Assembly (NCBI RefSeq): GCF_005116455.1 | Contig: NZ_SWBP01000001.1 | Coordinates: 806,001-870,000, forward strand | Origin: Pedobacter cryophilus | GTDB taxonomy: Bacteria; Bacteroidota; Bacteroidia; Sphingobacteriales; Sphingobacteriaceae | Reading direction: 5' to 3' | DNA length: 64,000 nt | Part shown: positions 1 to 64,000 of the stretch, in pieces | How positions within the stretch are numbered: position 1 is the stretch's first letter | Layout: each line of letters opens with the position of its first letter | Notes under the pieces: model-generated | The model's database searches: none | What the model was told of the DNA's origin: nothing | What the model saw: only the letters and a program-made list of their open reading frames with translations | Program-made: the position numbers and the translations under genes

Positions 1-1
1 G

Positions 2-595
2 CATAAAGACCAGGATCTTCAAAATGTTGATTTTGTGGCTCTTCCGGGTGGTTTTTCTTACGGAGATTATTTACGTTCTGGCGCAATTGCAAGGTTTTCG
101 CCAATTATGCAAGAGGTAATTTCTTTTGCAAATAAAGGCGGTTATGTTTTAGGCGTTTGTAATGGTTTCCAAATTCTTACCGAAGCTGGTTTATTGCCAG
201 GAGGTTTATTGCATAATGCCAGCAGAAAATTTATTTGCAAAAATGTTCATATCAAAGCAAGCACTCAAAATAGTTTAATCACCAGTAAAATTGATACTAA
301 TAAAGCATTAAAAATTCCTATTGCACATGGCGAAGGTAATTTTTACGCTCACGCTGATGATTTAAAAAAACTGAATGATAACGACCAGATATTGTTTAGA
401 TATTGTGACGAGCAAGGAAACGTTACGCCAGAGGCAAACCCAAACGGATCTATAGAAAACATTGCAGGTGTTTGTAATATTGGAAGAAACGTTTTTGGAA
501 TGATGCCTCATCCAGAAAGAGCTGCCGACCCAATTTTAGGGAATGAAGATGGTTTAGTTTTGTTTGAATCTATTTTATCATTGATAAAAGCTTAA
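2..595 (+). CDS. purQ: Phosphoribosylformylglycinamidine synthase, glutaminase subunit PurQ (5-prime partial)
   Basis: This is the glutamine amidotransferase subunit of FGAM synthase, which supplies ammonia for the fourth step of de novo purine synthesis. The reading frame is open from base 2, so the start lies upstream of the window and roughly the first 30-40 residues are missing. GGFSYGDYLRSGAIARFSP and the nucleophile motif GVCNGFQIL (catalytic Cys) identify a class I amidotransferase. PIAHGEGNFYA and FGMMPHPERA (catalytic His and Glu) complete the triad region. The stop codon abuts the ATG of coaX, so the two are probably co-transcribed. The GTG at base 35 is only an internal Val codon and not the real start. 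Identification is secure; only the N-terminus is unseen. Confidence 0.95.
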   Translation, partial: HKDQDLQNVDFVALPGGFSYGDYLRSGAIARFSPIMQEVISFANKGGYVLGVCNGFQILTEAGLLPGGLLHNASRKFICKNVHIKASTQNSLITSKIDTNKALKIPIAHGEGNFYAHADDLKKLNDNDQILFRYCDEQGNVTPEANPNGSIENIAGVCNIGRNVFGMMPHPERAADPILGNEDGLVLFESILSLIKA

Positions 596-1345
596 ATGAC
601 CAATTTAGTGGTTGATATTGGCAATTCTTTCACAAAAATTGCAGTTTTTGATCAGGATCATATCGTTTTTTCTGATCATTTATCAACACTAGAAAAGGTA
701 AAACTTCATCAAATAAAAGAAGACTTTAAGGTTAGCAATCTTATTATTTCATCAGTAAAAAAAGAGATTGCTTTTGATGAAGCAGATTTAAAAAAGCATT
801 TCAACTACATCCGGTTTGATCATTTTACACCAACGCCAGTTAAAAACAAATACAAAAGTCTCGAGACTTTAGGTTTAGACAGGCTGGCCGCTGTAATTGG
901 AGCAAAACATATTTTTCCGGCGCAACAGGTATTAGTCATAGATGCAGGCACTTGTATTACGTATGATACTATTAATGATGCCGGAGAATATAATGGAGGA
1001 AGCATTTCGCCGGGTATAAAAATGAGATTTGAAGCCATGCATCATTTTACATCAAAACTACCTTTAGTAAATTTTGATCAGAATTTTGATAAAGCTTATG
1101 GCGATAATAGCAAAGACGCTATGCTTTCGGGTGCTATAAATGGCGTATTGTTTGAAGTTGAAGGTTTTATTCATCAACAATTAAAGAAACATCCCCAATC
1201 AAAAATTATACTTTGTGGTGGTGATTCAGCGTTTTTTGATTCCAGATTTAAAAGTAGCATCTTTGCCCACCTAATTTTGCATGAACCAAATTTGGTTCTT
1301 ATTGGTTTAAACACCGTTTTTAATTATCAGCATGATCATAAATAA
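596..1345 (+). CDS. coaX: Type III pantothenate kinase CoaX
   Basis: Phosphorylates pantothenate in the first step of coenzyme A synthesis, in the cytoplasm. The 249 residues match the usual size. The N-terminal LVVDIGNSFTKIAVF is the ASKHA phosphate-binding loop with the catalytic Asp. LGLDRLAA, VIDAGTCITYD and GGSISPGIKMR are the family's substrate and phosphate motifs, and ILCGGDS is the late adenosine-site glycine motif. The ATG follows the purQ stop with no gap. The last 14 bases overlap the next gene, suggesting translational coupling. Type III enzymes are typically insensitive to feedback by CoA (family knowledge). Confidence 0.95.
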   Translation: MTNLVVDIGNSFTKIAVFDQDHIVFSDHLSTLEKVKLHQIKEDFKVSNLIISSVKKEIAFDEADLKKHFNYIRFDHFTPTPVKNKYKSLETLGLDRLAAVIGAKHIFPAQQVLVIDAGTCITYDTINDAGEYNGGSISPGIKMRFEAMHHFTSKLPLVNFDQNFDKAYGDNSKDAMLSGAINGVLFEVEGFIHQQLKKHPQSKIILCGGDSAFFDSRFKSSIFAHLILHEPNLVLIGLNTVFNYQHDHK

Positions 1346-2642
1346 GAAATATATACTGGCATTTTCATCTTTAGTGATGCTGGTTTCTATCGCCAACGCA
1401 CAATCTACTACCAATTCTCCTTATTCTAAATTTGGCGTTGGGAATATAAGAGGAAGCTATTTACCACAAAATAGAGCCATGGGGAATTTGGCTTTTGGTA
1501 TTAGCAGCATGGGCGCTTACAACAATATTAATGTTTCTAACCCGGCTTCTTACTCCCAAATTAGATTAACAACCTTTGATGTTGGCGCTTATACTAACTT
1601 ACAAAGTTTAAAAAAAGGTAGTATTTCAGAAAAAAACTTTAATGCAGCTTTAGATCATTTTATGCTTGCGGTACCGGTTACTAAAAAATCTGCGGTAAGC
1701 TTTGGTTTATTACCTTATAGTAATTTAGGGTATCAGTTTACAAACAATGGTTTGGTTGATACATTTTCTGTAGAACAAATTTATGGCGGCGAAGGCGGTT
1801 TGTCTAAAGCTTATTTAGGTTACGGACTTGCTTTAGGAAAGAATTTAAGTATTGGTGTAAACATGAGTTATATTTTTGGTAACCTAAAAGAAACCAGATC
1901 AACCGAGTTTTCAAAATATAATGGTTTCTTAAATACTAGAACAGAAAATAACAATAGTGTTGGAGGCTTAAATTTTGATTTTGGGGCTCAATATATTGCG
2001 GCAATTAACAAAACCACAAAATTAACTATTGGCTATACCGGAGGTGTAAAAACACAATTAAATACTATAAACACGGTTTTATCTACCAGATATACAAAAA
2101 CAATTCCTGATTTAACCGAGCCAGATAATTTTGAAGAGAACAGGGCGGATACTACTTTATTTAGAGACGAGGTAGCCGGAAATTTAATATTACCATCAAA
2201 CCATAACTTTGGCTTTAGCATAGAAAAACTAAATAAATGGTTAATAGGTGCTGATATTAGATTAGCCAATTGGTCTCAGTTTTCTAATAACGGGGCAAAT
2301 CAAAATTTGAATAATACTTTTGGATTTTCGGTAGGCGGACAAATTACTCCTAATATTAATGCAGTAACTAATTATTTTAAACTGATTGATTATCGTTTAG
2401 GCTTAAATTATGATAAGACTTATGTAAATATCAACAACCAAGATATAGACGTAAAATCTTTAAATTTTGGAATGGGCTTTCCTTTGGTATCTAGCAGAAG
2501 CGCTTTCTATAAATTTAATTTCACTACAGAAATTGGTAATAGAGGAACACTTAAAAGTAATTTGGTAAAAGAAAACTTCATTAATTTTTACTTAGGGTTT
2601 ACCATTAACGATAGATGGTTTCAAAAGTATAAATACGATTAA
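1332..2642 (+). CDS. Outer membrane beta-barrel protein, unnamed Bacteroidota family
   Basis: A 436-residue protein with a clear signal peptide (hydrophobic core AFSSLVMLVSIANAQ, cleavage probably after NAQ). After it come many alternating, Gly/Asn/aromatic-rich segments typical of beta-strands, such as YGLALGKNLSIGVNMSY. YSKFGVGNIRGSYLPQNRAMG and NPASYSQI resemble N-termini of FadL-like Bacteroidota barrels. It starts inside the end of coaX (14-base overlap) and ends 5 bases before lptC, so it sits in a tightly packed operon. Placement next to an LPS-export gene fits an envelope role, but no substrate can be read from the sequence. Confidence 0.75.
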   Translation: MIINKKYILAFSSLVMLVSIANAQSTTNSPYSKFGVGNIRGSYLPQNRAMGNLAFGISSMGAYNNINVSNPASYSQIRLTTFDVGAYTNLQSLKKGSISEKNFNAALDHFMLAVPVTKKSAVSFGLLPYSNLGYQFTNNGLVDTFSVEQIYGGEGGLSKAYLGYGLALGKNLSIGVNMSYIFGNLKETRSTEFSKYNGFLNTRTENNNSVGGLNFDFGAQYIAAINKTTKLTIGYTGGVKTQLNTINTVLSTRYTKTIPDLTEPDNFEENRADTTLFRDEVAGNLILPSNHNFGFSIEKLNKWLIGADIRLANWSQFSNNGANQNLNNTFGFSVGGQITPNINAVTNYFKLIDYRLGLNYDKTYVNINNQDIDVKSLNFGMGFPLVSSRSAFYKFNFTTEIGNRGTLKSNLVKENFINFYLGFTINDRWFQKYKYD

Positions 2643-2647
2643 TTTTC

Positions 2648-3217
2648 ATGCTTAAATCTGCCGCCTATATTGCATCTCTAATTTTCATTCTTGCTGTTTT
2701 CACCGCTTGTGAAAACGATTTAAGCAAGGTTAAAGCAATAGAGTTAAAGCAAAAAGGAGAGGTAGAAATTACCAAACAAGCTGAGATTATTTACAGCGAC
2801 TCTGCCAAGGTAAAAGCGAGGTTAAAAACGCCCATCTTATATAACCACAAAACCACCAACCCTTACTACGAAATGCCAAAGGGAATTGAGGTGGTGTTTT
2901 TTGATGAAAATTTAAAGCAAACCAGTAAGGTAACTTCTGATTATGCGATTAGAAAAGAGAATCAAAAAATTGTAGAATTACAAAGAAACGTAGTTGCAGT
3001 AAATGCCGAAGGAAGAACGTTTAGATCTGAAGAGTTAATTTGGGACGAAAACCTTAAAAGATTTTATTCTAATAAAGTAGTTACCATTATTACAGACAAA
3101 GCCACCATATCTGGAACTAGTTTTTGGGCTACCGAAGATTTTAGTTACTATGAAATTAAACAAGGCGCTGGCCCTATTCAGTTTAATGGAGATATGGGAC
3201 TTACTCCTCAAAACTAA
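2648..3217 (+). CDS. lptC: LPS export ABC transporter periplasmic protein LptC
   Basis: LptC links the inner-membrane LptBFG transporter to the periplasmic LptA bridge in lipopolysaccharide export. The 189-residue product has an N-terminal lipoprotein-type signal (LIFILAVFTACEN, lipid Cys in TAC) rather than the plain anchor of E. coli LptC, as is common in Bacteroidota. The body has the family's pattern of beta-jellyroll strands: EIIYSDSAKVKARLKTP, GIEVVFFDENLKQTSKVTSD and the later EELIWDENLKRFYSNK. It is the last gene of the purQ-coaX-OMP-lptC run, 5 bases after its neighbour. The family is confident; the N-terminal anchoring mode is inferred. Confidence 0.88.
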   Translation: MLKSAAYIASLIFILAVFTACENDLSKVKAIELKQKGEVEITKQAEIIYSDSAKVKARLKTPILYNHKTTNPYYEMPKGIEVVFFDENLKQTSKVTSDYAIRKENQKIVELQRNVVAVNAEGRTFRSEELIWDENLKRFYSNKVVTIITDKATISGTSFWATEDFSYYEIKQGAGPIQFNGDMGLTPQN

Positions 3218-3225
3218 TTTTCAAA

Positions 3226-4356
3226 TCAAACCTTAATGATGATGTTTTTACGATACATCATCCATAAAATAAACCACCAAATCAAAATAAAAGTAATTGC
3301 TCCCGCTAAAGAAGCATTGTAAGGAGAAAAGTTGGGCGTATAAAAAGTTTCGTAAAGCCAAACTTTAGCTCCTACTTCTGTCCCGTTTAAATCTAACTTT
3401 ATTAAGCTTAAAATTCTTGGGATTAAACCCGAAGCAAAAAATACGGTAATGGCATTTACACCATAAACCACAAATGGAGAAGTAAATTTTGTATAGCCTT
3501 TTACATCTATTAACCAATAGCACAAAGCCAAACCAATAGCAGCCAAACCACCAGCATACATCACATAAGAACTGGTCCAAAGAGATTTATTGATTGGGAA
3601 AGTTAAATCCCAAATTAAACCTATTATTACCGCTAGGGTTCCTAACGTAAATATCCAGGCAATTTTATCGGCTTCAGCCTGATCTTTTTTCTTCAATATG
3701 CCGCCAATCATCAATCCAAATAAACCAGTTCCTATAGCTGGTAGTGTACTCAAAATTCCTTCGGGGTCCCAAGTTTTAGATTGTTTCCAGGTGTGATTTT
3801 CGGTCAATATTAACCTATCTAACCAAGCGCCTAAATTTGTTTCTTTCTCTAGGTTGGCGTAACCAATATCTGGCACAGGAATTAAAGTCATGATAGCCCA
3901 GTAGCCCACTAATATTCCAAAAAACCACTTCCAATAAGCTTTTGGGTTAATTTTTATAAAAATTACAGCACAAAAAAAGTAAACAATTGCAATTCTTTGT
4001 AAAACACCCAATATCCTCACGGTAGTAAAATCAAAGAAAGGAAACAACGATAAAAATAAACCTAAACCAAAAAGAACAGCCGATCTTTTAAGTGCACTAA
4101 GAATAAGTTGTTGATGATTTTCTGAATGCTCTTTTTTAGAACTTAAAGCAAATACAATAGATACGCCAACAATAAATAAAAAGAAAGGAAAAATAAGATC
4201 TGTAGGAGTACAACCATTCCACGCTGCATGTTCTAAAGGAGCGTAAATATGCCCCCAATCACCAGGGTTGTTTACTAAAATCATGGCGGCAACCGTAATT
4301 CCTCTAAATACATCAAGAGAACGCAATCTGTGTTTTAGGTTTGGTGTTTGGGTCAT
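3226..4356 (-). CDS. NagX-like membrane acetyltransferase (HGSNAT/DUF5009 family)
   Basis: A multi-pass inner membrane protein of the heparan-alpha-glucosaminide N-acetyltransferase-like family; bacterial NagX genes lie in amino-sugar loci. The N-terminal RLRSLDVFRGITVAAMILVN and the following NNPGDWGHIYAPLEHAAWNG are signature segments. TPTDLIFPFFLFIVG follows, and about ten hydrophobic segments run to the C-terminus. The start chosen is the ATG at 4356 (MTQTPNLKHRLRSL); an in-frame ATG 11 codons upstream at 4389 would add residues without family likeness. It ends 8 bases from the lptC stop (convergent). Its neighbour on the same strand is a NagB fusion, which supports a part in amino-sugar use or modification. 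The exact acceptor sugar is unknown. Confidence 0.82.
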   Translation of the reverse strand: MTQTPNLKHRLRSLDVFRGITVAAMILVNNPGDWGHIYAPLEHAAWNGCTPTDLIFPFFLFIVGVSIVFALSSKKEHSENHQQLILSALKRSAVLFGLGLFLSLFPFFDFTTVRILGVLQRIAIVYFFCAVIFIKINPKAYWKWFFGILVGYWAIMTLIPVPDIGYANLEKETNLGAWLDRLILTENHTWKQSKTWDPEGILSTLPAIGTGLFGLMIGGILKKKDQAEADKIAWIFTLGTLAVIIGLIWDLTFPINKSLWTSSYVMYAGGLAAIGLALCYWLIDVKGYTKFTSPFVVYGVNAITVFFASGLIPRILSLIKLDLNGTEVGAKVWLYETFYTPNFSPYNASLAGAITFILIWWFILWMMYRKNIIIKV

Positions 4357-4446
4357 GATTTTTGATTTGCTAAAACAATATATGAACAAGCTTTAATTAT
4401 TTGTGTATGAAATGTGTTTTTAAAACGCTCAAATTATTGAAATAAA

Positions 4447-4476
4447 AAAGCCGCAGCAATAACCGCGACTTTCTTC
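4447..4476 (-). terminator. Possible terminator or short hairpin after the NagB fusion
   Basis: The 134-bp gap between the NagB fusion stop (4490) and the NagX start contains AAGCCGCAGCAATAACCGCG-like sequence with a short imperfect GCGG/CCGC dyad followed, on the minus strand, by a T-rich run. The stem is weak, so partial read-through into the NagX-like gene is likely. Confidence 0.35.
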
Positions 4477-4489
4477 AATCAACCTAAAC

Positions 4490-6418
4490 CTATGAGTTGA
4501 ATTTCCATTTTACAAAAGCTTCCATAGCTTCATAATTTGCCAAACCTAATTCATCATACTGTTTGGCAGTATCTCTATTTCTTTCTTCGGCTCTCACCCA
4601 AAACTCTCTTGCATCATCTCCAGGAAAAACCGGACGATCTTTTTGAGATTGATGCTTAAAAATGGCATTTCGTTTTCTTTCTAATTCTTGCGGAGATAAA
4701 GGAACGGCCATTTCTATTTCATGTGTTTCCCATTCATGCCAAGCGCCTCTATAAAGCCAAACCCAACATTCTTTTGCCCATTTTTCGGTTTTTCTTAAAG
4801 TTTCTAAGGCTAATTTAACCGCTTCAAAACATACTTTATGTGTACCATGAGGATCTGCAAAATCGCCGGCTGCAAATATTTGATGAGGCTTTATTTTTTG
4901 TAATAAAGCGATCGTTACTTTTATATCATCTTCTGTAACCAAATTTTTTCTGCTCGATTTTCTTTTTTCGTAAAACGGCATATCCATAAAATGGATATGA
5001 TCGTCGTTTAAGCCACAGTATCTGGCGCCAGCAGTTGCTTCGCCCTTTCTAATTAAGCCTTTAATTAGTTTTAGCTCTTCAGGATCGTTCTGATTAGGAT
5101 TTTTATTGGCAATAAAATCCACCAATTTTTCATAAGTACTTTTTAGTTTTTGATAATCTTCAGACATCGCATCAGCAAGATCTAAAGCAAACTCTAGGTA
5201 TCTTAACGCATCATCATCCCAAACAGCGTTATTTCCTGAGGTTTGGTAAGCTACATGTACATCATGTCCTTGATCTACCAATCTAATGAATGTGCCACCC
5301 ATAGAAATCACATCATCATCTGGATGGGGAGAAAAAATCAAAGATTTTTTTATCGCTGGTTCTGCTCTTTCTGGTCTTTGACTGTCATCTGCATTGGGTT
5401 TACCGCCAGGCCAACCGGTAATTGTATGTTGTAAAAGGTTAAATATTTGAATATTGATATGATAAGCTGGCCCTTTTTCTAAAGCTAATTGCGCCATGCC
5501 GTTTGTATTATAGTCTTCCTCGGTTAATTTAAGAACGGGTTTTTTAGTATTTGCAGCTAACCAAATCACCGCTTTTTTAATCAGTTTATCGTTCCAAACA
5601 CAATCTTTAACCAACCAAGGGGTGTCAAAACGAGTAAGTAATGAAGCGGCATCTTCATCTAAAACAAATTCTACATTTTCTGAAAGTTGTAAATAAGTTG
5701 CAGGGACTTCGCCCGAGATTTCGCCTTCGACGGCTTTTTTAATAATGGCTGCTTTTTTACTGCCCCAAGCCATTAATATAATTTCTTTGGCTTTAAAAAT
5801 AGTACCCACACCCATGGTAATGGCTTTTAAAGGCACATTAGCTTTACCTCCAAAATCTTTAGCGGCATCTTTTTTGGTTAAATCATCTAAGGTAACTAAT
5901 CGTGTTCCCGAGTTTGGTGCAGAGCCTGGTTCATTAAAACCGATGTGCCCTGTTCTTCCAATTCCTAAAATTTGAAGATCCAAACCACCATAAGCGGTAA
6001 TCTTTTTTTCATAATTAACACAAAACTGCTGTACTTCTTCTTTTGATAAGGTACCATCGGGAATGTGAACGTTATCAAAATTAATATCTATATGATCAAA
6101 TAAATGATCTTTCATAAAATTAACATAGCTCTGCTCTGCCAATGGGTTCATCGGATAATATTCATCCAAATTAAAAGTCACCACATTTTTAAAGCTTAAA
6201 CCCTCTTCTTTATGAAGCCTAATTAATTCGGCATATACCCCAATTGGAGAAGCGCCGGTGGCTAAACCTAAAATGGTTTTTTCCATTTTATCGTTCTTTT
6301 CAAGAATAAGTGTCGCTATTCTTTTTGCTACTTTTTTGCAGGCTTCTTTTTCGTTTGCAAATACAGTTACAGGTAATTTTTCAAAACGAGTTTCTTCTAA
6401 AAGATTTAAGCGAGCCAT
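4490..6418 (-). CDS. nagB: Glucosamine-6-phosphate deaminase fused to a PIG-L/LmbE-type deacetylase domain
   Basis: A two-domain cytoplasmic protein of 642 residues. The first ~270 residues are NagB, which converts glucosamine-6-P to fructose-6-P and ammonia: GLATGASPIGVYAELIRLH, VVTFNLDEYYPM and GIGRTGHIGFNEPGS are the catalytic and phosphate motifs. From about residue 355 a PIG-L fold begins with FSPHPDDDVISMGGT (metal-binding HPDDD), followed later by FADPHGTHKVC, which supplies the further metal ligand. PIG-L enzymes remove N-acetyl groups from GlcNAc-type substrates, so the fusion could couple deacetylation to deamination. The long form is found in other Bacteroidota (family knowledge). 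It is divergent from anmK, with a 140-bp shared promoter region. Confidence 0.92.
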   Translation of the reverse strand: MARLNLLEETRFEKLPVTVFANEKEACKKVAKRIATLILEKNDKMEKTILGLATGASPIGVYAELIRLHKEEGLSFKNVVTFNLDEYYPMNPLAEQSYVNFMKDHLFDHIDINFDNVHIPDGTLSKEEVQQFCVNYEKKITAYGGLDLQILGIGRTGHIGFNEPGSAPNSGTRLVTLDDLTKKDAAKDFGGKANVPLKAITMGVGTIFKAKEIILMAWGSKKAAIIKKAVEGEISGEVPATYLQLSENVEFVLDEDAASLLTRFDTPWLVKDCVWNDKLIKKAVIWLAANTKKPVLKLTEEDYNTNGMAQLALEKGPAYHINIQIFNLLQHTITGWPGGKPNADDSQRPERAEPAIKKSLIFSPHPDDDVISMGGTFIRLVDQGHDVHVAYQTSGNNAVWDDDALRYLEFALDLADAMSEDYQKLKSTYEKLVDFIANKNPNQNDPEELKLIKGLIRKGEATAGARYCGLNDDHIHFMDMPFYEKRKSSRKNLVTEDDIKVTIALLQKIKPHQIFAAGDFADPHGTHKVCFEAVKLALETLRKTEKWAKECWVWLYRGAWHEWETHEIEMAVPLSPQELERKRNAIFKHQSQKDRPVFPGDDAREFWVRAEERNRDTAKQYDELGLANYEAMEAFVKWKFNS

Positions 6419-6494
6419 AATGTGGTTATTTATTCAAAGATAATATTCAAATGTAAATTTTGCAGGGTTTAAATATTAATTTTTGTTTTTGCGT

Positions 6495-6505
6495 TTTATT
6501 GCATT
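6495..6505. promoter_or_regulatory. Candidate operator half-site for the DeoR-type repressor
   Basis: TTTATTGCATT lies in the divergent nagB-anmK promoter gap. The same 11 bases form half of a perfect palindrome at 8583-8600, upstream of the DeoR-type regulator and SusC. The shared word suggests one regulator acts at both places; this is inference from sequence identity in AT-rich DNA. Confidence 0.4.
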
Positions 6506-6558
6506 TTTTATAAATCTATAAACAGATTGTATATCTTGTATTCATTAAAGGCAAAAGT

Positions 6559-7746
6559 ATGAATCGGTCAATATTAAAGTTAAATGAAATAGCAGTTAAA
6601 AAAGAAAGGCTGATTATTGGTTTAATGTCTGGTACTTCCTTAGATGGTTTAGACATCGCTTTAATTAAAATAAAGGGGTTTGGAAAGCATACTTTTATTA
6701 CCCTTTTAGCCTACGAAACAGTTTCCTATGGCGAGGAAATAAAAAAAGCTATTAAAAGTATTTGCTTTGTGAAAGCTGTTGATTTAGAAAGGGTTTGCTT
6801 GTTGAATAAGGAAATTGCTACACTCCATGCTGAACTTATTAATGCCTTTTTATTAAAACACCAATATAAAGCTGCCGACATTGATTTAATTGCCAGCCAT
6901 GGGCAAACTATTTACCATGCGCCAGCAAGATTGAGGGAGCCGGATCAAATAGGAAATGCAACTTTTCAAATAGGTGATGGAGATCAAATTGCAGTGAAAA
7001 CCGGTATCATTACCTTGAGTGATTTTAGGCAAAAAAACGTTGCTCAAGGAGAAGAAGGAGCTCCTCTAGCATTATATGGTGACTACTTATTATTTAATAA
7101 CATTGCAGAAAACCGCATTTTATTAAATATTGGAGGAATTGCAAATTTTACAGTTTTAGCAAAAGGCTCAAATTTCATAGATATTATAAGTACAGATGTA
7201 GGCCCCGGAAACACCATCATGGATCAGTTTGTACAAGCAAATTTTGAAAATAAATTTTTTGATGACGATGCACAGATTGCCTCAAAGGGAGTATTCAATC
7301 AAAGTTTAGTTAATGAGTTAATGAAGCACCCGTTTTTTGAACAGGATTTTCCAAAAACTACAGGACCAGAGCTGTTTAACTTATTGTATTTAAAAAACGC
7401 GATGGCAACCTTAGGATTGACAGCACTAACCTTAGAAGATAGTTTGGCTACCCTAAACAGGTTTACAGCTTTGTGCATTGCTAACGGAGTGAAAAAATAT
7501 TTCTCAGAAAACCACCAGCCAGTTGTTTATTTAAGTGGTGGCGGTGCGCATAATCCTTTATTGGTTAAGAATTTAGAAGAATTGATTCCTTTTGCAGTTT
7601 TTAAAGATACCTCCGCTTTAGGCATTAATCCCGATGCAAAAGAAGCCATATTGTTTGCGCTATTGGCTAATGAAACCGTTGCCGGTGATTATGCTGTTTT
7701 TAGTGAAGAAACCAAAAGTATGGGTAAAGTAAGCTTTCCTAATTAA
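6559..7746 (+). CDS. anmK: Anhydro-N-acetylmuramic acid kinase AnmK
   Basis: Cleaves the 1,6-anhydro bond and phosphorylates anhydro-MurNAc from recycled peptidoglycan, giving MurNAc-6-P. The 395 residues begin with a ~17-residue extension and then the family signature IIGLMSGTSLDGLDIALI. SHGQTIYHAP, TFQIGDGDQIAVKTGI, NIGGIANFT, DVGPGNTIMDQ and YLSGGGAHNPLL are the ASKHA nucleotide and sugar motifs, all intact. It is divergent from the NagB fusion and convergent with the DeoR-type regulator, overlapping it by 4 bases at the stop codons. The grouping with amino-sugar genes fits its product feeding the GlcN-6-P pool. Confidence 0.95.
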   Translation: MNRSILKLNEIAVKKERLIIGLMSGTSLDGLDIALIKIKGFGKHTFITLLAYETVSYGEEIKKAIKSICFVKAVDLERVCLLNKEIATLHAELINAFLLKHQYKAADIDLIASHGQTIYHAPARLREPDQIGNATFQIGDGDQIAVKTGIITLSDFRQKNVAQGEEGAPLALYGDYLLFNNIAENRILLNIGGIANFTVLAKGSNFIDIISTDVGPGNTIMDQFVQANFENKFFDDDAQIASKGVFNQSLVNELMKHPFFEQDFPKTTGPELFNLLYLKNAMATLGLTALTLEDSLATLNRFTALCIANGVKKYFSENHQPVVYLSGGGAHNPLLVKNLEELIPFAVFKDTSALGINPDAKEAILFALLANETVAGDYAVFSEETKSMGKVSFPN

Positions 7747-8495
7747 AGAATTTGAATGTTAAATTCATTAAAAGCAATAAGGTTTGGGTGGTTTGGCGAT
7801 AATTCTGTTATAAAATGAGTGACTTGGTTTAAGCTGCAAACTTTCATTTTTTGTACGGAATTTAGCTTTTCAGCGATACTTAAAATCACCACTTTTGCAG
7901 ATGATTTAAGCATGGCTTTTTTTACTTGCACCACTTCCCAATCAGAATCTGTAATGCCTTCTTTGGTATCAATGCCATTTGCGCCTAAAAAACATAAATC
8001 AACTTTAATTTCTGATAAATCATTCACTACGCTTGCGCCGATATTTATTTGAGCATTTTTTGACAATTGACCGCCAATAAGTATCACCGTTAATTTGGCA
8101 TGTTCTGCAAGTTCTAAAGCTACTAAAGGGCTAATGGTAAAAAAAGTGGCCTCTAAATCTGTGGGAATCAATTTAGCAAGTTCTATCATGGTGGTGCCAC
8201 CACCAGTAAGCACTACCATTCCTTCTTTTATTAGGCTAATTGCTTTTAAAGCTACCTCGCGTTTGGCGTCTTGAGCGTAAACTTCATTTTGATGAAAAGG
8301 GAAATGGAATGATTTAGAAAGTGCACCTCCATGAACTTTTAAAAGCTTTTCAGCTTCGGCCAGTTCATTCAAATCTCTTCTAACGGTATCTTCAGAAACG
8401 TTTAGCAGCTGACTTAAATCTGAAGATAAAACCTTGTTATGCAGATTAATCTGCTTCATAATAAAAGAATGTCTTTCCTTTTTTAACATTATCAA
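7743..8495 (-). CDS. DeoR/GlpR-family transcriptional repressor
   Basis: A 250-residue sugar-phosphate-responsive repressor. The N-terminal winged helix (residues ~3-57) has the DeoR pattern: LSSDLSQLLNVSEDTVRRDLNELAE followed by KLLKVHGGA. The C-terminal domain (from about 75) is the isomerase-like effector domain, with LTGGGTTMIELAKLI as its phosphate-binding loop and FLGANGID, IGGQLS typical of the family. Start is ATG 8495 or the ATG two codons later (8489). The gene faces susC across a 349-bp gap and overlaps anmK by 4 bases. The context suggests it controls nagB, anmK and the SusCD genes in response to an amino-sugar phosphate; that effector is inferred. Confidence 0.9.
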   Translation of the reverse strand: MIMLKKERHSFIMKQINLHNKVLSSDLSQLLNVSEDTVRRDLNELAEAEKLLKVHGGALSKSFHFPFHQNEVYAQDAKREVALKAISLIKEGMVVLTGGGTTMIELAKLIPTDLEATFFTISPLVALELAEHAKLTVILIGGQLSKNAQINIGASVVNDLSEIKVDLCFLGANGIDTKEGITDSDWEVVQVKKAMLKSSAKVVILSIAEKLNSVQKMKVCSLNQVTHFITELSPNHPNLIAFNEFNIQIL

Positions 8496-8844
8496 TTTTT
8501 TTCAAATATAATTTATTGAAATTAATTAAAACAAATCCTTAATCGTATTTAAAGCATGTTTATGCGGATTAACCACTTTAAAAATGCAATTTATTGCATT
8601 AATTAAGGTAGGGTTTATGGTATAAATATATACAAAATCAGATGTGGTTTTATATATAATAATTTTTAAATTACTGTAAACAAGCGTCTTAATTTTTTAG
8701 ATAGTGTGTGCAATACACTTATAATAATTTGTTTTTTTGTTAAATATATTTGCGTTTTTGTGCAATTATTTGAATCTTTATGAGATTATTTCTATTAAAT
8801 ACTGCATTTTTTATTAATTAATTGTTAACCTCAAATATTCAGAT
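8496..8844. promoter_or_regulatory. Divergent regulatory region between the DeoR-type gene and susC
   Basis: This 349-bp AT-rich gap has no credible ORF. It holds a perfect palindrome at 8583-8600, an AGTGT-ACACT dyad with a TGCAAT core at 8703-8719, a TATATTTG word at 8745-8752 fitting the Bacteroidota -7 consensus TAnnTTTG, and another TGCAAT at 8760-8766. No TTTG stands at the ideal -33 distance. The susC leader would be about 85 bases. Confidence 0.5.
8583..8600. promoter_or_regulatory. Perfect 8-bp inverted repeat, candidate DeoR-type operator
   Basis: AATGCAAT-TT-ATTGCATT is an exact dyad with a 2-base centre, about 90 bases upstream of the repressor's own start. The right half continues the word TTTATTGCATT, also present at 6495-6505 between nagB and anmK. 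Autoregulation plus control of the amino-sugar genes is the simplest reading. Confidence 0.5.
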
Positions 8845-11800
8845 ATGAAAAAAAGCTTACTCATGTTACTTTTTGGTCTGTTTTTTCTAATTGGGCAAAC
8901 TATTGCTCAAGAAAATACCGTTTCCGGAACAGTAACTTCTTCAGAAGACGGTTTATCACTCCCGGGTGTCTCCGTAAAAATTAAAAGCTCAAACGTAGGT
9001 ACTCAAACCAATGTAGATGGTAAATACACCATTAGGGCTAAAGCGGGCGATATACTGGTTTTTTCTTTTTTAGGGACTATTGCCCAAGAAAGAATCGTTG
9101 GAACAGCTTCTCAAATTAATGTTTCCCTAAAGCAAGATAGCAAAGCCTTAGATGAAGTGGTGGTAACAGCCTTAGGTTCAACAGTTCAAAAAAGGTCTTT
9201 AGGAACTTCTCAACAAACGGTTAAAGGAGAAGACATCGCGGGAACGCAAAGAGAAAACTTTATTAACTCTTTACAAGGAAGAGTAGCGGGAGTAGATGTT
9301 ATTAGTACTTCTGGTGTTCCCGGCGCATCATCTTCTATTACTATCAGAGGAGTAAGTTCTATCAGCGGAAGCAACCAACCACTTTTTATTATTGATGGTT
9401 TACCTATTGACAATAAAACATTGAATACATCTGCTTTTTTCTCTGAAATTAGCTCAACAACTTCACAAGCAAATAGGACTAATGATTTTACCAATAGATC
9501 ATCAGATATTAATCCAGAAGATATTGAAAGCTTAGTGGTTTTAAAAGGACCAGAAGCTGCCGCCTTATATGGTATTGATGCGGCAAATGGAGCAATTGTA
9601 ATTACCACAAAAAGAGGTAAAGTTGGAGCTGGCGTTATTGATTATAGCAATAGTTTTAGAATAGAAACACCTAGAGGAAAACCTGAGATTCAAAGAGAAT
9701 ATGGTCCTAGTGCAGTAGGATCAACAACCTTTTTATATTTTGGAGATAAATACCCTGCTGGAACAAAATTTTATGATAATATTGATGGTTTTTTTAAGAC
9801 CGCTTTAACTCAAAAACATAACTTATCATTAAGTGGTGGCGCAGAAAATGTTACCTACAGAATTTCCAGTTCTTTTACTAATCAAAATGGTATTGTTCCT
9901 AATTCTAAATACGATAGAATAACTTTAACAGGTGCAACACAAGCAACATTAAATAAGTGGTTAAAAACAGATTTATCATTAAATTATACTTACGCAAATA
10001 ATGATCAACCACGTAAAGGTGATGGAGGTCCGCTAATTGGATTATTGGTATGGCCACAAACAGATGATGCAACAAACTATCTTACAGCTGTTGGTGAAAG
10101 AAGAAGAATAACCACTTTGGGCGCCGGTAGTGAGATTGATAACCCTTATTTTAATGTTAACAAGAACAAAACCAACTCTAAAAACAATAGAATTTTGGCT
10201 AATTTGGGTTTAACCATCACACCTTTTAAATGGGCCAATATTAAATCTAACATTGGTGTTGATAATTACACAAATCAAAATGTTATCTTAAGACATCCTG
10301 AAAGTACAGCTGGATTTGGATTTAGGGGTATTTTGGATATTGCTAATGATGTTACCCGCAATATTAATGTTCAAAACCTTTTTAATATCAATAAATTCAA
10401 TATTAATAAAGACATATCTTTTGATGCTACTATTGGTCAATCATTACAAGATTTAAGGTCAAATATTGATGCTTCTTATGGAGAAAATTTCTTGGATTTT
10501 AACTTTGTATCTATTAACAATACTTACATAAGAAATGGTAGAAATTCACAAGTAAGACGTCGCTTGTTTAGTGCTTTCGCTAGAGCAACAGCTTCTTATA
10601 AAAATTATTTGTATTTAACCTTAACAGGTAGAAATGACTGGACTTCAACTATCCCAGAAGGTTCAAATTCTTTCTTTTATCCTTCCATTTCATCTAGTTT
10701 TGTTTTTACAGATGTTCCAGCATTTAAAGGATTACAAAAATATTTAACCTCCGGTAAACTAAGAGCTGCTTTTGCACAAGTTGGTAAAGACGCTCGTCCA
10801 TATGCATTTGTCCCAGGTTTAGAATATAAAGGCACAGTTGCAGGCGGTTATGGTTTAGGGTTTACAGGACCAAATCCTGGTTTAAAACCTGAGTTTGCTA
10901 AATCATACGAAATAGGAACTGAATTATCTTTTTTTAAAGACAGATTAGGCTTAGATGTAACAGTTTACAGGAAAGAAACTTCAGATCAGATTATAAATGA
11001 CATCAGAGCGAGTTACGCTACTGGATATATTTTGTTTAACTTAAATGGTGGTAGTACTAGAAACCAAGGTTTAGAAATTACATTAAGCGGTACACCTATT
11101 AAAAATAAAAACTTCGCTTGGAATTTGCTAACTAATTTTGAAAGTGCGAGAGGAAAAGTATTGGCTTTACCCAACGCATTGCCAGAATCTTATGTTTCAG
11201 ATACTTGGTTGTATGGTAACGTTAGAAATGGAAATACTCCAGGTAAATCTACCAGATCTTTAACGGGCACATTTTATTTAAGAAATAAACAAGGCAGTAT
11301 TATTATTGACCCAACTACCGGCCTACCATTAAGATCTACCACGTTTATAGATGGAGGTTATGATAGACAACCAGATTACACAATTGGTTTAACCAATAGT
11401 TTTTCTTACAAAAATTTATCATTATCTTTTTTATTAGACTTTAGAAAGGGAGGTGATATTTTAAACGCAACCCAACAGTATTTAACTGCTAGAGGTTTAA
11501 GTATGAGAACTTTAGATAGAATGGAGCCACGAGTAATTACTGGTGTTTTGCGAGATGGAAGAGAAAATTCTGATACCCCAACAGCTAATAATATTGTTGT
11601 AATACCAAATTACCAAACTGGATATTATACCGGGATTAGTGAAGAATTGTTTATAGAAAAAGATATTAATTGGGTGCGTTTAAGAGATGTTACTTTAAAC
11701 TATAAATTACCAAGTACTCTGCTAAAAAAGCAAAACTTCATTAAAAATGCTAGTTTATTTGTAACAGGAACTGATTTGTTTTTAATTACAAATTACTCGG

Positions 11801-11922
11801 GTTTAGACCCAATTGTTAATGGTAATAGTGCCGCAGTAGGTGGATCGGGTGGTGCTGGTATAGATTATGGAAATTTTCCTATTCCAGCTGGAATTAACCT
11901 AGGTTTAAGAATTGGTTTATAA
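8845..11922 (+). CDS. SusC/RagA-family TonB-linked outer membrane transporter
   Basis: A 1025-residue TonB-dependent porin that imports an oligomeric nutrient together with the SusD-like lipoprotein encoded 16 bases downstream. A signal peptide (LLFGLFFLIGQTIAQ) is followed by a CarboxypepD_reg-like domain (~residues 24-105: VSGTVTSSEDGLSLPGVSVK). The plug follows: DEVVVTALG, LQGRVAGVDV, SITIRGVSSI, PLFIIDGLPIDN, then DIESLVVLKGPEAAALYG and NGAIVITTKRG. The barrel ends in INLGLRIGL. Nearby amino-sugar genes and shared TGCAAT words hint at an amino-sugar or muropeptide substrate. No glycoside hydrolase is present to confirm this. Confidence 0.95.
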   Translation: MKKSLLMLLFGLFFLIGQTIAQENTVSGTVTSSEDGLSLPGVSVKIKSSNVGTQTNVDGKYTIRAKAGDILVFSFLGTIAQERIVGTASQINVSLKQDSKALDEVVVTALGSTVQKRSLGTSQQTVKGEDIAGTQRENFINSLQGRVAGVDVISTSGVPGASSSITIRGVSSISGSNQPLFIIDGLPIDNKTLNTSAFFSEISSTTSQANRTNDFTNRSSDINPEDIESLVVLKGPEAAALYGIDAANGAIVITTKRGKVGAGVIDYSNSFRIETPRGKPEIQREYGPSAVGSTTFLYFGDKYPAGTKFYDNIDGFFKTALTQKHNLSLSGGAENVTYRISSSFTNQNGIVPNSKYDRITLTGATQATLNKWLKTDLSLNYTYANNDQPRKGDGGPLIGLLVWPQTDDATNYLTAVGERRRITTLGAGSEIDNPYFNVNKNKTNSKNNRILANLGLTITPFKWANIKSNIGVDNYTNQNVILRHPESTAGFGFRGILDIANDVTRNINVQNLFNINKFNINKDISFDATIGQSLQDLRSNIDASYGENFLDFNFVSINNTYIRNGRNSQVRRRLFSAFARATASYKNYLYLTLTGRNDWTSTIPEGSNSFFYPSISSSFVFTDVPAFKGLQKYLTSGKLRAAFAQVGKDARPYAFVPGLEYKGTVAGGYGLGFTGPNPGLKPEFAKSYEIGTELSFFKDRLGLDVTVYRKETSDQIINDIRASYATGYILFNLNGGSTRNQGLEITLSGTPIKNKNFAWNLLTNFESARGKVLALPNALPESYVSDTWLYGNVRNGNTPGKSTRSLTGTFYLRNKQGSIIIDPTTGLPLRSTTFIDGGYDRQPDYTIGLTNSFSYKNLSLSFLLDFRKGGDILNATQQYLTARGLSMRTLDRMEPRVITGVLRDGRENSDTPTANNIVVIPNYQTGYYTGISEELFIEKDINWVRLRDVTLNYKLPSTLLKKQNFIKNASLFVTGTDLFLITNYSGLDPIVNGNSAAVGGSGGAGIDYGNFPIPAGINLGLRIGL

Positions 11923-11938
11923 ATAAGGAGATCATAAA

Positions 11939-13507
11939 ATGAAAAAAATATTAATGATATGCTTAATTACTTGCCTGGTAGCGGCAAGTGGTTGTAAAGA
12001 TTATCTGGATGTAAATAAAAATCCAAATGCTCCAGAAAATGCGGCAGCTAATTTATACTTAGCCCCTATGTTACATTGGATGGTAACATCGCCACAGTTT
12101 GATGCAAGGTTTATAGGTAGATATACTCAAAATTGGTATCTTCCTACTACCGCAATAACAACATGGGACCAACAAGGATATGATACATCAAGTGACAATG
12201 GAGGGCAATTGTGGAGAGATGTATATTGGAGCTTAGGGCATAATTTAAATAGAATGATTACGCAAGCCGAGGCAGAACAACGCTGGGATGTTTTAGGAGT
12301 AGGTTATATTTTAAAGGCCTGGGGCTGGCAATCTTTAACTGATTTACATGGCGAAATAATAATTAAAGAAGCTTTTGATGAGACTAAAACTAGTTTTAAG
12401 TATGATACACAAGAATTTGCTTATCAAGAAGTACAAAGGTTATTAACTTTAGCTATAGCTAACTTGCAGAGAACGGATGGCTTTGTAAATCAATCTTATT
12501 TAGCAGTTGGAGATAAAATTTATAATGGTGATAGAAGTAAATGGATAAAATTTGCTTACGGTTTATTAGCTATTAACTTAAATCATTATTCTAATAAAAC
12601 CGGTGTATATAATCCTGATGCGGTAATAGATGCCGTAAATAAATCATTTGCAAGTAATATTGACAACGCACTATTGGCTTATTCTAATACTGCAAATGAT
12701 GACACCAACTTTTTTGGTCCTCGACGCCAAAACATGCAAAATTATCGTCAAACTCAGTTTATAGTGAACCTCTTAAACGGGTCGCAATTTGGTGGAGTAG
12801 ATGATCCAAGAAGAACTAGAATGTTGGCCCCATCTCCAGATGGACAGTATAGAGGCTTAGATATCAACATTATTAATTTTGGTACATTAACAACAGCTCA
12901 AAGACCAAATAATATTTGGGGTTATGCAGCAAACATTTCATCAGGAGTAAAAACAACTTATATTTTTGATGATAAATCTATTATGCCCGGAATGACTTAT
13001 TCACAATTGCAATTTATAAAAGCAGAAGCAGCTTATAAAAAAGGTGATAAAACAACTGCATTAACAGCATATACCAATGGGGTTTCTGCACATATAGATT
13101 TTGTGAATGAAAGAAACCTTGATAATAAGCAGTTACCTACACAAATTACACCAACAGAAAAGGCTACTTTTTTGGCAAATCCAAACATCATTCCAACTGC
13201 CGCCAATTTAAATTTATCTCAAATTATGAGTCAGAAATATATTGCTCAATGGGGTTGGGGGCATTTAGAAACTTGGATGGATTTAAGAAGATATGGATAT
13301 ACAAATGTGGAAGCATTAACTGGAAAGCAAGTGTTTTTAGGCTTTGGAGTTCCTACGGCTTTGTTTGGAGATAATGGAGGTAAAACTGTTCAAAGAATAA
13401 GACCAAGATACAATTCTGAATATGTTTGGAATATAAAAAGTTTAGAAGAAATAGGTGGTTTAGCAACTGATTATCAAACTAAACCTTTATGGATTATTCA
13501 ACCTTAA
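11939..13507 (+). CDS. SusD/RagB-family nutrient-binding lipoprotein (SusD-like 2 type)
   Basis: The surface lipoprotein partner of the preceding SusC, acting as the lid that captures substrate. The signal peptide ends in a lipobox (VAASGC, acylated Cys about residue 19), followed by KDYLDVNKNPNAPENA, the hallmark N-terminus of the SusD-like 2 group. The body is helical and TPR-like, with the SusD motifs YSQLQFIKAEAAYKKGD and QIMSQKYIAQWGWGHLETWMD-type sequence near the C-terminus. Length 522 is typical. AAGGAG lies 8 bases before the ATG, a strong Shine-Dalgarno that is unusual among these genes. Confidence 0.93.
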   Translation: MKKILMICLITCLVAASGCKDYLDVNKNPNAPENAAANLYLAPMLHWMVTSPQFDARFIGRYTQNWYLPTTAITTWDQQGYDTSSDNGGQLWRDVYWSLGHNLNRMITQAEAEQRWDVLGVGYILKAWGWQSLTDLHGEIIIKEAFDETKTSFKYDTQEFAYQEVQRLLTLAIANLQRTDGFVNQSYLAVGDKIYNGDRSKWIKFAYGLLAINLNHYSNKTGVYNPDAVIDAVNKSFASNIDNALLAYSNTANDDTNFFGPRRQNMQNYRQTQFIVNLLNGSQFGGVDDPRRTRMLAPSPDGQYRGLDINIINFGTLTTAQRPNNIWGYAANISSGVKTTYIFDDKSIMPGMTYSQLQFIKAEAAYKKGDKTTALTAYTNGVSAHIDFVNERNLDNKQLPTQITPTEKATFLANPNIIPTAANLNLSQIMSQKYIAQWGWGHLETWMDLRRYGYTNVEALTGKQVFLGFGVPTALFGDNGGKTVQRIRPRYNSEYVWNIKSLEEIGGLATDYQTKPLWIIQP

Positions 13508-13517
13508 TTTTAAAATT

Positions 13518-14306
13518 ATGAAAACTAATAATATTTATACTTTATTAATTTTTTGTGCAATGCTAATCATATCTTCTTGTGATAAAGATGCAGTACAAAT
13601 AATTCACACACCGCCAAATGGCCCTTTGGTAAGGGTTTATAATTTTGCTCTTAATGGTCCTAGTGCAAATTTCTTTATCAATGATTTTAAAATATCTGCT
13701 GCAAACTCAACAACTGGTAAAGAATTAGCTACCGGATTGGGTTACAGCGGCGTTTTTCCTACTAATAATAGCTATATAAATGCGCCAACAAGTGGCAGCG
13801 TGGCCTTTAAAACAATTGTGCCTTTAAACGCTACTGTAAATCCTGGTATAACAGTAGCTAATGTAACCTCAACAATAGAAACGGGTAAATACTATTCTTT
13901 TTACACCAGCGGAGTTTTTGATGCAACCGCAAAGACCACATCTGGCTTTATTATAGAAGATATGATTCCTGCGGTTGATACCTCCACAGCTTATGTCAGA
14001 ATTGTAAATACTGTTCCAAATGCAGGCATTGCCGGGTTTGATTTAAAAGGGGTAAATACAACTACGTTAGCTACAGTTGTTATTGCTGCGCCTACGGCAT
14101 ATAAAGCAGCGTCAGAATTTGTAAAAGTGCCTAATGGCATTTATAATTTAACTGCTGTAAGTACAAATACACCTACAAGTTATACCATCATAAGAAATGC
14201 GGTATCGTTTTCTAAAGGTTTTGTTTATACCATTTCTACCAGAGGAGACGCAACCTTAGCTACAGGTACAAATGCTAGGGCTTTAGATTTAACCCGAAAC
14301 AGGTAG
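13518..14306 (+). CDS. DUF4397-type lipoprotein, third gene of the SusCD operon
   Basis: A 262-residue predicted outer membrane lipoprotein with lipobox LIISSCDKD. It contains repeated beta-sandwich-like stretches: VRVYNFALNGPSANFFIN, AYVRIVNTVPNAGIAGFDLKG and GIYNLTAVSTNTPTSYTII. This matches the DUF4397 pattern of a conserved V-R-hydrophobic-N opening. It starts 10 bases after the SusD gene and is followed by a strong terminator, so it closes the operon. Third-gene lipoproteins in such operons usually bind ligand at the cell surface; that role is inferred here. Confidence 0.78.
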   Translation: MKTNNIYTLLIFCAMLIISSCDKDAVQIIHTPPNGPLVRVYNFALNGPSANFFINDFKISAANSTTGKELATGLGYSGVFPTNNSYINAPTSGSVAFKTIVPLNATVNPGITVANVTSTIETGKYYSFYTSGVFDATAKTTSGFIIEDMIPAVDTSTAYVRIVNTVPNAGIAGFDLKGVNTTTLATVVIAAPTAYKAASEFVKVPNGIYNLTAVSTNTPTSYTIIRNAVSFSKGFVYTISTRGDATLATGTNARALDLTRNR

Positions 14307-14337
14307 TAAACATTTATTCTTCACATAATCAATCTTA

Positions 14338-14368
14338 ATCCTCACCCCTAAAAGGTGGGGATTTTTTT
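14338..14368 (+). terminator. Rho-independent terminator of the SusCD-DUF4397 operon
   Basis: Stem arms ATCCTCACC (14338-14346) and GGTGGGGAT (14354-14362) pair over 9 bp with one G-T, around a 7-base loop. A run of T's follows to 14368. It lies 32 bases after the DUF4397 stop. Confidence 0.9.
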
Positions 14369-14475
14369 ATCCCAAATTCTTCACCGTTTATCGGTTTTAA
14401 ATTTCCACTCATCGGAAACACCTTCTAAAAACTGGGCTTTAGCTTCACCTTTACATCGTTACTTAAAACAACGGT

Positions 14476-16581
14476 ATGAAAAAGTTAATTCTTGTACTTT
14501 CTTTCAATTTAATCATCGGCTTTAGTTACGCTCAAACTTTAATTAGCGGAATAATAAAGGATAACAAATCAAAGCTTTTACCTGGTGTAAGTATTTCTAT
14601 CAAAAACTCTTATGACGGAACCAGCTCAGATAGCACCGGAAAATTTACTTTTAAATCTTTTGAAAAAGGAGAGCAATGGCTTGTTTTTTCGGCTATTGGT
14701 TTTGGCTTTGATAGCACTAAAATAGTGTTAGACGGACAATTAATACAGCTTTCTTTAACTCTAAAAGAACAATTAAACGAGTTAAATGCGGTAGTAATTT
14801 CTGCCGGAACATTTGAAGCTAGTGACACTAAAAAAGGGGTGGTTTTAAATTCTTTAGACGTAGCCACCACCGCTGGTGCCGAAGCTGATGTTTTTGCTGC
14901 CTTACAAACTCTACCAGGCACACAACCTGCTGCTTCAGAAAACGGATTGTTTGTTAGAGGTGGCGCAGCATCAGAAACCAACACTTATTTTGATGGAATG
15001 TTGATTAAAAATCCTTTCAACACTCAAGTACCAGAACAAGCTTCAAGAGGTAGATTTAGTCCGTTTTTGTTTAAAGGAACAACATTTTCTGCAGGTGGTT
15101 ACTCAGCCGTTTACGGACAAGCTTTATCATCAGCATTAATTTTAGAAAGTAAAGATTTACCTGCTAAAACTGTTTCAGATATTTCATTGATGACGGTTGG
15201 TGCTGGCTTTAATCAGGATATCAGATTTAAAAATAGTTCACTTTCTATCGGTGGAAACTACATCAATTTAAAACCTGCTTTATCGGTTTTTAAACAACAA
15301 ACAGATTGGGTAAATGAGCCAACTTCAGCAGGTGGAACTATCCAATATAAATGGAAAACTTCAAATACTGGGATGTTTAAATCTTATGTAGAATATTCAA
15401 AATCAGATTTAAGTTTAAACACCAACAATTTAGACAGCCAAACTAAAAATCCGTTTAGTAATGGAAACCATAACTTCTACAGCAATTTAAGCTATCAGGA
15501 TTATATCGGTAGCAACTGGAAAATTAACACCGCTTTCTCTGCAAGTAATAACCAAGATAATGGCTTAATCAATATCAATCAATACGGTAGAACCGATAGA
15601 TTGGCGCAAGCAAAAGCGACCGCAACAAGATATATTGGTACTTTATCAACCCTAAAAATCGGAACGGATTGGTTAAATAGTAATCGTGAAGAAAGTTGGG
15701 ATGGTTTAAAAAGAGATTACAATGATAATTTAAATTCAGCTTACGCCGAAGGAGATATCTTCTTATCTCAAAACTTAGTTGCTAGGGTGGGTTTAAGAGG
15801 CGAATACTCTTCCTACTTAGGTGCAGCAAATGTAGCTCCTCGTTTATCATTGGCTTATAAAACTGGTAAATTCAGTCAGCTTTCATTTGCTTATGGCGAG
15901 TTTTTCCAAAACCCTGAGGACCAATATTTGGTGCAAAGCAAGCAATTAGATTTTCAGAAAGCAACACATTACATGGCCAACTTTCAAAAAATTGGAAGCG
16001 GACAAACCTTTAGAGTTGAGGCTTATTACAAAAAATACGCTGATTTGGTAAAGACCAATCCAACTTTTAACAACAACGGTTTTGGCTACGCAAAAGGGGT
16101 TGATTTATTTTGGAGAGATAAAAAGACTTTTAAAGGTGTTGACTACTGGGTTTCATACTCGTACTTAGATACCAAAAGAGATTTTCAAAATTACCCAACA
16201 TTGGCTACTCCTCATTTTGGAGCAAAACACTGCTTAAACATTGTTTACAAGCAGTTTTTCTCAAAGTTGAAATCTTATGTTGGGGCAACTTACAGTGTAG
16301 CATCTGGTAGACCTTTTAATAACCCAAACGCTGTTGAATTTATGAATGAGCGTACCAAAACCTTTCAAAACTTAAGTGTGAACGTGAGCTATTTAACCAG
16401 AGTTTTTGGAAACTACACGGTGCTATATACTTCGGTAAGTAACCTGCCAGGTTTTAGAAATGAATTTGGATATCGCTATTCTCAAAACGGAAATAACCGC
16501 CAAGCTATTGAGCCTCCAGCTTTAAGAAATGTATTTGTAGGCTTATTTATCACAATAGGAGATGATACTTATAAAAATTAA
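14476..16581 (+). CDS. TonB-dependent receptor with CarboxypepD_reg-like domain
   Basis: A 701-residue outer membrane receptor, shorter than SusC proteins and without a SusD partner. Signal peptide LVLSFNLIIGFSYAQ; carboxypeptidase regulatory-like domain at ~21-105 (LISGIIKDNKSKLLPGVSIS). The plug includes NAVVISAGTFEAS, FAALQTLPGTQPAASENGLF-type sequence and VRGGAASETNTYFDGM. The rest is barrel, with strands such as LVARVGLRGEYSSYLG. The next gene, 81 bases on, encodes a periplasmic TPR-like protein, and the pair probably works together. The ligand is unknown. Confidence 0.9.
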   Translation: MKKLILVLSFNLIIGFSYAQTLISGIIKDNKSKLLPGVSISIKNSYDGTSSDSTGKFTFKSFEKGEQWLVFSAIGFGFDSTKIVLDGQLIQLSLTLKEQLNELNAVVISAGTFEASDTKKGVVLNSLDVATTAGAEADVFAALQTLPGTQPAASENGLFVRGGAASETNTYFDGMLIKNPFNTQVPEQASRGRFSPFLFKGTTFSAGGYSAVYGQALSSALILESKDLPAKTVSDISLMTVGAGFNQDIRFKNSSLSIGGNYINLKPALSVFKQQTDWVNEPTSAGGTIQYKWKTSNTGMFKSYVEYSKSDLSLNTNNLDSQTKNPFSNGNHNFYSNLSYQDYIGSNWKINTAFSASNNQDNGLININQYGRTDRLAQAKATATRYIGTLSTLKIGTDWLNSNREESWDGLKRDYNDNLNSAYAEGDIFLSQNLVARVGLRGEYSSYLGAANVAPRLSLAYKTGKFSQLSFAYGEFFQNPEDQYLVQSKQLDFQKATHYMANFQKIGSGQTFRVEAYYKKYADLVKTNPTFNNNGFGYAKGVDLFWRDKKTFKGVDYWVSYSYLDTKRDFQNYPTLATPHFGAKHCLNIVYKQFFSKLKSYVGATYSVASGRPFNNPNAVEFMNERTKTFQNLSVNVSYLTRVFGNYTVLYTSVSNLPGFRNEFGYRYSQNGNNRQAIEPPALRNVFVGLFITIGDDTYKN

Positions 16582-16662
16582 AGGATTAAGGTAGAAAGAA
16601 CAAAGATTAAGGACTAAATAAATCAAATAACAAAAAGTAACAAACTATTAATAATAAAAATC

Positions 16663-17307
16663 ATGAAAACTAAAATCACCACAACAATCGCAATCGCATT
16701 TATCTTTATTGCAACATTAGTAAAAGCACAAGACGAAAAGTACATTGCAGCTATGAAAACAGGGATGCAATTATTCTCTACTGCAAAATCAGGAGCAGAT
16801 TTTACAGCAGCTTCAAACCATTTTGAAAGAGTGGCTGGCATTGCAAAAACAGAATGGTTACCTTTTTACTACGCTGCTTATACGCAAATGATTAACGGAA
16901 CAACTTTACAAGACGCCAATCAAAAAGATTTGGTTTATGATAAAGCCTTAGAATTAATTGGCAAAGCCGAAGTTTTAAATCCTGCTGAAAGTGAAATTGC
17001 TGCTTTAAAAGGCTACATCACTTTTATGAAAATTTATGTTGACCCAATGACTAGAATGCAAAGCGGAATGGGAGAAGCTATGGCATCTTTACAAAAAGCA
17101 AAAGCTTTAAATCCAGAAAATCCTCGTCCGTATTTTATTATTGCACAAAACCAATTTTATACTCCTGAAGCTTATGGTGGTGGAAAAAAAGTGGCTAAAC
17201 CAAGTTTAGAAACAGCAGCAGCAAAATTTGAAGCTTTTAAAGCAGATGGTTTTGCACCGTCTTGGGGAAAAGACCAAAACCAAGCGCTTTTAGAACAATG
17301 TAAATAG
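16663..17307 (+). CDS. Exported TPR-like protein paired with the TonB receptor
   Basis: A 214-residue secreted protein (signal peptide ending LVKAQ) built of helical hairpins. The segments ALELIGKAEVLNPAESEIAA and MASLQKAKALNPENPRPYFI are TPR-like (A/L pattern and xLNPxN/E turns). It probably acts in the periplasm as a partner of the receptor just upstream. A paired hairpin terminator follows at 17329-17364. The biochemical role is not evident. Confidence 0.65.
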   Translation: MKTKITTTIAIAFIFIATLVKAQDEKYIAAMKTGMQLFSTAKSGADFTAASNHFERVAGIAKTEWLPFYYAAYTQMINGTTLQDANQKDLVYDKALELIGKAEVLNPAESEIAALKGYITFMKIYVDPMTRMQSGMGEAMASLQKAKALNPENPRPYFIIAQNQFYTPEAYGGGKKVAKPSLETAAAKFEAFKADGFAPSWGKDQNQALLEQCK

Positions 17308-17328
17308 TTATAGAATTATTTAGAATTG

Positions 17329-17364
17329 AAAAAGGCATTTGGATGGTGTTCCAAAAGCCTTTTT
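17329..17364. terminator. Bidirectional terminator between convergent genes
   Basis: Arms AAAAAGGC-A-TTTGGA and TCCAAA-A-GCCTTTTT pair over 14 bp with one A-A mismatch around TGGTGT. T-runs follow on both strands, so it can serve the TPR-like gene (+) and the lipoprotein gene ending at 17390 (-). Confidence 0.88.
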
Positions 17365-17389
17365 GATATTTTAAGAGACTTACTTATAC

Positions 17390-17920
17390 TTACTCAATTT
17401 TTATATCAAATCTACCCTCAGTAGCATCAATAATTGAGCATCCACTTTTTACTAGTTTAAAGTTAAAAGTTCCGGAGATAAATTTATTGGTAAGGTCTAA
17501 TTTAGTTATTGTTAAACTACCAGAAATAGTTGTGTCATCTAAATAGTAACAATTACTTTTTGAATCATAGTAAATAATATTTTTTGAGGCTGTGGAAAAT
17601 TGATAAGTTCCTGTTTTATTTACTCCGGTAGATCCTATTGCTAATTCCATTATATCTTTTTCTGAAATATATCTATTTGCAATAATTCCAAATGAACCAT
17701 TTAAGTAACCAGGATCGTACGTTAAATCTAATCTTTGTTTCAACAAAGGCGTTTTGGGAACCCATACTTCGCCATTTAATAAAAATCCGAAAGTGTTTTT
17801 CCCTTCTTGAGTAGCAGGTGGTAAAGCATTAATTCCTGTTTCTTCCTTTTTACATTGCATTCCTGTAAAAAGTAGAAAGCTTAAAAAAAGAAGAAATATT
17901 AGTGGTTTTAGATATTTCAT
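17390..17920 (-). CDS. Lipoprotein of the DUF6252-like group, paralogue 1
   Basis: A 176-residue predicted lipoprotein: hydrophobic LIFLLFLSFLLFTGMQC with the acylated Cys at the end, then TQEGKNTFGFLLNGEVWVP. The GxGTFGxLxNGEVW block and the late GRFDIKIE ending resemble Bacteroidota DUF6252-type proteins. It is clearly paralogous to the gene 18 bases upstream (17939-18433): same signal peptide pattern (MKYLK, LLFTGMQC), same NGEVW block, same TEGRFD ending. The two form a tandem duplication, probably one operon. Function unknown. Confidence 0.65.
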   Translation of the reverse strand: MKYLKPLIFLLFLSFLLFTGMQCKKEETGINALPPATQEGKNTFGFLLNGEVWVPKTPLLKQRLDLTYDPGYLNGSFGIIANRYISEKDIMELAIGSTGVNKTGTYQFSTASKNIIYYDSKSNCYYLDDTTISGSLTITKLDLTNKFISGTFNFKLVKSGCSIIDATEGRFDIKIE

Positions 17921-17938
17921 TGGTGCGATTTATATATT

Positions 17939-18433
17939 CTAGATAGTGAATTTATCATCAAACCTTCCTTCGGTTATTTCGACAATTTCTCCAGAACTAC
18001 TTTTAGCTTTAAACCAAAACTTACCTGAAATGATTTGATTTACTTTATCATACTTAGTGACTGTAAGAATACCTTCAGTTATTTTGAAAATTTTAGTATC
18101 AACACTGTATTCAACAAAATTTATATCCAAACTTAAATTATAAGTACCAACATCAACCATATTTCTTACACCAAAACTAATACCTGTGTTAGACTTACTT
18201 GCTCCAATACTCAAGATGTTGAATTGAATTGTTGTTGTTAAGCCCGCATAAGGAAATTTCCCTCTTGGCAACCACACTTCTCCATTTACCAAACAACCAA
18301 AGGTGCCTTTTCCGGTTTGAGTTTCTGCTGGAAGTACTTCTTCTTTATTCGTTTCATCTTTCTCACATTGCATTCCTGTAAAGAGTAGAAAGCTTATAAA
18401 AAGGAAAAGAGATAATGATTTTAAATATTTCAT
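17939..18433 (-). CDS. Lipoprotein of the DUF6252-like group, paralogue 2
   Basis: A 164-residue lipoprotein starting MKYLKSLSLFLFISFLLF with lipobox TGMQC. TQTGKGTFGCLVNGEVWLP is the recognisable family block, and the protein ends with ITEGRFDDKFTI. It has an extra Cys in GTFGCLVN that the downstream paralogue lacks. The middle regions of the two copies have drifted apart far more than their ends. Its own promoter lies in the 18434-18530 gap. Function unknown. Confidence 0.65.
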   Translation of the reverse strand: MKYLKSLSLFLFISFLLFTGMQCEKDETNKEEVLPAETQTGKGTFGCLVNGEVWLPRGKFPYAGLTTTIQFNILSIGASKSNTGISFGVRNMVDVGTYNLSLDINFVEYSVDTKIFKITEGILTVTKYDKVNQIISGKFWFKAKSSSGEIVEITEGRFDDKFTI

Positions 18434-18531
18434 AAGGTAATTTTTAAAGAAGATACGATGTTAAAGCTAATAAAGATACAAAGCTCAATAAATAAGCATG
18501 TTAAATTATTATCAAATCTTTTAAAAACCAA

Positions 18532-18565
18532 AAAAGGCTTCTAGGTGTAAACCTAGAAGCCTTTT
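18532..18565 (-). terminator. Strong hairpin terminator, oriented mainly for the minus strand
   Basis: AAGGCTTCTAGGT (18534-18546), loop GTAA, ACCTAGAAGCCTT (18551-18563) form a perfect 13-bp stem. On the minus strand it is followed by seven T's. It lies about 180 bases past the efp fragment stop, with the repeat element at 18635-18729 in between. Confidence 0.82.
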
Positions 18566-18634
18566 AATTTATAACCGAAATACGTTGTTGATTTATTGTG
18601 AAGATGGTTTATCGCTGTTTCTACGTTAATACAT

Positions 18635-18729
18635 GCGTTAACGATTGAAGCGGTATCCTTTATCCCTTTTTCGGGGATAAAGATTTAGCGAAAAGCGTGT
18701 TACCTTGCCTGCGGCAGGCAGGAAACGCC
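18635..18729 (+). repeat. Double-hairpin dispersed element, copy A
   Basis: Starts GCGTTAACGAT and ends AAACGCC. It contains a hairpin TTTATCCC/GGGATAAA (about 18659-18681), then AAAGATTTAGCG, then a GCCTGC/GCAGGC hairpin (18707-18719). The same frame with different hairpin sequences recurs at 31977-32088. It is non-coding and lies downstream of the efp fragment. Confidence 0.6.
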
Positions 18730-18747
18730 CTCAACCAAATTCAAATT

Positions 18748-19089
18748 TTACTTTACTCTTTCTAAATAAGCGCCTGTTGCGGTATCAACTTTTACCCTAT
18801 CGCCTTGGTTTACAAACATTGGCACTTTAATTTCTACACCTGTTTCTACAGTTGCATATTTTAAATCGTTGGTAGAAGTATCTCCTTTTACGGCAGGTTC
18901 TGTATAAGTAATTTCTAGCTCCACACTGTTTGGTGCTTTTGCTATTATTGGCTCATCGCTTTCGAAAGAAACAATTACATTCATGCCTTCTTTTAAGAAA
19001 CGGGCTGAATCCTCAAACAAAGATTTAGGAATATTAAATTGCTCGTAACTGGTGTTGTCCATCACTAAAAAATAGTAGCCGTCGGTTTG
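18748..19089 (-). pseudogene. efp: Elongation factor P fragment: domains II-III only
   Basis: EF-P relieves ribosome stalling at polyproline. Here only about 105-114 residues remain of the usual ~187. MDNTSYEQFNIPKSLF, FLKEGMNVIVSFESDEPI, VELEITYTEPAVKGDTS and VETGVEIKVPMFVNQGD are unmistakable EF-P domains II and III. The frame continues upstream of the GTG at 19065 through TDGYYFLV, then loses likeness exactly at the stop of the neighbouring beta-barrel gene (19091) and meets a stop at 19108-19110. Domain I, with the loop carrying the functional tip residue, is absent from the window. No internal stop or frameshift is seen, so the truncation is recent or the remnant is kept. A GTG at 19065 or the adjacent ATG at 19062 could still start translation. 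Confidence 0.82.
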
Positions 19090-19090
19090 T

Positions 19091-19672
19091 TTAAAATATT
19101 TTAAACCCTAAACTTAAATGCAATAAACTTTGTCTTTGTCCATCATTCTGATTGATATCTTGTAAACTAGTCTCATACCTTAAATCAACAGCTAAATTTC
19201 CAAAATCTACACCTGCACCAGCTTGTACATTGGTTACAAAATCTTTGTATTTATAAAAATCTGGATTGGTGGCTTGGTCAAAAGCGCTGCTATTATCATC
19301 TAAATTAAACTGAAAAGATGGTCCGGCCATAATTCTAAAGTTCAATTTATCGGTTCCAATTTTTGTGCCTAGTAACAAAGGGACATCTAATGTGGTAAAT
19401 TTTTGTTTTTCTTCTACCGTGGTGCCCCCGGTTTGAAACTTAAAGGTTGACCCTTTGGTGCCAATATAAGCTTCGGGTTGTAGGTAAAAACCTTTACCAA
19501 ACCTAGCCCAAGCTCCAACTTGATATCCTAAAACACCACTTTCATCAAACTCATTGTTTTGCGCTTTAATAGTGGTGTAGTTTAAACCGCCTTTTAAGCC
19601 TAAATTAAATTGTGCAAATGCCCCTGCAGATGTAATCAACATCAAACAAGCAGCTAATATTAGTTTTTTCAT
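19091..19672 (-). CDS. PorT-like outer membrane beta-barrel protein
   Basis: A 193-residue outer membrane barrel: signal peptide LILAACLMLITSAGAFAQ, then FNLGLKGGLNYTTI, the typical opening of the Bacteroidota beta-barrel (PF13568-like) domain. GYQVGAWARFGKGFYLQPE, PLLLGTKIGTDKLNFRIMAG and AGAGVDFGNLAVDLRYE are strand motifs, and it ends in a terminal Phe (LSLGFKIF) as barrels do for BAM recognition. Its stop lies at the breakpoint of the truncated efp, so this gene or its flank may mark where the rearrangement joined. Function unknown. Confidence 0.85.
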   Translation of the reverse strand: MKKLILAACLMLITSAGAFAQFNLGLKGGLNYTTIKAQNNEFDESGVLGYQVGAWARFGKGFYLQPEAYIGTKGSTFKFQTGGTTVEEKQKFTTLDVPLLLGTKIGTDKLNFRIMAGPSFQFNLDDNSSAFDQATNPDFYKYKDFVTNVQAGAGVDFGNLAVDLRYETSLQDINQNDGQRQSLLHLSLGFKIF

Positions 19673-19788
19673 TGTTTTAATTTTAAATAAATATTCCAGT
19701 AAAACTATAAAAGTGCAAATTTATTGCCAAATTATATTTTCTTGGAAAGCAAAATTCATGCAAAAAAACTTCCCACAGTCTTGCTTTT

Positions 19789-19860
19789 CACTATTGTCCG
19801 CCCATTAGCACCATTCCCCCGCACTTCGGGCTGCCGTTGCAATCAAGTTTATTATACTCG
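19789..19860 (+). repeat. Variable-hairpin dispersed element, copy Z (divergent)
   Basis: Reading on +: GTCCG, then a GC motif, ATTCCC, hairpin CCCG/CGGG, TGCCGTTGC, and GTTTATTATAC. These blocks are in the same order as copy X (29823-29946) and the reverse complement of copy Y (61939-62012), with a different, shorter central hairpin. Non-coding; it lies between the beta-barrel gene and the CsbD-like gene. Confidence 0.5.
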
Positions 19861-19901
19861 GGGTTGTACAAATCACCAGCAGATTAAAAGCATATAAATA
19901 G

Positions 19902-19931
19902 TTTCAATTTAAAATCAATGTGCTATTTTTG
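19902..19931 (+). promoter_or_regulatory. Bacteroidota-type promoter of the CsbD-like gene
   Basis: TATTTTTG at 19924-19931 is an exact TAnnTTTG -7 box, and TTTC at 19902-19905 stands 18 bases upstream as a weak -33 box (consensus TTTG). Transcription would begin just before the ATG at 19947, so that ATG, and not the in-frame upstream one at 19920, must be the start. Confidence 0.55.
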
Positions 19932-19946
19932 CAGCAAATTAATATC

Positions 19947-20162
19947 ATGGCAGAAATTACCATCAGTAAAGAAAACTGGGAAAGATTAAAACTTAAGCTT
20001 AAAAGAAAATACAATCACTTAAGTGATGAAGATTTAGTTTTTGAAGCTGGGCAAGAAGAAAATTTAATCAACCATTTACAAGGTAGGCTAAAAAGAAACA
20101 GAGAATATGTTGTTTTTACCTTAAAAAAGGGCTTGTTAAATATTGAAAATAACCGTTTGTAA
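19947..20162 (+). CDS. CsbD-like small stress protein
   Basis: A 71-residue soluble, highly charged protein. NWERLKLKLKRKYNHLSDEDLVFEAGQ followed by ENLINHLQGRLKRN matches the CsbD-like pattern (W-x2-K-x-K-x-K-x5-L-x-D-x-DL ... E-x-L-x2-L-x2-RL). Members are general-stress proteins of unknown biochemistry. An in-frame ATG 27 bases upstream is rejected because it precedes the likely transcription start. Expression under stress is inferred from the family. Confidence 0.75.
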   Translation: MAEITISKENWERLKLKLKRKYNHLSDEDLVFEAGQEENLINHLQGRLKRNREYVVFTLKKGLLNIENNRL

Positions 20163-20326
20163 TTTTTTTTGGTAGCCAACTCAATCAAATTAATTTTTAT
20201 TTCAAACCTTAATTAAGGTTTTCAACTATCCTAAAAACTGGTTTAACTGTCAAATAATGTGTCTACCCCATTAATGGCAATATAATTTTCACTCGTTTTC
20301 GTACATTTAATTCAAAATGTAACCAC

Positions 20327-22033
20327 ATGAATTTTTTTAAGAGAAACAGAAAGTTAAGTATAGGCATAGCTTTATTAGCTATTAGCACCACCACTTTCTC
20401 CTTCCGTGAAGATCTTTTTCAGATTTCTAAAAACCTAGATGTTTTTGCATCGGTTTATAAAGAACTTAATATCAATTATGTAGATGAAGTAAATACCTCT
20501 AAGCTTTTAAGAACGGGTATTGATGCCATGTTAGAAAACTTAGATCCTTACACAGAATTTGTTCCCGAGTCGGAGATTGAAGATTATAAAATGAAATATG
20601 TAAGCACCCAATACGGTGGTATTGGTGCAGGTGTAATTCATAGAGATGGCCGAGTATTTATTTCTGATCCTTTTGAAGGGTATCCCGCTCAAAAAGCTGA
20701 TATCAGAGCAGGAGACGAGGTAATTTCTATTGATAATGAGTTGATAAAAGGAAAAAATAATGAACAAGTAAGCCAGTTATTAAAAGGACCAAGAGAAACG
20801 GCATTAAAAATTGTGGTTCAAAGAGATGGTAAGAACATTGAAAAACTCATTAAGAGAGCAGAAATTAGCCAGCCTAACGTAAGCTACCATGGCATGTTAG
20901 AAGGCAACGTGGGTTACATTAAACTCGATAAATTTTTAGAAAACTCTGCTCAGGAGGTGAGAGATGCTTTAATTGCTATTCAAAAAAACAACCCCAACGG
21001 ATTAATCATTGATTTAAGATATAATGGTGGAGGTATTTTACAAGAAGCCGTAAAAATTGTTAATCTTTTTGTAGACCGTGATATTGAAGTGGTGATACAA
21101 AAGGGAAAAAACCCAGAGAAAACTATTGGTTATAAAACCTTTATGAGTCCGTTGGAGCCTAATTTACCTTTAATAGTTTTGGTAAACAGCCGTTCGGCTT
21201 CGGCATCAGAAATTGTTGCGGGTGCTTTACAAGATTTAGACCGAGCAGTGATTATTGGGCAGCGAAGTTTTGGAAAAGGATTGGTGCAACAAACCTTTAA
21301 TTTGCCTTACAACAGCTTGGTTAAAATTACGGTTGCTAAATATTATACGCCATCTGGCAGATGTATACAGGCTTTAGATTATACGCATAGAAATGAAGAT
21401 GGATCTGTAGATAGAGTAGCCGATTCTTTAATTACCGTTTATAAAACCAAAGGCGGCCGTTCTGTTTATGACGGGAGTGGTATTTATCCCGATTTTTATG
21501 TTGATCCTTACCAATATCATCAAATTACACAGGTTTTGGTGAGTAAATACCACATATTTGATTACGCCACACAATTTGCCAGAAAAAACCCAACGGTAGC
21601 CACTGCTAAAGAATTTAAATTGAGCGATGCCGAGTATCAAAACTTTGTAAGCTATTTAAAAGATAAAGATTACAGCTATCAAACGCCAACAGAAAGAACT
21701 TTAGCAGATTTAAAGTCTGATGCCGAAAAAGACAAAAAATACGAGGAAATTAAAGGGGAATTTGAGAGTTTAAAAACTAAAGTTTCTACCAGCAAAAAGA
21801 ACGATTTAATGGAATTTAAAACCGAAATTAAAAGGGTTTTAGAAAGTGAAATTGTACAACGTTACTATTTCCAAAACGGCCGAACTTTACAAGCTTTTCA
21901 GTACGATTTGGAATTAAGAAAAGCCACAGAAATTATCAATAATAAAACACTTACCGCCTCTGTATTAAAAGGAGAAGGTAATTTTAAAGTGATTGGTAAA
22001 CCCGGTCAGGTTTCTGCGCAGGTGGAAGATTAA
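20327..22033 (+). CDS. C-terminal processing peptidase, S41 family (CtpA/Prc)
   Basis: A 568-residue exported serine protease. A signal or anchor segment (KLSIGIALLAISTTTFSF) is followed by the N-terminal helical part (VDEVNTSKLLRTGIDAMLENLDPYTEFVPE). A PDZ domain lies at ~85-170 (IGAGVIHRDGRVFISDPFEG, AGDEVISID). The S41 core is GYIKLDKFLENSAQEV, then LIIDLRYNGGG, then SRSASASEIVAGAL (catalytic Ser) and SFGKGLVQQ (catalytic Lys). A long C-terminal helical region follows. It probably trims or degrades periplasmic proteins. The downstream gap holds a tandem repeat array. Confidence 0.93.
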   Translation: MNFFKRNRKLSIGIALLAISTTTFSFREDLFQISKNLDVFASVYKELNINYVDEVNTSKLLRTGIDAMLENLDPYTEFVPESEIEDYKMKYVSTQYGGIGAGVIHRDGRVFISDPFEGYPAQKADIRAGDEVISIDNELIKGKNNEQVSQLLKGPRETALKIVVQRDGKNIEKLIKRAEISQPNVSYHGMLEGNVGYIKLDKFLENSAQEVRDALIAIQKNNPNGLIIDLRYNGGGILQEAVKIVNLFVDRDIEVVIQKGKNPEKTIGYKTFMSPLEPNLPLIVLVNSRSASASEIVAGALQDLDRAVIIGQRSFGKGLVQQTFNLPYNSLVKITVAKYYTPSGRCIQALDYTHRNEDGSVDRVADSLITVYKTKGGRSVYDGSGIYPDFYVDPYQYHQITQVLVSKYHIFDYATQFARKNPTVATAKEFKLSDAEYQNFVSYLKDKDYSYQTPTERTLADLKSDAEKDKKYEEIKGEFESLKTKVSTSKKNDLMEFKTEIKRVLESEIVQRYYFQNGRTLQAFQYDLELRKATEIINNKTLTASVLKGEGNFKVIGKPGQVSAQVED

Positions 22034-22039
22034 CGTTTC

Positions 22040-23026
22040 TTTGTCCTCCCGAATTCATTTCGGGGATCATACAAAGAGGTTACTCATTTTAGGTTTGTCC
22101 TCCCGAATTCATTTCGGGATCTTACAAATAGGTTTACTCATTTTAGGTTTTGAATATAATTGTGGCTACCTATTTCATGAGATACTGAACCAAGTTCAGC
22201 ATGACAAATGTTTAGGTTTGTCCTCCCGAATTCATTTCGGGATCTTACAAATAAGTTTACTCATTTGAAGTTTTGAATATAATTGTGGCTACCTATTGCA
22301 TGAGATGCTGAACCAAGTTCAGCATGACAAAGGTTTAGGTTTGTCCTCCCGAATTCATTTCGGGATCTTACAAATAGGTTTACTCATTTTGGGTTTTTAA
22401 ATATAATTGTGGCTACCTATTGCATGAGATACTGAAACGAGTTCAGAATGACAAACCTTTGTCCTCCCGAATTCATTTCGGGATCTTACAAATAGGTGTA
22501 CTCATTTTAGGTTTTGAATATAATTGTGGCTACCTATAGCATGAGATACTGAAACAAGTTCAGCATGACAAACCTTTGTCCTCCCGAATTCATTTCGGGA
22601 TCTTACAAGTAGGTGTACTTCAATTTAGGTTTTTGAATATATTGTTGACTACTTATTTAATGGGATACTGAAACAAGTTCAGCATGACAAATGTTTAGGT
22701 TTGTCCTCCCGAATTCATTTCGGGATCTTACAAATAGGTTTACTCATTTTGGGTTTTTAAATATAATTGTGGCTACCTATTGCATGAGATACTGAAACGA
22801 GTTCAGCATGACAAACCTTTGTCATTCTGAATTCATTTCGGGATCTTACAAGTAGGTGTACTTCAATTTAGGTTTTTGAATATATTGTTGACTACTTATT
22901 TAATGGGATACTGAAACAAGTTCAGCATGACAAAGGGCTCTTACAAATAGGTGTACTCATTTTAGGTTTTTGAATATATTGTTGGCTACTTATATAATGT
23001 GATCCTTTACCAAGTTCAGCAGGACA
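22040..23026. repeat. Tandem array of about eight REPIN-like units
   Basis: About 990 bp of 117-125-bp units. Each unit has a left palindrome (TTTGTCCTCCCGAA, TTCA, TTTCGGGATCTTACAA) and a right palindrome (GAGATACTGAAAC, AAGTTCAGCATGACAAA) around an AT-rich centre. The right module is, in reverse complement, a ~70 percent match to the left, so each unit is a 45-bp imperfect inverted repeat. Left modules start near 22040 (solo), 22094, 22217, 22340, 22457, 22575, 22700, 22817 and about 22935 (degenerate). It lies between the 3-prime ends of two convergent genes. Related GTCATGCTGAA palindromes are scattered in other Bacteroidota genomes (recollection). Confidence 0.85.
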
Positions 23027-23029
23027 AAG

Positions 23030-23057
23030 AAAAAAAGGTTGGGCAACAAACCCAACA
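23030..23057 (-). terminator. Terminator of the BlaI-M56 operon
   Basis: On the minus strand GTTGGG (23056-23051), loop TTTGTTG, CCCAAC (23043-23038), then seven T's to 23030. It lies 33 bases after the M56 gene stop and separates the operon from the repeat array. Confidence 0.85.
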
Positions 23058-23089
23058 TTTCCGATTTATTTAAACCTAACCAAAACTTC

Positions 23090-24664
23090 TTACTCTTTCT
23101 TTTTGGTGGTAATTTCTATCACACCATCTTTTCCTTTATCACCATATTTTTTAATGGCTGCTTCTCCTTTTAAAACATTAATACTTTCTATTTCATTAGG
23201 GTTTAAATCTTTCTTCAAATTGTTTTTATCTCCTTTATATTCTAAGCCGTCTACAATGAATAATGCATTATTGCTTGATGAAATATCCATTGGTGCTGGA
23301 GGTGGCGGTGGCGTTCCATTAACGCTGGGTGCGGGTGGTGGTGGAGGAGTTTTTCCTGTGGCTCCTTTCATTTGAAAAAATATGGGCACAACATAACTTA
23401 CCCTTACTACTTTTCCATTTTGCATTCCCGGTGTCCATTTTGGAGATAATGCCAATACTCTTACCGCTTCTTCATCACAACCGGATCCAATCCCTCTTAC
23501 TACTTTAATTTCAGATAAACTTCCATCTTTCTCGACAACAAATTGAACAAAAACTCGTCCTTGAATCTTATTATCTCTGGCTAATGCCGGATACTTCATG
23601 TTTTCGCCCAGAAACATACCAAAAGCTTGTAATCCGCCAGGAAAAGAAGGTAACTCGTCAACTTTAGTAAATACAGAATCTATGTTTTCAAGATTTGCGC
23701 TAGTTATTTGATTGATAGTTGTTGGATCTTTAAATATTTTGTTGGTTACCTCTTTTTTTGAATTCAAATTCGGAAGACTTTCGGTGATGTTATGCTTAGG
23801 GGCAACTTGTTTCGCAATAGTTTTTAAATTCTTATTCTCGCTAATAGTAGCCGAAGATAAAATCATCGCGATTAGAAATAATGGGGCAGATAAGCCGTAT
23901 TTTAACAGGGCTGTTTTCCTTGATTTAGGTTTTTGTAACATTTGAATCCTCCTTTTTAATAATGATTGGTTAAAGAAATTATTAGTTAAACTGTTGGGGT
24001 TAATGCCAAAGCTTTTACTGAAAAGCAGTAAGGCATAATCTTTTTTATTGTTTTGTAGATGCAAGGCTTGTTCATCAGCAATAAATTCATGAATATGGCG
24101 GATAGATTTTTTGTACAAATAAACAATTGGGTTAAACCAATTAATGATGCATAAAATCTCTAAAAACAATACATCCGCCGAGTGTAATTGCTTGGCATGA
24201 GTTTGTTCATGCTTTTCTATTTGTTCTTTTTGTGGTAAATCAGGGTTTACCCTTACTTTTCTAAAAAATGAAAATGCTTCTGGATGATGATCCGAATTCA
24301 ACATTTTTTGTACTCTGGTTAATCGATATATCAATCTTAAAACCAAAAAAATCATCATGAATAGATAAACAAAAGTTAAATAATCTCCCAATGTCCAAAT
24401 GGTTTCCTCTACTATTGGGGAGGCAAAGCCCTGCAACATCATCATGTTTACGCTGGTCCAGCTGGTTTGCACCTTTTCTGTAATGAAAAATGATTGTACC
24501 CAATTGGTTCTGTACAAAGGAATCATTAGCGCAAAAATGGAAGTACTTAATAAGTAAGTTCTATTTAGGTTAAAAAATGTTTCGTTCCTTAAAATAAAAA
24601 TATAGAACGCATAAAACAACATCAAATAGAGGTTGATTTGGATGAGGTAGTTTGCCCAATTCAT
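23090..24664 (-). CDS. BlaR1-like M56 membrane peptidase fused to a TonB C-terminal domain and a plug-like tail
   Basis: A 524-residue inner membrane protein. Hydrophobic segments at ~8-25, 38-50 and 95-113 surround the M56 zinc site EKHEQTHAKQ (HEQTH at 152-156) and the later HEFIADEQAL. A further membrane span lies at ~265. Then comes a TonB C-terminal domain (~345-430: PGGLQAFGMFLGENMKYPA, GRVFVQFVVEKDG, WTPGMQNGKVVRVSY) and a Pro-rich linker. The last 55 residues look like a SusC/TonB-receptor plug (FIVDGLEYKG, LNPNEIESINVLKG, GVIEITTKKKE). In BlaR1-type systems the peptidase relays a signal that leads to loss of BlaI. Start overlaps the blaI stop by one base. The plug-like tail on an inner membrane protein is odd. 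Confidence 0.85.
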   Translation of the reverse strand: MNWANYLIQINLYLMLFYAFYIFILRNETFFNLNRTYLLSTSIFALMIPLYRTNWVQSFFITEKVQTSWTSVNMMMLQGFASPIVEETIWTLGDYLTFVYLFMMIFLVLRLIYRLTRVQKMLNSDHHPEAFSFFRKVRVNPDLPQKEQIEKHEQTHAKQLHSADVLFLEILCIINWFNPIVYLYKKSIRHIHEFIADEQALHLQNNKKDYALLLFSKSFGINPNSLTNNFFNQSLLKRRIQMLQKPKSRKTALLKYGLSAPLFLIAMILSSATISENKNLKTIAKQVAPKHNITESLPNLNSKKEVTNKIFKDPTTINQITSANLENIDSVFTKVDELPSFPGGLQAFGMFLGENMKYPALARDNKIQGRVFVQFVVEKDGSLSEIKVVRGIGSGCDEEAVRVLALSPKWTPGMQNGKVVRVSYVVPIFFQMKGATGKTPPPPPAPSVNGTPPPPPAPMDISSSNNALFIVDGLEYKGDKNNLKKDLNPNEIESINVLKGEAAIKKYGDKGKDGVIEITTKKKE

Positions 24665-25038
24665 TATTGCTCGTTTTTAAGTTTTTCAATCATTTTCATA
24701 ATCTCATCAGCTTCAGCTAAATCAATTTTTTGCTTTTTCACAAAAAATGAAAACATGCTTTCTACCGAGTTTTCAAAATAGCCGTTCATTAGTTTTTCTG
24801 TGGCGAAGTTTTTATACTCTTCTTTACTAATCACAGGATGGTATTGGTGACTTTTTCCAAAGGCAGCATGATCTATAAAACCTTTAGTTTCTAAAATTCT
24901 AATGATGGTTGATACCGTATTATAAGCAGGTTTAGGTTCAGGTAATTGCTCAATTACATCTTTCACAAAGCCTTCTTTTAAATCCCATAATACCTGCATA
25001 ATTTGTTCTTCGGCTTTGGTTAGTTCTTTGATTTCCAT
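24664..25038 (-). CDS. BlaI/MecI-family transcriptional repressor
   Basis: A 124-residue winged-helix repressor. ELTKAEEQIMQVLWDLKEGFVKDV is the family opening, PAYNTVSTIIRILETKGFIDH the recognition helix and wing, and HQYHPVISKEEY the start of the dimerisation part, where BlaI/MecI are cleaved on induction. It is the first gene of a two-gene operon with the M56 protein, the standard sensor-repressor pair. A tandem 20-bp dyad repeat lies 63 bases upstream of its start and is the likely operator. The target genes beyond its own operon are not evident. Confidence 0.92.
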   Translation of the reverse strand: MEIKELTKAEEQIMQVLWDLKEGFVKDVIEQLPEPKPAYNTVSTIIRILETKGFIDHAAFGKSHQYHPVISKEEYKNFATEKLMNGYFENSVESMFSFFVKKQKIDLAEADEIMKMIEKLKNEQ

Positions 25039-25100
25039 TTGTTTGTATATTTTTATAATAAGAGTTTATCAATTTATTTTTAGGCTATAATCAAATATAT

Positions 25101-25140
25101 AACTAATATTTTAGTTTTACAACTATTTATTTAGTTTTCA
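25101..25140. promoter_or_regulatory. Two tandem 20-bp dyad repeats, candidate BlaI operator
   Basis: Copies 25101-25120 and 25121-25140 each begin AACTA and contain TTAGTTTT. The first has perfect arms AACTAA/TTAGTT with a TATT centre; the second has AACTA/TAGTT with a 6-base centre. The 20-base period puts both dyads on one DNA face, as for cooperative dimer binding. They lie 63 bases upstream of the BlaI gene. Confidence 0.6.
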
Positions 25141-25276
25141 TCTGGCTAAATTATTGTTACCTTCATTAAAACCTAAAAGCTTTGATTTTTGACCGTAAAT
25201 AAGGTTAGATAAATCAGAAAGCGTTTAAATAACGCTCAAACCAATTTTTGCAATTCATTTTTATTAAACCATTATT

Positions 25277-26677
25277 ATGAACATTACTTTTCATGGCGCT
25301 GCACAAACCGTTACCGGAAGCAAGCATTTAATTAAACTAGATAGCGGTACTCAAATTTTATTAGACTGTGGCATGTTTCAGGGTCATGGAAAAGATACTG
25401 CAAAACTGAATGAAGATTTTGGTTTTAATGCTTCAGAAATAGACTTTTTGATTCTTTCTCATGCTCATATAGATCATTCGGGCTTGATTCCTAAATTGGT
25501 AGCGAGTGGTTTTAAAGGGCAAATTTTAGCTACACCGGCTACTTATGATTTATGCAAGATTTTATTAGAAGATTCGGCTAATATTCAAGAATCTGATGCC
25601 AAATATTTGAATAAGAAAAGAGAAAAACAAGGCAAACAACCAATTGAGCCGTTGTACACTAAAAAAGATGCCTTACTAGCGCTTACTTTTTTTAAAAAGA
25701 TAAAATATGAGACCATTCACCAAGTTACAAATGGGGTGAAACTTATTTTTAAAGATGCCGGGCATATTATTGGTAGCGCATCGGTCCATTTAGATATTAC
25801 TGAAAACGAAAAAACAACCAAAATTTCTTTTAGTGGTGATGTGGGCAGGTTTAAAGATTTGATACTAAAAGAACCCGCTACTTTTAGGCAAGCCGATTAT
25901 ATTTTAATAGAATCTACTTACGGCAGCAGCTTGCATGAAGATGCCATTGCTGCAGAAGATAAAATATTAGAAATTATTAGAGACACCTGTATCAATAGAA
26001 AAGGCAAAGTGATTATCCCTGCATTTAGTGTTGGCCGTACGCAAGAGCTGCTATATTCTTTAAATAGCTTAGAATTGAAGGGAAAATTGCCCGATGTAAA
26101 GTATTTTGTAGACAGTCCGCTTTCTGGAAAAGCAACTTTGGTGGTTAAAGCACATCCTTGGAATTTTAATGAAAAAGTACAAGAAGTTTTAAAAGTTGAT
26201 GAAGATCCTTTTGATTTTAAAGGATTAAGATATGTGGAAGATGTAGAGGAATCTATGGCTTTAAATGATGATCATTCGCCAATGGTAATCATTTCTGCCA
26301 GTGGAATGGCCGAAGCTGGTAGAGTGAAACACCATATTAAAAACAATATTAATGACCCAAACAATACCATTTTAATGGTGGGTTATGCAGAACCTTCTTC
26401 TTTAGCTGGTCGTTTATTAAATGGGGTAAATCCGGTACATATTTTTGGAGAGGAGTATATGGTAAATGCACAAATTAAGTTTTTACAATCATTAAGTGCG
26501 CATGGAGATCAGGCTGATTTATTGCGATTTTTAGCTTGTCAGGATAAAAGCCTCATCAAAAAAATGTTTTTGGTACATGGCGAAATCAAAACTCAAGAAA
26601 TATTTAAAGAGAAATTAATGAGTGAAGGTTACCACGATATAGAGATTCCTACTAGGCATCAAAGTTTTGAGTTATAA
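25277..26677 (+). CDS. Beta-CASP metallo-beta-lactamase-fold RNA nuclease
   Basis: A 466-residue cytoplasmic zinc nuclease of the CPSF73/YSH1-like class. The N-terminal MBL motifs are intact: LDCGMFQG, SHAHIDHSG (His62, His64, Asp66, His67), KDAGHIIGSASVHL and FSGDVGR. The beta-CASP part has ESTYGSS, IPAFSVGRTQELLY, DSPLS and ISASGMAEAGRVKHH. The C-terminal RNA-specificity motif is SLSAHGDQADLL with a final FLVHGE. It probably acts in RNA processing or decay; the substrate is unknown. It is followed by a perfect 30-base palindromic terminator. Confidence 0.92.
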   Translation: MNITFHGAAQTVTGSKHLIKLDSGTQILLDCGMFQGHGKDTAKLNEDFGFNASEIDFLILSHAHIDHSGLIPKLVASGFKGQILATPATYDLCKILLEDSANIQESDAKYLNKKREKQGKQPIEPLYTKKDALLALTFFKKIKYETIHQVTNGVKLIFKDAGHIIGSASVHLDITENEKTTKISFSGDVGRFKDLILKEPATFRQADYILIESTYGSSLHEDAIAAEDKILEIIRDTCINRKGKVIIPAFSVGRTQELLYSLNSLELKGKLPDVKYFVDSPLSGKATLVVKAHPWNFNEKVQEVLKVDEDPFDFKGLRYVEDVEESMALNDDHSPMVIISASGMAEAGRVKHHIKNNINDPNNTILMVGYAEPSSLAGRLLNGVNPVHIFGEEYMVNAQIKFLQSLSAHGDQADLLRFLACQDKSLIKKMFLVHGEIKTQEIFKEKLMSEGYHDIEIPTRHQSFEL

Positions 26678-26683
26678 AACAAA

Positions 26684-26713
26684 AACAGCCCACGGTTTAA
26701 ACCGTGGGCTGTT
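26684..26713. terminator. Perfect palindromic bidirectional terminator
   Basis: AACAGCCCACGGTTT and its exact reverse complement adjoin with no separate loop, flanked by A's on the left and T's on the right. It serves the nuclease gene (+) and the M28 peptidase gene ending at 26736 (-). Confidence 0.9.
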
Positions 26714-26735
26714 TATTTATGCTAATTTTTTAGAA

Positions 26736-28292
26736 TTATCTAGCCACTGGTAGTTGTGCTTTTGGCAATTCTTTTCTCGGAATCTTTTCCACTCTTTCTG
26801 ATGTATTATAAACAAAAGCAGCTATAATAGTTGCTGCTTGCATTAAATCAGCAGGAATTAAACGATCGTAAGTATCTTCATTACTGTGGTGCGTACGGGT
26901 GTTGTACTCTAATCCATCTTGAATAAATTGGAAACCTGGAATTCCTAAAGCATCAAAAGACTGGTGATCTGTTCCGCCTGTGTTTCTAGCCGTTACTGTA
27001 GTTGCGCCTAAATCTGCAAAAGGCTTTAACCATTCTGTAAAAATTGGTCCGGCTGCTTCATTACCTTGTAAATAAATACCTCTTATTTTGCCGCTGCCAT
27101 TATCTAAATTATAATAAGCAGAAATTTTCTCATGCTCAGGTTTTAATACCATGGTGGTACGGTCGCCATAATGTTGCGCTACATAACCTCTAGATCCAAA
27201 TAAACCTTGCTCTTCTGATGACCATAATGCTATTCTAATAGTTCTCTTCGGCTTTAAGCCTAAAGATTTAATAATTCTTACCGCTTCCATCATCACTGCA
27301 CAACCTGCCGCATTATCTGTAGCGCCGGTAGCTGCATGCCATGAATCTAAGTGGCCGCCCAACATCACCACTTCGTCTTTTAATTTAGGGTCGCTTCCAG
27401 GAATTTCGCCTACTACATTATATCCAGTTAAATCTTTATCAAAAAATTTAGTTTTGATATCAGCCTCCATTTCTACTTTCATACCAGCCACTAATAAGCG
27501 TTGCATTCTTAAAAAATCTTCTGATGAAACTTCTAATTCTGGCAAAGCTGATGGGGCATCTTCTGCATAAGAAGCGCCATTACTGGTAAAAAATGTGCCA
27601 TGATTTCCTCTAGAATAGGTAAGAATTAAAGCCACACCTTCTTCTTTTAAAAACGCTGTTAGTTGAGTTCTAAATTCTCTTAATTTAGTCATTCTAGCTA
27701 AAGCAGCAGGGTCACGCTGACCGCCACGTTGTCCACCGCCGGCAGGTGTTGGCGCAACCATTGCCGCTAATTCTTCTTCAGTATATCTTTCTCCGTCAGA
27801 TTTAAAAGAAGTTGCTAAAACAGCTGTTGTTGGTGTTAAAACTATCTTCCCTTTTAATTTTCCTTTAAATTGAGCTAAATCTGGTAACGAATCTGCCTTC
27901 ATTAAAAACACCTCACCTTTTATTGGTCCGTTAGTACTTGGTGTCCATGCTTTTGGAGATGCTATAATATTATGGTAATAAGGGCTGGTAAAAGCAGCGT
28001 AGTATTTTTCTACTTCCCATCCTTTTCCAAACTTACCCCAAGGCTCTAATTTTACGTTTTGTAAACCATAAGATTTTAACTTTTCTACCGCCCATTTTTC
28101 TGCTCTTTCTAAGCCAGGGGAATTAGATAATCTAGGGCCAGAAACATCGGTTAAATAAAAGGCCGTTTCCATTACTTTGGATTTGTTTAAGCCTTCGTCT
28201 TTAATTTTTTGAGTAACTTCATTATTCTGTGCAATTGCTACTGCCGATAAGAAGAAAGCAAATGTACTGGTGAGGAGTAAGTTTTTTTTCAT
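26736..28292 (-). CDS. Exported M28-family metallopeptidase (carboxypeptidase Q-like)
   Basis: A 518-residue secreted zinc peptidase. Signal peptide LLLTSTFAFFLSAVAIAQ; a PA-type insert domain occupies the middle (about 130-290). The M28 metal centre follows: LGGHLDSWHAATGATDNAAG (His and bridging Asp), SSEEQGLFGSRGY (Glu-Glu) and GGTDHQSFDALGIPGFQF (final His region). A Gly/Gln/Arg-rich stretch (PAGGGQRGGQRDP, about residue 190) is inserted in the PA domain. It is divergent from a second M28 gene, with a perfect palindrome between them. Likely an aminopeptidase or dipeptidase in the periplasm. Confidence 0.9.
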   Translation of the reverse strand: MKKNLLLTSTFAFFLSAVAIAQNNEVTQKIKDEGLNKSKVMETAFYLTDVSGPRLSNSPGLERAEKWAVEKLKSYGLQNVKLEPWGKFGKGWEVEKYYAAFTSPYYHNIIASPKAWTPSTNGPIKGEVFLMKADSLPDLAQFKGKLKGKIVLTPTTAVLATSFKSDGERYTEEELAAMVAPTPAGGGQRGGQRDPAALARMTKLREFRTQLTAFLKEEGVALILTYSRGNHGTFFTSNGASYAEDAPSALPELEVSSEDFLRMQRLLVAGMKVEMEADIKTKFFDKDLTGYNVVGEIPGSDPKLKDEVVMLGGHLDSWHAATGATDNAAGCAVMMEAVRIIKSLGLKPKRTIRIALWSSEEQGLFGSRGYVAQHYGDRTTMVLKPEHEKISAYYNLDNGSGKIRGIYLQGNEAAGPIFTEWLKPFADLGATTVTARNTGGTDHQSFDALGIPGFQFIQDGLEYNTRTHHSNEDTYDRLIPADLMQAATIIAAFVYNTSERVEKIPRKELPKAQLPVAR

Positions 28293-28321
28293 TTTGACGA
28301 GTTTGAGGGTTTAAATCAAAC

Positions 28322-28342
28322 TTATTCATTTTGAATGAATAA
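28322..28342. promoter_or_regulatory. Perfect 9-bp inverted repeat between divergent peptidase genes
   Basis: TTATTCATT-TTG-AATGAATAA is an exact dyad, 30 bases from the start of the minus-strand M28 gene and 88 bases from the plus-strand one. It is a candidate shared operator; no regulator is encoded beside it. Confidence 0.45.
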
Positions 28343-28429
28343 AAACAGCTTATAAATTTAACAAACTTGTTACCTGATAAATGCTTATAAATTTAGAAAT
28401 TGGAAGCTTATAACCTTAAACCAAACAGC

Positions 28430-29779
28430 ATGAAATTTTTAAAACTCATTGCCCTTCTTTTCATTGTTCAGCAAGCATCGGCACAAACTACCATCATTAA
28501 AAAAGATATGATCATCAAAAATATGATTGATGAGGTTTCCGAGAAAAATATTGAAGCCAGCGTAAGAAAGTTGGTAAGTTTTGGAACCCGACATACCCTT
28601 AGTGATACCTTGAGTAAAACAAGCGGAATTGGTGCCGCTAGAAATTGGTTAAAAAGCGAGTTTGAAAAATATAGTAAAGAAAGTGGCGGACGTTTAAAAG
28701 TAGAATTTGACACTTTTGTGCAACCTGCTGATGGTAGAAGAGTGACTAAAGATGCCACTTTAAAAAATGTAATCGCCATTTTGCCAGGAACCGACCCTAC
28801 TGATAACAGAGTATTTATAGTTTCGGGACATTATGATTCTAGAGCATCAGGCGCTAATGATGCCACTTCTGCAGCTCCCGGTGCGGTTGATGACGCCTCA
28901 GGAACGGCTGTTTCTTTAGAGTTAGCCCGAGTGATGAGTAAGCAAAAATACAATGCCACCATTATTTTTGTGGCTGTTGTTGGCGAAGAACAAGGACTTT
29001 ATGGAGCAGCACATTTAGCCAAAAGAGCCAAAGCCGAAGGTTGGAATGTGGTTGCCATGATTACCAATGACATTGTAGGAAATACTTACGGCGGCGAAAC
29101 CAACTTAAAAGATAACCGCTCGGTAAGGGTTTTTAGTGAAGGAGTACCGGTTGTTGAAACCAAAGAACAAGGCGCTTTAAGAATTTCTATAGGTGCAGAA
29201 AATGATGGTCCGGCTAGAGAGTTTGCCCGTTATGTAAAAGAAGTTGCAGAGCGTTATGTAGATCAATTAGATGTGAAAATGATTTATCGCAGAGACCGTT
29301 ATTTGAGAGGCGGAGACCATACCGCTTTTTCTCAGGAAGGTTTTGCAGCAGTTAGGTTTACAGAAATGAACGAGAATTTTGACAGACAGCATCAAGATGT
29401 ACGAGTAGAAAAAGGTAGAGAGTATGGCGATTTGCCCGATTTTGCAGATTATACTTATATCCAAAAAGTAGGGCGAATGAATTTAGCCGTTTTGGCAAAT
29501 ATTGCAAAAGCACCAGCCGAACCATTAAATGTAGGCATTGTTACTTCAGATTTAACTAATAATACTACCCTAAAATGGGAAGCACCAAAAAGCACCAAAC
29601 CAGCTGGATATTATATTTTAATGCGTGAAACGGTGTCGCCTTATTGGGAAAAGAAAATTTTTGTGACCGAAACTCAGGTTACACTTCCTTACTCTAAAGA
29701 CAATTACTTTTTTGGTTTACAGTCTGTAGATGCCGAAGGGCATGAAAGTGCTATTATTTTCCCTAAACCAATGAGGTAG
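28430..29779 (+). CDS. Exported M28-family metallopeptidase with C-terminal Fn3-like domain
   Basis: A ~449-residue secreted zinc aminopeptidase-type enzyme. The start chosen is the ATG at 28430, which gives a clean signal peptide (LKLIALLFIVQQASAQ); the upstream in-frame ATG at 28400 would add ten polar residues. Metal-site motifs: VSGHYDSRASGAND, PGAVDDASGTAVSLELA (bridging Asp), VVGEEQGLYGAAHLA (Glu-Glu) and RGGDHTAFSQEGFAAVRF. The last ~80 residues (LKWEAPKSTKPAGYYILMR, FFGLQSVDAEGHES) look like an Fn3-type beta-sandwich. It is divergent from the other M28 gene and not a recent duplicate (different length and domain content). Confidence 0.9.
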   Translation: MKFLKLIALLFIVQQASAQTTIIKKDMIIKNMIDEVSEKNIEASVRKLVSFGTRHTLSDTLSKTSGIGAARNWLKSEFEKYSKESGGRLKVEFDTFVQPADGRRVTKDATLKNVIAILPGTDPTDNRVFIVSGHYDSRASGANDATSAAPGAVDDASGTAVSLELARVMSKQKYNATIIFVAVVGEEQGLYGAAHLAKRAKAEGWNVVAMITNDIVGNTYGGETNLKDNRSVRVFSEGVPVVETKEQGALRISIGAENDGPAREFARYVKEVAERYVDQLDVKMIYRRDRYLRGGDHTAFSQEGFAAVRFTEMNENFDRQHQDVRVEKGREYGDLPDFADYTYIQKVGRMNLAVLANIAKAPAEPLNVGIVTSDLTNNTTLKWEAPKSTKPAGYYILMRETVSPYWEKKIFVTETQVTLPYSKDNYFFGLQSVDAEGHESAIIFPKPMR

Positions 29780-29822
29780 AATTTTCAGATTTTTTTTGAA
29801 AAGCAATACCTGTGCTAATTAA

Positions 29823-29946
29823 GGTAGGCCAGTCTGGTGTTTCGCTATATTTTTTGCTGCCCAAAACACCAGCCCAAAAGCAAAAAGATGCCGCTGCACC
29901 CCAGTTTATTTTACTTTAGCTTTTGCTATATAATACTGGCCTTACC
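29823..29946 (+). repeat. Variable-hairpin dispersed element, copy X
   Basis: Outer arms GGTAGGCCAGT (29823-29833) and ACTGGCCTTACC (29935-29946) pair with one bulge. Inside: GTCTGGTG, GCTATATT, a hairpin TTTTTGCT (29851-29858)/AGCAAAAA (29879-29886), GATGCCGCTGC and GTTTATTTTAC. The flanking blocks match the reverse complement of copy Y (61939-62012), but the central hairpin sequence is different. It lies in the gap after the M28 gene; the rest of 29947-30107 is plain AT-rich sequence. Confidence 0.65.
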
Positions 29947-30107
29947 AACCGAAATACAATTCCTTCCAATCAGGGTTTCTAGCAGAGACCCTGTTTTGTT
30001 TTAAACTTATTTTAGGATAGTTGTCAATGTCTTGTTTAGCTTAAATAAATTATTACTTTTAACTATCTATTTAATATATCTAAAATTGAATTACATATAT
30101 GAAATAT

Positions 30108-30127
30108 ATACGCTATAGATAGCGTAT
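30108..30127. promoter_or_regulatory. Perfect 8-bp palindrome beside the cassette boundary
   Basis: ATACGCTA-TAGA-TAGCGTAT is an exact dyad ending 9 bases before the cassette-like 5-prime edge at 30136/30137 and 42 bases before the lipoprotein start. It may be a regulator-binding site or part of the recombination target; the sequence alone does not decide. Confidence 0.4.
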
Positions 30128-30136
30128 AGCAAGTAG

Positions 30137-30879
30137 TTAGCAGCAACCTTAACAGACGACACCTACATTATGAGACTTTTACTTTTAATATTGACAATTT
30201 CCCTGACAAGTTGTTTTAATCAGACAAATAAAGTTGATGATTATAAAGTTGACGATTTTACCGAAGACGAACTTATTTGGTACAAGCCATTTACAAAAAC
30301 AGACTCGGTTATCTTCATTTCAGACAAAGGTGAAAAGGACACGATTATTTTTATAGCACCAGAATCTGCAAGCGACTCGACAAGGGACTTTGAACAAGGA
30401 TTTTCAAATACGAATTACTTGACGGTTGTGTACGAATTTTCAAAAGGCAGTTATCATCAGTCGGCAATAACGGGAGACGGCAAGACACGTTACGACCATT
30501 GGTTCGTAAATTCATCTAAATCTTCGTCTGGTTATGGTAGTGTTGAAATAACATTTATTGGAACATTTTTTAGTGACAGCTTGAAAAACATTCAAAAAGT
30601 AAACGACACAACATATTTTTTTGACAGTAACAAAGCAGACTACTCGGGAATGAATGTTGAAAAAGAAATTAACAATTTTACTTTTAACGCCAGACTTGGA
30701 GTAACAGAATTTGTGGACGACAGAAACATCAAATGGAAGAGAAAATAAAGGCAGCTGCTAACAGCGGCTTACCGCAAGTGGGGGTGCGAGGTAACTTGTA
30801 GCTTTGAGCTTTTATTTTACATTTGTTGTAGCCGACAGTTGGTCGTTCCAAAACCCCACCTGCGGTAAGCCGCAAAACG
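30137..30879 (+). mobile_element. Integron-cassette-like mobile unit without an integrase
   Basis: The left edge reads G-TTAGCAGC (30136-30144). The right part is an imperfect palindrome starting GCTGCTAAC (30754-30762), the exact reverse complement of the left edge, and ending CG-TTAAAGC (30879-30886). A cassette excised between the two G-TT points would form a circle whose outer core boxes pair perfectly, as in integron cassettes. It carries one gene with a 33-base leader and no visible promoter inside, also typical. No integrase or second cassette lies in the window, so it would be a lone cassette. The codon use of its gene differs from the neighbours. Confidence 0.6.
30170..30748 (+). CDS. 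Orphan lipoprotein carried on the cassette-like element
   Basis: A 192-residue predicted lipoprotein: short signal peptide LLLLILTISLTSC with the acylated Cys at residue 15, then an acidic linker (VDDYKVDDFTEDE). The rest is beta-rich with no family I recognise (e.g. YLTVVYEFSKGSYHQSAITG, GSVEITFIGTFF). Asp is encoded by GAC in 15 of 18 cases, counted by hand, against 4 of 19 in truA next door, pointing to foreign origin. The start is 33 bases inside the cassette edge and the stop only 5 bases before the palindrome region. Function unknown. Confidence 0.8.
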   Translation: MRLLLLILTISLTSCFNQTNKVDDYKVDDFTEDELIWYKPFTKTDSVIFISDKGEKDTIIFIAPESASDSTRDFEQGFSNTNYLTVVYEFSKGSYHQSAITGDGKTRYDHWFVNSSKSSSGYGSVEITFIGTFFSDSLKNIQKVNDTTYFFDSNKADYSGMNVEKEINNFTFNARLGVTEFVDDRNIKWKRK

Positions 30880-30886
30880 TTAAAGC
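30754..30886 (+). repeat. attC-like recombination palindrome
   Basis: A 133-bp imperfect palindrome. The left outer box is TGCTAAC, then GCGGCTTACCGCA (30764-30776) and GTGGGGGT. The right side mirrors these with ACCCCACC, TGCGGTAAGCCGC (30861-30873) and outer box GTTAAAGC. The inner arms match with one A/G mismatch and one extra G on the left arm, resembling the extrahelical bases of attC sites. A ~65-base unpaired centre separates the arms. TAAC...GTTA agree with the integron core; the flanking bases deviate from RYYYAAC/GTTRRRY. Confidence 0.6.
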
Positions 30887-31130
30887 GAAGCGATCTCTAA
30901 GGATTTAAGAAATGGAAAAGAATCTCCAGACCCGATAAAACAGAAAAGAAAATTTACCCATTTTTAAGATGTTGAAATGAATACAGAACGACAAAGCGGT
31001 GCCCAAATGTTCTGCTAAAATTTTTTGCTCACTCACAATATGAGTTGGACTTTACACAATACCCTCGGTTGGTGCCTCCGCAAGCCTAAATCTCAATTTA
31101 TCTACATACAACCAATTCTAACATTTATAT
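30887..31130. other. Non-coding gap between the cassette-like element and truA
   Basis: No ORF with coding character and no clear hairpin. It contains the presumed truA promoter; no TAnnTTTG box is obvious. The sequence right after the cassette edge (TTAAAGCGAAGCG) would be the pre-insertion target flank. Confidence 0.4.
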
Positions 31131-31961
31131 TTGAGCAAATCAGATTCAAAAAAATTGAGGCATTTCTTTCATATCGCTTATCAGGGGAAAAATTATAATG
31201 GCTGGCAAAAGCAGCAAGATAATTTTAGCTTACAACAGGTTTTAGAAGAAAGTTTAAGTCAGGTTTTAAAAACCCCAATTGCCATTGTGGGCTGCGGAAG
31301 AACGGATGCTAAAGTAAACGCCAGTCAATTCTTTTTTCATGCAGATTTAGCAAAACCAGCAGATGAAAACCTGTTGTTTAGGCTAAACAGAATTTTACCA
31401 GCCGATATTGCCGTTTTTGACATCATCCCTATGGAAAACCTTCCGCATTGCAGGTTTGATGCCATTCAACGTCAATATGATTATTTTATTCATACCTATA
31501 AAGACCCATTTTTAAGTGATTTTAGCTCGCTTTATTTAGGGTTAGAGATAGATTTTCAGCAGCTAAAAAGGGCAACAGATTTATTAATCCAATACGAAGA
31601 TTATCGGTGTTTTTGTACTTCGCCAGATAAAAATGAGCATACCATTTGTAGGGTTTCTGCTGCAAAATGGTTAGTATCAGAAAATGGAAATCAATTGAGG
31701 TTTCAAATTTCTTCTAATCGTTTTTTAGGTAAAATGATTAGAATTTTGGTTGGGCAATTATTAAAAGTAGGTAAAGGCCTATTAAGTGTAGATGCTTTTG
31801 AAAGCTATTTAATTAATAAAGAAACGCCAAAAATATTATCTCCGGCTCATCCGCAAGGGCTTTATTTATCAAAAGTAACTTATCCTTATTTAGACTTAGC
31901 ACCCAAAACAGACTTTTTAGGCTTGCAAAAAGTATCTAATGATTGGAAATTAATTGAATAG
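31131..31961 (+). CDS. truA: tRNA pseudouridine synthase TruA
   Basis: Makes pseudouridine at positions 38-40 of tRNA anticodon arms. The 276 residues contain the opening HIAYQGKNYNGWQKQQD, the catalytic motif GCGRTDAKVNA (nucleophile Asp59), a FDAIQRQYDYFI core segment and the late FLGKMIRILVGQLLKVG helix. The usual GRTDAGVHA reads GRTDAKVNA here, with the Asp intact. The start is a TTG: an in-frame stop at 31119-31121 leaves no ATG upstream, and residues right after the TTG already lead into the conserved domain. It is a single-gene unit followed by a repeat element. Confidence 0.93.
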   Translation: MSKSDSKKLRHFFHIAYQGKNYNGWQKQQDNFSLQQVLEESLSQVLKTPIAIVGCGRTDAKVNASQFFFHADLAKPADENLLFRLNRILPADIAVFDIIPMENLPHCRFDAIQRQYDYFIHTYKDPFLSDFSSLYLGLEIDFQQLKRATDLLIQYEDYRCFCTSPDKNEHTICRVSAAKWLVSENGNQLRFQISSNRFLGKMIRILVGQLLKVGKGLLSVDAFESYLINKETPKILSPAHPQGLYLSKVTYPYLDLAPKTDFLGLQKVSNDWKLIE

Positions 31962-31976
31962 TGAAGCTTTAGAACG

Positions 31977-32088
31977 TTTTTTGCGTTAACGATAGCAGTG
32001 AAAATCCTTTTGCTTTTTGGAGCAAAAGATTGTAACGGATAGCGTAGCCTGTCCCGATTTTTCATCGGGATTAAAACGCCAAAAAAAA
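31977..32088 (+). repeat. Double-hairpin dispersed element, copy B
   Basis: Outer arms TTTTTTGCGTT (31977-31987) and AACGCCAAAAAAA (32075-32087) pair. Inside are hairpin TTTTGCT/AGCAAAA (about 32009-32028) and hairpin TCCCGAT/ATCGGGA (32052-32070). The spacing and blocks GCGTTAACGAT, ATCCTTT, AAAGATT and AAACGCC match copy A (18635-18729), but both hairpin sequences differ. It lies in the gap between convergent truA and the beta-barrel receptor gene. Confidence 0.6.
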
Positions 32089-32133
32089 TTTAAAACTTTC
32101 ACAAAGTATCAGAAAACGGGAAATTAATTTTAC

Positions 32134-32168
32134 AAAAAAAGCGCTTTGATTTATGAAACCAAAGCGCT
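32134..32168 (-). terminator. Terminator of the beta-barrel receptor gene
   Basis: On the minus strand AGCGCTTTG, an 11-base loop, CAAAGCGCT, then a run of T's. It is 22 bases after the receptor gene stop (32191). Confidence 0.85.
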
Positions 32169-32190
32169 CTCTTAAACTATTTATAATGGC

Positions 32191-34926
32191 TTAGTTTCCG
32201 CCGCCCATTCTATTCATTCTTTGTCTATCAAATTCAGATGGTGGTGCTGTTGAATTACCAGCAAACTTAGAAATGTTTAAGCTAAAGCTCAACATAAAAT
32301 ATCTGGCTAAACGGTTACTTTGAGAATCGGTAATGGCATTACCGGTTACAATTCTAGAAATACTGGTACTTTCATTCAGCAAATCAAAAGCTTGAAATTT
32401 TAAACTTCCTTTTTTGCCTTTTAAAAATTGTTTCTCTACGTAACTATTAATAATAAGTGGGTTTGCGTTGATGCCGCCATAACCACTATTAATGGTTTTA
32501 TCTGTGGTGGTTCCCCAAATCCAAGTTTTTAAGATATAAATTTTACTATCAAAACTTAAGCTCCAAGCTTTTACTTCGCTATTTGCTCTGGTATTAATGG
32601 TGTTTTGGTTTTTGTTGTATGTAAAATTTGCTGCTGGAGTTAACTCAATAGCTGTTGTAGGATTAAGCTGAAGACTTAAACGCTGACTCAAGATTAAGTT
32701 TTTACCTGTATTTTTTACATCGTCAATAAAAGAAATATTGTTATTATAATTGGCAGATCCTCTTACCCCGATAACATATTTTTTCTCTGCCAAAGGCTTA
32801 GAAAAAGCATAAAATCCGTTTAAAGTATAAAATCCATCAGCATTTAAATATTTGTATTCCTGTAAAACAGATGGATCACTTGCAACAGGAGCGTTAATGG
32901 TATTGGTTACAATTTTATCATTGGTGTAGCTGTAAGACAGGTTAGTGAATAGCACATTTCCAGATGCCATATCAAAATTGTTGAACCTAATGTTTAATCG
33001 GTTGCTAAACTCGGGGTTTAAATTAGGGTTACCTGTAGTATAAAATTGTGCGTTAGCTTGGTTGGTAATAGGTTGTAACTGATCATAACTTGGTTGATTA
33101 GTGTTTCCGTTATAATTAATATTTAATTCCATAGTTCTAGAAAACTTGTAGGCAAACCTAGCCGCCGGAAAAATATTGTTAAAACTTCTATTACCTGTTG
33201 TAGCGCCAGTTAAAGTTGCTGGTTGTACCGCCAAACCCAAAGAGTAATTGTATAATTTTTGGTTAACACGATAGTTAACGCCAAAACGGTTGGTAATGTA
33301 ATCAAATACATATTCGTTACTTTGATTGGCATTAAATACAGGTGTACTGCCTTCTGTATCTGTAGTTAAAACTCTTCTGCTATTATCTGCTCTAGAAAAA
33401 CCGTAAGCATAGTTAAATTCTAAGTTGTTGGTTGCACTTAAAGGCTCTGAATAAGATAATCTGAGGTTTACGTTATCATTGTTATTATCGTTTGTGATAA
33501 GCTGGCGCTGATACTCTTCAATTTGCCCGCTTGGAGTGTTACGATAAATTTGATCTTGATCTTGATTGTTAGATGTAGAATTTAACGTGGCATTAAAAGA
33601 TAAGTTTCTTGCGGCCGCTCCAAATCTATGGTTATATAAAATTTCGGCTCCGTAATTAGGATTTAATGCCCCAGTAGTATTAAAAGTAGAACCTACAGAA
33701 GAACCTTGATTAGAAGAAATGTTAAATCTGGTATCAGAAAAGCCATCATTTTTACTAAATGATACATTAGGAGTAATTTTTAAATAGTTTAAAGAATCTA
33801 TTTTATATTCAATATTAAAATTAATTCTGTGGCTTGTGCTGCCCGCATCAGTATCAGAAAAATTGTTATTAAAAACAGAACCTTCTGATGCTAAGTTATT
33901 TTGAAGCCTGCTGCTGGTGGTGTTATTGTTTCTATCAAAAAAACTGTAACTACCGTAAGCAGTAACTTTAGAGCTCCACTCATCTCTGTAATTAAAACCT
34001 ATAGAGTTTACGTTGGTTAAGCCATCGTTACCACCTTGCTGAAAACCACCGCCTCTGCCGCCTCTACCACCAGCTCCGGCGTTAGAAGTTAAACTAAATA
34101 TGTTTGCATTGGTATTGTTAAAATTGCCCAAAAAGGATAATTGGCGGTTATTATCAAAAGATTGTAGATACGCGGATCCTTGGTAACGACCTTCGTTTCC
34201 ACCACCTACTACACCTTTCATTACATAGCCTTTGTTTTTATCTTTTCTAATGGTAAAGTTTAAAACCTTATCTGGCTCACCATCTCTAACACCAGTAATA
34301 TTTGCTTGGTCGCCGTAATCATCCACAATTTGAACTTTCTCAATCACATCTGCAGGTAAGTTTTGAGTAGCTGTTTTAATGTCTCCACCAAAATAATCTT
34401 TACCATTAATTCTCACTCGGGTTACTGCTTTACCTTGTGTGGTTACGTTTCCATCTCTGTCAACCTCCAAACCGGGTAGTTTTTTCAATAAATCTTCTGC
34501 TAAAGCATTTTCTCTTAGTTTGTAAGCTCCGGCTCTGTATTCTGTAGTATCTTCTTTAATGGTAACATCAGGCGTTCCGTTAACTACTACTTCGTTCAGC
34601 ATTTTGTTATCATTTTTTAAAATGATAGGTTCTAAAACTTCTTTTTTTGAATTAGGATCAAAAAAGTATCTTTTTTTAACGGCTTGATAGCCTAAAGCAG
34701 ATATGGTAATAGAAAACTCTGAAGATTTAATGTTTGAAAACACAAAAACCCCATCTAAATTTGTTAAAGCCGATAAGGTGTCTTTGGCTGTCGCTATTTT
34801 AACAGCAGCTCCAATTACGGTGGTGTTGGTAGAATCTTTAACTACACCGCTCACTTCCATATTAGTTTGTGCTTTTAGGCTTTGTAAAGCAAACAGGCAA
34901 AACACAAAAAGTATTATTTTTTTCAT
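32191..34926 (-). CDS. TonB-receptor-like outer membrane beta-barrel protein (OMP_b-brl_3 type)
   Basis: A ~911-residue outer membrane protein. The start chosen is the ATG at 34926 (KKIILFVFCLFALQSLKAQ signal peptide); an in-frame ATG 18 codons upstream gives an implausible Lys/Ile-rich leader. It has a CarboxypepD_reg-like domain (VSGVVKDSTNTTVIGAAVKI) and a plug-like region (LNEVVVNG, LAEDLLKKLPGLEVDRDGNV, RVRINGKDYFGGDI, VIEKVQIVDDYGDQA). A Gly-rich stretch (GAGGRGGRGGGFQQGG) precedes a long barrel of the outer membrane beta-barrel family. This class imports unknown substrates. It lies 240 bases downstream of a LytS/LytT pair that could control it. Confidence 0.88.
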   Translation of the reverse strand: MKKIILFVFCLFALQSLKAQTNMEVSGVVKDSTNTTVIGAAVKIATAKDTLSALTNLDGVFVFSNIKSSEFSITISALGYQAVKKRYFFDPNSKKEVLEPIILKNDNKMLNEVVVNGTPDVTIKEDTTEYRAGAYKLRENALAEDLLKKLPGLEVDRDGNVTTQGKAVTRVRINGKDYFGGDIKTATQNLPADVIEKVQIVDDYGDQANITGVRDGEPDKVLNFTIRKDKNKGYVMKGVVGGGNEGRYQGSAYLQSFDNNRQLSFLGNFNNTNANIFSLTSNAGAGGRGGRGGGFQQGGNDGLTNVNSIGFNYRDEWSSKVTAYGSYSFFDRNNNTTSSRLQNNLASEGSVFNNNFSDTDAGSTSHRINFNIEYKIDSLNYLKITPNVSFSKNDGFSDTRFNISSNQGSSVGSTFNTTGALNPNYGAEILYNHRFGAAARNLSFNATLNSTSNNQDQDQIYRNTPSGQIEEYQRQLITNDNNNDNVNLRLSYSEPLSATNNLEFNYAYGFSRADNSRRVLTTDTEGSTPVFNANQSNEYVFDYITNRFGVNYRVNQKLYNYSLGLAVQPATLTGATTGNRSFNNIFPAARFAYKFSRTMELNINYNGNTNQPSYDQLQPITNQANAQFYTTGNPNLNPEFSNRLNIRFNNFDMASGNVLFTNLSYSYTNDKIVTNTINAPVASDPSVLQEYKYLNADGFYTLNGFYAFSKPLAEKKYVIGVRGSANYNNNISFIDDVKNTGKNLILSQRLSLQLNPTTAIELTPAANFTYNKNQNTINTRANSEVKAWSLSFDSKIYILKTWIWGTTTDKTINSGYGGINANPLIINSYVEKQFLKGKKGSLKFQAFDLLNESTSISRIVTGNAITDSQSNRLARYFMLSFSLNISKFAGNSTAPPSEFDRQRMNRMGGGN

Positions 34927-35022
34927 CAAAATTATTTTAGTAATGTCTTTTTTATTAATTATTTTTTTGTTTTTAATCATTTAGATGATGCTTAAACGTA
35001 ATTGTTATAAAATTGATTGATA

Positions 35023-35054
35023 GGTTTTGTATCATTTTAGTGATACGATAAAAC
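35023..35054. promoter_or_regulatory. Nested hairpin upstream of the receptor gene
   Basis: GTATCA (35029-35034), TTTTAG, TGATAC (35041-35046) is a perfect 6-bp dyad, with outer GGTTTT/AAAACC arms separated by a 4-base bulge. It is ~100 bases upstream of the receptor start and ~110 past the LytT-type gene stop. There is no T-run, so an operator is more likely than a terminator. Confidence 0.35.
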
Positions 35055-35166
35055 CCTAAAATTCAATTTTAGAGAAACAATGTTAAGCAAGCTTAAGTGG
35101 AAATAGTAATTTTTGATACATCCCTAGATTAAAAATAGATGAAAGCCCTTTTGAAAGAGATTAGTC

Positions 35167-35880
35167 TTAAAGGTTTTTATTACTGATGTGTTTTAGTAAT
35201 GCTTCTCGGTAAAAATCTGTTACAGGAATTTCTTTATGAGGGAGTATAAGATGATTCCTTTTAAAGGCCGTCATGTGGTTTAATGATGCGATATATGATT
35301 TATGCACTCGTAAAAAATGATTGCTACTTAGTTTTTCTTCTAAATAGCGCATACTTATACGTGTTATTATAGGCTTGTCTGCATTTATTAGATAGATTTT
35401 TACATAATCTTTTAAGCCTTCTATGTATTCAATGTCTTCTAACTTAATTTTGATATGAGCATAATCGGCATTTACAAAAAGGTAATCATTTTCTGTGTTT
35501 TGCTCTGTTTTGCTCAGTTGTTTTAAGTTAAATAAATCATAAGCTTTGTTTGCCGCCTTTAAAAATCTATCAAACGGTACAGGTTTTAGCAAATAATCTA
35601 TCACGGCTAAATCAAAACCTTCTAAGGCATATTGCTCATAAGCGGTCACCAAAATTACCATTGGTGGGTTTACCAAACTTTTAACCAGTTGCAAACCGTT
35701 TAGGCCGGGCATTTGGATATCTAAAAAAAGGAGATCTATTTTTTCTTTTTGTAAGGTATCAAGCGCTTGCATGGCGTTTTTACAAGAGCCAGCAAATTCT
35801 AAAAACGGAACCTGCTTTATATTGTCTTCAATTAACTCAATTGCTAAACGCTCATCATCTACCACCAAACATCTAATCAT
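35167..35880 (-). CDS. LytT-type response regulator (LytTR DNA-binding domain)
   Basis: A 237-residue response regulator. The receiver domain (1-120) has CLVVDDE, the phospho-acceptor Asp54 in [13 protein letters not shown], and [15 protein letters not shown]-type switch residues followed by [12 protein letters not shown] with the conserved Lys. The C-terminal LytTR domain (~140-235) has [29 protein letters not shown] and [15 protein letters not shown]. It overlaps the upstream histidine kinase gene by 8 bases, so the pair is co-translated. The receptor gene downstream is a plausible target. Confidence 0.94.
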
Positions 35881-36898
35881 GCATTTCTAAGTTTAAATCG
35901 ACTTTATATTTTTGATTTTCTTCTTTCACTTCTAAGCTATAAAGCTTTCCGTACAATAAAGCTAAACGTCTTTTAATATTATTTAGTCCAATACCAGAGC
36001 TTGCATCTTTGCTTTCGCCAATAGGGGCAACATCATTTTCTACCTTAAAATTCAGGTTTTTATTTTGCACAACCATGGCAATTTTTATTTTTGGTTGTAA
36101 TAAAGTTCCCATGCCGTGTTTAAAAGCATTTTCTACAAATGGAATGAGTAGCATAGGCTCTAATTTAAAGTCGTTGGTGTTGCCTTCAACAGTAAAATCA
36201 ATATCTATATCATCTCCAAATCTTAATTTTTGAAGGTCTATATAGCCTTGTAAATAATTAATTTCTTGATTTAAGCTAATCCTGTCATGGTTTCCTTCAT
36301 AGAGCATATAACGTAAGAGGGAAGATAATTGTAACAAAGCAGGTTCCATTTTATCGCTTTTCTTTCTGGCTAAAGAAACCAAGTTGTTTAATACATTAAA
36401 CATAAAATGCGGGCTCACCTGCGACCGTAAAAAACTAAGTTCGGTTTTAAGATTTTCTGTTTCTCTTTCCTTATTTGTTTTTTGAAGCTTTAAATGATCG
36501 GTTATAATTCTATAGCTGCAACTAGTTCCCAAAATAAAAATATAGGAAATAAGGTTGGGGAAAATAGATCGATTCCATTTTCTTTTGCCAGGAAAAAGCT
36601 CTGTATCTATATATTGAGATAAAAACCACATCCCGGCAACGGCAGCTATTAATACTAACAAGTAAATCCAAAGTCCTCTTTTTTTAAAAATAGAAGGGAA
36701 AAAATAGAAAGCATTTAAGTAAAAAAGCAATGCCAAAAAGGCGTTACTAATTAATATACGATATAAGGAATACTCGGTAAATCTATTAGGCGGGGCATTG
36801 TACCTAAACAAAAAAGGAGGTAAAACCAGCATGATCCAAAATATAACATGCACTAAAATGAGCTGTAATCCCAGACGACTAATTTTGTAATTATTCAT
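35873..36898 (-). CDS. LytS-type sensor histidine kinase
   Basis: A 341-residue membrane kinase. About four membrane spans fill the first 130 residues (e.g. [39 protein letters not shown]). The His_kinase domain has [20 protein letters not shown] (phospho-acceptor His) and the ATPase domain has [17 protein letters not shown] (N box) and [16 protein letters not shown] (G box). No extracellular sensor domain is present, so the signal is probably sensed in the membrane. First gene of a two-gene unit with the LytTR regulator. Confidence 0.93.
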
Positions 36899-37357
36899 TT
36901 ATTTAATTAAAATAAGTTGATTCAAATTTAAAAGTAGAATTATTAAAGGGTGTTGACTACTAAATAAGCTTAAAGCGGATAATTAATAGACAAAATAGAA
37001 AATGATATCTATATCTGATTTTGATTAAAAAACAAATACCCAAACTCACGTTCCGAGTTTGGGTATTTTACACAATAAAACTTTAAAGATTTTAAATTCT
37101 GATTAAAATGTAATTTAAATTCTTTTTGCAGCGCTTTGCACAAGACTGCAATTGTTTGTACGATAAAAATGAAATTAGGTTTATAATTTCTAAATAAAAT
37201 TAATAATTTTTTTGTTAAAATGCACTAAGCTAAGGCAACAAATTTTATTTTTAAGACAATGATGGCCAATATGTAAAAGGAATAACCCCTACAATCAAAT
37301 GGTTTTTATAAAAGATATAGCCCAATAGTTTTAAGCGCCCTCATTGTTATTAAAAAA
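36899..37357. other. 459-bp intergenic region
   Basis: Holds the promoter region of the LytS/LytT pair at its left, a strong hairpin at 37034-37068, and AT-rich sequence to 37357 without a credible ORF or repeat. No TAnnTTTG box was found with a proper partner. Confidence 0.4.
37034..37068 (-). terminator. Distal terminator of the transglutaminase operon
   Basis: AAATACCCAAACTC, loop ACGTTCC, GAGTTTGGGTATTT: a perfect 14-bp stem with A/T runs on both sides. It lies about 290 bases after the transglutaminase stop, so the operon mRNA would have a long 3-prime tail. Confidence 0.75.
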
Positions 37358-38302
37358 TTATTGCTGTTGCATTTCTATAAACTTTCTGTAAGAATTAATT
37401 GGAGCATCGTGTGTACTAATATCCGCTTCGGTTTCTTCTAATTTTGGAATAGGATCATTTTCATAAGATACGCTAACTTTTACTTCCAAAGTATGACGAG
37501 AAGTGCCTTTATAGGTACCTTTTACCGGACTACAATCTACAAAGTTTCTGCCTACAGCTAACCTTACGTGGGTGTCTTCTACTATGCAATTATTAGTGGG
37601 ATCAAAACCTAACCATCCATAATCTGGTAAATAAGCTTCTACCCAAGCATGGGTTGCGCCTTCGCCCCTCATCCCGTTTTTATTTGGGCAAATATAACCA
37701 CTCACATAACCAGCCGGAATATTCATGTATCGTAACATTACTAATAAAATATGAGCAAAATCTTGGCATACGCCTGACCGTAGTTTCCAAATTTCATCTA
37801 CGGTAGTTTCTACCGTGGTAATTCCTTTTACGTATTGAAAGTTTTCGAAAACGTAGCCGCAAAGGTATTTAGCTACCTCAAAAGGAGATTCGTTTTTAGC
37901 TTTTAAAGGCTCCAGTATAGACATGATATCTTCTTGAGCTTTAAAATTTTCTTGCTTTAAAAAGTTAATATAAGGTAACTGATGAGATAAATACTTGAGT
38001 GTTTGCCATTGGTTATTTTGAAAAATATTAGTAACCGGCATTGGGTTTTTCTTCACATTTACTACTATAATAGTTTCTATTTGTAGTAGTTTGTGAGACT
38101 CGGGGTTGGTAAAAGTACCTACTTCGTTGCCGTAATAATCTGTAAAAACATCAACTAAAGGGTCGCCAGTAATTTTTAGTTGAAAATCTACCACTTCTTG
38201 ATATTTATCTTTGATAGGATAAAGCATAATCTGATTAGCGCTATCATAAACTAAGGCATCATATTTATAAGTAGTGGTATGGTGAACCGTAAATTTAGGC
38301 AT
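37358..38302 (-). CDS. Transglutaminase-like protein of the ATP-grasp/alpha-E operon
   Basis: A 314-residue cytoplasmic transglutaminase-fold protein. An N-terminal beta domain (KFTVHHTTTYKYDALVYDSA) precedes the catalytic core: LRSGVCQDFAHILLVMLRYM (nucleophile Cys), YVSGYI and ATHAWVEAYLPDYGWLGFDPTN (catalytic His and Asp). This family is regularly encoded with circularly permuted ATP-grasp and alpha-E proteins, as here (28 and 15-base gaps). It may act as a protease or amidase on a peptide made by the ATP-grasp enzyme; that is inferred from the association. Confidence 0.9.
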   Translation of the reverse strand: MPKFTVHHTTTYKYDALVYDSANQIMLYPIKDKYQEVVDFQLKITGDPLVDVFTDYYGNEVGTFTNPESHKLLQIETIIVVNVKKNPMPVTNIFQNNQWQTLKYLSHQLPYINFLKQENFKAQEDIMSILEPLKAKNESPFEVAKYLCGYVFENFQYVKGITTVETTVDEIWKLRSGVCQDFAHILLVMLRYMNIPAGYVSGYICPNKNGMRGEGATHAWVEAYLPDYGWLGFDPTNNCIVEDTHVRLAVGRNFVDCSPVKGTYKGTSRHTLEVKVSVSYENDPIPKLEETEADISTHDAPINSYRKFIEMQQQ

Positions 38303-38329
38303 GGATATATTTTTTTTCTGCTGTTTAAT

Positions 38330-39265
38330 TTAATTGAAAGCAAAGTAATAATGATTAAAAGCATGGCCAATAGCTAATAAATCTTGCTTAATTTCTTGAA
38401 GATACTCTTGTAAACCTTTAGATTCTAAATCTTTTAAATCAGAATATTTAATACTGCTCTCTAATTTACCAATCATAAAACTGATAGCTTTGTATGCTTC
38501 GCCGTTTCTATCAGATTTTAGGGTTTCAAAAGACTGTTTTAATCTTCTTACCGAGTACATAATAGAACGAGGAAAATGTTCATTCCATACAATTTGGTGC
38601 AATATGTTTCTTGAATCTAAGGCAGAGCGGTAACTTTTTAAGAATATTTCATATCCAGAAATAGATAATAAGAGATATTTCCAATAGGTAGGATCAGACC
38701 TTTCTTCTAATGAGTAATTGAGTTCGCTAAATTTTACATTTAAGATATCTACAGATTGAATGGCTCTTTCTAAATATTTTCCAATATTCATGAAATAATA
38801 GCCTTCTCCTCTGGCCATGGTAATTTCACAAGTACCATAATAGTGCATTCCTTGTTGCACCAAATCATCTATTACAGAAACAGGATCTTCTTTTTGTAGA
38901 GAAGTGGCAATATCATTTAATCTCACTTTATGATAATAATCATTTAAACACTGCCAAAGCTCTTTGGTAACATTCTCTTGTACCGAGCGGGCATTCTCTC
39001 TGGATTTACTTACTAAGTTAAAAACAGAATTTTTGTTTAATCTATCTGTAATCATGTATTGGAGAACTTTTCGGCCCTCATGTTTTACATCGGCAATGTT
39101 TTTAGCATCCATATCGCTAAAAATCATTAATACGGGGCGCCAGCTAAATTGTTCAAAATCATCCTGAGAATAAGCGTAATTTACTCTTAGCAGTCTCAAA
39201 ATACCATCACAGCGCTCCATATATCTAGAAAGCCAGTATAAAGAATTTGCAACTCTACTTAACAT
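38330..39265 (-). CDS. Alpha-E domain protein
   Basis: A 311-residue, almost wholly helical protein. MLSRVANSLYWLSRYMERCD is the characteristic alpha-E opening (A-x-S-L-x-W-x-x-R-Y-x-E-R), and the pattern continues with a conserved acidic face (YYFMNIGKYLERAIQSVDIL). Members accompany ATP-grasp and transglutaminase genes and are predicted to help peptide synthesis or transfer; no activity has been assigned to the family as far as I know. It is the middle gene of the three-gene operon. Confidence 0.9.
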   Translation of the reverse strand: MLSRVANSLYWLSRYMERCDGILRLLRVNYAYSQDDFEQFSWRPVLMIFSDMDAKNIADVKHEGRKVLQYMITDRLNKNSVFNLVSKSRENARSVQENVTKELWQCLNDYYHKVRLNDIATSLQKEDPVSVIDDLVQQGMHYYGTCEITMARGEGYYFMNIGKYLERAIQSVDILNVKFSELNYSLEERSDPTYWKYLLLSISGYEIFLKSYRSALDSRNILHQIVWNEHFPRSIMYSVRRLKQSFETLKSDRNGEAYKAISFMIGKLESSIKYSDLKDLESKGLQEYLQEIKQDLLAIGHAFNHYYFAFN

Positions 39266-39279
39266 ATTTCTTTTTTAAA

Positions 39280-40728
39280 TTATACACTTAATACCCAAGT
39301 ATCTTTACTTCCACCACCTTGTGATGAATTTACAACCAACGATCCCTCTTTTAAGGCAACCCTAGTTAAGCCGCCTGGCACAATCTCTATTCCCGATGGT
39401 CCAAATAAAGCAAAAGGCCTTAAATCTATTCTTCGGGGTTGTAATTTGCCGTCAATATAACAAGGTGCAGCCGATAAGCTGATGATGGGTTGTGCAATAA
39501 ATTGACGGGGATCTTCTAATACTACCTTTTTATAATCGTCTATTTCTTGTTCAGTAGCGGAGTTTCCTATAATCATACCGTAGCCACCAGAGCCATTGGT
39601 TTTTTTGATTACCATTTTTTCTATATTTTCAAAAACGTGTTTCCTTTCTGATACATCTTCCATTTTATAGGTAGGTACGTTTTTTAGAATAGGTTCTTCA
39701 TTTAAGTAATATTTAATCATATCGGGCACATAAATGTAAATGGCTTTATCATCTGCAACACCATTTCCTGGTGCATTTACAATAGTTACATGTCCTTTTC
39801 TATATGCCGACATTAAGCCTGCAACACCCAGCATACTATCTGAATTAAATACTAATGGATCTAAATATTCATCATCAACCCTACGATAAATTACATCTAC
39901 TCTTTGTAAACCCTCGGTAGTTTTCATAAAAACTCGGTGATTATCTACCACTAAATCTCTTCCTTCTACTAATTCTATCCCCATTAAACGGGCTAAAGTT
40001 GAATGCTCAAAATAAGCCGAGTTGTAAATTCCTGGAGTAAGCATCACAATGTTTGGATTAGAATTGTGACGTGGTGATAACGCTGCTAAATTTTTATACA
40101 GGATTTGTGGATATTGAGTTACCGTTCTTACGTTATTTTGTGGCAGTAAATCAGGAAAAATACGTTTAGTAATTTCTCTGTTTTCTAACATATAAGAAAC
40201 CCCTGATGGCGTTCTTAGGTTATCTTCCAACACATAAAAAGTACCATCAAAATCTCTGATGATATCTATGCCTGAGATATGAACAAAAATATCATGCGGA
40301 ACTTTTAAGTTGTGCATTTCCCTTAAATAATGCTCGCAAGAATAAATCATGTCTATAGGCATTATTTTATCTTTAATGATAAACTGATTAGAGTAAATAT
40401 CATTTAAAAAATGGTTAAGCGCTTTTAAACGTTGTTTAATGCCACTTTCAATGTATGCCCATTCTGCGGCGGTAATAATACGTGGAATAACATCAAAGGG
40501 AAAAATCTTTTCTATGCCTTCATCGCCAGAGTAAACAGTAAAAGTTACCCCCTGACTCATAAATAAACGCCTTGCCATTTCCTCTTTTTTGGTAAGTTCT
40601 TCGGCAGGGAAGTTTCTTAAAAAGTCATAAAGCTTTTTATATGATGGCCTGATTTCATTTTTATTGTACATTTCATCATAAAACTCATTACTAATTGGGT
40701 AATTATTAAATAACGTTGATGAATCCAT
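39280..40728 (-). CDS. Circularly permuted type 2 ATP-grasp protein
   Basis: A 482-residue ligase-like protein, predicted to form amide bonds from an acyl-phosphate. MARRLFMSQGVTFTVYSG, RIITAAEWAYIESGIKQRL and FYVLEDNLRTPSGVSYMLENR (metal and nucleotide binding region) are hallmarks. NAPGNGVADDKAIYIYVPDM and VIKKTNGSGGYGMIIG follow, and the C-terminal region has QPRRIDLRPFALFG and GLTRVALKEGSLVVNSSQGGG. First gene of the operon; a tripeptide- or glutathione-like product has been suggested for such systems, but none is shown. Confidence 0.92.
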   Translation of the reverse strand: MDSSTLFNNYPISNEFYDEMYNKNEIRPSYKKLYDFLRNFPAEELTKKEEMARRLFMSQGVTFTVYSGDEGIEKIFPFDVIPRIITAAEWAYIESGIKQRLKALNHFLNDIYSNQFIIKDKIMPIDMIYSCEHYLREMHNLKVPHDIFVHISGIDIIRDFDGTFYVLEDNLRTPSGVSYMLENREITKRIFPDLLPQNNVRTVTQYPQILYKNLAALSPRHNSNPNIVMLTPGIYNSAYFEHSTLARLMGIELVEGRDLVVDNHRVFMKTTEGLQRVDVIYRRVDDEYLDPLVFNSDSMLGVAGLMSAYRKGHVTIVNAPGNGVADDKAIYIYVPDMIKYYLNEEPILKNVPTYKMEDVSERKHVFENIEKMVIKKTNGSGGYGMIIGNSATEQEIDDYKKVVLEDPRQFIAQPIISLSAAPCYIDGKLQPRRIDLRPFALFGPSGIEIVPGGLTRVALKEGSLVVNSSQGGGSKDTWVLSV

Positions 40729-41110
40729 AGAAAATACTAAATAATAGAAATGATATTTTTAATTTTTTCATAAGGTATATAAATTTCATTATATAGGCTA
40801 TATATTTTTAAATTATTTTGATTAAAGGCAATTAATTAGGTGAAATTTCATAAAATTAAGTGTGGTTCTCCCGTTTTTGTAAGCGGTTTCTAATTCCGAT
40901 AAATCAATATACCTTACCGTTTAATCAAGTCGGCGGTTACGGGTATTGGTTTTCTGTATATTTGGATAACAGATACATCTATTTGTGAAAAACCAGTGCC
41001 TTGGGCATCACCTTTAAAAAGGTAAGAATCTAAAAAGATTCTTAATCGCTAATATCTTGAAAACAAAAAAAGCCTCCCACATCGGAAGGCTTTTTTTACT
41101 GCTTTATTTT
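40729..41110. other. 382-bp intergenic region upstream of the ATP-grasp operon
   Basis: AT-rich promoter side near 40729-40860, then a stretch with higher GC (40861-41000) without a coding ORF. It contains the small hairpin AAGAATC/GATTCTT (41024-41043) and then the terminator at 41067-41099. The middle could be a decayed gene remnant, but I recognise nothing in it. Confidence 0.4.
41067..41099 (-). terminator. Terminator of the DUF2911 gene
   Basis: AAAAAAAGCCT-CC and GG-A-AGGCTTTTTTT pair around CACATC with one bulged A. T-runs occur in both directions. It is 12 bases from the DUF2911 stop. Confidence 0.85.
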
Positions 41111-41956
41111 TTATTTAGTTTGTGTAAGAATGGCTAAATTTAATCTTACATATTCATCATTACCACTTTCTTTGGCCAATTTCATGCCTTGCTCTGCAGC
41201 GGTGGCGGCAGCTTTTTTATCTCCCATTTTCAACAAAATTTTAGCTTTCCATAATTTAAACCATGGTGCTTTTAAATCTGTTTTCTCTGCTTCGTTTATC
41301 CATTCTAATGCTTTACCTAAATCTTTGTTGTTTTCATAATAATATTGTGCGGCGGCAAAATATGGTTTTTTATCACCGCTCATTGCTTTTTCTATGTTTA
41401 CCATTACTTTGGCATCATAATCTACTGTCATTGGGATGCTAATTGCGATGTTTTCCCATTGCATATTCAATAGCATACTCCCTGCTTTTACATTTGAAAA
41501 TTGCAAAGTAAAAGTTTCTACAGGAGTCTTAAGAATTATTGGTTTAATGGTAAATCTTAATAAATCATCTTCCTTTTTGTAATCATAAGCGCCCCATTGG
41601 TCGGCGGTTTTATTTAAAATAATTGTCCAAACATCTTTACCTGGGATGGTAAACAAAGAATATTTCCCGGCTGGAATTTTATTTCCGGCTACGGTAACTT
41701 CGTCAGTAAAATTAATAGTAGTAGCAGAATTAGCTCCTGTACGCCAAACTTGGCCATAAGGCTCTAGTATTCCAAATATTTTTCTTCCCTTTAAATTTGG
41801 TCTGCTGTAGGTAAGCATTACTTTTCCTAAGCCAAAATCTTGAACAATAGTTTGACCAGAACTAGGCTGAGGCACTAAAGCGCCTTGTGCTTTTACCATA
41901 TTTACACTTGCCAATAATGCCAGTGAAATGCTTAATGTTTTAAAAAATTGTTTCAT
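41111..41956 (-). CDS. DUF2911-family exported protein
   Basis: A 281-residue secreted protein: signal peptide LSISLALLASVNMVKAQG, then the DUF2911 domain (~30-175). Its marks are FGLGKVMLTYSRPNLKGRKIF, YGQVWRTGANSATTINF, KIPAGKYSLFTIPG and WTIILNKTADQWGAYDYKKEDDLL-type sequence. The C-terminal 90 residues form TPR-like helices (ALEWINEAEKTDLKAPWFKLW). A single-gene unit between two hairpin terminators. The molecular role of the domain is unknown. Confidence 0.88.
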   Translation of the reverse strand: MKQFFKTLSISLALLASVNMVKAQGALVPQPSSGQTIVQDFGLGKVMLTYSRPNLKGRKIFGILEPYGQVWRTGANSATTINFTDEVTVAGNKIPAGKYSLFTIPGKDVWTIILNKTADQWGAYDYKKEDDLLRFTIKPIILKTPVETFTLQFSNVKAGSMLLNMQWENIAISIPMTVDYDAKVMVNIEKAMSGDKKPYFAAAQYYYENNKDLGKALEWINEAEKTDLKAPWFKLWKAKILLKMGDKKAAATAAEQGMKLAKESGNDEYVRLNLAILTQTK

Positions 41957-42058
41957 TGTTGTGCTATTTATATTTGATGAATTTTGCTGAGGGTCCTTTT
42001 TAGAGGCTTTATAATAAAAAATGTTTCAAAAAAATTGATATTCAAGTAAGAGAATTAA

Positions 42059-42090
42059 AAAAGCCTGCTGATTTTATTCAGCAGGCTTAA
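42059..42090 (-). terminator. Terminator after the 155-residue conserved protein gene
   Basis: AAGCCTGCTGA, TTTTAT, TCAGCAGGCTT: a perfect 11-bp stem, followed on the minus strand by TTTTTT. It is 16 bases after the gene at 42106-42573. Confidence 0.88.
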
Positions 42091-42105
42091 ATATAAGTCT
42101 AAAAT

Positions 42106-42573
42106 TTAAGCCATTATCAATGGTTTATTTTTTACGTCTGCAATAGAAATGTCTTTTATTAATTCTTCTTCTAACTGGTTTATCCAATTTTTTAGATAAA
42201 CCATAACGTCAGTTTTTAAATTGTGTTTTAAATATTTTCTATCCTGAGGTAATAGTTTTAAAATTTCAGGATCAGAAAGTTTTTCTAAATGTGCTAAATC
42301 TTCTCTGCTAAAGCCAAAAGCAAGCATTTCGTCTATAATATGATCTATAGGTAAGCCACTGGTTGGGCAATAATCTATTAACTGCTCGTTCCAATCGCCA
42401 TGCCTTCTCATCGCTGATTTATGAATTTCTGCTTTGTCTAAATTGGTAATTACCTGTGCTAAATTACCACAATTACAACTTCCCATGTGTCCCCATTGGT
42501 AAGAAGCACTTTTATCTAGGTTATCTACGGTTTTACGTAAAGCCTGTATTACTGAAATTGAAGCTTTTGCCAT
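42106..42573 (-). CDS. Conserved protein of unknown function with Cys/His motifs
   Basis: A 155-residue soluble protein that I do not recognise as a named family. MAKASISVIQALRKTV is followed by GHMGSCNCGNLAQVI, HKSAMRRHGDWNEQ and CPTSGLPIDHIID, which place several Cys and His residues in conserved-looking contexts that could bind metal. The rest is helical, and residues ~100-145 (KLLPQDRKYLKHNLKTDVMV) are Leu/Lys-rich. It stands alone between the sigma-factor pair and DUF2911. Base and codon use match the neighbours. Confidence 0.6.
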   Translation of the reverse strand: MAKASISVIQALRKTVDNLDKSASYQWGHMGSCNCGNLAQVITNLDKAEIHKSAMRRHGDWNEQLIDYCPTSGLPIDHIIDEMLAFGFSREDLAHLEKLSDPEILKLLPQDRKYLKHNLKTDVMVYLKNWINQLEEELIKDISIADVKNKPLIMA

Positions 42574-42673
42574 GTTTTATTAACAGTAAGATTTTTAAAA
42601 AGTTTAGCACTAAAATAAAAAAAATCCTAGCTCAAATTAATGGAGTAGGATTTTTAAAATTGTTTTGAAAGGT

Positions 42674-43174
42674 TTAAACCAGTCTTTTTCTCAAATATTT
42701 ATCCAAAATCATTAGTCCCGCAACAATATCAAACATAAAAAAGGAATACATTAAGCCTGTTTTAATGCCAGATGAAAGCACAAATTTGCTGCCTATTTGA
42801 TTATAATTAACAGTTAAGTTTTCTGGCAAAGCTATAGCGGCCGACCAATTAATTTCTTTCAATAAAACAATCAAGCAAGCTAAAAGCATAAAGCCAAACA
42901 AGGCCGAAATACCATAGATAATTCTTTTATCAATTAAAGATTTTGCGGTTAATGGCTGGCTTTGCAGGGCAATTTTATCCATTACTTTATTGGTAAAAGC
43001 CATAGAAGGCTCATCCAATTCTAATTGGGTTAAGCTTTGCTGTAGAGCTATTAACTCCTCATATTTATCTCTGTAAACAGGATCATGTACTATTAATTGG
43101 GAAATGGTTTCTTGCTCTTCTAAAGAACAAAAGCCGTCTATATAATCCCAAATTCTATCTTCTATAGGGTTCAT
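42674..43174 (-). CDS. Membrane-bound anti-sigma-like partner of the ECF sigma factor
   Basis: A 166-residue protein with an acidic N-terminal cytoplasmic part (WDYIDGFCSLEEQETISQLI, HDPVYRDKYEELIALQQSLTQ) resembling the anti-sigma helical region. A membrane span lies at ~85-107 (YGISALFGFMLLACLIVLL) and a second at ~138-155. There is no HxxxCxxC zinc motif. It overlaps the sigma gene by 4 bases (ATGA), so it is translationally coupled to it, as anti-sigma factors usually are. The role is inferred mainly from this context. Confidence 0.65.
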   Translation of the reverse strand: MNPIEDRIWDYIDGFCSLEEQETISQLIVHDPVYRDKYEELIALQQSLTQLELDEPSMAFTNKVMDKIALQSQPLTAKSLIDKRIIYGISALFGFMLLACLIVLLKEINWSAAIALPENLTVNYNQIGSKFVLSSGIKTGLMYSFFMFDIVAGLMILDKYLRKRLV

Positions 43175-43752
43175 AATAATTCTTTTACTTCACCTTTTAA
43201 TAAACGTTCTAATTTTTCTTTTAACCTATGCCTTGCTCTATGTAATTTCACTTTTACAGTATTGGCTTCCATTCCCATTACAACAGCTATTTCTTCTAAA
43301 GATTGTTCGCCGTGATAAAACAAGTTGATAATAGTGGCATCATCTGGTAACAACATTTCAATGGCCTTGTTTACATAAAAAGTCCTTGATTTTTTCTCTG
43401 CCGAATAAACATCCGAGCCAGATGAATGACTTTCTAACTGTATCATTGTTTCTTCATCATCTATAGAGCTGGTATCTAACCTTTTCTTACGCAAATAAGT
43501 CATAGATGTATGATAAACAATGGTGTACAACCAAGTACTAAACTTTGCCGACCTTTGATAAGAACCTAAAGAACGATACGCTTTTACAAACACATCTTGC
43601 GAAATTTCCTCGGCGTTTTCACGGTTGCGAGTAAATCTTAATGCCAATGTAAATATATAACGCTGGTGTCTTTTTACCAAATCGGCATACGCCAACTGGT
43701 TTCCACCTAGTACCGCATCTATAATTTCTATATCAGAGCTTTTGTTATGCAT
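43171..43752 (-). CDS. ECF-type RNA polymerase sigma factor
   Basis: A 193-residue group 4 sigma factor. Region 2 (~20-88): YADLVKRHQRYIFTLALRFT, AEEISQDVFVKAYRSLGSYQ, FSTWLYTIVYHTSMTYLRKK. Region 4 (~135-185): LLPDDATIINLFYHGEQSLEE, IAVVMGMEANTVKVKLHRAR. A ~30-residue acidic linker (DDEETMIQLESHSSGSD) joins them. The downstream membrane protein is its likely antagonist. The target promoters are unknown; its own promoter lies in the 43753-44191 gap. Confidence 0.93.
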   Translation of the reverse strand: MHNKSSDIEIIDAVLGGNQLAYADLVKRHQRYIFTLALRFTRNRENAEEISQDVFVKAYRSLGSYQRSAKFSTWLYTIVYHTSMTYLRKKRLDTSSIDDEETMIQLESHSSGSDVYSAEKKSRTFYVNKAIEMLLPDDATIINLFYHGEQSLEEIAVVMGMEANTVKVKLHRARHRLKEKLERLLKGEVKELL

Positions 43753-44191
43753 TGTTACAGGCTATGACAAGCTAAATTGCTTTTGGGTTACACGCTAATT
43801 TAAATTTACCAATAATTTTTAATTTTTGGGCACTTCCTTATAGTTAGGGCTATAATGGGCTACACTTTTATAGTGCTGCGTTTACTTCGTAAAACCCTTA
43901 CCATCTTTAAATGCAAAGAGTGCTTTGTTTGAAATGTGAGGGATTTATTGCAATATTACTTTTGAATTTTAAAGAGTTTTCAAACGCTTTTTTGTGTAAA
44001 TTATTAGTCATGCAGGCTAATGAGATTATAGAGGACATCTTAGGAGTAAATTTATAATATTTTTAAAAACGATACGATATGATACGATATAATTCGATAA
44101 GTTTTTTGAATGATACGAAAAGGTACGATTTTAAACGATAGTAGAACGATAAATAGTTTTACCGTCTTGCTGAGAACTGGATTTCGAAGTG
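43753..44191. other. 439-bp intergenic region with repeated ACGAT words
   Basis: The left part (43843-43890) has blocks GTTAG, GGCTATAAT, hairpin CACT/AGTG, CTGC and GTTTAC, in the same order as the variable-hairpin family but shorter. It may be a degenerate fourth copy. The right part (44068-44152) holds the ACGAT cluster described separately. No ORF is credible. Confidence 0.4.
44070..44152. repeat. Cluster of GATACGATAT/ACGAT motifs
   Basis: GATACGATAT occurs twice in perfect tandem (44071-44090). TTCGATA, GATACGA, TACGATT, AACGATA and AACGATA follow within 65 bases. Non-coding; it lies 40 bases past the 3-prime end of the CrtO-like gene. Confidence 0.5.
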
Positions 44192-44740
44192 CTAAACAGC
44201 CTTTTCTCTTATTTCAATTAAACGAATAGCTTTTTTTAGCCTTGGTCTGTTGTAGCGTTGAAGAAATATGGGATAAAGATTGAGCAAAATATTTAAAACA
44301 AGAAGCCATACTGATTCTCCAAATCCAAATTTAAAGGCGACCATTATATTGAATATGATCACAATAAAAAAGATAATGAGATGCCCAAACTCAGATTGCT
44401 TAGTGGAATATTCTAAATGAATTAAGGCTTTTGAATTCTTTTCTACAGGATTTGCCTTTTTATTGAGTTTTTCCCAACCTACTAAAACCAATAACTTTCT
44501 AAAAACATTAATGCCTAGTGATTCGTAGATTTTCCCTTTATTTTCCCAACTCTTTTCATCATAATAAGTTGAATCAAATTTAGGTTTAAGCGTTTGAGTG
44601 TAAGCAAAAACACACATCATCAGTACAAAATTCAGCATCCATGCAAATAAAAATCCTTGTAAACCAAACTGGTTAACTAACCAATAAATTATAGCAACAG
44701 TAACGGAGATAATTAAACTAGTGATTAAGAATTTACGCAT
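44192..44740 (-). CDS. CrtO-like membrane protein (glycosyl-diaponeurosporenoate acyltransferase family)
   Basis: A 182-residue membrane protein with spans at ~5-22, 28-47, ~122-140 and ~143-160. WENKGKIYESLGINVFRKLL with a following Trp-Glu, a QSEFGHLIIFF segment and the closing NRPRLKKA resemble the small CrtO-type acyltransferases that esterify the sugar of a carotenoid in Staphylococcus. No other carotenoid gene is nearby, so the substrate here is open. The assignment rests on pattern memory and is moderate. Confidence 0.55.
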   Translation of the reverse strand: MRKFLITSLIISVTVAIIYWLVNQFGLQGFLFAWMLNFVLMMCVFAYTQTLKPKFDSTYYDEKSWENKGKIYESLGINVFRKLLVLVGWEKLNKKANPVEKNSKALIHLEYSTKQSEFGHLIIFFIVIIFNIMVAFKFGFGESVWLLVLNILLNLYPIFLQRYNRPRLKKAIRLIEIREKAV

Positions 44741-44891
44741 TCTGTAAAGGCTTTTTTGGGATAAGATTTAATAATTATCTGATTTTTCTCTGTTGCAAAT
44801 TTATATAAACTTGGTAATTATTATTTCTAATTGTTTTTCTATTGCAAAAGCGTATTTTAAATTCCAAGTGTAATACTCTGTTTTCATTTAA

Positions 44892-44929
44892 AGATAGGAG
44901 TGTTCCTTTTTTTAGGAACACTCCTATCT
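44892..44929. terminator. Perfect 16-bp hairpin with a T-only loop
   Basis: Arms GATAGGAGTGTTCCT (44893-44907) and AGGAACACTCCTATC (44914-44928) pair exactly, extended by an A-T pair outside, around TTTTTT. It lies 69 bases after the tricorn-like gene stop. No T-run follows on the minus strand, so it may act as an mRNA 3-prime stabiliser rather than a terminator. Confidence 0.6.
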
Positions 44930-44996
44930 AAATTAGCTTTTGACTTAAATAATAACGGCTTTACAATTACTGTGATACTTAATTTTAGTATTTAAC

Positions 44997-47900
44997 TTAT
45001 TGCCTTGACTTATTAGGCGCCGCTGGTGCTGGAGCTTTTTTAACTGGGTTCTTTTTTAATTCATCTAACACAATTTGTATTGCTTTTTCTAATTGCGGAT
45101 CCTTTCCGTTGATAACATCAGCCGGCCATTGTTCTACTTCAATATCTGGTGGAGTACCTACGTTCTCAATTCCAAATCCATTTTCATCAAAAAACGCAAG
45201 GTTTGGAGCTGTAACCACGCCGCCATCTAGTAACTCTGGATAACCTAATACACCAACTAATCCGCCCCAAGTGGTTTTACCTACAATAGTTCCCAATTTA
45301 GCCTGGCGAAAAAGATATGGAAGATAGTCGCCGCCAGACCCAGCGGTTTCGTCTATTAACATCACTTTTGGTCCCTGAATAGAAGCATTAGGTGCTTTTT
45401 GATCTTTACCATAGCGGTATCTCCAATAAGATTGTACTGGGCGTTTTAGTAAATCAATATAATAATCTGCTAGTTGGCCTCCGCCATTAAACCTTTCATC
45501 AATGATGATTCCAACTTTGTCTACCTGCGGAAAGAAATAACGCTTGAAATATTCATGTCCACCCGAGCCAGTATTAGGCACATAAACATAAGCTACTTGT
45601 CCGTTAGTGGCCTCGCTTACTTTTTTCATATTACCTTCTACCCAGTCTCTGTTGCGTAAAGCAACTTCGTTAGAAACAGGCACTACTTTTACAATTCGGG
45701 TATTGGTGCCATCTGCTGAGGACCCAACAGTAATGGTTACAATTTTTTCAGCCGTATTTTCAAAATAGCTGTAAAAGTTTTTATCGGCAGTAACATCGGC
45801 GCCATTAACTTTTAAAATATAATCGCCTACCTGCACATTTACACCAGGCTCTGTTAAGGGTGAGCGTAAATCTGGTGTCCAGTTCAGTCCGCCATAAATT
45901 TTCTTAATCTGGTAGCGGTTATTTTTAATTTCATAATCAGCACCAAGCAATCCACCGGGTACTAAATCTGGGTTTGAACGCCTGTCGCCACTTGCATCAA
46001 AGCGATGATGACCTACTGAAAGTTCTCTAAACATCCATTGCATTACACGGTATAAATCATTGGTGCTGGCTACGTCTGGCAATAATGCCCCATACTTTTT
46101 CTTCATCGCAGCCCAATCAACGCCATGCATTTTTGCATCATAAAAGAAATCTCTGTTTACCCGCCATGCTTCGTTAAAAATATTATTCCATTCTTGCTTT
46201 GGAGATATTTTTACCTGTATAGCACTGGTGTTAATCATCGCCTCGGGAGTTGGCTTTTGGCCAGTGGCAGCAACGCCCCATTTTCCTTTGGTAACAAACA
46301 ATGTTTTTTCGCCTTTTGCGGCAATGCTGTAACCATCAGCTGGCATAATCACTTCTTCTTTTCGCTTTTTAAAAGAATAAAGATGAAGATTTGTAGGCCC
46401 AGTATCATGAGGGGCAGCAGCTAAGTAAAAAAGTTCACCTTCTTTAACAACTGATAAAGAGCGGTAGCGCCCTTTTGCCAAAGGAAAAGGAATAATCCTG
46501 TTTTGGATACCATCCCAATCAATTTTTAATTTGGTACGGGCCGAGTCTGCTTTGTATGGTGCTTTGCTTGAAATGTCTGCAGTTACCTGCTCTGTTTCAT
46601 TCTCTTTCGCAAACGGTGAAATTACTTGCTTTTGAAGGGTTACCAAATAAATTGAATTGGTAACTTCCATATCATTGCTGGATTGATCAAACCAGTTTAA
46701 AACCGGACCAGCATCTGTACTGGCAAGCATATAAATATATTTTCCTGAAGGATCAAATGTAGGTTCTGTTACGTTTGATAAAGCATCTGTAAGGGCGTAT
46801 GACTTGTTTTCGGATACTGAGTAAACAAAGGCCCGCTGAAAATTTGTTTCTGCAATGGTGGTATAAGCAATATGATTGGCATCAGTAGACCAGCTTCCAA
46901 AAAGTTCTCTAAACGCACCTGGAATATAATGGGCATCCTCGGCAATTTTTGTTGTTTTACCGGAAGTAATATCTGATACATATAAACTTCGGCCATTATC
47001 TACAAAAGCTATTTTTTTACTATCGGGCGACCAATGGATATAGGCATAAAAACCAGAGCCATTTAGTTTAATAGCCTGAGCTTGGGAATTCCCATCTTGG
47101 TTTTTGATATGCAATTCATATTCACCAGATGCATCGCTGAAATAAGCAATTAATTTTCCATCAGGAGACCATGAAGGTTCTTTTTCATGTACACCTGGCG
47201 TATTGGTTAAATTAAAAACATCCCCTTTACCAGCCGGAATCGTGATGATATCGCCACGATAATCTAACACCACCCTTGCACCTGAAGGCGAAATATCTCC
47301 ACCACGTATGTATTGATCTCCCTTTACATATCTTTCTCGTTGATCTAACAAATCGGCAGCAATGCCAATTTTGATTTTTGTAGTATTGTTATTGGATGGA
47401 TTGTAAACCTGTAAGTATCCGGCCTGTGAAAAAATGATATCGTCAGAAGATCCTTCAAGGCTAGAAACAGGGAAGTCATTATTTTTTGTAAGCTGGCTTA
47501 CAGATTTAGCGGTGACATCATAACTATATAAATTAAACTCTCCATCCCGATCGCTTCGGAAATAAACCTTGTTGCCTTTCCAAACCGGTTTGGAATCATT
47601 ACTACCGGTTTTAGGTTTAGGTATTTCTGTAACGTTGTGCGATTTAGTATCATAAAGCCATATCCGGCTCATGGTGCCACCACGGTAATTTTTCCACTGC
47701 TCAAACCTATCAGGGATATTTGTATATGCAATGCTGTTACCATCAGGACTGTAGGATGCCCAAAATGCATTGGGAATTGGCAATTGCTGCTCCGCTCCAG
47801 TGGCTATATCTACTGTATATAATTGAAGGTAGCGATTGGTAAAACTGTTGCGTTGTGAGGCAAACAATATTTTTTTGCCATCGGGAGAAAAATCACGAAC

Positions 47901-48242
47901 TAGGTCGCTGCCAGGATGCCAAGTCAATCTTTTAGGAACGCCTCCAGCGGTAGGAACTACAAAAACATCGGTATTTCCATCATACTGGCCTGTGAAAGCA
48001 ATCATACTTCCATCAGGAGAAAACACCGGGTTTGATTCTGTTCCTTCACTTACGGTAATTCTTCTGGGGTAGGAACCATCTTTGTTTGCCACCCACAAAT
48101 CTTCGGCATAAATAAATGCAATGGCATTTTTACTGATAGTGGGTTGCCATAATAACCGGGTATCAACAGTGTTTTGAGCAAACATTACCGAACTTAAAAA
48201 GAGGGTAAATATTACCGTTAAAGAAGAGCGAAGTTGTATCAT
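44997..48242 (-). CDS. Tricorn-like exported protease (beta-propellers, PDZ, S41 core)
   Basis: A 1081-residue secreted protein. Signal peptide LTVIFTLFLSSVMFAQ; then WD40/TolB-like propeller repeats with the recurring SPDGKxIAF pattern (e.g. NPVFSPDGSMIAFTGQYDG, EPSWSPDGKLIAYFSDASGE, HWSPDSKKIAFVD). After a tricorn C1-type helical segment (AWRVNRDFFYDAKMHGVDW) comes a PDZ domain (TEPGVNVQVGDYILKVNG). The S41 catalytic domain has ERFNGGGQLADY and DETAGSGGDYLPYLF (catalytic Ser region), then VGKTTWGGLVG. It degrades peptides, presumably in the periplasm. The last residues are a Lys/Ala/Pro-rich tail (KKAPAPAAPNKSRQ). Confidence 0.92.
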   Translation of the reverse strand: MIQLRSSLTVIFTLFLSSVMFAQNTVDTRLLWQPTISKNAIAFIYAEDLWVANKDGSYPRRITVSEGTESNPVFSPDGSMIAFTGQYDGNTDVFVVPTAGGVPKRLTWHPGSDLVRDFSPDGKKILFASQRNSFTNRYLQLYTVDIATGAEQQLPIPNAFWASYSPDGNSIAYTNIPDRFEQWKNYRGGTMSRIWLYDTKSHNVTEIPKPKTGSNDSKPVWKGNKVYFRSDRDGEFNLYSYDVTAKSVSQLTKNNDFPVSSLEGSSDDIIFSQAGYLQVYNPSNNNTTKIKIGIAADLLDQRERYVKGDQYIRGGDISPSGARVVLDYRGDIITIPAGKGDVFNLTNTPGVHEKEPSWSPDGKLIAYFSDASGEYELHIKNQDGNSQAQAIKLNGSGFYAYIHWSPDSKKIAFVDNGRSLYVSDITSGKTTKIAEDAHYIPGAFRELFGSWSTDANHIAYTTIAETNFQRAFVYSVSENKSYALTDALSNVTEPTFDPSGKYIYMLASTDAGPVLNWFDQSSNDMEVTNSIYLVTLQKQVISPFAKENETEQVTADISSKAPYKADSARTKLKIDWDGIQNRIIPFPLAKGRYRSLSVVKEGELFYLAAAPHDTGPTNLHLYSFKKRKEEVIMPADGYSIAAKGEKTLFVTKGKWGVAATGQKPTPEAMINTSAIQVKISPKQEWNNIFNEAWRVNRDFFYDAKMHGVDWAAMKKKYGALLPDVASTNDLYRVMQWMFRELSVGHHRFDASGDRRSNPDLVPGGLLGADYEIKNNRYQIKKIYGGLNWTPDLRSPLTEPGVNVQVGDYILKVNGADVTADKNFYSYFENTAEKIVTITVGSSADGTNTRIVKVVPVSNEVALRNRDWVEGNMKKVSEATNGQVAYVYVPNTGSGGHEYFKRYFFPQVDKVGIIIDERFNGGGQLADYYIDLLKRPVQSYWRYRYGKDQKAPNASIQGPKVMLIDETAGSGGDYLPYLFRQAKLGTIVGKTTWGGLVGVLGYPELLDGGVVTAPNLAFFDENGFGIENVGTPPDIEVEQWPADVINGKDPQLEKAIQIVLDELKKNPVKKAPAPAAPNKSRQ

Positions 48243-48606
48243 AATTAAAGAATTAGGTTAAAAGATTATTTGCTGATTATTAGTGTTTTAAAAAGAAACA
48301 CTAATTGATAAATATACACTTTTGTGATGAAGAGCTAATGCAGTATGTATAATTTTTTATATTTAAATTAAGTTTATTGCACCAGCCTAAATTAGCTAAA
48401 CCCGGTAGTAGCGTATACCGGCCTAAGCGACTAAGGCCTTGTGTAGTATAAGCGTATAACGGGACTGGCGGATTATAGCAGCAATGGAATTGCTTTTCAG
48501 AAAAAAATATTTAATAAAGGTGTAACCTGATTAAAAAAGGAGTGGTCATAGTATTCGAATCACTTGAGGTGATAAAAAAAGGTTAAACAATTTAAAATAA
48601 AATAAA
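48243..48606. other. 364-bp divergent intergenic region with two adjacent hairpins
   Basis: It separates the tricorn-like gene from the DUF6249 gene. 48401-48485 is richer in GC than its surroundings and contains CCGGTA/TACCGG and GGCCT/AGGCC hairpins side by side, plus AGCGTATAC and AGCGTATAAC as near-direct repeats. No ORF. It may be a third kind of dispersed element. Confidence 0.45.
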
Positions 48607-48972
48607 ATGGATAAGAATGTAGTAGTATTTATTGTGCCAATAGTAATGTTTATTTGCACTGCAGCAGTCATTTTTGGGTTAAGATACATGTCTAATAAAG
48701 AAAGAATGGCCATGATAGAAAAAGGCATGGAAATAGGGAGTAGCAAGGCGCCGTCTCAGCCGTATAAAAATTTAAAATGGGGCTTATTATTAATTGGAGC
48801 TGGTTTAGGTTTGTTTTTGGCTTTTGTATTAGATAATTCGGTTTTTAACAACGCCGACCAATGGGGGAATAAAGAAAATGAACCTATTTACTTTTCTTTA
48901 ATTGCAATTTTTGGAGGATTGGGTTTGTTTGTTTCTTATTTAATAGAGAAGAAGGAAGCGTTAACTAAATAA
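48607..48972 (+). CDS. DUF6249-type small membrane protein
   Basis: A 121-residue membrane protein with spans at ~5-25 (VVFIVPIVMFICTAAVIFGL), ~58-77 and ~95-113. RYMSNKERMAMIEKGMEI is the family's conserved cytoplasmic loop, and GLLLIGAGLGLFLAFVL the second span. The loop pattern recurs in proteins encoded beside sigma factors and anti-sigma genes in other Bacteroidota (recollection), but none is adjacent here. Function unknown. Confidence 0.75.
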   Translation: MDKNVVVFIVPIVMFICTAAVIFGLRYMSNKERMAMIEKGMEIGSSKAPSQPYKNLKWGLLLIGAGLGLFLAFVLDNSVFNNADQWGNKENEPIYFSLIAIFGGLGLFVSYLIEKKEALTK

Positions 48973-48990
48973 GTTTTTAGATCTAAAAAT

Positions 48991-49024
48991 AACGCCAACA
49001 AGGTTTAAATCTTGTTGGCGTTTT
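48991..49024. terminator. Bidirectional terminator between convergent genes
   Basis: AACGCCAACAAG, a GTTTAAAT loop, CTTGTTGGCGTT then TTT. It serves the DUF6249 gene (+) and the thioesterase gene ending at 49025 (-); it overlaps the last bases before that stop codon. Confidence 0.88.
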
Positions 49025-49450
49025 CTATTTTACGGCTGGCACAACAGCAACTGTTAACCGACTTACGCAGGTTATTTTGCCAGCATCGTTATACAGTTTA
49101 ATGTCCCAAACATGGGTTTTACCACCAATGTGGATGGGAGTACAAATGCCGGTGACCAAGCCACTTTTTACCATCCTTAAATGGTTGGCGTTTATTTCTA
49201 AGCCTACGCCCATGTTTCTATCTGGGTTGAGTACTAAATTACTGGCTATACTTCCCAAAGTTTCGGCTAAAACTACGGAAGCGCCACCGTGTAAAATACC
49301 TACTGGTTGGTGTGTACGTTGGTCTACAGGCATGGTGCCTTTGATAAAATCATCCCCAATTTCGGTAATTTCTATTCCTAATAACGCACCAATATGATTT
49401 TTTGGTCGGTTGTTGATTTCTTCAACACTGGGTTGGGTAAACCAAATCAT
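49025..49450 (-). CDS. Hotdog-fold thioesterase (PaaI/YbdB-like)
   Basis: A 141-residue cytoplasmic acyl-CoA thioesterase. IGALLGIEITEIGDDFIKGTM and QPVGILHGGASVVLAETLGS (catalytic Asn/His-Gly-Gly loop with a following Glu) are the family signature, then NANHLRMVKSG and HVWDIKLYNDAGKITCVSRL. This class hydrolyses aryl- or hydroxyaryl-CoA esters. It overlaps the upstream DinB gene by 4 bases, giving a compact gene run 51.1-49.0 kb with DinB and the histidine kinase. Confidence 0.9.
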   Translation of the reverse strand: MIWFTQPSVEEINNRPKNHIGALLGIEITEIGDDFIKGTMPVDQRTHQPVGILHGGASVVLAETLGSIASNLVLNPDRNMGVGLEINANHLRMVKSGLVTGICTPIHIGGKTHVWDIKLYNDAGKITCVSRLTVAVVPAVK

Positions 49451-49962
49451 TTTTTTAAGTAAAATTCTTTTAGGATGTTGAAATGATGTTCTATATGGCC
49501 AACAATAATAAATAATAAGGCTCCTACAGAGACTACATTGCCGTTTGCGGTTCCTTTTTTCTTATAATCTTCTTCGGTTAAAGATTTAAAAAAGAATAAA
49601 TTGGCCTGACGAAGCATTACCAATTCGTCTACCAAATCACTATAGGTGTATTTGTCAATATCGGTGTTTGCTACTATTAAATCTTGATCGTATCCTGGTA
49701 AATCTGTTGTGTCATTTCTGGCAATGCGCATTGCTCGGTAAGTCATCACTCTTTCTGTATCAATTAAATGAGAGATCACTTGTTTAACTGTCCATTTTCC
49801 ATCGGCGTAAGCATAATCATATTTTGCTGGTGGAATATCGGCTAAAAAATCGTCAATGCTGTTTAACTGACTTTTTAGTTTTCTCATAATGGGTTGCCCC
49901 GAAGCTAGTTTTATGTAGTTTTCATAAAACGGTGCGTATTCATTACTAAGTGGTTGGTACAT
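49447..49962 (-). CDS. DinB-family four-helix protein
   Basis: A 171-residue DinB-like protein. ADGKWTVKQVISHLIDTERVMTYRA-type sequence (first metal His), YTYSDLVDELVMLRQANLFFF and FIIVGHIEHHFNILKEFYLKK (two further His) give the three-His metal triad of the fold. Members are thiol-dependent transferases or of unknown role. It overlaps the thioesterase by 4 and the histidine kinase by 17 bases, so all three are probably one transcript. Confidence 0.88.
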   Translation of the reverse strand: MYQPLSNEYAPFYENYIKLASGQPIMRKLKSQLNSIDDFLADIPPAKYDYAYADGKWTVKQVISHLIDTERVMTYRAMRIARNDTTDLPGYDQDLIVANTDIDKYTYSDLVDELVMLRQANLFFFKSLTEEDYKKKGTANGNVVSVGALLFIIVGHIEHHFNILKEFYLKK

Positions 49963-51145
49963 ATTTTAAGCTGCTTTTGATGATAATTCTAAACGTGGTT
50001 CCTTTTTCAAGTTCAGATTCTTTAACAAATATTTGTCCTCTGTGATAATTTTCTATTATTCTTTTAGTAAGTGATAAGCCTAAACCCCAACCTCTTTTTC
50101 TGGTGGTAAAACCGGGTTGGAAAATGGCATCAAACTTTGAACGAGGAATTCCTTTTCCTGTATCTGTAATATCTACAAATATCTGTTCTTTTACCAGATT
50201 TTCTACAATATTTACCGAAATTTTTCCACGCCCTTCTATGGCATTCACTGCGTTTTTTAAAATATTTTCTATCACCCAATCAAACAAAGGAATATTTAAT
50301 AAAGCTTCTTGGTTTTCATCACCGGTCACTACAAACTCAATTTTATCACTTACTCTTACTCTAAAATAATCTACATAATCTTTAATGGTTTCATAAACAG
50401 AGTGGCTGGTTAATATAGGTTTAGAACCAATTTTAGAAAATCTATCGGCCACTATTTCTAACCTTTTCACATCATTTTCCATCTGTAAAATTAGAGGGTC
50501 ATCTTCGGCATTAAATTTATCTTTTAAAAGTTCTACCCAAGCCATTAATGAAGAAATTGGAGTACCCAACTGATGGGCAGTTTCTTTGGCTAAACCTACC
50601 CAAACCTGGTTTTGCTCAGACCGCCTGGAGGAGTTAAATGTGGTATAAGCTATAATTAAGAAAATGGCAATTACAGAGAGTTGTATATATGGAAAAAACC
50701 TTAATTGGGTGAGTAAATAACTGTCTTTATAATACACATAACTGGTTTTTCCGTTAAGCTCTAAAGTAATAGCCTGATGTTGTGATTTCATACTTTTAAG
50801 CTCTCTTACAAAGTATTTTGGATCATATTTTTTATCAGTTTCTATTTTATCATAAGTGCGTGAGGTATCTAATGCTACGTAAGTGATAATAGAATCTTTC
50901 TCGTTGGTTACAATAGCGGGTACTACCAAACTATCTCTTACGGCGAATAAGTAATTCATCATTTCGTCATCATCGGTTTCAAACATTTTTTTGAAACTTT
51001 GCGACCAAAGTTCGGCCCGGGTTCTTTCAGATTTGGAGATTCTTTCCACTAAAAAATCGGTATACCATAGTGATGAGGCTGCAATGATGATTGCAAAAAA
51101 AAGAAGAAGATATTTCCAGCGTCGTTTGTTTTGATATGGATTCAT
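49946..51145 (-). CDS. Membrane sensor histidine kinase
   Basis: A 399-residue kinase: a membrane span at ~12-30, a periplasmic sensor of ~130 residues (SERTRAELWSQSFKKMFETD and beyond), a second span at ~152-170 and a dimerisation helix LAKETAHQLGTPISSLMAWV (phospho-acceptor His). The ATPase region has WVIENILKNAVNAI (N box), VDITDTGKGIPRSKFDAIFQ and RGWGLGLSLTKRIIENYHRG. No cognate regulator gene is adjacent, so it is an orphan kinase within the window. Confidence 0.9.
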   Translation of the reverse strand: MNPYQNKRRWKYLLLFFAIIIAASSLWYTDFLVERISKSERTRAELWSQSFKKMFETDDDEMMNYLFAVRDSLVVPAIVTNEKDSIITYVALDTSRTYDKIETDKKYDPKYFVRELKSMKSQHQAITLELNGKTSYVYYKDSYLLTQLRFFPYIQLSVIAIFLIIAYTTFNSSRRSEQNQVWVGLAKETAHQLGTPISSLMAWVELLKDKFNAEDDPLILQMENDVKRLEIVADRFSKIGSKPILTSHSVYETIKDYVDYFRVRVSDKIEFVVTGDENQEALLNIPLFDWVIENILKNAVNAIEGRGKISVNIVENLVKEQIFVDITDTGKGIPRSKFDAIFQPGFTTRKRGWGLGLSLTKRIIENYHRGQIFVKESELEKGTTFRIIIKSSLKYVPTT

Positions 51146-51221
51146 GAATAAGCAAATTACAAAAAAACAGCAGGGAAATTAATCCGCTGCTGTTAATTTT
51201 TTTTAACGAAGAAGCTTTTAA

Positions 51222-52127
51222 TTAATTGCCTCCAATAATTACGGGGTTTTTGCCGCTGCCCATAATAATTACTTTAGTATTTGGTGAGGTAGCTATTTCT
51301 TTTTGAGCTTTAATGCTTTCGTATTGTAATTGTTTATCAGATAAACCGGTAGAAAGTATTTTTTGATAATCAGCAATACCTTGTGCTTCTACTCTTTTAC
51401 GTTCTGCCTCTTGTTTTTCTTTTTGAAGTACAAAAGTCATTTTTTGAGCATCTTGTTCGGCATTTATTTTAGATTCTATACTTGCTTTTACAGATGCTGG
51501 TAAGGTAATGTTTCTAATTAAAAGTTGTTCTAACCTTAAGCCTCTATCGGCAAAACTTTTCTCAATGGTTTTGTATATTTTATTTTGGAATTCATCTCTT
51601 TTTGAAGAGTAAAGTGCTACAGCATCATAAGAAACAGCGTTATCTCTTATGGCGGTTCTTGAAACCGGGCGTACTATTTTATCTAAATAATCTGTACCAA
51701 TTTGTTGTAAAATTTTAGGAGCTTCAGAACTTTTAACATTAAAAAGAACAGAAAGATCTATTACTACTTCTAAACCATCGGCAGTTAAAATTCTAATGGC
51801 GTCATCTCCTTTTTGGGTACCTTCTTCATGTGAAGCAGACATGGTGTAGTTTTGTGTTCTTACGTCAAAAGTGGTGATTTTTACTAGCGGATTCACAAAG
51901 TTTAAACCACTATATAATACTTGATCATCTACTTTTCCAAATAAAGATTTTACGCCAACCTGACCTGGTTCTACGGTTTTAAAACAAGAAGTAAATACCC
52001 CAATAAGTATTAAAACTGGCCCAACAACGTATAATAATTTGCTGGTTTTTTCAGTTGCAGGGTTGCCTTGTTTAGACAAAACCGAACCAATAATGAATGC
52101 AAAAACTCCTAAAACGATTAAAATCAT
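51222..52127 (-). CDS. SPFH/prohibitin-family membrane protein
   Basis: A 301-residue protein anchored by N-terminal hydrophobic segments (LIVLGVFAFIIGSVL and LLYVVGPVLILIGVFTSC). The SPFH domain follows (~45-200): VEPGQVGVKSLFGKVDDQVL, GLNFVNPLVKITTFDVRTQN, IRILTADGLEVVIDLSVLF. A coiled-coil, Ala/Glu/Gln-rich region (INAEQDAQKMTFVLQKEKQEA) precedes a C-terminus rich in Ile and Gly (VIIMGSGKNPVIIGGN). It probably forms ring assemblies that organise the inner membrane or modulate a protease. Confidence 0.9.
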   Translation of the reverse strand: MILIVLGVFAFIIGSVLSKQGNPATEKTSKLLYVVGPVLILIGVFTSCFKTVEPGQVGVKSLFGKVDDQVLYSGLNFVNPLVKITTFDVRTQNYTMSASHEEGTQKGDDAIRILTADGLEVVIDLSVLFNVKSSEAPKILQQIGTDYLDKIVRPVSRTAIRDNAVSYDAVALYSSKRDEFQNKIYKTIEKSFADRGLRLEQLLIRNITLPASVKASIESKINAEQDAQKMTFVLQKEKQEAERKRVEAQGIADYQKILSTGLSDKQLQYESIKAQKEIATSPNTKVIIMGSGKNPVIIGGN

Positions 52128-52152
52128 GTGTGTTTTTTATAAAAAATGTGAA

Positions 52153-52380
52153 TTATTTCTTTTTCTTGGCTCGTTCTCTCATTTTTTCTGAGGCCTTAAT
52201 CTGCATTTCACCTCTTACCACTTTAATGTGCTTAAACTTGTAAAAAACGGTTAATCCAAATGCGGCTGCGCACAAGATAGGAATAAAATAATTGCCCATT
52301 TTAAAACCATATATTCCTATAATTAAAGAAGCAATAATGAGTACGTTAAGTATTACACTAAAAATTATATGCTTACCCAT
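52153..52380 (-). CDS. Small membrane protein, two spans and a basic tail
   Basis: A 75-residue protein: spans at ~6-25 (IFSVILNVLIIASLIIGIYG) and ~32-47 (FIPILCAAAFGLTVFY), then a strongly basic tail ending KMRERAKKKK. Possibly the Sphingobacteriaceae DUF6358-type family (low certainty). It sits between the rhodanese gene (4-base gap) and the SPFH gene (25-base gap), probably in one operon. Function unknown. Confidence 0.6.
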   Translation of the reverse strand: MGKHIIFSVILNVLIIASLIIGIYGFKMGNYFIPILCAAAFGLTVFYKFKHIKVVRGEMQIKASEKMRERAKKKK

Positions 52381-52384
52381 GTTG

Positions 52385-52702
52385 TTAATAAACTTTCATT
52401 CCTGGTTCTACTTCGGCTGCCCAAGCTAAAATACCTCCCTTTAAATTGTATAGGTTGGTATAACCCAAATTTTGTTCTAATTGCATTAAAGCGGCTGCAC
52501 TTCTTGCTCCACTGCGGCATTGCATAATAACCGGCTTATCTTTAGAAATTTTATCAGCCTCAATTAAAATGCCTGACAAAGGAATGTTTTCTCCTTCAAT
52601 GTTAGACATTTCATACTCAAATTGCTCACGAACATCAATTAATTGGAAATCTTTACCTTCTTCTTTCCATTGTTTAAGTTCTAAAACCGTAATTTCTCTC
52701 AT
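52385..52702 (-). CDS. Single-domain rhodanese-like sulfurtransferase
   Basis: A 105-residue cytoplasmic protein. LIDVREQFEYEMSNIEGENI is the rhodanese substrate-side motif, and VIMQCRSGARSAAAL holds the active-site loop with catalytic Cys (CRSGAR). Its close ILAWAAEVEPGMKVY is typical of the GlpE/PspE class. It probably transfers sulfur from thiosulfate or a persulfide to a thiol acceptor. First gene of a run with the small membrane protein and the SPFH protein. Confidence 0.92.
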   Translation of the reverse strand: MREITVLELKQWKEEGKDFQLIDVREQFEYEMSNIEGENIPLSGILIEADKISKDKPVIMQCRSGARSAAALMQLEQNLGYTNLYNLKGGILAWAAEVEPGMKVY

Positions 52703-52958
52703 GTTTTTTATAATTTAATCTATCAAATTTAGGAAAATTTTTGAGCACAATACTTTAACTTCATCTGTCTTAGGTAAACATTTTAAAAATCAAATTTTTC
52801 TTAAAAAAGCCTGTTCAAAATTACATTTTGTAAATACTAAATGCTAAGAATTTATAAAACAGATTTTATTTTTTGGCTGAAAACGCGATTATTTTTTCTA
52901 AATATGAAATAAAAAGAAATAACGTTCTTTGTGGAACAATTTTTGAAAATATTTGCTG

Positions 52959-54068
52959 ATGAAAAAAGTTACCGATTTCTTTTGGTTTTGCTCTGGTGCG
53001 CATGTAGACACGCTTAAAAAGTATCCAACAGAGCATAATAAATACGTAGGAATTGGAGCAACCATTTTTTTTACGGCTTTATTTGCAAGTTTATCTGGTG
53101 GTTATGCTATGTATTTTGTGTTCTCGGGTAGTAATGCAGCCGTTTTCTTTGCTATTTTTTTTGGTTTAATTTGGGGTTTAGCCATTTTTAATATGGATAG
53201 ATACATTGTAGCCAGTATCAAAAAAACCGGAGGCACAAATCATCAAATTGTACAAGCTTTACCCCGTATTTTGCTGGCTATTATGATTGGTATTGTGATT
53301 TCTCGTCCGCTGGAGCTTAAAATTTTTGATAAAGAGATTAGACAAAAGTTAAAAACAAGTTACCTTAATGGTCAGCGGTCTAAAATAGATACGCTTAACA
53401 AAGCTTTTACAGAAAAATACAGTTTAGAACTTACCAAACTACAAGGATTAAAAACCGAAAAAGATTCTTTAGAGAAAGACATCAATAGATCAAGATATTT
53501 ATTAAATCAGGAAGTTTTTGGCGATAAAACCAACCAAACCAGTGGAATTACAGGTTATGGAACTTACGCCAAGCAAAAGGAAGTGGTGGTTACTCAAAAA
53601 GAACAGCGTTTAATTCAGGTGAGGAACGAGTTGGATTTGGTTGATAAAATTATCAATACCCGAAAAGAAATTGAAGGCTTAAATAGTACCAAGCTTTTTA
53701 ATGAAACGCAATTAGACAGTCTTTCTAGTGTGGCCGGTTTTGCCGATAGAAATTATGCTTTGGGACAGCTTTCTTTTAACCCTGATGGAAGCAGAGATTT
53801 AGACACTTATTTAGCCATTTCCTTTATTTCCTTTCTGTTTATTTTGTTAGAATGTTTACCGGTTTTTGTGAAACTAATGTCGGATAAAGGGCCTTATGAT
53901 GTGGCTTTGCAAAACATTGAAAGTGTAGCTACGCATCAAAGTTTTAAAGATAAAGATCTTGAAATAGTGGTGACTGATAACGTTTTTGATACCCGCAATG
54001 AAGCCGAAACAGATAAACATAAAACATTGGTTCGCCGAAAGGTAAAGCGAGACTTAGAAGAAGAATAA
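52959..54068 (+). CDS. DUF4407-family membrane protein
   Basis: A ~369-residue membrane protein starting at ATG 52959; the in-frame TTG at 52953 adds only two residues. FFWFCSGAHVDTLKKYPTEHNKYVGIGA opens the family, spans follow (TIFFTALFASLSGGYAMYF; AAVFFAIFFGLIWGLAIFN), then NMDRYIVASIKKTGG and a third span ending in VISRPLELKIF. A long periplasmic or cytoplasmic helical stretch (~140-265, coiled coil by Lys/Glu/Leu spacing) precedes a last span at ~280-300. Function unknown. Confidence 0.88.
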   Translation: MKKVTDFFWFCSGAHVDTLKKYPTEHNKYVGIGATIFFTALFASLSGGYAMYFVFSGSNAAVFFAIFFGLIWGLAIFNMDRYIVASIKKTGGTNHQIVQALPRILLAIMIGIVISRPLELKIFDKEIRQKLKTSYLNGQRSKIDTLNKAFTEKYSLELTKLQGLKTEKDSLEKDINRSRYLLNQEVFGDKTNQTSGITGYGTYAKQKEVVVTQKEQRLIQVRNELDLVDKIINTRKEIEGLNSTKLFNETQLDSLSSVAGFADRNYALGQLSFNPDGSRDLDTYLAISFISFLFILLECLPVFVKLMSDKGPYDVALQNIESVATHQSFKDKDLEIVVTDNVFDTRNEAETDKHKTLVRRKVKRDLEEE

Positions 54069-54116
54069 GTTTTTTTCTTAGCGATTAGATATAGGATAAG
54101 CTGACGTTTTGTACGC

Positions 54117-54158
54117 CTTCGCTCATTTTGCGTTTTTTAACGTTGGATGAACGAAGGT
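54117..54158. repeat. Hairpin in the DUF4407-DUF4256 gap
   Basis: CCTTCG-C-TCA (54117-54126) and TGA-A-CGAAGG (54149-54158) pair with one C/A mismatch around an inner CGTT/AACG stem. There is no T-run, so it is a weak candidate for a terminator of the DUF4407 gene. Confidence 0.4.
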
Positions 54159-54303
54159 TATAATTTTATATACAATCTGCATCTCACCAAACATACATCC
54201 TGTAAAGATTATTGATAATTAAAATCTGATTCAATTATTGAATGATGTTGACTTGTGCTTTTATTTTTTAGATTAGAGGGAAATAGGTAAACACACACTA
54301 ACC

Positions 54304-54867
54304 ATGATAAACAAAAAACAGTTATCTCCAGAAGAAAATAAAGACCTTCTTAGCAAATTGAAAGACCGTTTTGAGAAAAATAGCAATCGCCATACAAATA
54401 TGGAATGGGTTAAAGTGCAAGCAAAGCTAGAAGTTGATGCTGAAAAACTATGGTCGCTTAATGAAATGGAAATAACTGGTGGTGAGCCGGATGTGGTAGC
54501 TTATGATGAAAATTCTGGTGAATATATTTTTTATGATTGTGCTACAGAAAGCCCAAAAGGGCGTAGAAGTATTTGTTACGACAGAGAAGCTTTAGAGGCA
54601 AGAAAAGAGTATAAACCCGCAAATAGCGTTATTAATATGGCCGCTGAGATGGGTGTTGAATTGTTAACAGAAGAAGAATATAGGGCGTTGCAAAAACTCG
54701 GAAATTTTGACACAAAAACCTCAAGCTGGTTAAAAACACCTTCTGAAATTAGAAAACTAGGCGGTGCTATCTTTGGAGATTACCGCTATGGAACGGTTTT
54801 TATTTATCATAATGGTGCCGAATCTTACTATGCCGGCAGAGGATTTCGCGGCTCGTTAAAAGTTTAA
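54304..54867 (+). CDS. DUF4256-family protein
   Basis: A 187-residue soluble protein. LKDRFEKNSNRHTNMEWVKV, SLNEMEITGGEPDVVAYDE, YIFYDCATESPKGRRSICYD and FGDYRYGTVFIYHNGAESYY match the DUF4256 pattern over its full length. Function unknown. Its own promoter would lie in the 235-bp gap upstream; the start MINKKQLSPEEN is the first Met of the frame. Confidence 0.88.
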   Translation: MINKKQLSPEENKDLLSKLKDRFEKNSNRHTNMEWVKVQAKLEVDAEKLWSLNEMEITGGEPDVVAYDENSGEYIFYDCATESPKGRRSICYDREALEARKEYKPANSVINMAAEMGVELLTEEEYRALQKLGNFDTKTSSWLKTPSEIRKLGGAIFGDYRYGTVFIYHNGAESYYAGRGFRGSLKV

Positions 54868-54975
54868 ATATTGGAAATACAGCTCATTTAATTGGCGGCA
54901 TTTTTGGAAAAATTTAAATCACCCAAACAAATTGCTTTCTAATTTAATTATAAAGTATAAATTAAATATTTCAAA

Positions 54976-55665
54976 ATGACCATTTTATTAGTTGAAGATG
55001 AGCCCAATGTAGTGTCGGTTATTAAACGTGGCCTAACAGAACAAGGTTATGCGATTACCGTTGCTTCCGATGGTTTAACGGGTTTGCAAATGGCATTAGA
55101 TTATACTTTTGATCTCCTAATTTTAGATGTGATGCTACCTTCTTTAGACGGAGTGCAAATTTGTAAAAGAGTAAGAGCACAAAATGCCACAGTGCCAATT
55201 TTGATGTTAACAGCATTAGATTCTACCATAAATATTGTGAATGCTTTAGATAACGGTGCTGATGACTATTTGATAAAACCATTTGAAATGTTAGAACTTG
55301 CCGCTAGAATTAGAACTTTATTAAGAAGAACTTCTGGAGGATTAGTTGAAGCCACTCATGTTTTTAGAATAGGAGATATGGAAGTAGATACTGATGCTAA
55401 AACAGTAAAAAGAAATCAAATTCCTTTAAATTTAACTTCTACAGAATACAGATTATTGATTTATTTTGTGAAGAATCAAAAAAAAGTGCTTTCTAGAATT
55501 CAGATATTAGAAAGTGTTTGGGATATAGATTTTAATTTAGGAACCAATGTGGTTGATGTTTACGTTAATTATTTACGTAAAAAAATAGAATCAAAAAATC
55601 ATCAAAAACTAATTCATACCGTATTTGGAATGGGTTATATGATGAAATTAAACCAAGAGCAATAA
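54976..55665 (+). CDS. OmpR-family response regulator
   Basis: A 229-residue regulator with a receiver domain (1-118: LLVEDEPNVVSVIKRG, Asp51 in LLILDVMLPSLDGVQ, LTALDS, and the conserved Lys in DYLIKPFEMLEL). The C-terminal winged helix (~128-226) has LTSTEYRLLIYFVKNQKKVL, GTNVVDVYVNYLRKKIE and LIHTVFGMGYMM. It lies 42 bases upstream of a HAMP-containing kinase, its cognate sensor. Targets may include the UspA-like and bestrophin genes that follow. Confidence 0.94.
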   Translation: MTILLVEDEPNVVSVIKRGLTEQGYAITVASDGLTGLQMALDYTFDLLILDVMLPSLDGVQICKRVRAQNATVPILMLTALDSTINIVNALDNGADDYLIKPFEMLELAARIRTLLRRTSGGLVEATHVFRIGDMEVDTDAKTVKRNQIPLNLTSTEYRLLIYFVKNQKKVLSRIQILESVWDIDFNLGTNVVDVYVNYLRKKIESKNHQKLIHTVFGMGYMMKLNQEQ

Positions 55666-55707
55666 GCAAATACCAAGAATAATTTATTCACATAAAATTA
55701 TATATTA

Positions 55708-57063
55708 ATGAAAATTCAAAGTAAAATCACTTTGTTGTTTTTGGGATTATCTGTAAGTATTTTACTGCTCTTTAACGCTTTTATCCTCTATTTTCAATAT
55801 CAATTTAATTTCGAAGATTTTTTTAAAAGATTAGATACTCGGGTAAACCTAACCGCTCAAATTAGTTTATTCCCTAGCGAAAAAAGTGATGTTTATCAGG
55901 ATGTAAGAAATAAATATTTAGAAAAACTAGATTCGGAGCAAGAATATGTAATTAAAGCAGATAGATATGGGAAATATGAAAATAAATTGTTTCCCAAATC
56001 ATTTTTTCAAAAAATTATAACCTTTGGGAGTTCGCAATTTAGAAATGAAGATACATTTTACTCTGGTAAAGTAGTATTAAAAGGTAAAGATAGATTCATT
56101 GTTATCGTATTGGCAAAAAACCCCTATGGTTTAAGGGAGTTACAATCTTTACGAAACACATTATTTGTGGGTTTTTTAATTTCTATTGCTATTATATTTT
56201 TTGTAGGAAAAGTATTCTCGGCCTATACTTTTGAACCCGTAAGAAAACTCACTAAAAGAGTAAAAACCATTACTTCTAGCAACTTACACTTTAGGTTAGA
56301 AGAGCCAAAAGGTAAAGATGAAATTGCCGAATTAACCAATACGTTTAACGAAATGTTAAACCGATTAGAAACTGCCTTTGAAACCCAAAACAATTTTGTA
56401 AGCAACGCCTCACATGAGTTAAGAACGCCATTAACTATCATCAATAGTGAAGCAGATTTAGCCTTAAGCAACACAAAAATTAATGCCGAGCAAATACAGG
56501 TTTTTAAAACAATAAAAGAAGAGGCCAATAAGCTTACGCAGATATTAAAAGGACTTTTATTATTGGCTCAATCTGGCTACGATGGAAAAAATCAAAGTCA
56601 GCAAAAAATAAGAATTGATGAAACCATTTTATCTTGCATAGAATCAGTAAAAAAGATTAATTCAGACGGGAAAATCAATGTTGATTTTGATAATTTACCA
56701 GATAATGAAAACTTATTAATAGTGAATGGCTATTATAATGTGCTTTGTTTGGCTTTAACCAATATTATTGGCAATGCTTGTAAATATTCTAAAAACAAAC
56801 TGGTAACTATTAAATTAACTGTCGAAAAAAATAACATTGTGGTTTCTGTAACCGATTTAGGTATTGGCATTCCACAGTCGGAATTGCAACATATTTTTGT
56901 GCCGTTTTTTAGAGCATCTAATACACATGAGTATGAAGGGCATGGCGTGGGTTTGCCGCTTACTTTAAATATCATCCGTTTGCATAAAGGAACTATAGGT
57001 ATCAGATCTAAAGAAAATGAAGGAACAGAGATCCAGGTTTTCCTTCCAATAGCCTCCGTATAA
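55708..57063 (+). CDS. HAMP-domain sensor histidine kinase
   Basis: A 451-residue kinase: first span at ~9-28, periplasmic sensor of ~120 residues, second span at ~153-170 (TLFVGFLISIAIIFFVG), HAMP linker (AYTFEPVRKLTKRVKTI), then FVSNASHELRTPLTIINSEA (phospho-acceptor His). The ATPase domain has NIIGNACKYSKN (N box), VTDLGIGIPQSELQHIF (D box) and HGVGLPLTLNIIRLHKG (G box). It pairs with the OmpR-type regulator 42 bases upstream. The periplasmic input signal is unknown. Confidence 0.94.
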   Translation: MKIQSKITLLFLGLSVSILLLFNAFILYFQYQFNFEDFFKRLDTRVNLTAQISLFPSEKSDVYQDVRNKYLEKLDSEQEYVIKADRYGKYENKLFPKSFFQKIITFGSSQFRNEDTFYSGKVVLKGKDRFIVIVLAKNPYGLRELQSLRNTLFVGFLISIAIIFFVGKVFSAYTFEPVRKLTKRVKTITSSNLHFRLEEPKGKDEIAELTNTFNEMLNRLETAFETQNNFVSNASHELRTPLTIINSEADLALSNTKINAEQIQVFKTIKEEANKLTQILKGLLLLAQSGYDGKNQSQQKIRIDETILSCIESVKKINSDGKINVDFDNLPDNENLLIVNGYYNVLCLALTNIIGNACKYSKNKLVTIKLTVEKNNIVVSVTDLGIGIPQSELQHIFVPFFRASNTHEYEGHGVGLPLTLNIIRLHKGTIGIRSKENEGTEIQVFLPIASV

Positions 57064-57161
57064 AATTCTAATGAAATTCTAATAAGTCTCTTAATAGTTA
57101 TTAATAATTGGCCTGTACTCTTGTTGAGTATCAAATAAGGTTCAACTAAAAAATAAATATT

Positions 57162-57680
57162 ATGAAAACAGTATTAATTCCAACAGATTTTGAGTTAGCA
57201 TCTTTAAAGTATTTACCAGAAGTTACTAACCGTTACTATCCCCAAAAACTAAACATTGTTTTGGTTCACATGATTAAGATGACCGATTCTATTACCGAGT
57301 TGTTAATGTTATCTAGAAGAAGAACAGAGTACAAAAAAATCACACCAGAATTTTTAAAAGAATTTAATGATTTTAAAACAAATCATTCAGATGTGGTGGA
57401 GAATATCAGAATTGAATTTTTTTACGGCAGCACCGTAATTGCATTTAAAAACTTTTTAGAAGCCAATGCCATAGAAGAGGTAATTAATGTGACCAACTAC
57501 GAGTTTAAATTACCCACCAAACAAAGTATTAATCCAACTACATTAATCAATAAATGTGGCCAAAAAACCATCAATATTGATTTTAGCGCACTAAAAAAAC
57601 CAGCAGTTACTGCTGCTAAAGTTAAAGCGCCAGTACAAACGGCAGAAGAAGTGCCGCAAGAAGAAATAGAAAACGTTTAA
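57162..57680 (+). CDS. UspA-like protein
   Basis: A 172-residue soluble protein with a universal-stress-protein-like opening (KTVLIPTDFELASLKYLPEV, YPQKLNIVLVHMIKM) and an alternating strand-helix pattern to ~140. A low-complexity C-terminus (KKPAVTAAKVKAPVQTAEEV) is atypical. The usual G-x2-G-x9-G-S/T nucleotide loop is not evident, so it may not bind ATP. It sits between the two-component system and a bestrophin gene (12-base gap), so the last two are probably one operon. Confidence 0.65.
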   Translation: MKTVLIPTDFELASLKYLPEVTNRYYPQKLNIVLVHMIKMTDSITELLMLSRRRTEYKKITPEFLKEFNDFKTNHSDVVENIRIEFFYGSTVIAFKNFLEANAIEEVINVTNYEFKLPTKQSINPTTLINKCGQKTINIDFSALKKPAVTAAKVKAPVQTAEEVPQEEIENV

Positions 57681-57692
57681 AAATTTAAAATT

Positions 57693-58622
57693 ATGTTACT
57701 TAAAGATAATATTCCGGTTTCTTATGTACTGGGGAAAATAAAGAAAGAGATGTTAGTGCTCACTGTTTATTCAGCAGCAGTTTATTTAGCACACATATTT
57801 TATGGCTTCCAAGGAATTAATGTTCCGTTAGCGGTTTTAGGAATTTTAGGAACAGTTATCTCTTTACTGTTGGCTTTTAGATCTAACCAAGCTTATGACC
57901 GTTGGTGGGAGGCTAGAATTTTGTGGGGCAGAATTGTGAACGATTCGCGTTCTTATGCTCGTCAGGTATTGTCATTTATTGATAATTCTTACGATGATTC
58001 TGATAAAACAGCCATGAAAAGGCGCATCATTAAAAGGCAAATTGCTTGGTGCCATAGTTTAAGTCACTATCTGCGTAAGCAAAATTCACATGAGTGTGTT
58101 AATAATTATGTTTCTGTTGAGGAAATGAGAAGTTTAGCAAAAGCAGATCATGTGCCTTTAGCTTTAACTGAAAACCATGCTAATGATTTAAGATTATTAT
58201 TAAGAATGGGTTGGATAAATGAGTTTCAACAGGTTAAAATGGATGAAACTTTAACGCGTTTAACAGACTCTATGGGAGGCTGCGAACGAATAAAGAACAC
58301 CGTATTTCCAACCACTTATAGCGTGTATATTAGATTTGTGGTGTTATTATTTGCTATTCTTTTACCTTTTGGTTTGATAGAATACTTCGGAATATTTCAA
58401 ATTCCTTTGGTGGTAGCCATTTCATCTTCATTCTTTTTGATTGAAAAAATGGCTATTCATTTACAAGATCCGTTTGAAAGAAAACCAACAGATACACCAA
58501 TGACTTCTATTAGCAAAAGAATTGAAAAAGATTTAAAGCAAATGATGAATGATGATTATCCTAATGAAAGCGCTTTAAATAATGCGATTTTAAATGAATC
58601 AGGAGTGTTTTACGTTTTATAG
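57693..58622 (+). CDS. Bestrophin-family ion channel
   Basis: A 309-residue membrane channel. ILGTVISLLLAFRSNQAYDRW and WWEARILWGRIVNDSRSYARQV are the bestrophin hallmark (conserved R-x-N-x-A-Y-x-RWW-E). VYIRFVVLLFAILLPFGLIEYFG and VVAISSSFFLIEKMAIHLQDPFE carry the later spans and the conserved E-x-I/L-x-x-P-F. Bacterial members form pentameric chloride or cation channels. It is 12 bases after the UspA-like gene and is followed by a strong terminator. Confidence 0.92.
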   Translation: MLLKDNIPVSYVLGKIKKEMLVLTVYSAAVYLAHIFYGFQGINVPLAVLGILGTVISLLLAFRSNQAYDRWWEARILWGRIVNDSRSYARQVLSFIDNSYDDSDKTAMKRRIIKRQIAWCHSLSHYLRKQNSHECVNNYVSVEEMRSLAKADHVPLALTENHANDLRLLLRMGWINEFQQVKMDETLTRLTDSMGGCERIKNTVFPTTYSVYIRFVVLLFAILLPFGLIEYFGIFQIPLVVAISSSFFLIEKMAIHLQDPFERKPTDTPMTSISKRIEKDLKQMMNDDYPNESALNNAILNESGVFYVL

Positions 58623-58643
58623 AATTTTTATGATGAGTTTACT

Positions 58644-58685
58644 AAGCCATTTAAGATGCAAATCTTAAATGGCTTCATTTTTTTA
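58644..58685 (+). terminator. Terminator of the bestrophin operon
   Basis: AAGCCATTTAAGAT, loop GCAA, ATCTTAAATGGCTT: a perfect 14-bp stem, followed by CATTTTTTT. Confidence 0.9.
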
Positions 58686-58784
58686 AACAATTTTAAAAGC
58701 TTTTGAGAAGCTACATTTAATTTACATTCCTTATTTCCGCAATATTTATCTTAATTTCAATCTTTCAAAAAATTGAAATTTCAC

Positions 58785-60608
58785 ATGAATAAAATTATTG
58801 TACTCCTTATTTTATTAAGTTTTTCGTCTATACTTAAAGCTCAAAACGCTATTCAATACACCGTTTCTTTAGAAAACGCGGTACATCACGAGGCATCAAT
58901 TAGTATGGTTATTCCTCAAGTTCCGGCAGGTCCTTTAAAGGTAAGAATGAGCCGGTCATCACCCGGTAGATATGCCACTCATGAGTTTGGTAAAAATATT
59001 TACGATGTGCATGCTTATGATATTGATGGAGCCGAGATTAAAATTAACCAAATAGAAGGCGATGTTTACGAAATTCCAAATCACCAAGGTAAAGTAAAAA
59101 TTACCTATACCCTTTTTGCAAATTGGGTTGATGGAACTTATGCCGGTATAGATCATCGTCATGCTCATTTAAATATGCCAGCAAGTTTTATGTGGGTTCC
59201 AACCATGCAAAACATCCCTATGGAAGTAAAATTTAATCTTCCTTTAAATTGGAAAGTAGCCACTCAGCTGATCCCAAAAAATGGAGTTTATTATGCGCCA
59301 AACCTTCAGTATTTTATGGATAGCCCAACCGAGCTTTCTAATTATCAGCTTAAAAGCTGGGAAGTAAAAAACCCTGATGGCTTAAAGCAAAAAATAAACA
59401 TAGTTTACCATGGCGCCACTTCAGATTCTGTTTTTAATGATTTTGAAAACAAAGTAAAAAAAGTAGTGATAGAAGCGCAAGCCGTTTTTGGCGAATTACC
59501 AAAATATGAAAATGGCGAATATCGTTTTTTGATAGATGTTTTACCAACCCATGCCGGTGATGGTATGGAACATAGAAATTCTACCATTATTACTAGCCGT
59601 GGCGAGAGTTTAGACCAAAAAGCAGAAGACGTTTTAGGTACTGTTTCTCATGAATATTTTCATGCTTGGAATGTAGAGCGAATTAGACCAAAAACTTTAG
59701 AACCTTTTAATTTTGAAAAGGCTAATATGAGTGATGGTTTATGGTTTGCCGAAGGTTTTACCCAATATTATGGAGAGCTTTTACTGGCCAGAGCAGGAAT
59801 TAATAGTCCAGAGGATTTCGCTTCTTTACAAGGTAATTTTTTAAACGCCGTTTTAAATGCCCCAGGCGCAAATAAATATTCTCCAATTTTTATGAGCCAG
59901 CGAGCGGTTTTTGTTGATGCAGGTGTGGCCATAGATCAAAATAACCACGCTAATATTTTTAGTTCTTATTACCTGTATGGTGATATTACCGCCTTAGCTT
60001 TAGACCTCACTTTGCGTAGCCAATTTAAACTCACTTTAGATGATTATATGAAAGCGGTTTGGAAAGCGCATGGCAAAACAGAAATTGCTTATAACATCTC
60101 TGATTTAGAAAAAATTTTAGGAGAAATTACCCGAAGTGAAGATTTTGCCAAAACCTTTTTTAGCCAATATATTTATGGATCGCAAAAAGCAGATTATGAA
60201 AAATTATTGGCTCCAGCCGGATTTGTTTTTAGAAGGTCTCAACCCAATGCAGCTTGGATAGGTAATTCCAGAATCGTAATGAAGGAAGGAAAAGCTATTG
60301 TTTCTTCGGCAGCCATAAAAGGAACTCCGTTATATTTAGCCGGCTTAGATGCTGGTGATGCCATCATAAAAATGGATGAAAATAATATAGTAAATGAACA
60401 ATCAATCCTAGGTTTTTTAAAAACTAAAAGCCCTGGAGAAATGCTAAACATCACTTATGAAAGAGATGGAAAAACAATGTCGACAACACTAAAATTAGCC
60501 AATAATCCAGCGGTAGAAGTCGTTACTTTTGAAAAAGCAGGTTTAACAATTACACCAGAAATTGAAGCTTTTAGAAAAAGTTGGTTAAATTCAAAAGCTT
60601 CAAACTAA
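58785..60608 (+). CDS. M61-family exported metallopeptidase with PDZ domain
   Basis: A ~607-residue secreted glycyl-type aminopeptidase. The start chosen is ATG 58785, which begins the signal peptide IIVLLILLSFSSILKAQ; the TTG at 58773 only adds four residues. An N-terminal M61 beta domain (VRMSRSSPGRYATHEFGKNI) precedes the zinc site GTVSHEYFHAWNVERIRPK (HEYFH) and GLWFAEGFTQYYGELLL (third ligand Glu). A PDZ domain (~510-580) has GTPLYLAGLDAGDAIIKMDE. It lies 6 bases upstream of an M28 gene, a clear operon. Confidence 0.93.
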   Translation: MNKIIVLLILLSFSSILKAQNAIQYTVSLENAVHHEASISMVIPQVPAGPLKVRMSRSSPGRYATHEFGKNIYDVHAYDIDGAEIKINQIEGDVYEIPNHQGKVKITYTLFANWVDGTYAGIDHRHAHLNMPASFMWVPTMQNIPMEVKFNLPLNWKVATQLIPKNGVYYAPNLQYFMDSPTELSNYQLKSWEVKNPDGLKQKINIVYHGATSDSVFNDFENKVKKVVIEAQAVFGELPKYENGEYRFLIDVLPTHAGDGMEHRNSTIITSRGESLDQKAEDVLGTVSHEYFHAWNVERIRPKTLEPFNFEKANMSDGLWFAEGFTQYYGELLLARAGINSPEDFASLQGNFLNAVLNAPGANKYSPIFMSQRAVFVDAGVAIDQNNHANIFSSYYLYGDITALALDLTLRSQFKLTLDDYMKAVWKAHGKTEIAYNISDLEKILGEITRSEDFAKTFFSQYIYGSQKADYEKLLAPAGFVFRRSQPNAAWIGNSRIVMKEGKAIVSSAAIKGTPLYLAGLDAGDAIIKMDENNIVNEQSILGFLKTKSPGEMLNITYERDGKTMSTTLKLANNPAVEVVTFEKAGLTITPEIEAFRKSWLNSKASN

Positions 60609-60614
60609 AACGAT

Positions 60615-61916
60615 ATGAAAAAAATAAATATAATAGCAATTGCAGCAGGATTGATCATTTTGCAATCATGTGCCACACAAAAAACTCCACAATCTATCAT
60701 CACTCAAGAAGAGGTGAGTAGGGTAATAAAAACTTTATCTGCCGATGATATGCTTGGCCGAAGTGCATTAAAACCCAATGAAATTGGTAAAGCTGCTGAT
60801 TTTATTTCTTCGGAGTTTAAGAAAGCTGGCTTAAAATATTTTGACGGGGCAACAACCTATCGTCAGAATTTTACCATGAGTAATATTAAGCCCGAAGGAG
60901 GCAAATTAACCATTAACGGTAAAGAGGTTTCGACAGAAATTTTTGGCGTATCTTCTTCTAAAGAGAGTTTAACGATGACTAACGTCCCACAAATTCTTAA
61001 AATTGAAAAAGGAGATAATTTTAATGCAAAATACAGACAAGCTTTAAATGGCGATAAAGACCTTTTAGTTTGTATAGACGAAAGTTTTAAAAGCACTTTT
61101 AGCAGGGTAAAAGGATTTTTAAATAGAGGAAATATGGTAGCTTCTGATAAAAAAGAATCTCCTTCAATTGTGTTTCTTTTAACTAATGAAACTCCGGTAA
61201 ACATGAGCTTGCAATTTAAAAACAAAATTACGCCAATGCCTATGTTTAACGTAGTGGGAGTTTTACCTGGTAAATCTAGGCCTAATGAATACGTGGTTTT
61301 TAGCGGTCATTATGATCATTTGGGGATTATTAAAGCTACCAATCAAGATTCTATTGCAAACGGAGCAGATGATGATGCCAGCGGAACTACCGCTGTAATA
61401 GAATTGGCTAAATACTTTGCTCAGAAAAAGGATAACGAACGCACCTTAGTTTTTGTGGCTTTTACTGCCGAAGAAATTGGCGGTTACGGCTCTCAGTATT
61501 TCTCTAAACAGTTAAATCCAGACCAAACGGTGGCCATGTTTAACATAGAAATGATTGGTAAAGAATCTAAATTTGGAATTAATAATGCCTTTATTACAGG
61601 TTATGATCGTTCTGATTTTGGTAAAATTTTGCAAAAGAATTTAGAAGGGACAGCATTTAAGTTTTATCCAGATCCTTACCCTCAACAAAACTTATTTTTT
61701 AGGTCTGATAATGCCACTTTAGCTAGATTGGGCGTTCCGGCTCACACCATTTCTTCAGATCAAATTGATACTGATAAATTGTACCATTCTGTAGATGATG
61801 AGTTTGAATCTATGAATATTAGTAACATCACTGAGATTATAAAAGCCATAGCCATAAGTTCTACATCTATTATTAACGGAAAAGATACGCCAAGCAGAGT
61901 AAGCGGCGTAGAGTAA
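60615..61916 (+). CDS. M28-family lipoprotein peptidase
   Basis: A 433-residue zinc aminopeptidase: lipoprotein signal IAIAAGLIILQSCATQ (acylated Cys), then a PA-like insert (~75-200). The metal centre is VVFSGHYDHLGI, IANGADDDASGTTAVIELAK (bridging Asp), AFTAEEIGGYGSQYFSKQL (Glu-Glu) and FFRSDNATLARLGVPAHTIS. It follows the M61 gene by 6 bases and is followed by the variable-hairpin element copy Y, then the S9 peptidase gene. It probably trims peptides at the periplasmic face of the outer membrane. Confidence 0.93.
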   Translation: MKKINIIAIAAGLIILQSCATQKTPQSIITQEEVSRVIKTLSADDMLGRSALKPNEIGKAADFISSEFKKAGLKYFDGATTYRQNFTMSNIKPEGGKLTINGKEVSTEIFGVSSSKESLTMTNVPQILKIEKGDNFNAKYRQALNGDKDLLVCIDESFKSTFSRVKGFLNRGNMVASDKKESPSIVFLLTNETPVNMSLQFKNKITPMPMFNVVGVLPGKSRPNEYVVFSGHYDHLGIIKATNQDSIANGADDDASGTTAVIELAKYFAQKKDNERTLVFVAFTAEEIGGYGSQYFSKQLNPDQTVAMFNIEMIGKESKFGINNAFITGYDRSDFGKILQKNLEGTAFKFYPDPYPQQNLFFRSDNATLARLGVPAHTISSDQIDTDKLYHSVDDEFESMNISNITEIIKAIAISSTSIINGKDTPSRVSGVE

Positions 61917-61938
61917 GGGAGTGTTGAGCAATGCACTA

Positions 61939-62012
61939 CGTAAAATAAACCGGGGCGGCAGCGGCATCTCCCAATTTTTTATTGGGAATATAGCAGAGCA
62001 CCGGACTAACGT
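61939..62012 (-). repeat. Variable-hairpin dispersed element, copy Y
   Basis: On +: TAAAATAAAC, CGGGGCGGCA, GCGGCATC, hairpin TCCCAAT (61969-61975)/ATTGGGA (61981-61987), AATATAGC, CACCGGACTAACG. Blocks match copy X in reverse complement; X has TTTTTGCT/AGCAAAAA where Y has TCCCAAT/ATTGGGA. It lies in the 147-bp gap between the M28 and S9 peptidase genes. Confidence 0.65.
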
Positions 62013-62063
62013 TAATAGTAGAATTTGCCCTGCTTTTCAAAAAAAGTAAACCATAAATTGAAT

Positions 62064-64000
62064 ATGAAAAATCTTGTTAAAATAAAATTTATCATCAGCG
62101 CAGTATTTATTTTTGCGGTTTCTGGTGCATTTGCTCAATTTGGTCAAGGGACTTATTGGTCGGCAGATGGAAATAAAATTATGGAGGTAGAAGAGGGCAA
62201 TATTGTACAAGTTGATGCCTTAGATCCCTCTAAAACAGCGGTGCTCATCTCTAAAGAAATGCTCACTCCAAAAGGGGGCGCACCTTTAGATGTGGTTCGT
62301 TTTGCTTTCGCCGATGGTAACCAAAAAGTATTAATTAATACCAACACCAAAAAAGTTTGGCGTTATGATACCAAAGGAGATTTTTGGGTGTATGATTTAA
62401 CTGCAAAAACTTTAAAGCAAGTGGGTAAAACTAAACCCGAATCAAGTTTGATGTTTGCAAAATTCTCTCCTGACGCTAGTAAAGTGGCTTATGTAAGTGA
62501 GCATAATATTTATGTGGAAGATTTAGCAACCGGAGCTGTAAAAGCGCTAACTACTGATGGTACTTTGCGTTTAATTAACGGAACTTTTGATTGGGTTTAT
62601 GAAGAAGAACTAGAGTGTAGAGATGGCTTTAGATGGTCGCCAGATAGTAAATCTATTGCTTATTGGCAAATTGATGCCCGTAAAATCAAAAATTATTTGA
62701 TGTTGAATACTACTGATTCTTTGTATCCATTTACTATTGCGGTAGAATATCCGGTGGTGGGCGAAGATCCAAGTTCTTGCAAAGTAGGTGTGGTTGATAT
62801 TGCCACAGCGCAAACCAAATGGATGAACGTTCCGGGTGATGCGGTGCAACACTATATTCCCAGAATGGAATGGGCAAATAATTCGTCGCAGTTAATTATT
62901 CAGCAATTAAACAGAAGGCAAAATGAAAGTAAAGTAATGTTGTTAAACATTGCTGAAAACAACTCAAAAACCATATACAGCGAAACAGACGAAGCTTGGG
63001 TAGATGCTAAAGCTGAGGCAACCGGCTGGACTTGGATTGAAAAAGGAAAGAAATTTATTTGGCTCACCGAAAAAGATGGCTGGAGACATATTTACGCCGT
63101 TGGTTTAGACGGAAAACAGACTTTAATTACCAAAGATGATTTTGATGCCATTGAATTAAACTTGGTTGATGAAAAAAACGGGTTGGTTTATTTTATGGCT
63201 TCGCCAACCAATGCCACTCAAAAATACCTTTATAGAGTGAGCTTAAAAGGTGGCAATGCAGTAAGAGTAACTCCGGCAGACCAAAGCGGAACACATGGTT
63301 ATGATATTTCGCCAAACGGAAAATTAGCTTTTCATGATTATTCTAGCAGCACTGTTTTCCCTTTGAGTGATGTAGTGGCTTTGCCTACACACAAAAGATT
63401 AAGCGGAGGCGAAGTGAGCGAAAGAGCTAAAACCATGATGCTTCCTAAAGTGGAATTCTTTAAAGTTACTACCGAAGACGGAATTGAAATAGACGGTTGG
63501 ATGGTGAAACCAAAAGACTTTGATCCTAAAAAGAAATATCCGGTTGTTTTTTACGTCTATGGCGAACCAGCAACTCAAACAGTGGTAGACCGCTTTGGAA
63601 CCGGATTTAATCGTTTGTACAACGGCAATATGGCTAATGATGGCTATATCTATCTATCTGTTGAAGGTAGAGGAGCGCCAGCGCCAAAAGGCAGAGAGTG
63701 GCGCAAAGCTATTTACCATAATATTGGCAAAATTAATATCAGAGATCAGGCAATGGCGGCTAAAGAAATTTTGAAATGGGATTATGTAGATGCCACCCGA
63801 GTTGCCGTTTGGGGCTGGAGTGGTGGAGGTTCTTCTACACTAAACCTACTAATGCAATACCCAGAAATTTACCAAACCGGAATTTCTATTGCCGCAGTAG
63901 ATAACCAACTCAATTACGATAACATTTATCAGGAACGTTACATGGGTTTATTGCCAGCAGATAAACACTATTTTGAAGAAGGTTCTCCTTTAGCTCACGC
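62064..64000 (+). CDS. Dipeptidyl peptidase IV-like S9 peptidase (3-prime partial)
   Basis: An exported serine peptidase that runs off the window end; 645 codons are visible. Signal peptide IISAVFIFAVSGAFAQ; beta-propeller with FDWVYEEELECRDGFRWSPD, the DPP IV double-Glu (EELE) that binds the substrate amino terminus. KFSPDASKVAYVSEHNIYVED and TPADQSGTHGYDISPNGK are other DPP IV-type propeller segments. The alpha/beta-hydrolase begins near TTEDGIEIDGWMVKPK, and the catalytic Ser586 is in VAVWGWSGGGSSTL. The Asp and His of the triad lie beyond the edge. With the M61 and M28 genes upstream it forms a peptide-degrading set. Confidence 0.94.
   Translation, partial: MKNLVKIKFIISAVFIFAVSGAFAQFGQGTYWSADGNKIMEVEEGNIVQVDALDPSKTAVLISKEMLTPKGGAPLDVVRFAFADGNQKVLINTNTKKVWRYDTKGDFWVYDLTAKTLKQVGKTKPESSLMFAKFSPDASKVAYVSEHNIYVEDLATGAVKALTTDGTLRLINGTFDWVYEEELECRDGFRWSPDSKSIAYWQIDARKIKNYLMLNTTDSLYPFTIAVEYPVVGEDPSSCKVGVVDIATAQTKWMNVPGDAVQHYIPRMEWANNSSQLIIQQLNRRQNESKVMLLNIAENNSKTIYSETDEAWVDAKAEATGWTWIEKGKKFIWLTEKDGWRHIYAVGLDGKQTLITKDDFDAIELNLVDEKNGLVYFMASPTNATQKYLYRVSLKGGNAVRVTPADQSGTHGYDISPNGKLAFHDYSSSTVFPLSDVVALPTHKRLSGGEVSERAKTMMLPKVEFFKVTTEDGIEIDGWMVKPKDFDPKKKYPVVFYVYGEPATQTVVDRFGTGFNRLYNGNMANDGYIYLSVEGRGAPAPKGREWRKAIYHNIGKINIRDQAMAAKEILKWDYVDATRVAVWGWSGGGSSTLNLLMQYPEIYQTGISIAAVDNQLNYDNIYQERYMGLLPADKHYFEEGSPLAH

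Follow-up and report, generated by a model that had tools for sequence, protein, structure and literature searches.

A single gene cassette in Pedobacter cryophilus points to an integron-like capture system of Bacteroidota

A short stretch of the Pedobacter cryophilus genome raises the question of what brought an apparent integron cassette into a phylum in which integrons are reported to be very rare; there, only In0 elements had been known before a single complete integron was reported, in Salinibacter (PMC9024848, the IntegronFinder 2 study). It lies in a window of 64,000 nucleotides, the whole stretch of DNA analysed here, and the initial annotation had read it as a lone cassette-like element with an attC-like palindrome and no integrase, inserted by a recombinase acting from elsewhere. 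Three points are addressed: whether the element is a cassette, which recombinase could have moved it, and how the system to which it belongs relates to known integrons.

The element is a 743-bp cassette (30137..30879, on the + strand like the other features of the locus unless stated), delimited by two predicted G|TT crossover points through sequence reading and the match between its edge and its first box. The 5' edge, G|TTAGCAGC (30136..30144), is the complement of the first attC box: GCTGCTAAC at 30754-30762 is the exact reverse complement of GTTAGCAGC at 30136-30144, which confirms the box pair as annotated. Taken alone, this pair is weak evidence, because chance alone should produce its 8-mer CTGCTAAC 1.4 times in the window. 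Between the boxes lies a gene of 192 aa (30170..30748), with a lipoprotein-like signal (LTSC) according to its translation and domain search; a Pfam search gave no match for it, and no homologue was found among 120 genomes of the host's family.

The attC-like hairpin site that closes the cassette (133 bp, 30754..30886), recognised by folding, hairpin scan and covariance model, is a palindrome with 13-bp perfect inner arms, GCGGCTTACCGCA on the left (30764..30776) and TGCGGTAAGCCGC on the right (30861..30873), placed by sequence, fold and arm alignment. Alignment of sites adds a conserved A.C mismatch, its A at 30777 and its partner C at 30860. The palindrome terminates in CG|TTAAAGC; the right outer box, G|TTAAAGC, is read at 30879..30886, and its TTAAAGC would be part of the pre-insertion site. 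The length, inner arms and end of the palindrome are those given in the initial annotation. In a shuffle test the folded strand does better than 200/200 dinucleotide shuffles (z -3.2), and in a scan of the 64-kb window for AAC..GTT hairpins the site ranks first on both strands. It reaches E 1.7e-18 against covariance model R1, being itself among the sequences from which the model was built, and an Rfam search returned no family above gathering score. The outer boxes do deviate from RYYYAAC/GTTRRRY, as had been remarked.

The cassette edge overlaps a second kind of site. At 30094..30138 a genome search places an attI-like site, CATATATGAAATATATACGCTATAGATAGCGTATAGCAAGTAGTT, whose palindrome, TATACGCTA / TAGCGTATA, occupies 30104..30128 (no strand assigned). 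This 45-bp site has 11 copies in the genome (L018-L028), with GTT after the palindrome every time. One copy, on contig C11, is directly 3' of a tyrosine recombinase gene, and the other ten are without an adjacent recombinase. The same contig was reached through the first box: GCTGCTAAC has 14 matches in the genome, two of them the window's own, and a pair on C11 repeats the arrangement of the window, with a GTTAGCAGC edge, two genes and a GCTGCTAAC hairpin. The C11 edge is preceded by ATATATACGCTATAGGTAGCGCATATATACTA, nearly the same sequence as before the window edge, and this stretch is immediately 3' of the gene of a 475-aa tyrosine recombinase, in the same direction. The element is thus neither lone, the genome having 15 attC sites by covariance model (E below 1e-5) besides the 11 attI-like copies, nor devoid of an integrase candidate, a matching recombinase being encoded outside the window.

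Upstream of the window's attI-like site, sequence reading and a leader comparison of six copies delineate a promoter-like leader (TTG, 19 bases, TACTTTTA; 30032..30061), which we take to resemble the Bacteroidota -33/-7 promoter type. Similar leaders precede five other dispersed attI-like sites, making six copies with that of the window, and this conserved leader is a putative promoter. Elsewhere in this genome, locus L031 (G000:C9:848000-866000) has attI-like sites at 4084 and 6397 of the minus strand, the second of which, with the 150-180 bp before it, is a 90% identical repeat of the first; the repeat starts at the GTT closing the attC of the first cassette, so that one end of this tandem duplication coincides with a crossover point. 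The genome's own cassettes (L035 minus 4647; L031 minus 6996) encode an OLD-like ATPase with a TOPRIM domain, of a type associated with anti-phage defence, as well as a protein with a GIY-YIG nuclease domain.

Site-by-site agreement of the letters of edge and first box is the hallmark of integron cassettes, and it recurs well beyond the window. At 8 of the 11 attI-like sites, the complement of the site's own edge (7-10 nt or longer) is present in the box ahead of the downstream hairpin, in letters specific to that site; a clean matching box was not seen at the other three. Over 38 pairs of consecutive hairpins, located without use of the edges, the edge match amounts to 5.84 of 7 nt, and shuffling lowers it to 3.11 +/- 0.19; the same complementarity runs along arrays in relatives. 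The cassette boundaries and the attC-like nature of the palindrome, as first proposed, are upheld.

The arrays were followed by walking from an edge to its complementary box, then to the hairpin and the next edge. They comprise up to ~14 cassettes in G001 (one step of that walk resting on a weak box match), 8 in G028, 6 in G014, and 5 in both G008 and G056. In 81 of 84 cassettes the longest ORF is forward, and its start is at a median of 44 bp from the edge. Strong matches to the recombinase family were obtained in the majority of 60 relatives, and most of the genes examined have, 3' and in the same direction, a hairpin-containing stretch ending in ...AGTTA; in many genomes a cassette edge follows 60-180 bp 3' of the gene, making the stretch attI-like by anatomy. 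Flavobacterium, Algoriphagus, Cyclobacterium, Aquiflexum, Rufibacter and Winogradskyella are among the named Bacteroidota with such loci. In several relatives the recombinase genes are often at contig ends (e.g. L041, L048, L049, L052), as would happen if assemblies broke at repeated attC sites, in which case array sizes in draft genomes are underestimated.

Further copies of the palindrome, the search for which had been proposed, proved abundant with the covariance model, in relatives as in the host genome. Sites are found in 62 of 118 Bacteroidota genomes (E 1e-4) and in 4/4 Bacteroidota controls; none was found in 22 non-Bacteroidota genomes, a set that includes five with IntI. Flavobacterium enshiense DK69 (G194, L141) has 72 attC-like sites, a number comparable to that of large Vibrio chromosomal integrons, and some of them are ~157 bp instead of 125 bp. 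A pattern search for the inner arms of the window alone gave no second good copy, missing the other sites because the arms vary.

A cassette of this kind is shared between genomes with exact ends, a sign of movement. G001, of the same genus as the window's genome (Sphingobacteriales), and F. enshiense, of another order, have in common a 1435-bp cassette that carries a MerT/HMA-domain gene, at 94% identity; the homology begins at the edge G and stops no more than a few bases from the next predicted crossover, and the flanks are unrelated. Within one array, a 520-bp cassette is present twice, 100% identical. The window locus itself is empty in two relatives, G011 and G017, where the peptidase and pseudouridine-synthase-like genes are 20-30 bp apart, without cassette and without attI-like site; the same gene interval measures 1.35 kb in the window's genome. 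The initial proposal that the cassette was inserted by a recombinase with no gene next to it is supported, and the orthologous locus that could have spoken against it lacks the element. The locus without cassette that had been anticipated in relatives thus exists, and the empty site G|TTAAAGCG that had been anticipated with it was not seen, because the relatives without the cassette are also without the attI-like site.

The attC-like fold is built on a constant asymmetric unpaired spacer and a variable middle. In 43/58 sites the arms pair in one register, the left base i after AAC facing the right base i+4 before GTT, that is with an asymmetric spacer and no bulges, and in this constant register extrahelical bases, defined as in PMC2727003, were not found in the stem. 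Stem cells are paired at 89.9%, against 62.3% when shuffled, and the covariation score is 0.657 against 0.145, a signal gone after a slide of one column; this count carries some circularity, since a scan favouring pairing supplied the sites. No such circularity affects the conserved mismatch, the edge matches with their site-specific letters or the shared cassette. The mismatch, at position 15, is of A.C type and unpaired on the top strand in 22/22 aligned sites, and where it is A.C there, its bottom-strand counterpart is a T.G wobble. For the arms alone, folding is better on the bottom strand in 45/52 sites (p 1e-8), with a smaller bias for whole sites (34/53), and in its folded form the bottom strand would be the recombination substrate. 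Integron sites choose their strand mainly via extrahelical bases, and an integron site without them still recombined, with part of its strand specificity lost (PMC2727003).

The recombinase family matches both XerA and integron-integrase models, with a score of 196.8 against the integron-integrase (TIGR02249) cut-off of 265, and can be aligned to IntI4 only if a gap is bridged. In every aligned member the IntI-specific region, 31 + about 11 residues of IntI1, is missing (41 residues shorter there), and two catalytic motifs lie 65-66 residues apart in nearly all members, versus 107 in five IntI, taken from other phyla. This additional domain is a defining character of IntI (PMC9668308), and its I2 helix is the part docking extrahelical bases (PMC7790495). 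An SPLD-type C-terminus is common to the family and IntI. In the tree, IntI forms a single fully supported clade and the Bacteroidota family stands apart; as a joint clade of the two is not rejected (p 0.275), common ancestry before I2 and independent origin are both possible. The predicted structure of the Flavobacterium aciduliphilum member (pLDDT 84.8, pTM 0.55) has XerA and IntI4 as its nearest folds. Tree neighbours of the family include alphaproteobacterial recombinases and one from Variovorax, without the IntI insertion (L173, L174, L188, L189, L193, L196, L203, L204), around which the array walk gave no arrays.

These results bear on three other explanations of the locus. The recombinase could be a divergent IntI, and the system an ordinary integron of the known family; that it resembles integron-integrase models and IntI4 no less than XerA, shares the C-terminus and could form a joint clade with IntI speaks for this, and yet the score below cut-off, the missing region and shorter motif spacing, the separate IntI clade, the stems devoid of extrahelical bases and the silence of the covariance model in the five IntI-carrying genomes make it improbable. 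It is extremely improbable that the palindrome is some other repeat, such as a terminator, a REP-like element or a transposon end, with a fortuitous edge match: common as intergenic palindromes are, and frequent as the 8-mer would be by chance, such a repeat accounts neither for the site-by-site complementarity, nor for the arrays and the shared cassette with exact ends, nor does it agree with the Rfam result. A chance palindrome was ruled out by recurrence, the shuffle test and the shared cassette. Housekeeping XerC/XerD could alternatively move the cassettes at dif-like sites, with no part for a dedicated recombinase, since the attI-like site is a short, Xer-site-like palindrome and the genome has Xer-type genes; this is very improbable, as the site is 3' of a dedicated gene across the family, varies in sequence by recombinase lineage, unlike a single genome-wide dif, and serves cassettes terminating in long attC-like folds.

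We therefore assign the one cassette of the window, with high confidence, to an integron-like system of Bacteroidota whose recombinase is related to XerA and IntI and lacks the I2 domain. Such a tyrosine recombinase would recombine attC-like hairpins, once folded, with the attI-like site located just 3' of its own gene and co-directional with it. Circular cassettes, each a promoterless gene with one attC, would enter through strand exchange at G|TT and could be excised again. In this genome the attI-like site is additionally dispersed, as ten recombinase-less copies, several with the promoter-like leader. The window cassette probably entered one of these dispersed copies, either by the action in trans of the C11 recombinase or by that of a neighbouring recombinase since lost.

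The latter possibility can be extended to all dispersed sites, within the same system: they could be relics of complete integrons from which the recombinase has been deleted, the insertion having then occurred in cis, with no present action in trans. This is a tentative reading, to which we give less than even weight. It fits with two attI-like copies (L026, L025) that retain the 3' end of a recombinase gene, and with the left ends of the dispersed copies, which differ; a fixed left end, sought by comparing the copies, was not found. Against it, six copies have another, promoter-like leader in common, and 11 copies are present here, whereas the palindrome is absent from 16 of 17 same-genus genomes, the remaining one having a single weaker match, which argues for a recent spread of the module itself. 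For the window site, we would put action in trans beside capture by a neighbouring recombinase since lost.

The platform may also be mobile as a whole, since Pontibacter kalidii plasmid pls1, a mobilizable plasmid, carries a full-length recombinase relative (L124, 7989-9443) followed 3' by an attI-like stretch; there, the array walk gave no clean first cassette. If the integron-like reading of the system is true, a gene-capture platform exists in about half of Bacteroidota genomes, overlooked by search tools for which the IntI domain is a requirement, and it carries genes between orders, among them the MerT/HMA-domain (mercury-transport-like) cassette, with one recombinase of the family on a plasmid. 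We found no description of this Bacteroidota system in open papers; preprints and most subscription journals were beyond the search, so that a prior account is possible.

We regard the system as a new phylum-wide variant of integron-like capture. The distinct lineage of sites that had been suspected from the outer boxes is upheld, with a phylum-wide scope and a non-IntI recombinase added. It is integron-like in its working, yet not a member of the IntI family by two tested features, because the IntI-specific domain is missing and the stems are without extrahelical bases. As current work holds IntI to have acquired single-strand recombination through the I2 helix, the reader of extrahelical bases (PMC7790495), the joint absence of this helix and of these bases, with the cassette logic intact, bears on the origin of integrons. 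We lean, with moderate confidence, towards a second, separate kind of integron, native to Bacteroidota, in which wobble pairs and spacer asymmetry would take over strand choice, and which would be either an independent invention or a survivor from before the IntI domain.

Several known systems resemble this one in part. CALIN, as defined with the attC model of IntegronFinder, are clusters of at least two attC sites that have no integron integrase near them. Like them, the window site is without an adjacent recombinase; it differs in being single within the window and joined to an attI-like site, with a matching recombinase in the genome. The recombinase finds its best sequence and fold matches among XerA-type and 'integron-like' subgroup tyrosine recombinases (PMC8138268); for the insertion-less members of that subgroup, cassette arrays or attC-like sites were not found described. 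Spirochaete (Treponema) integrons share an unusual integrase orientation, typical Spirochaetota IntIs being in reverse orientation (PMC9668308), but their enzymes are IntI, which the Bacteroidota family is not. There is also a likeness in organisation to IntI integrons (class 1, Vibrio chromosomal): a recombinase gene beside an attI site, one-directional arrays of promoterless cassettes, folded attC-like sites with AAC/GTT outer boxes, an unpaired spacer and a variable end, and an edge complementary to the cassette's own first box. The Bacteroidota system nevertheless differs from them in having neither the IntI-specific domain nor extrahelical bases, in its outer boxes off the RYYYAAC/GTTRRRY consensus, in its dispersed, recombinase-less attI-like copies, and in a recombinase gene that is co-directional with its array, the attI-like site lying behind the stop codon.
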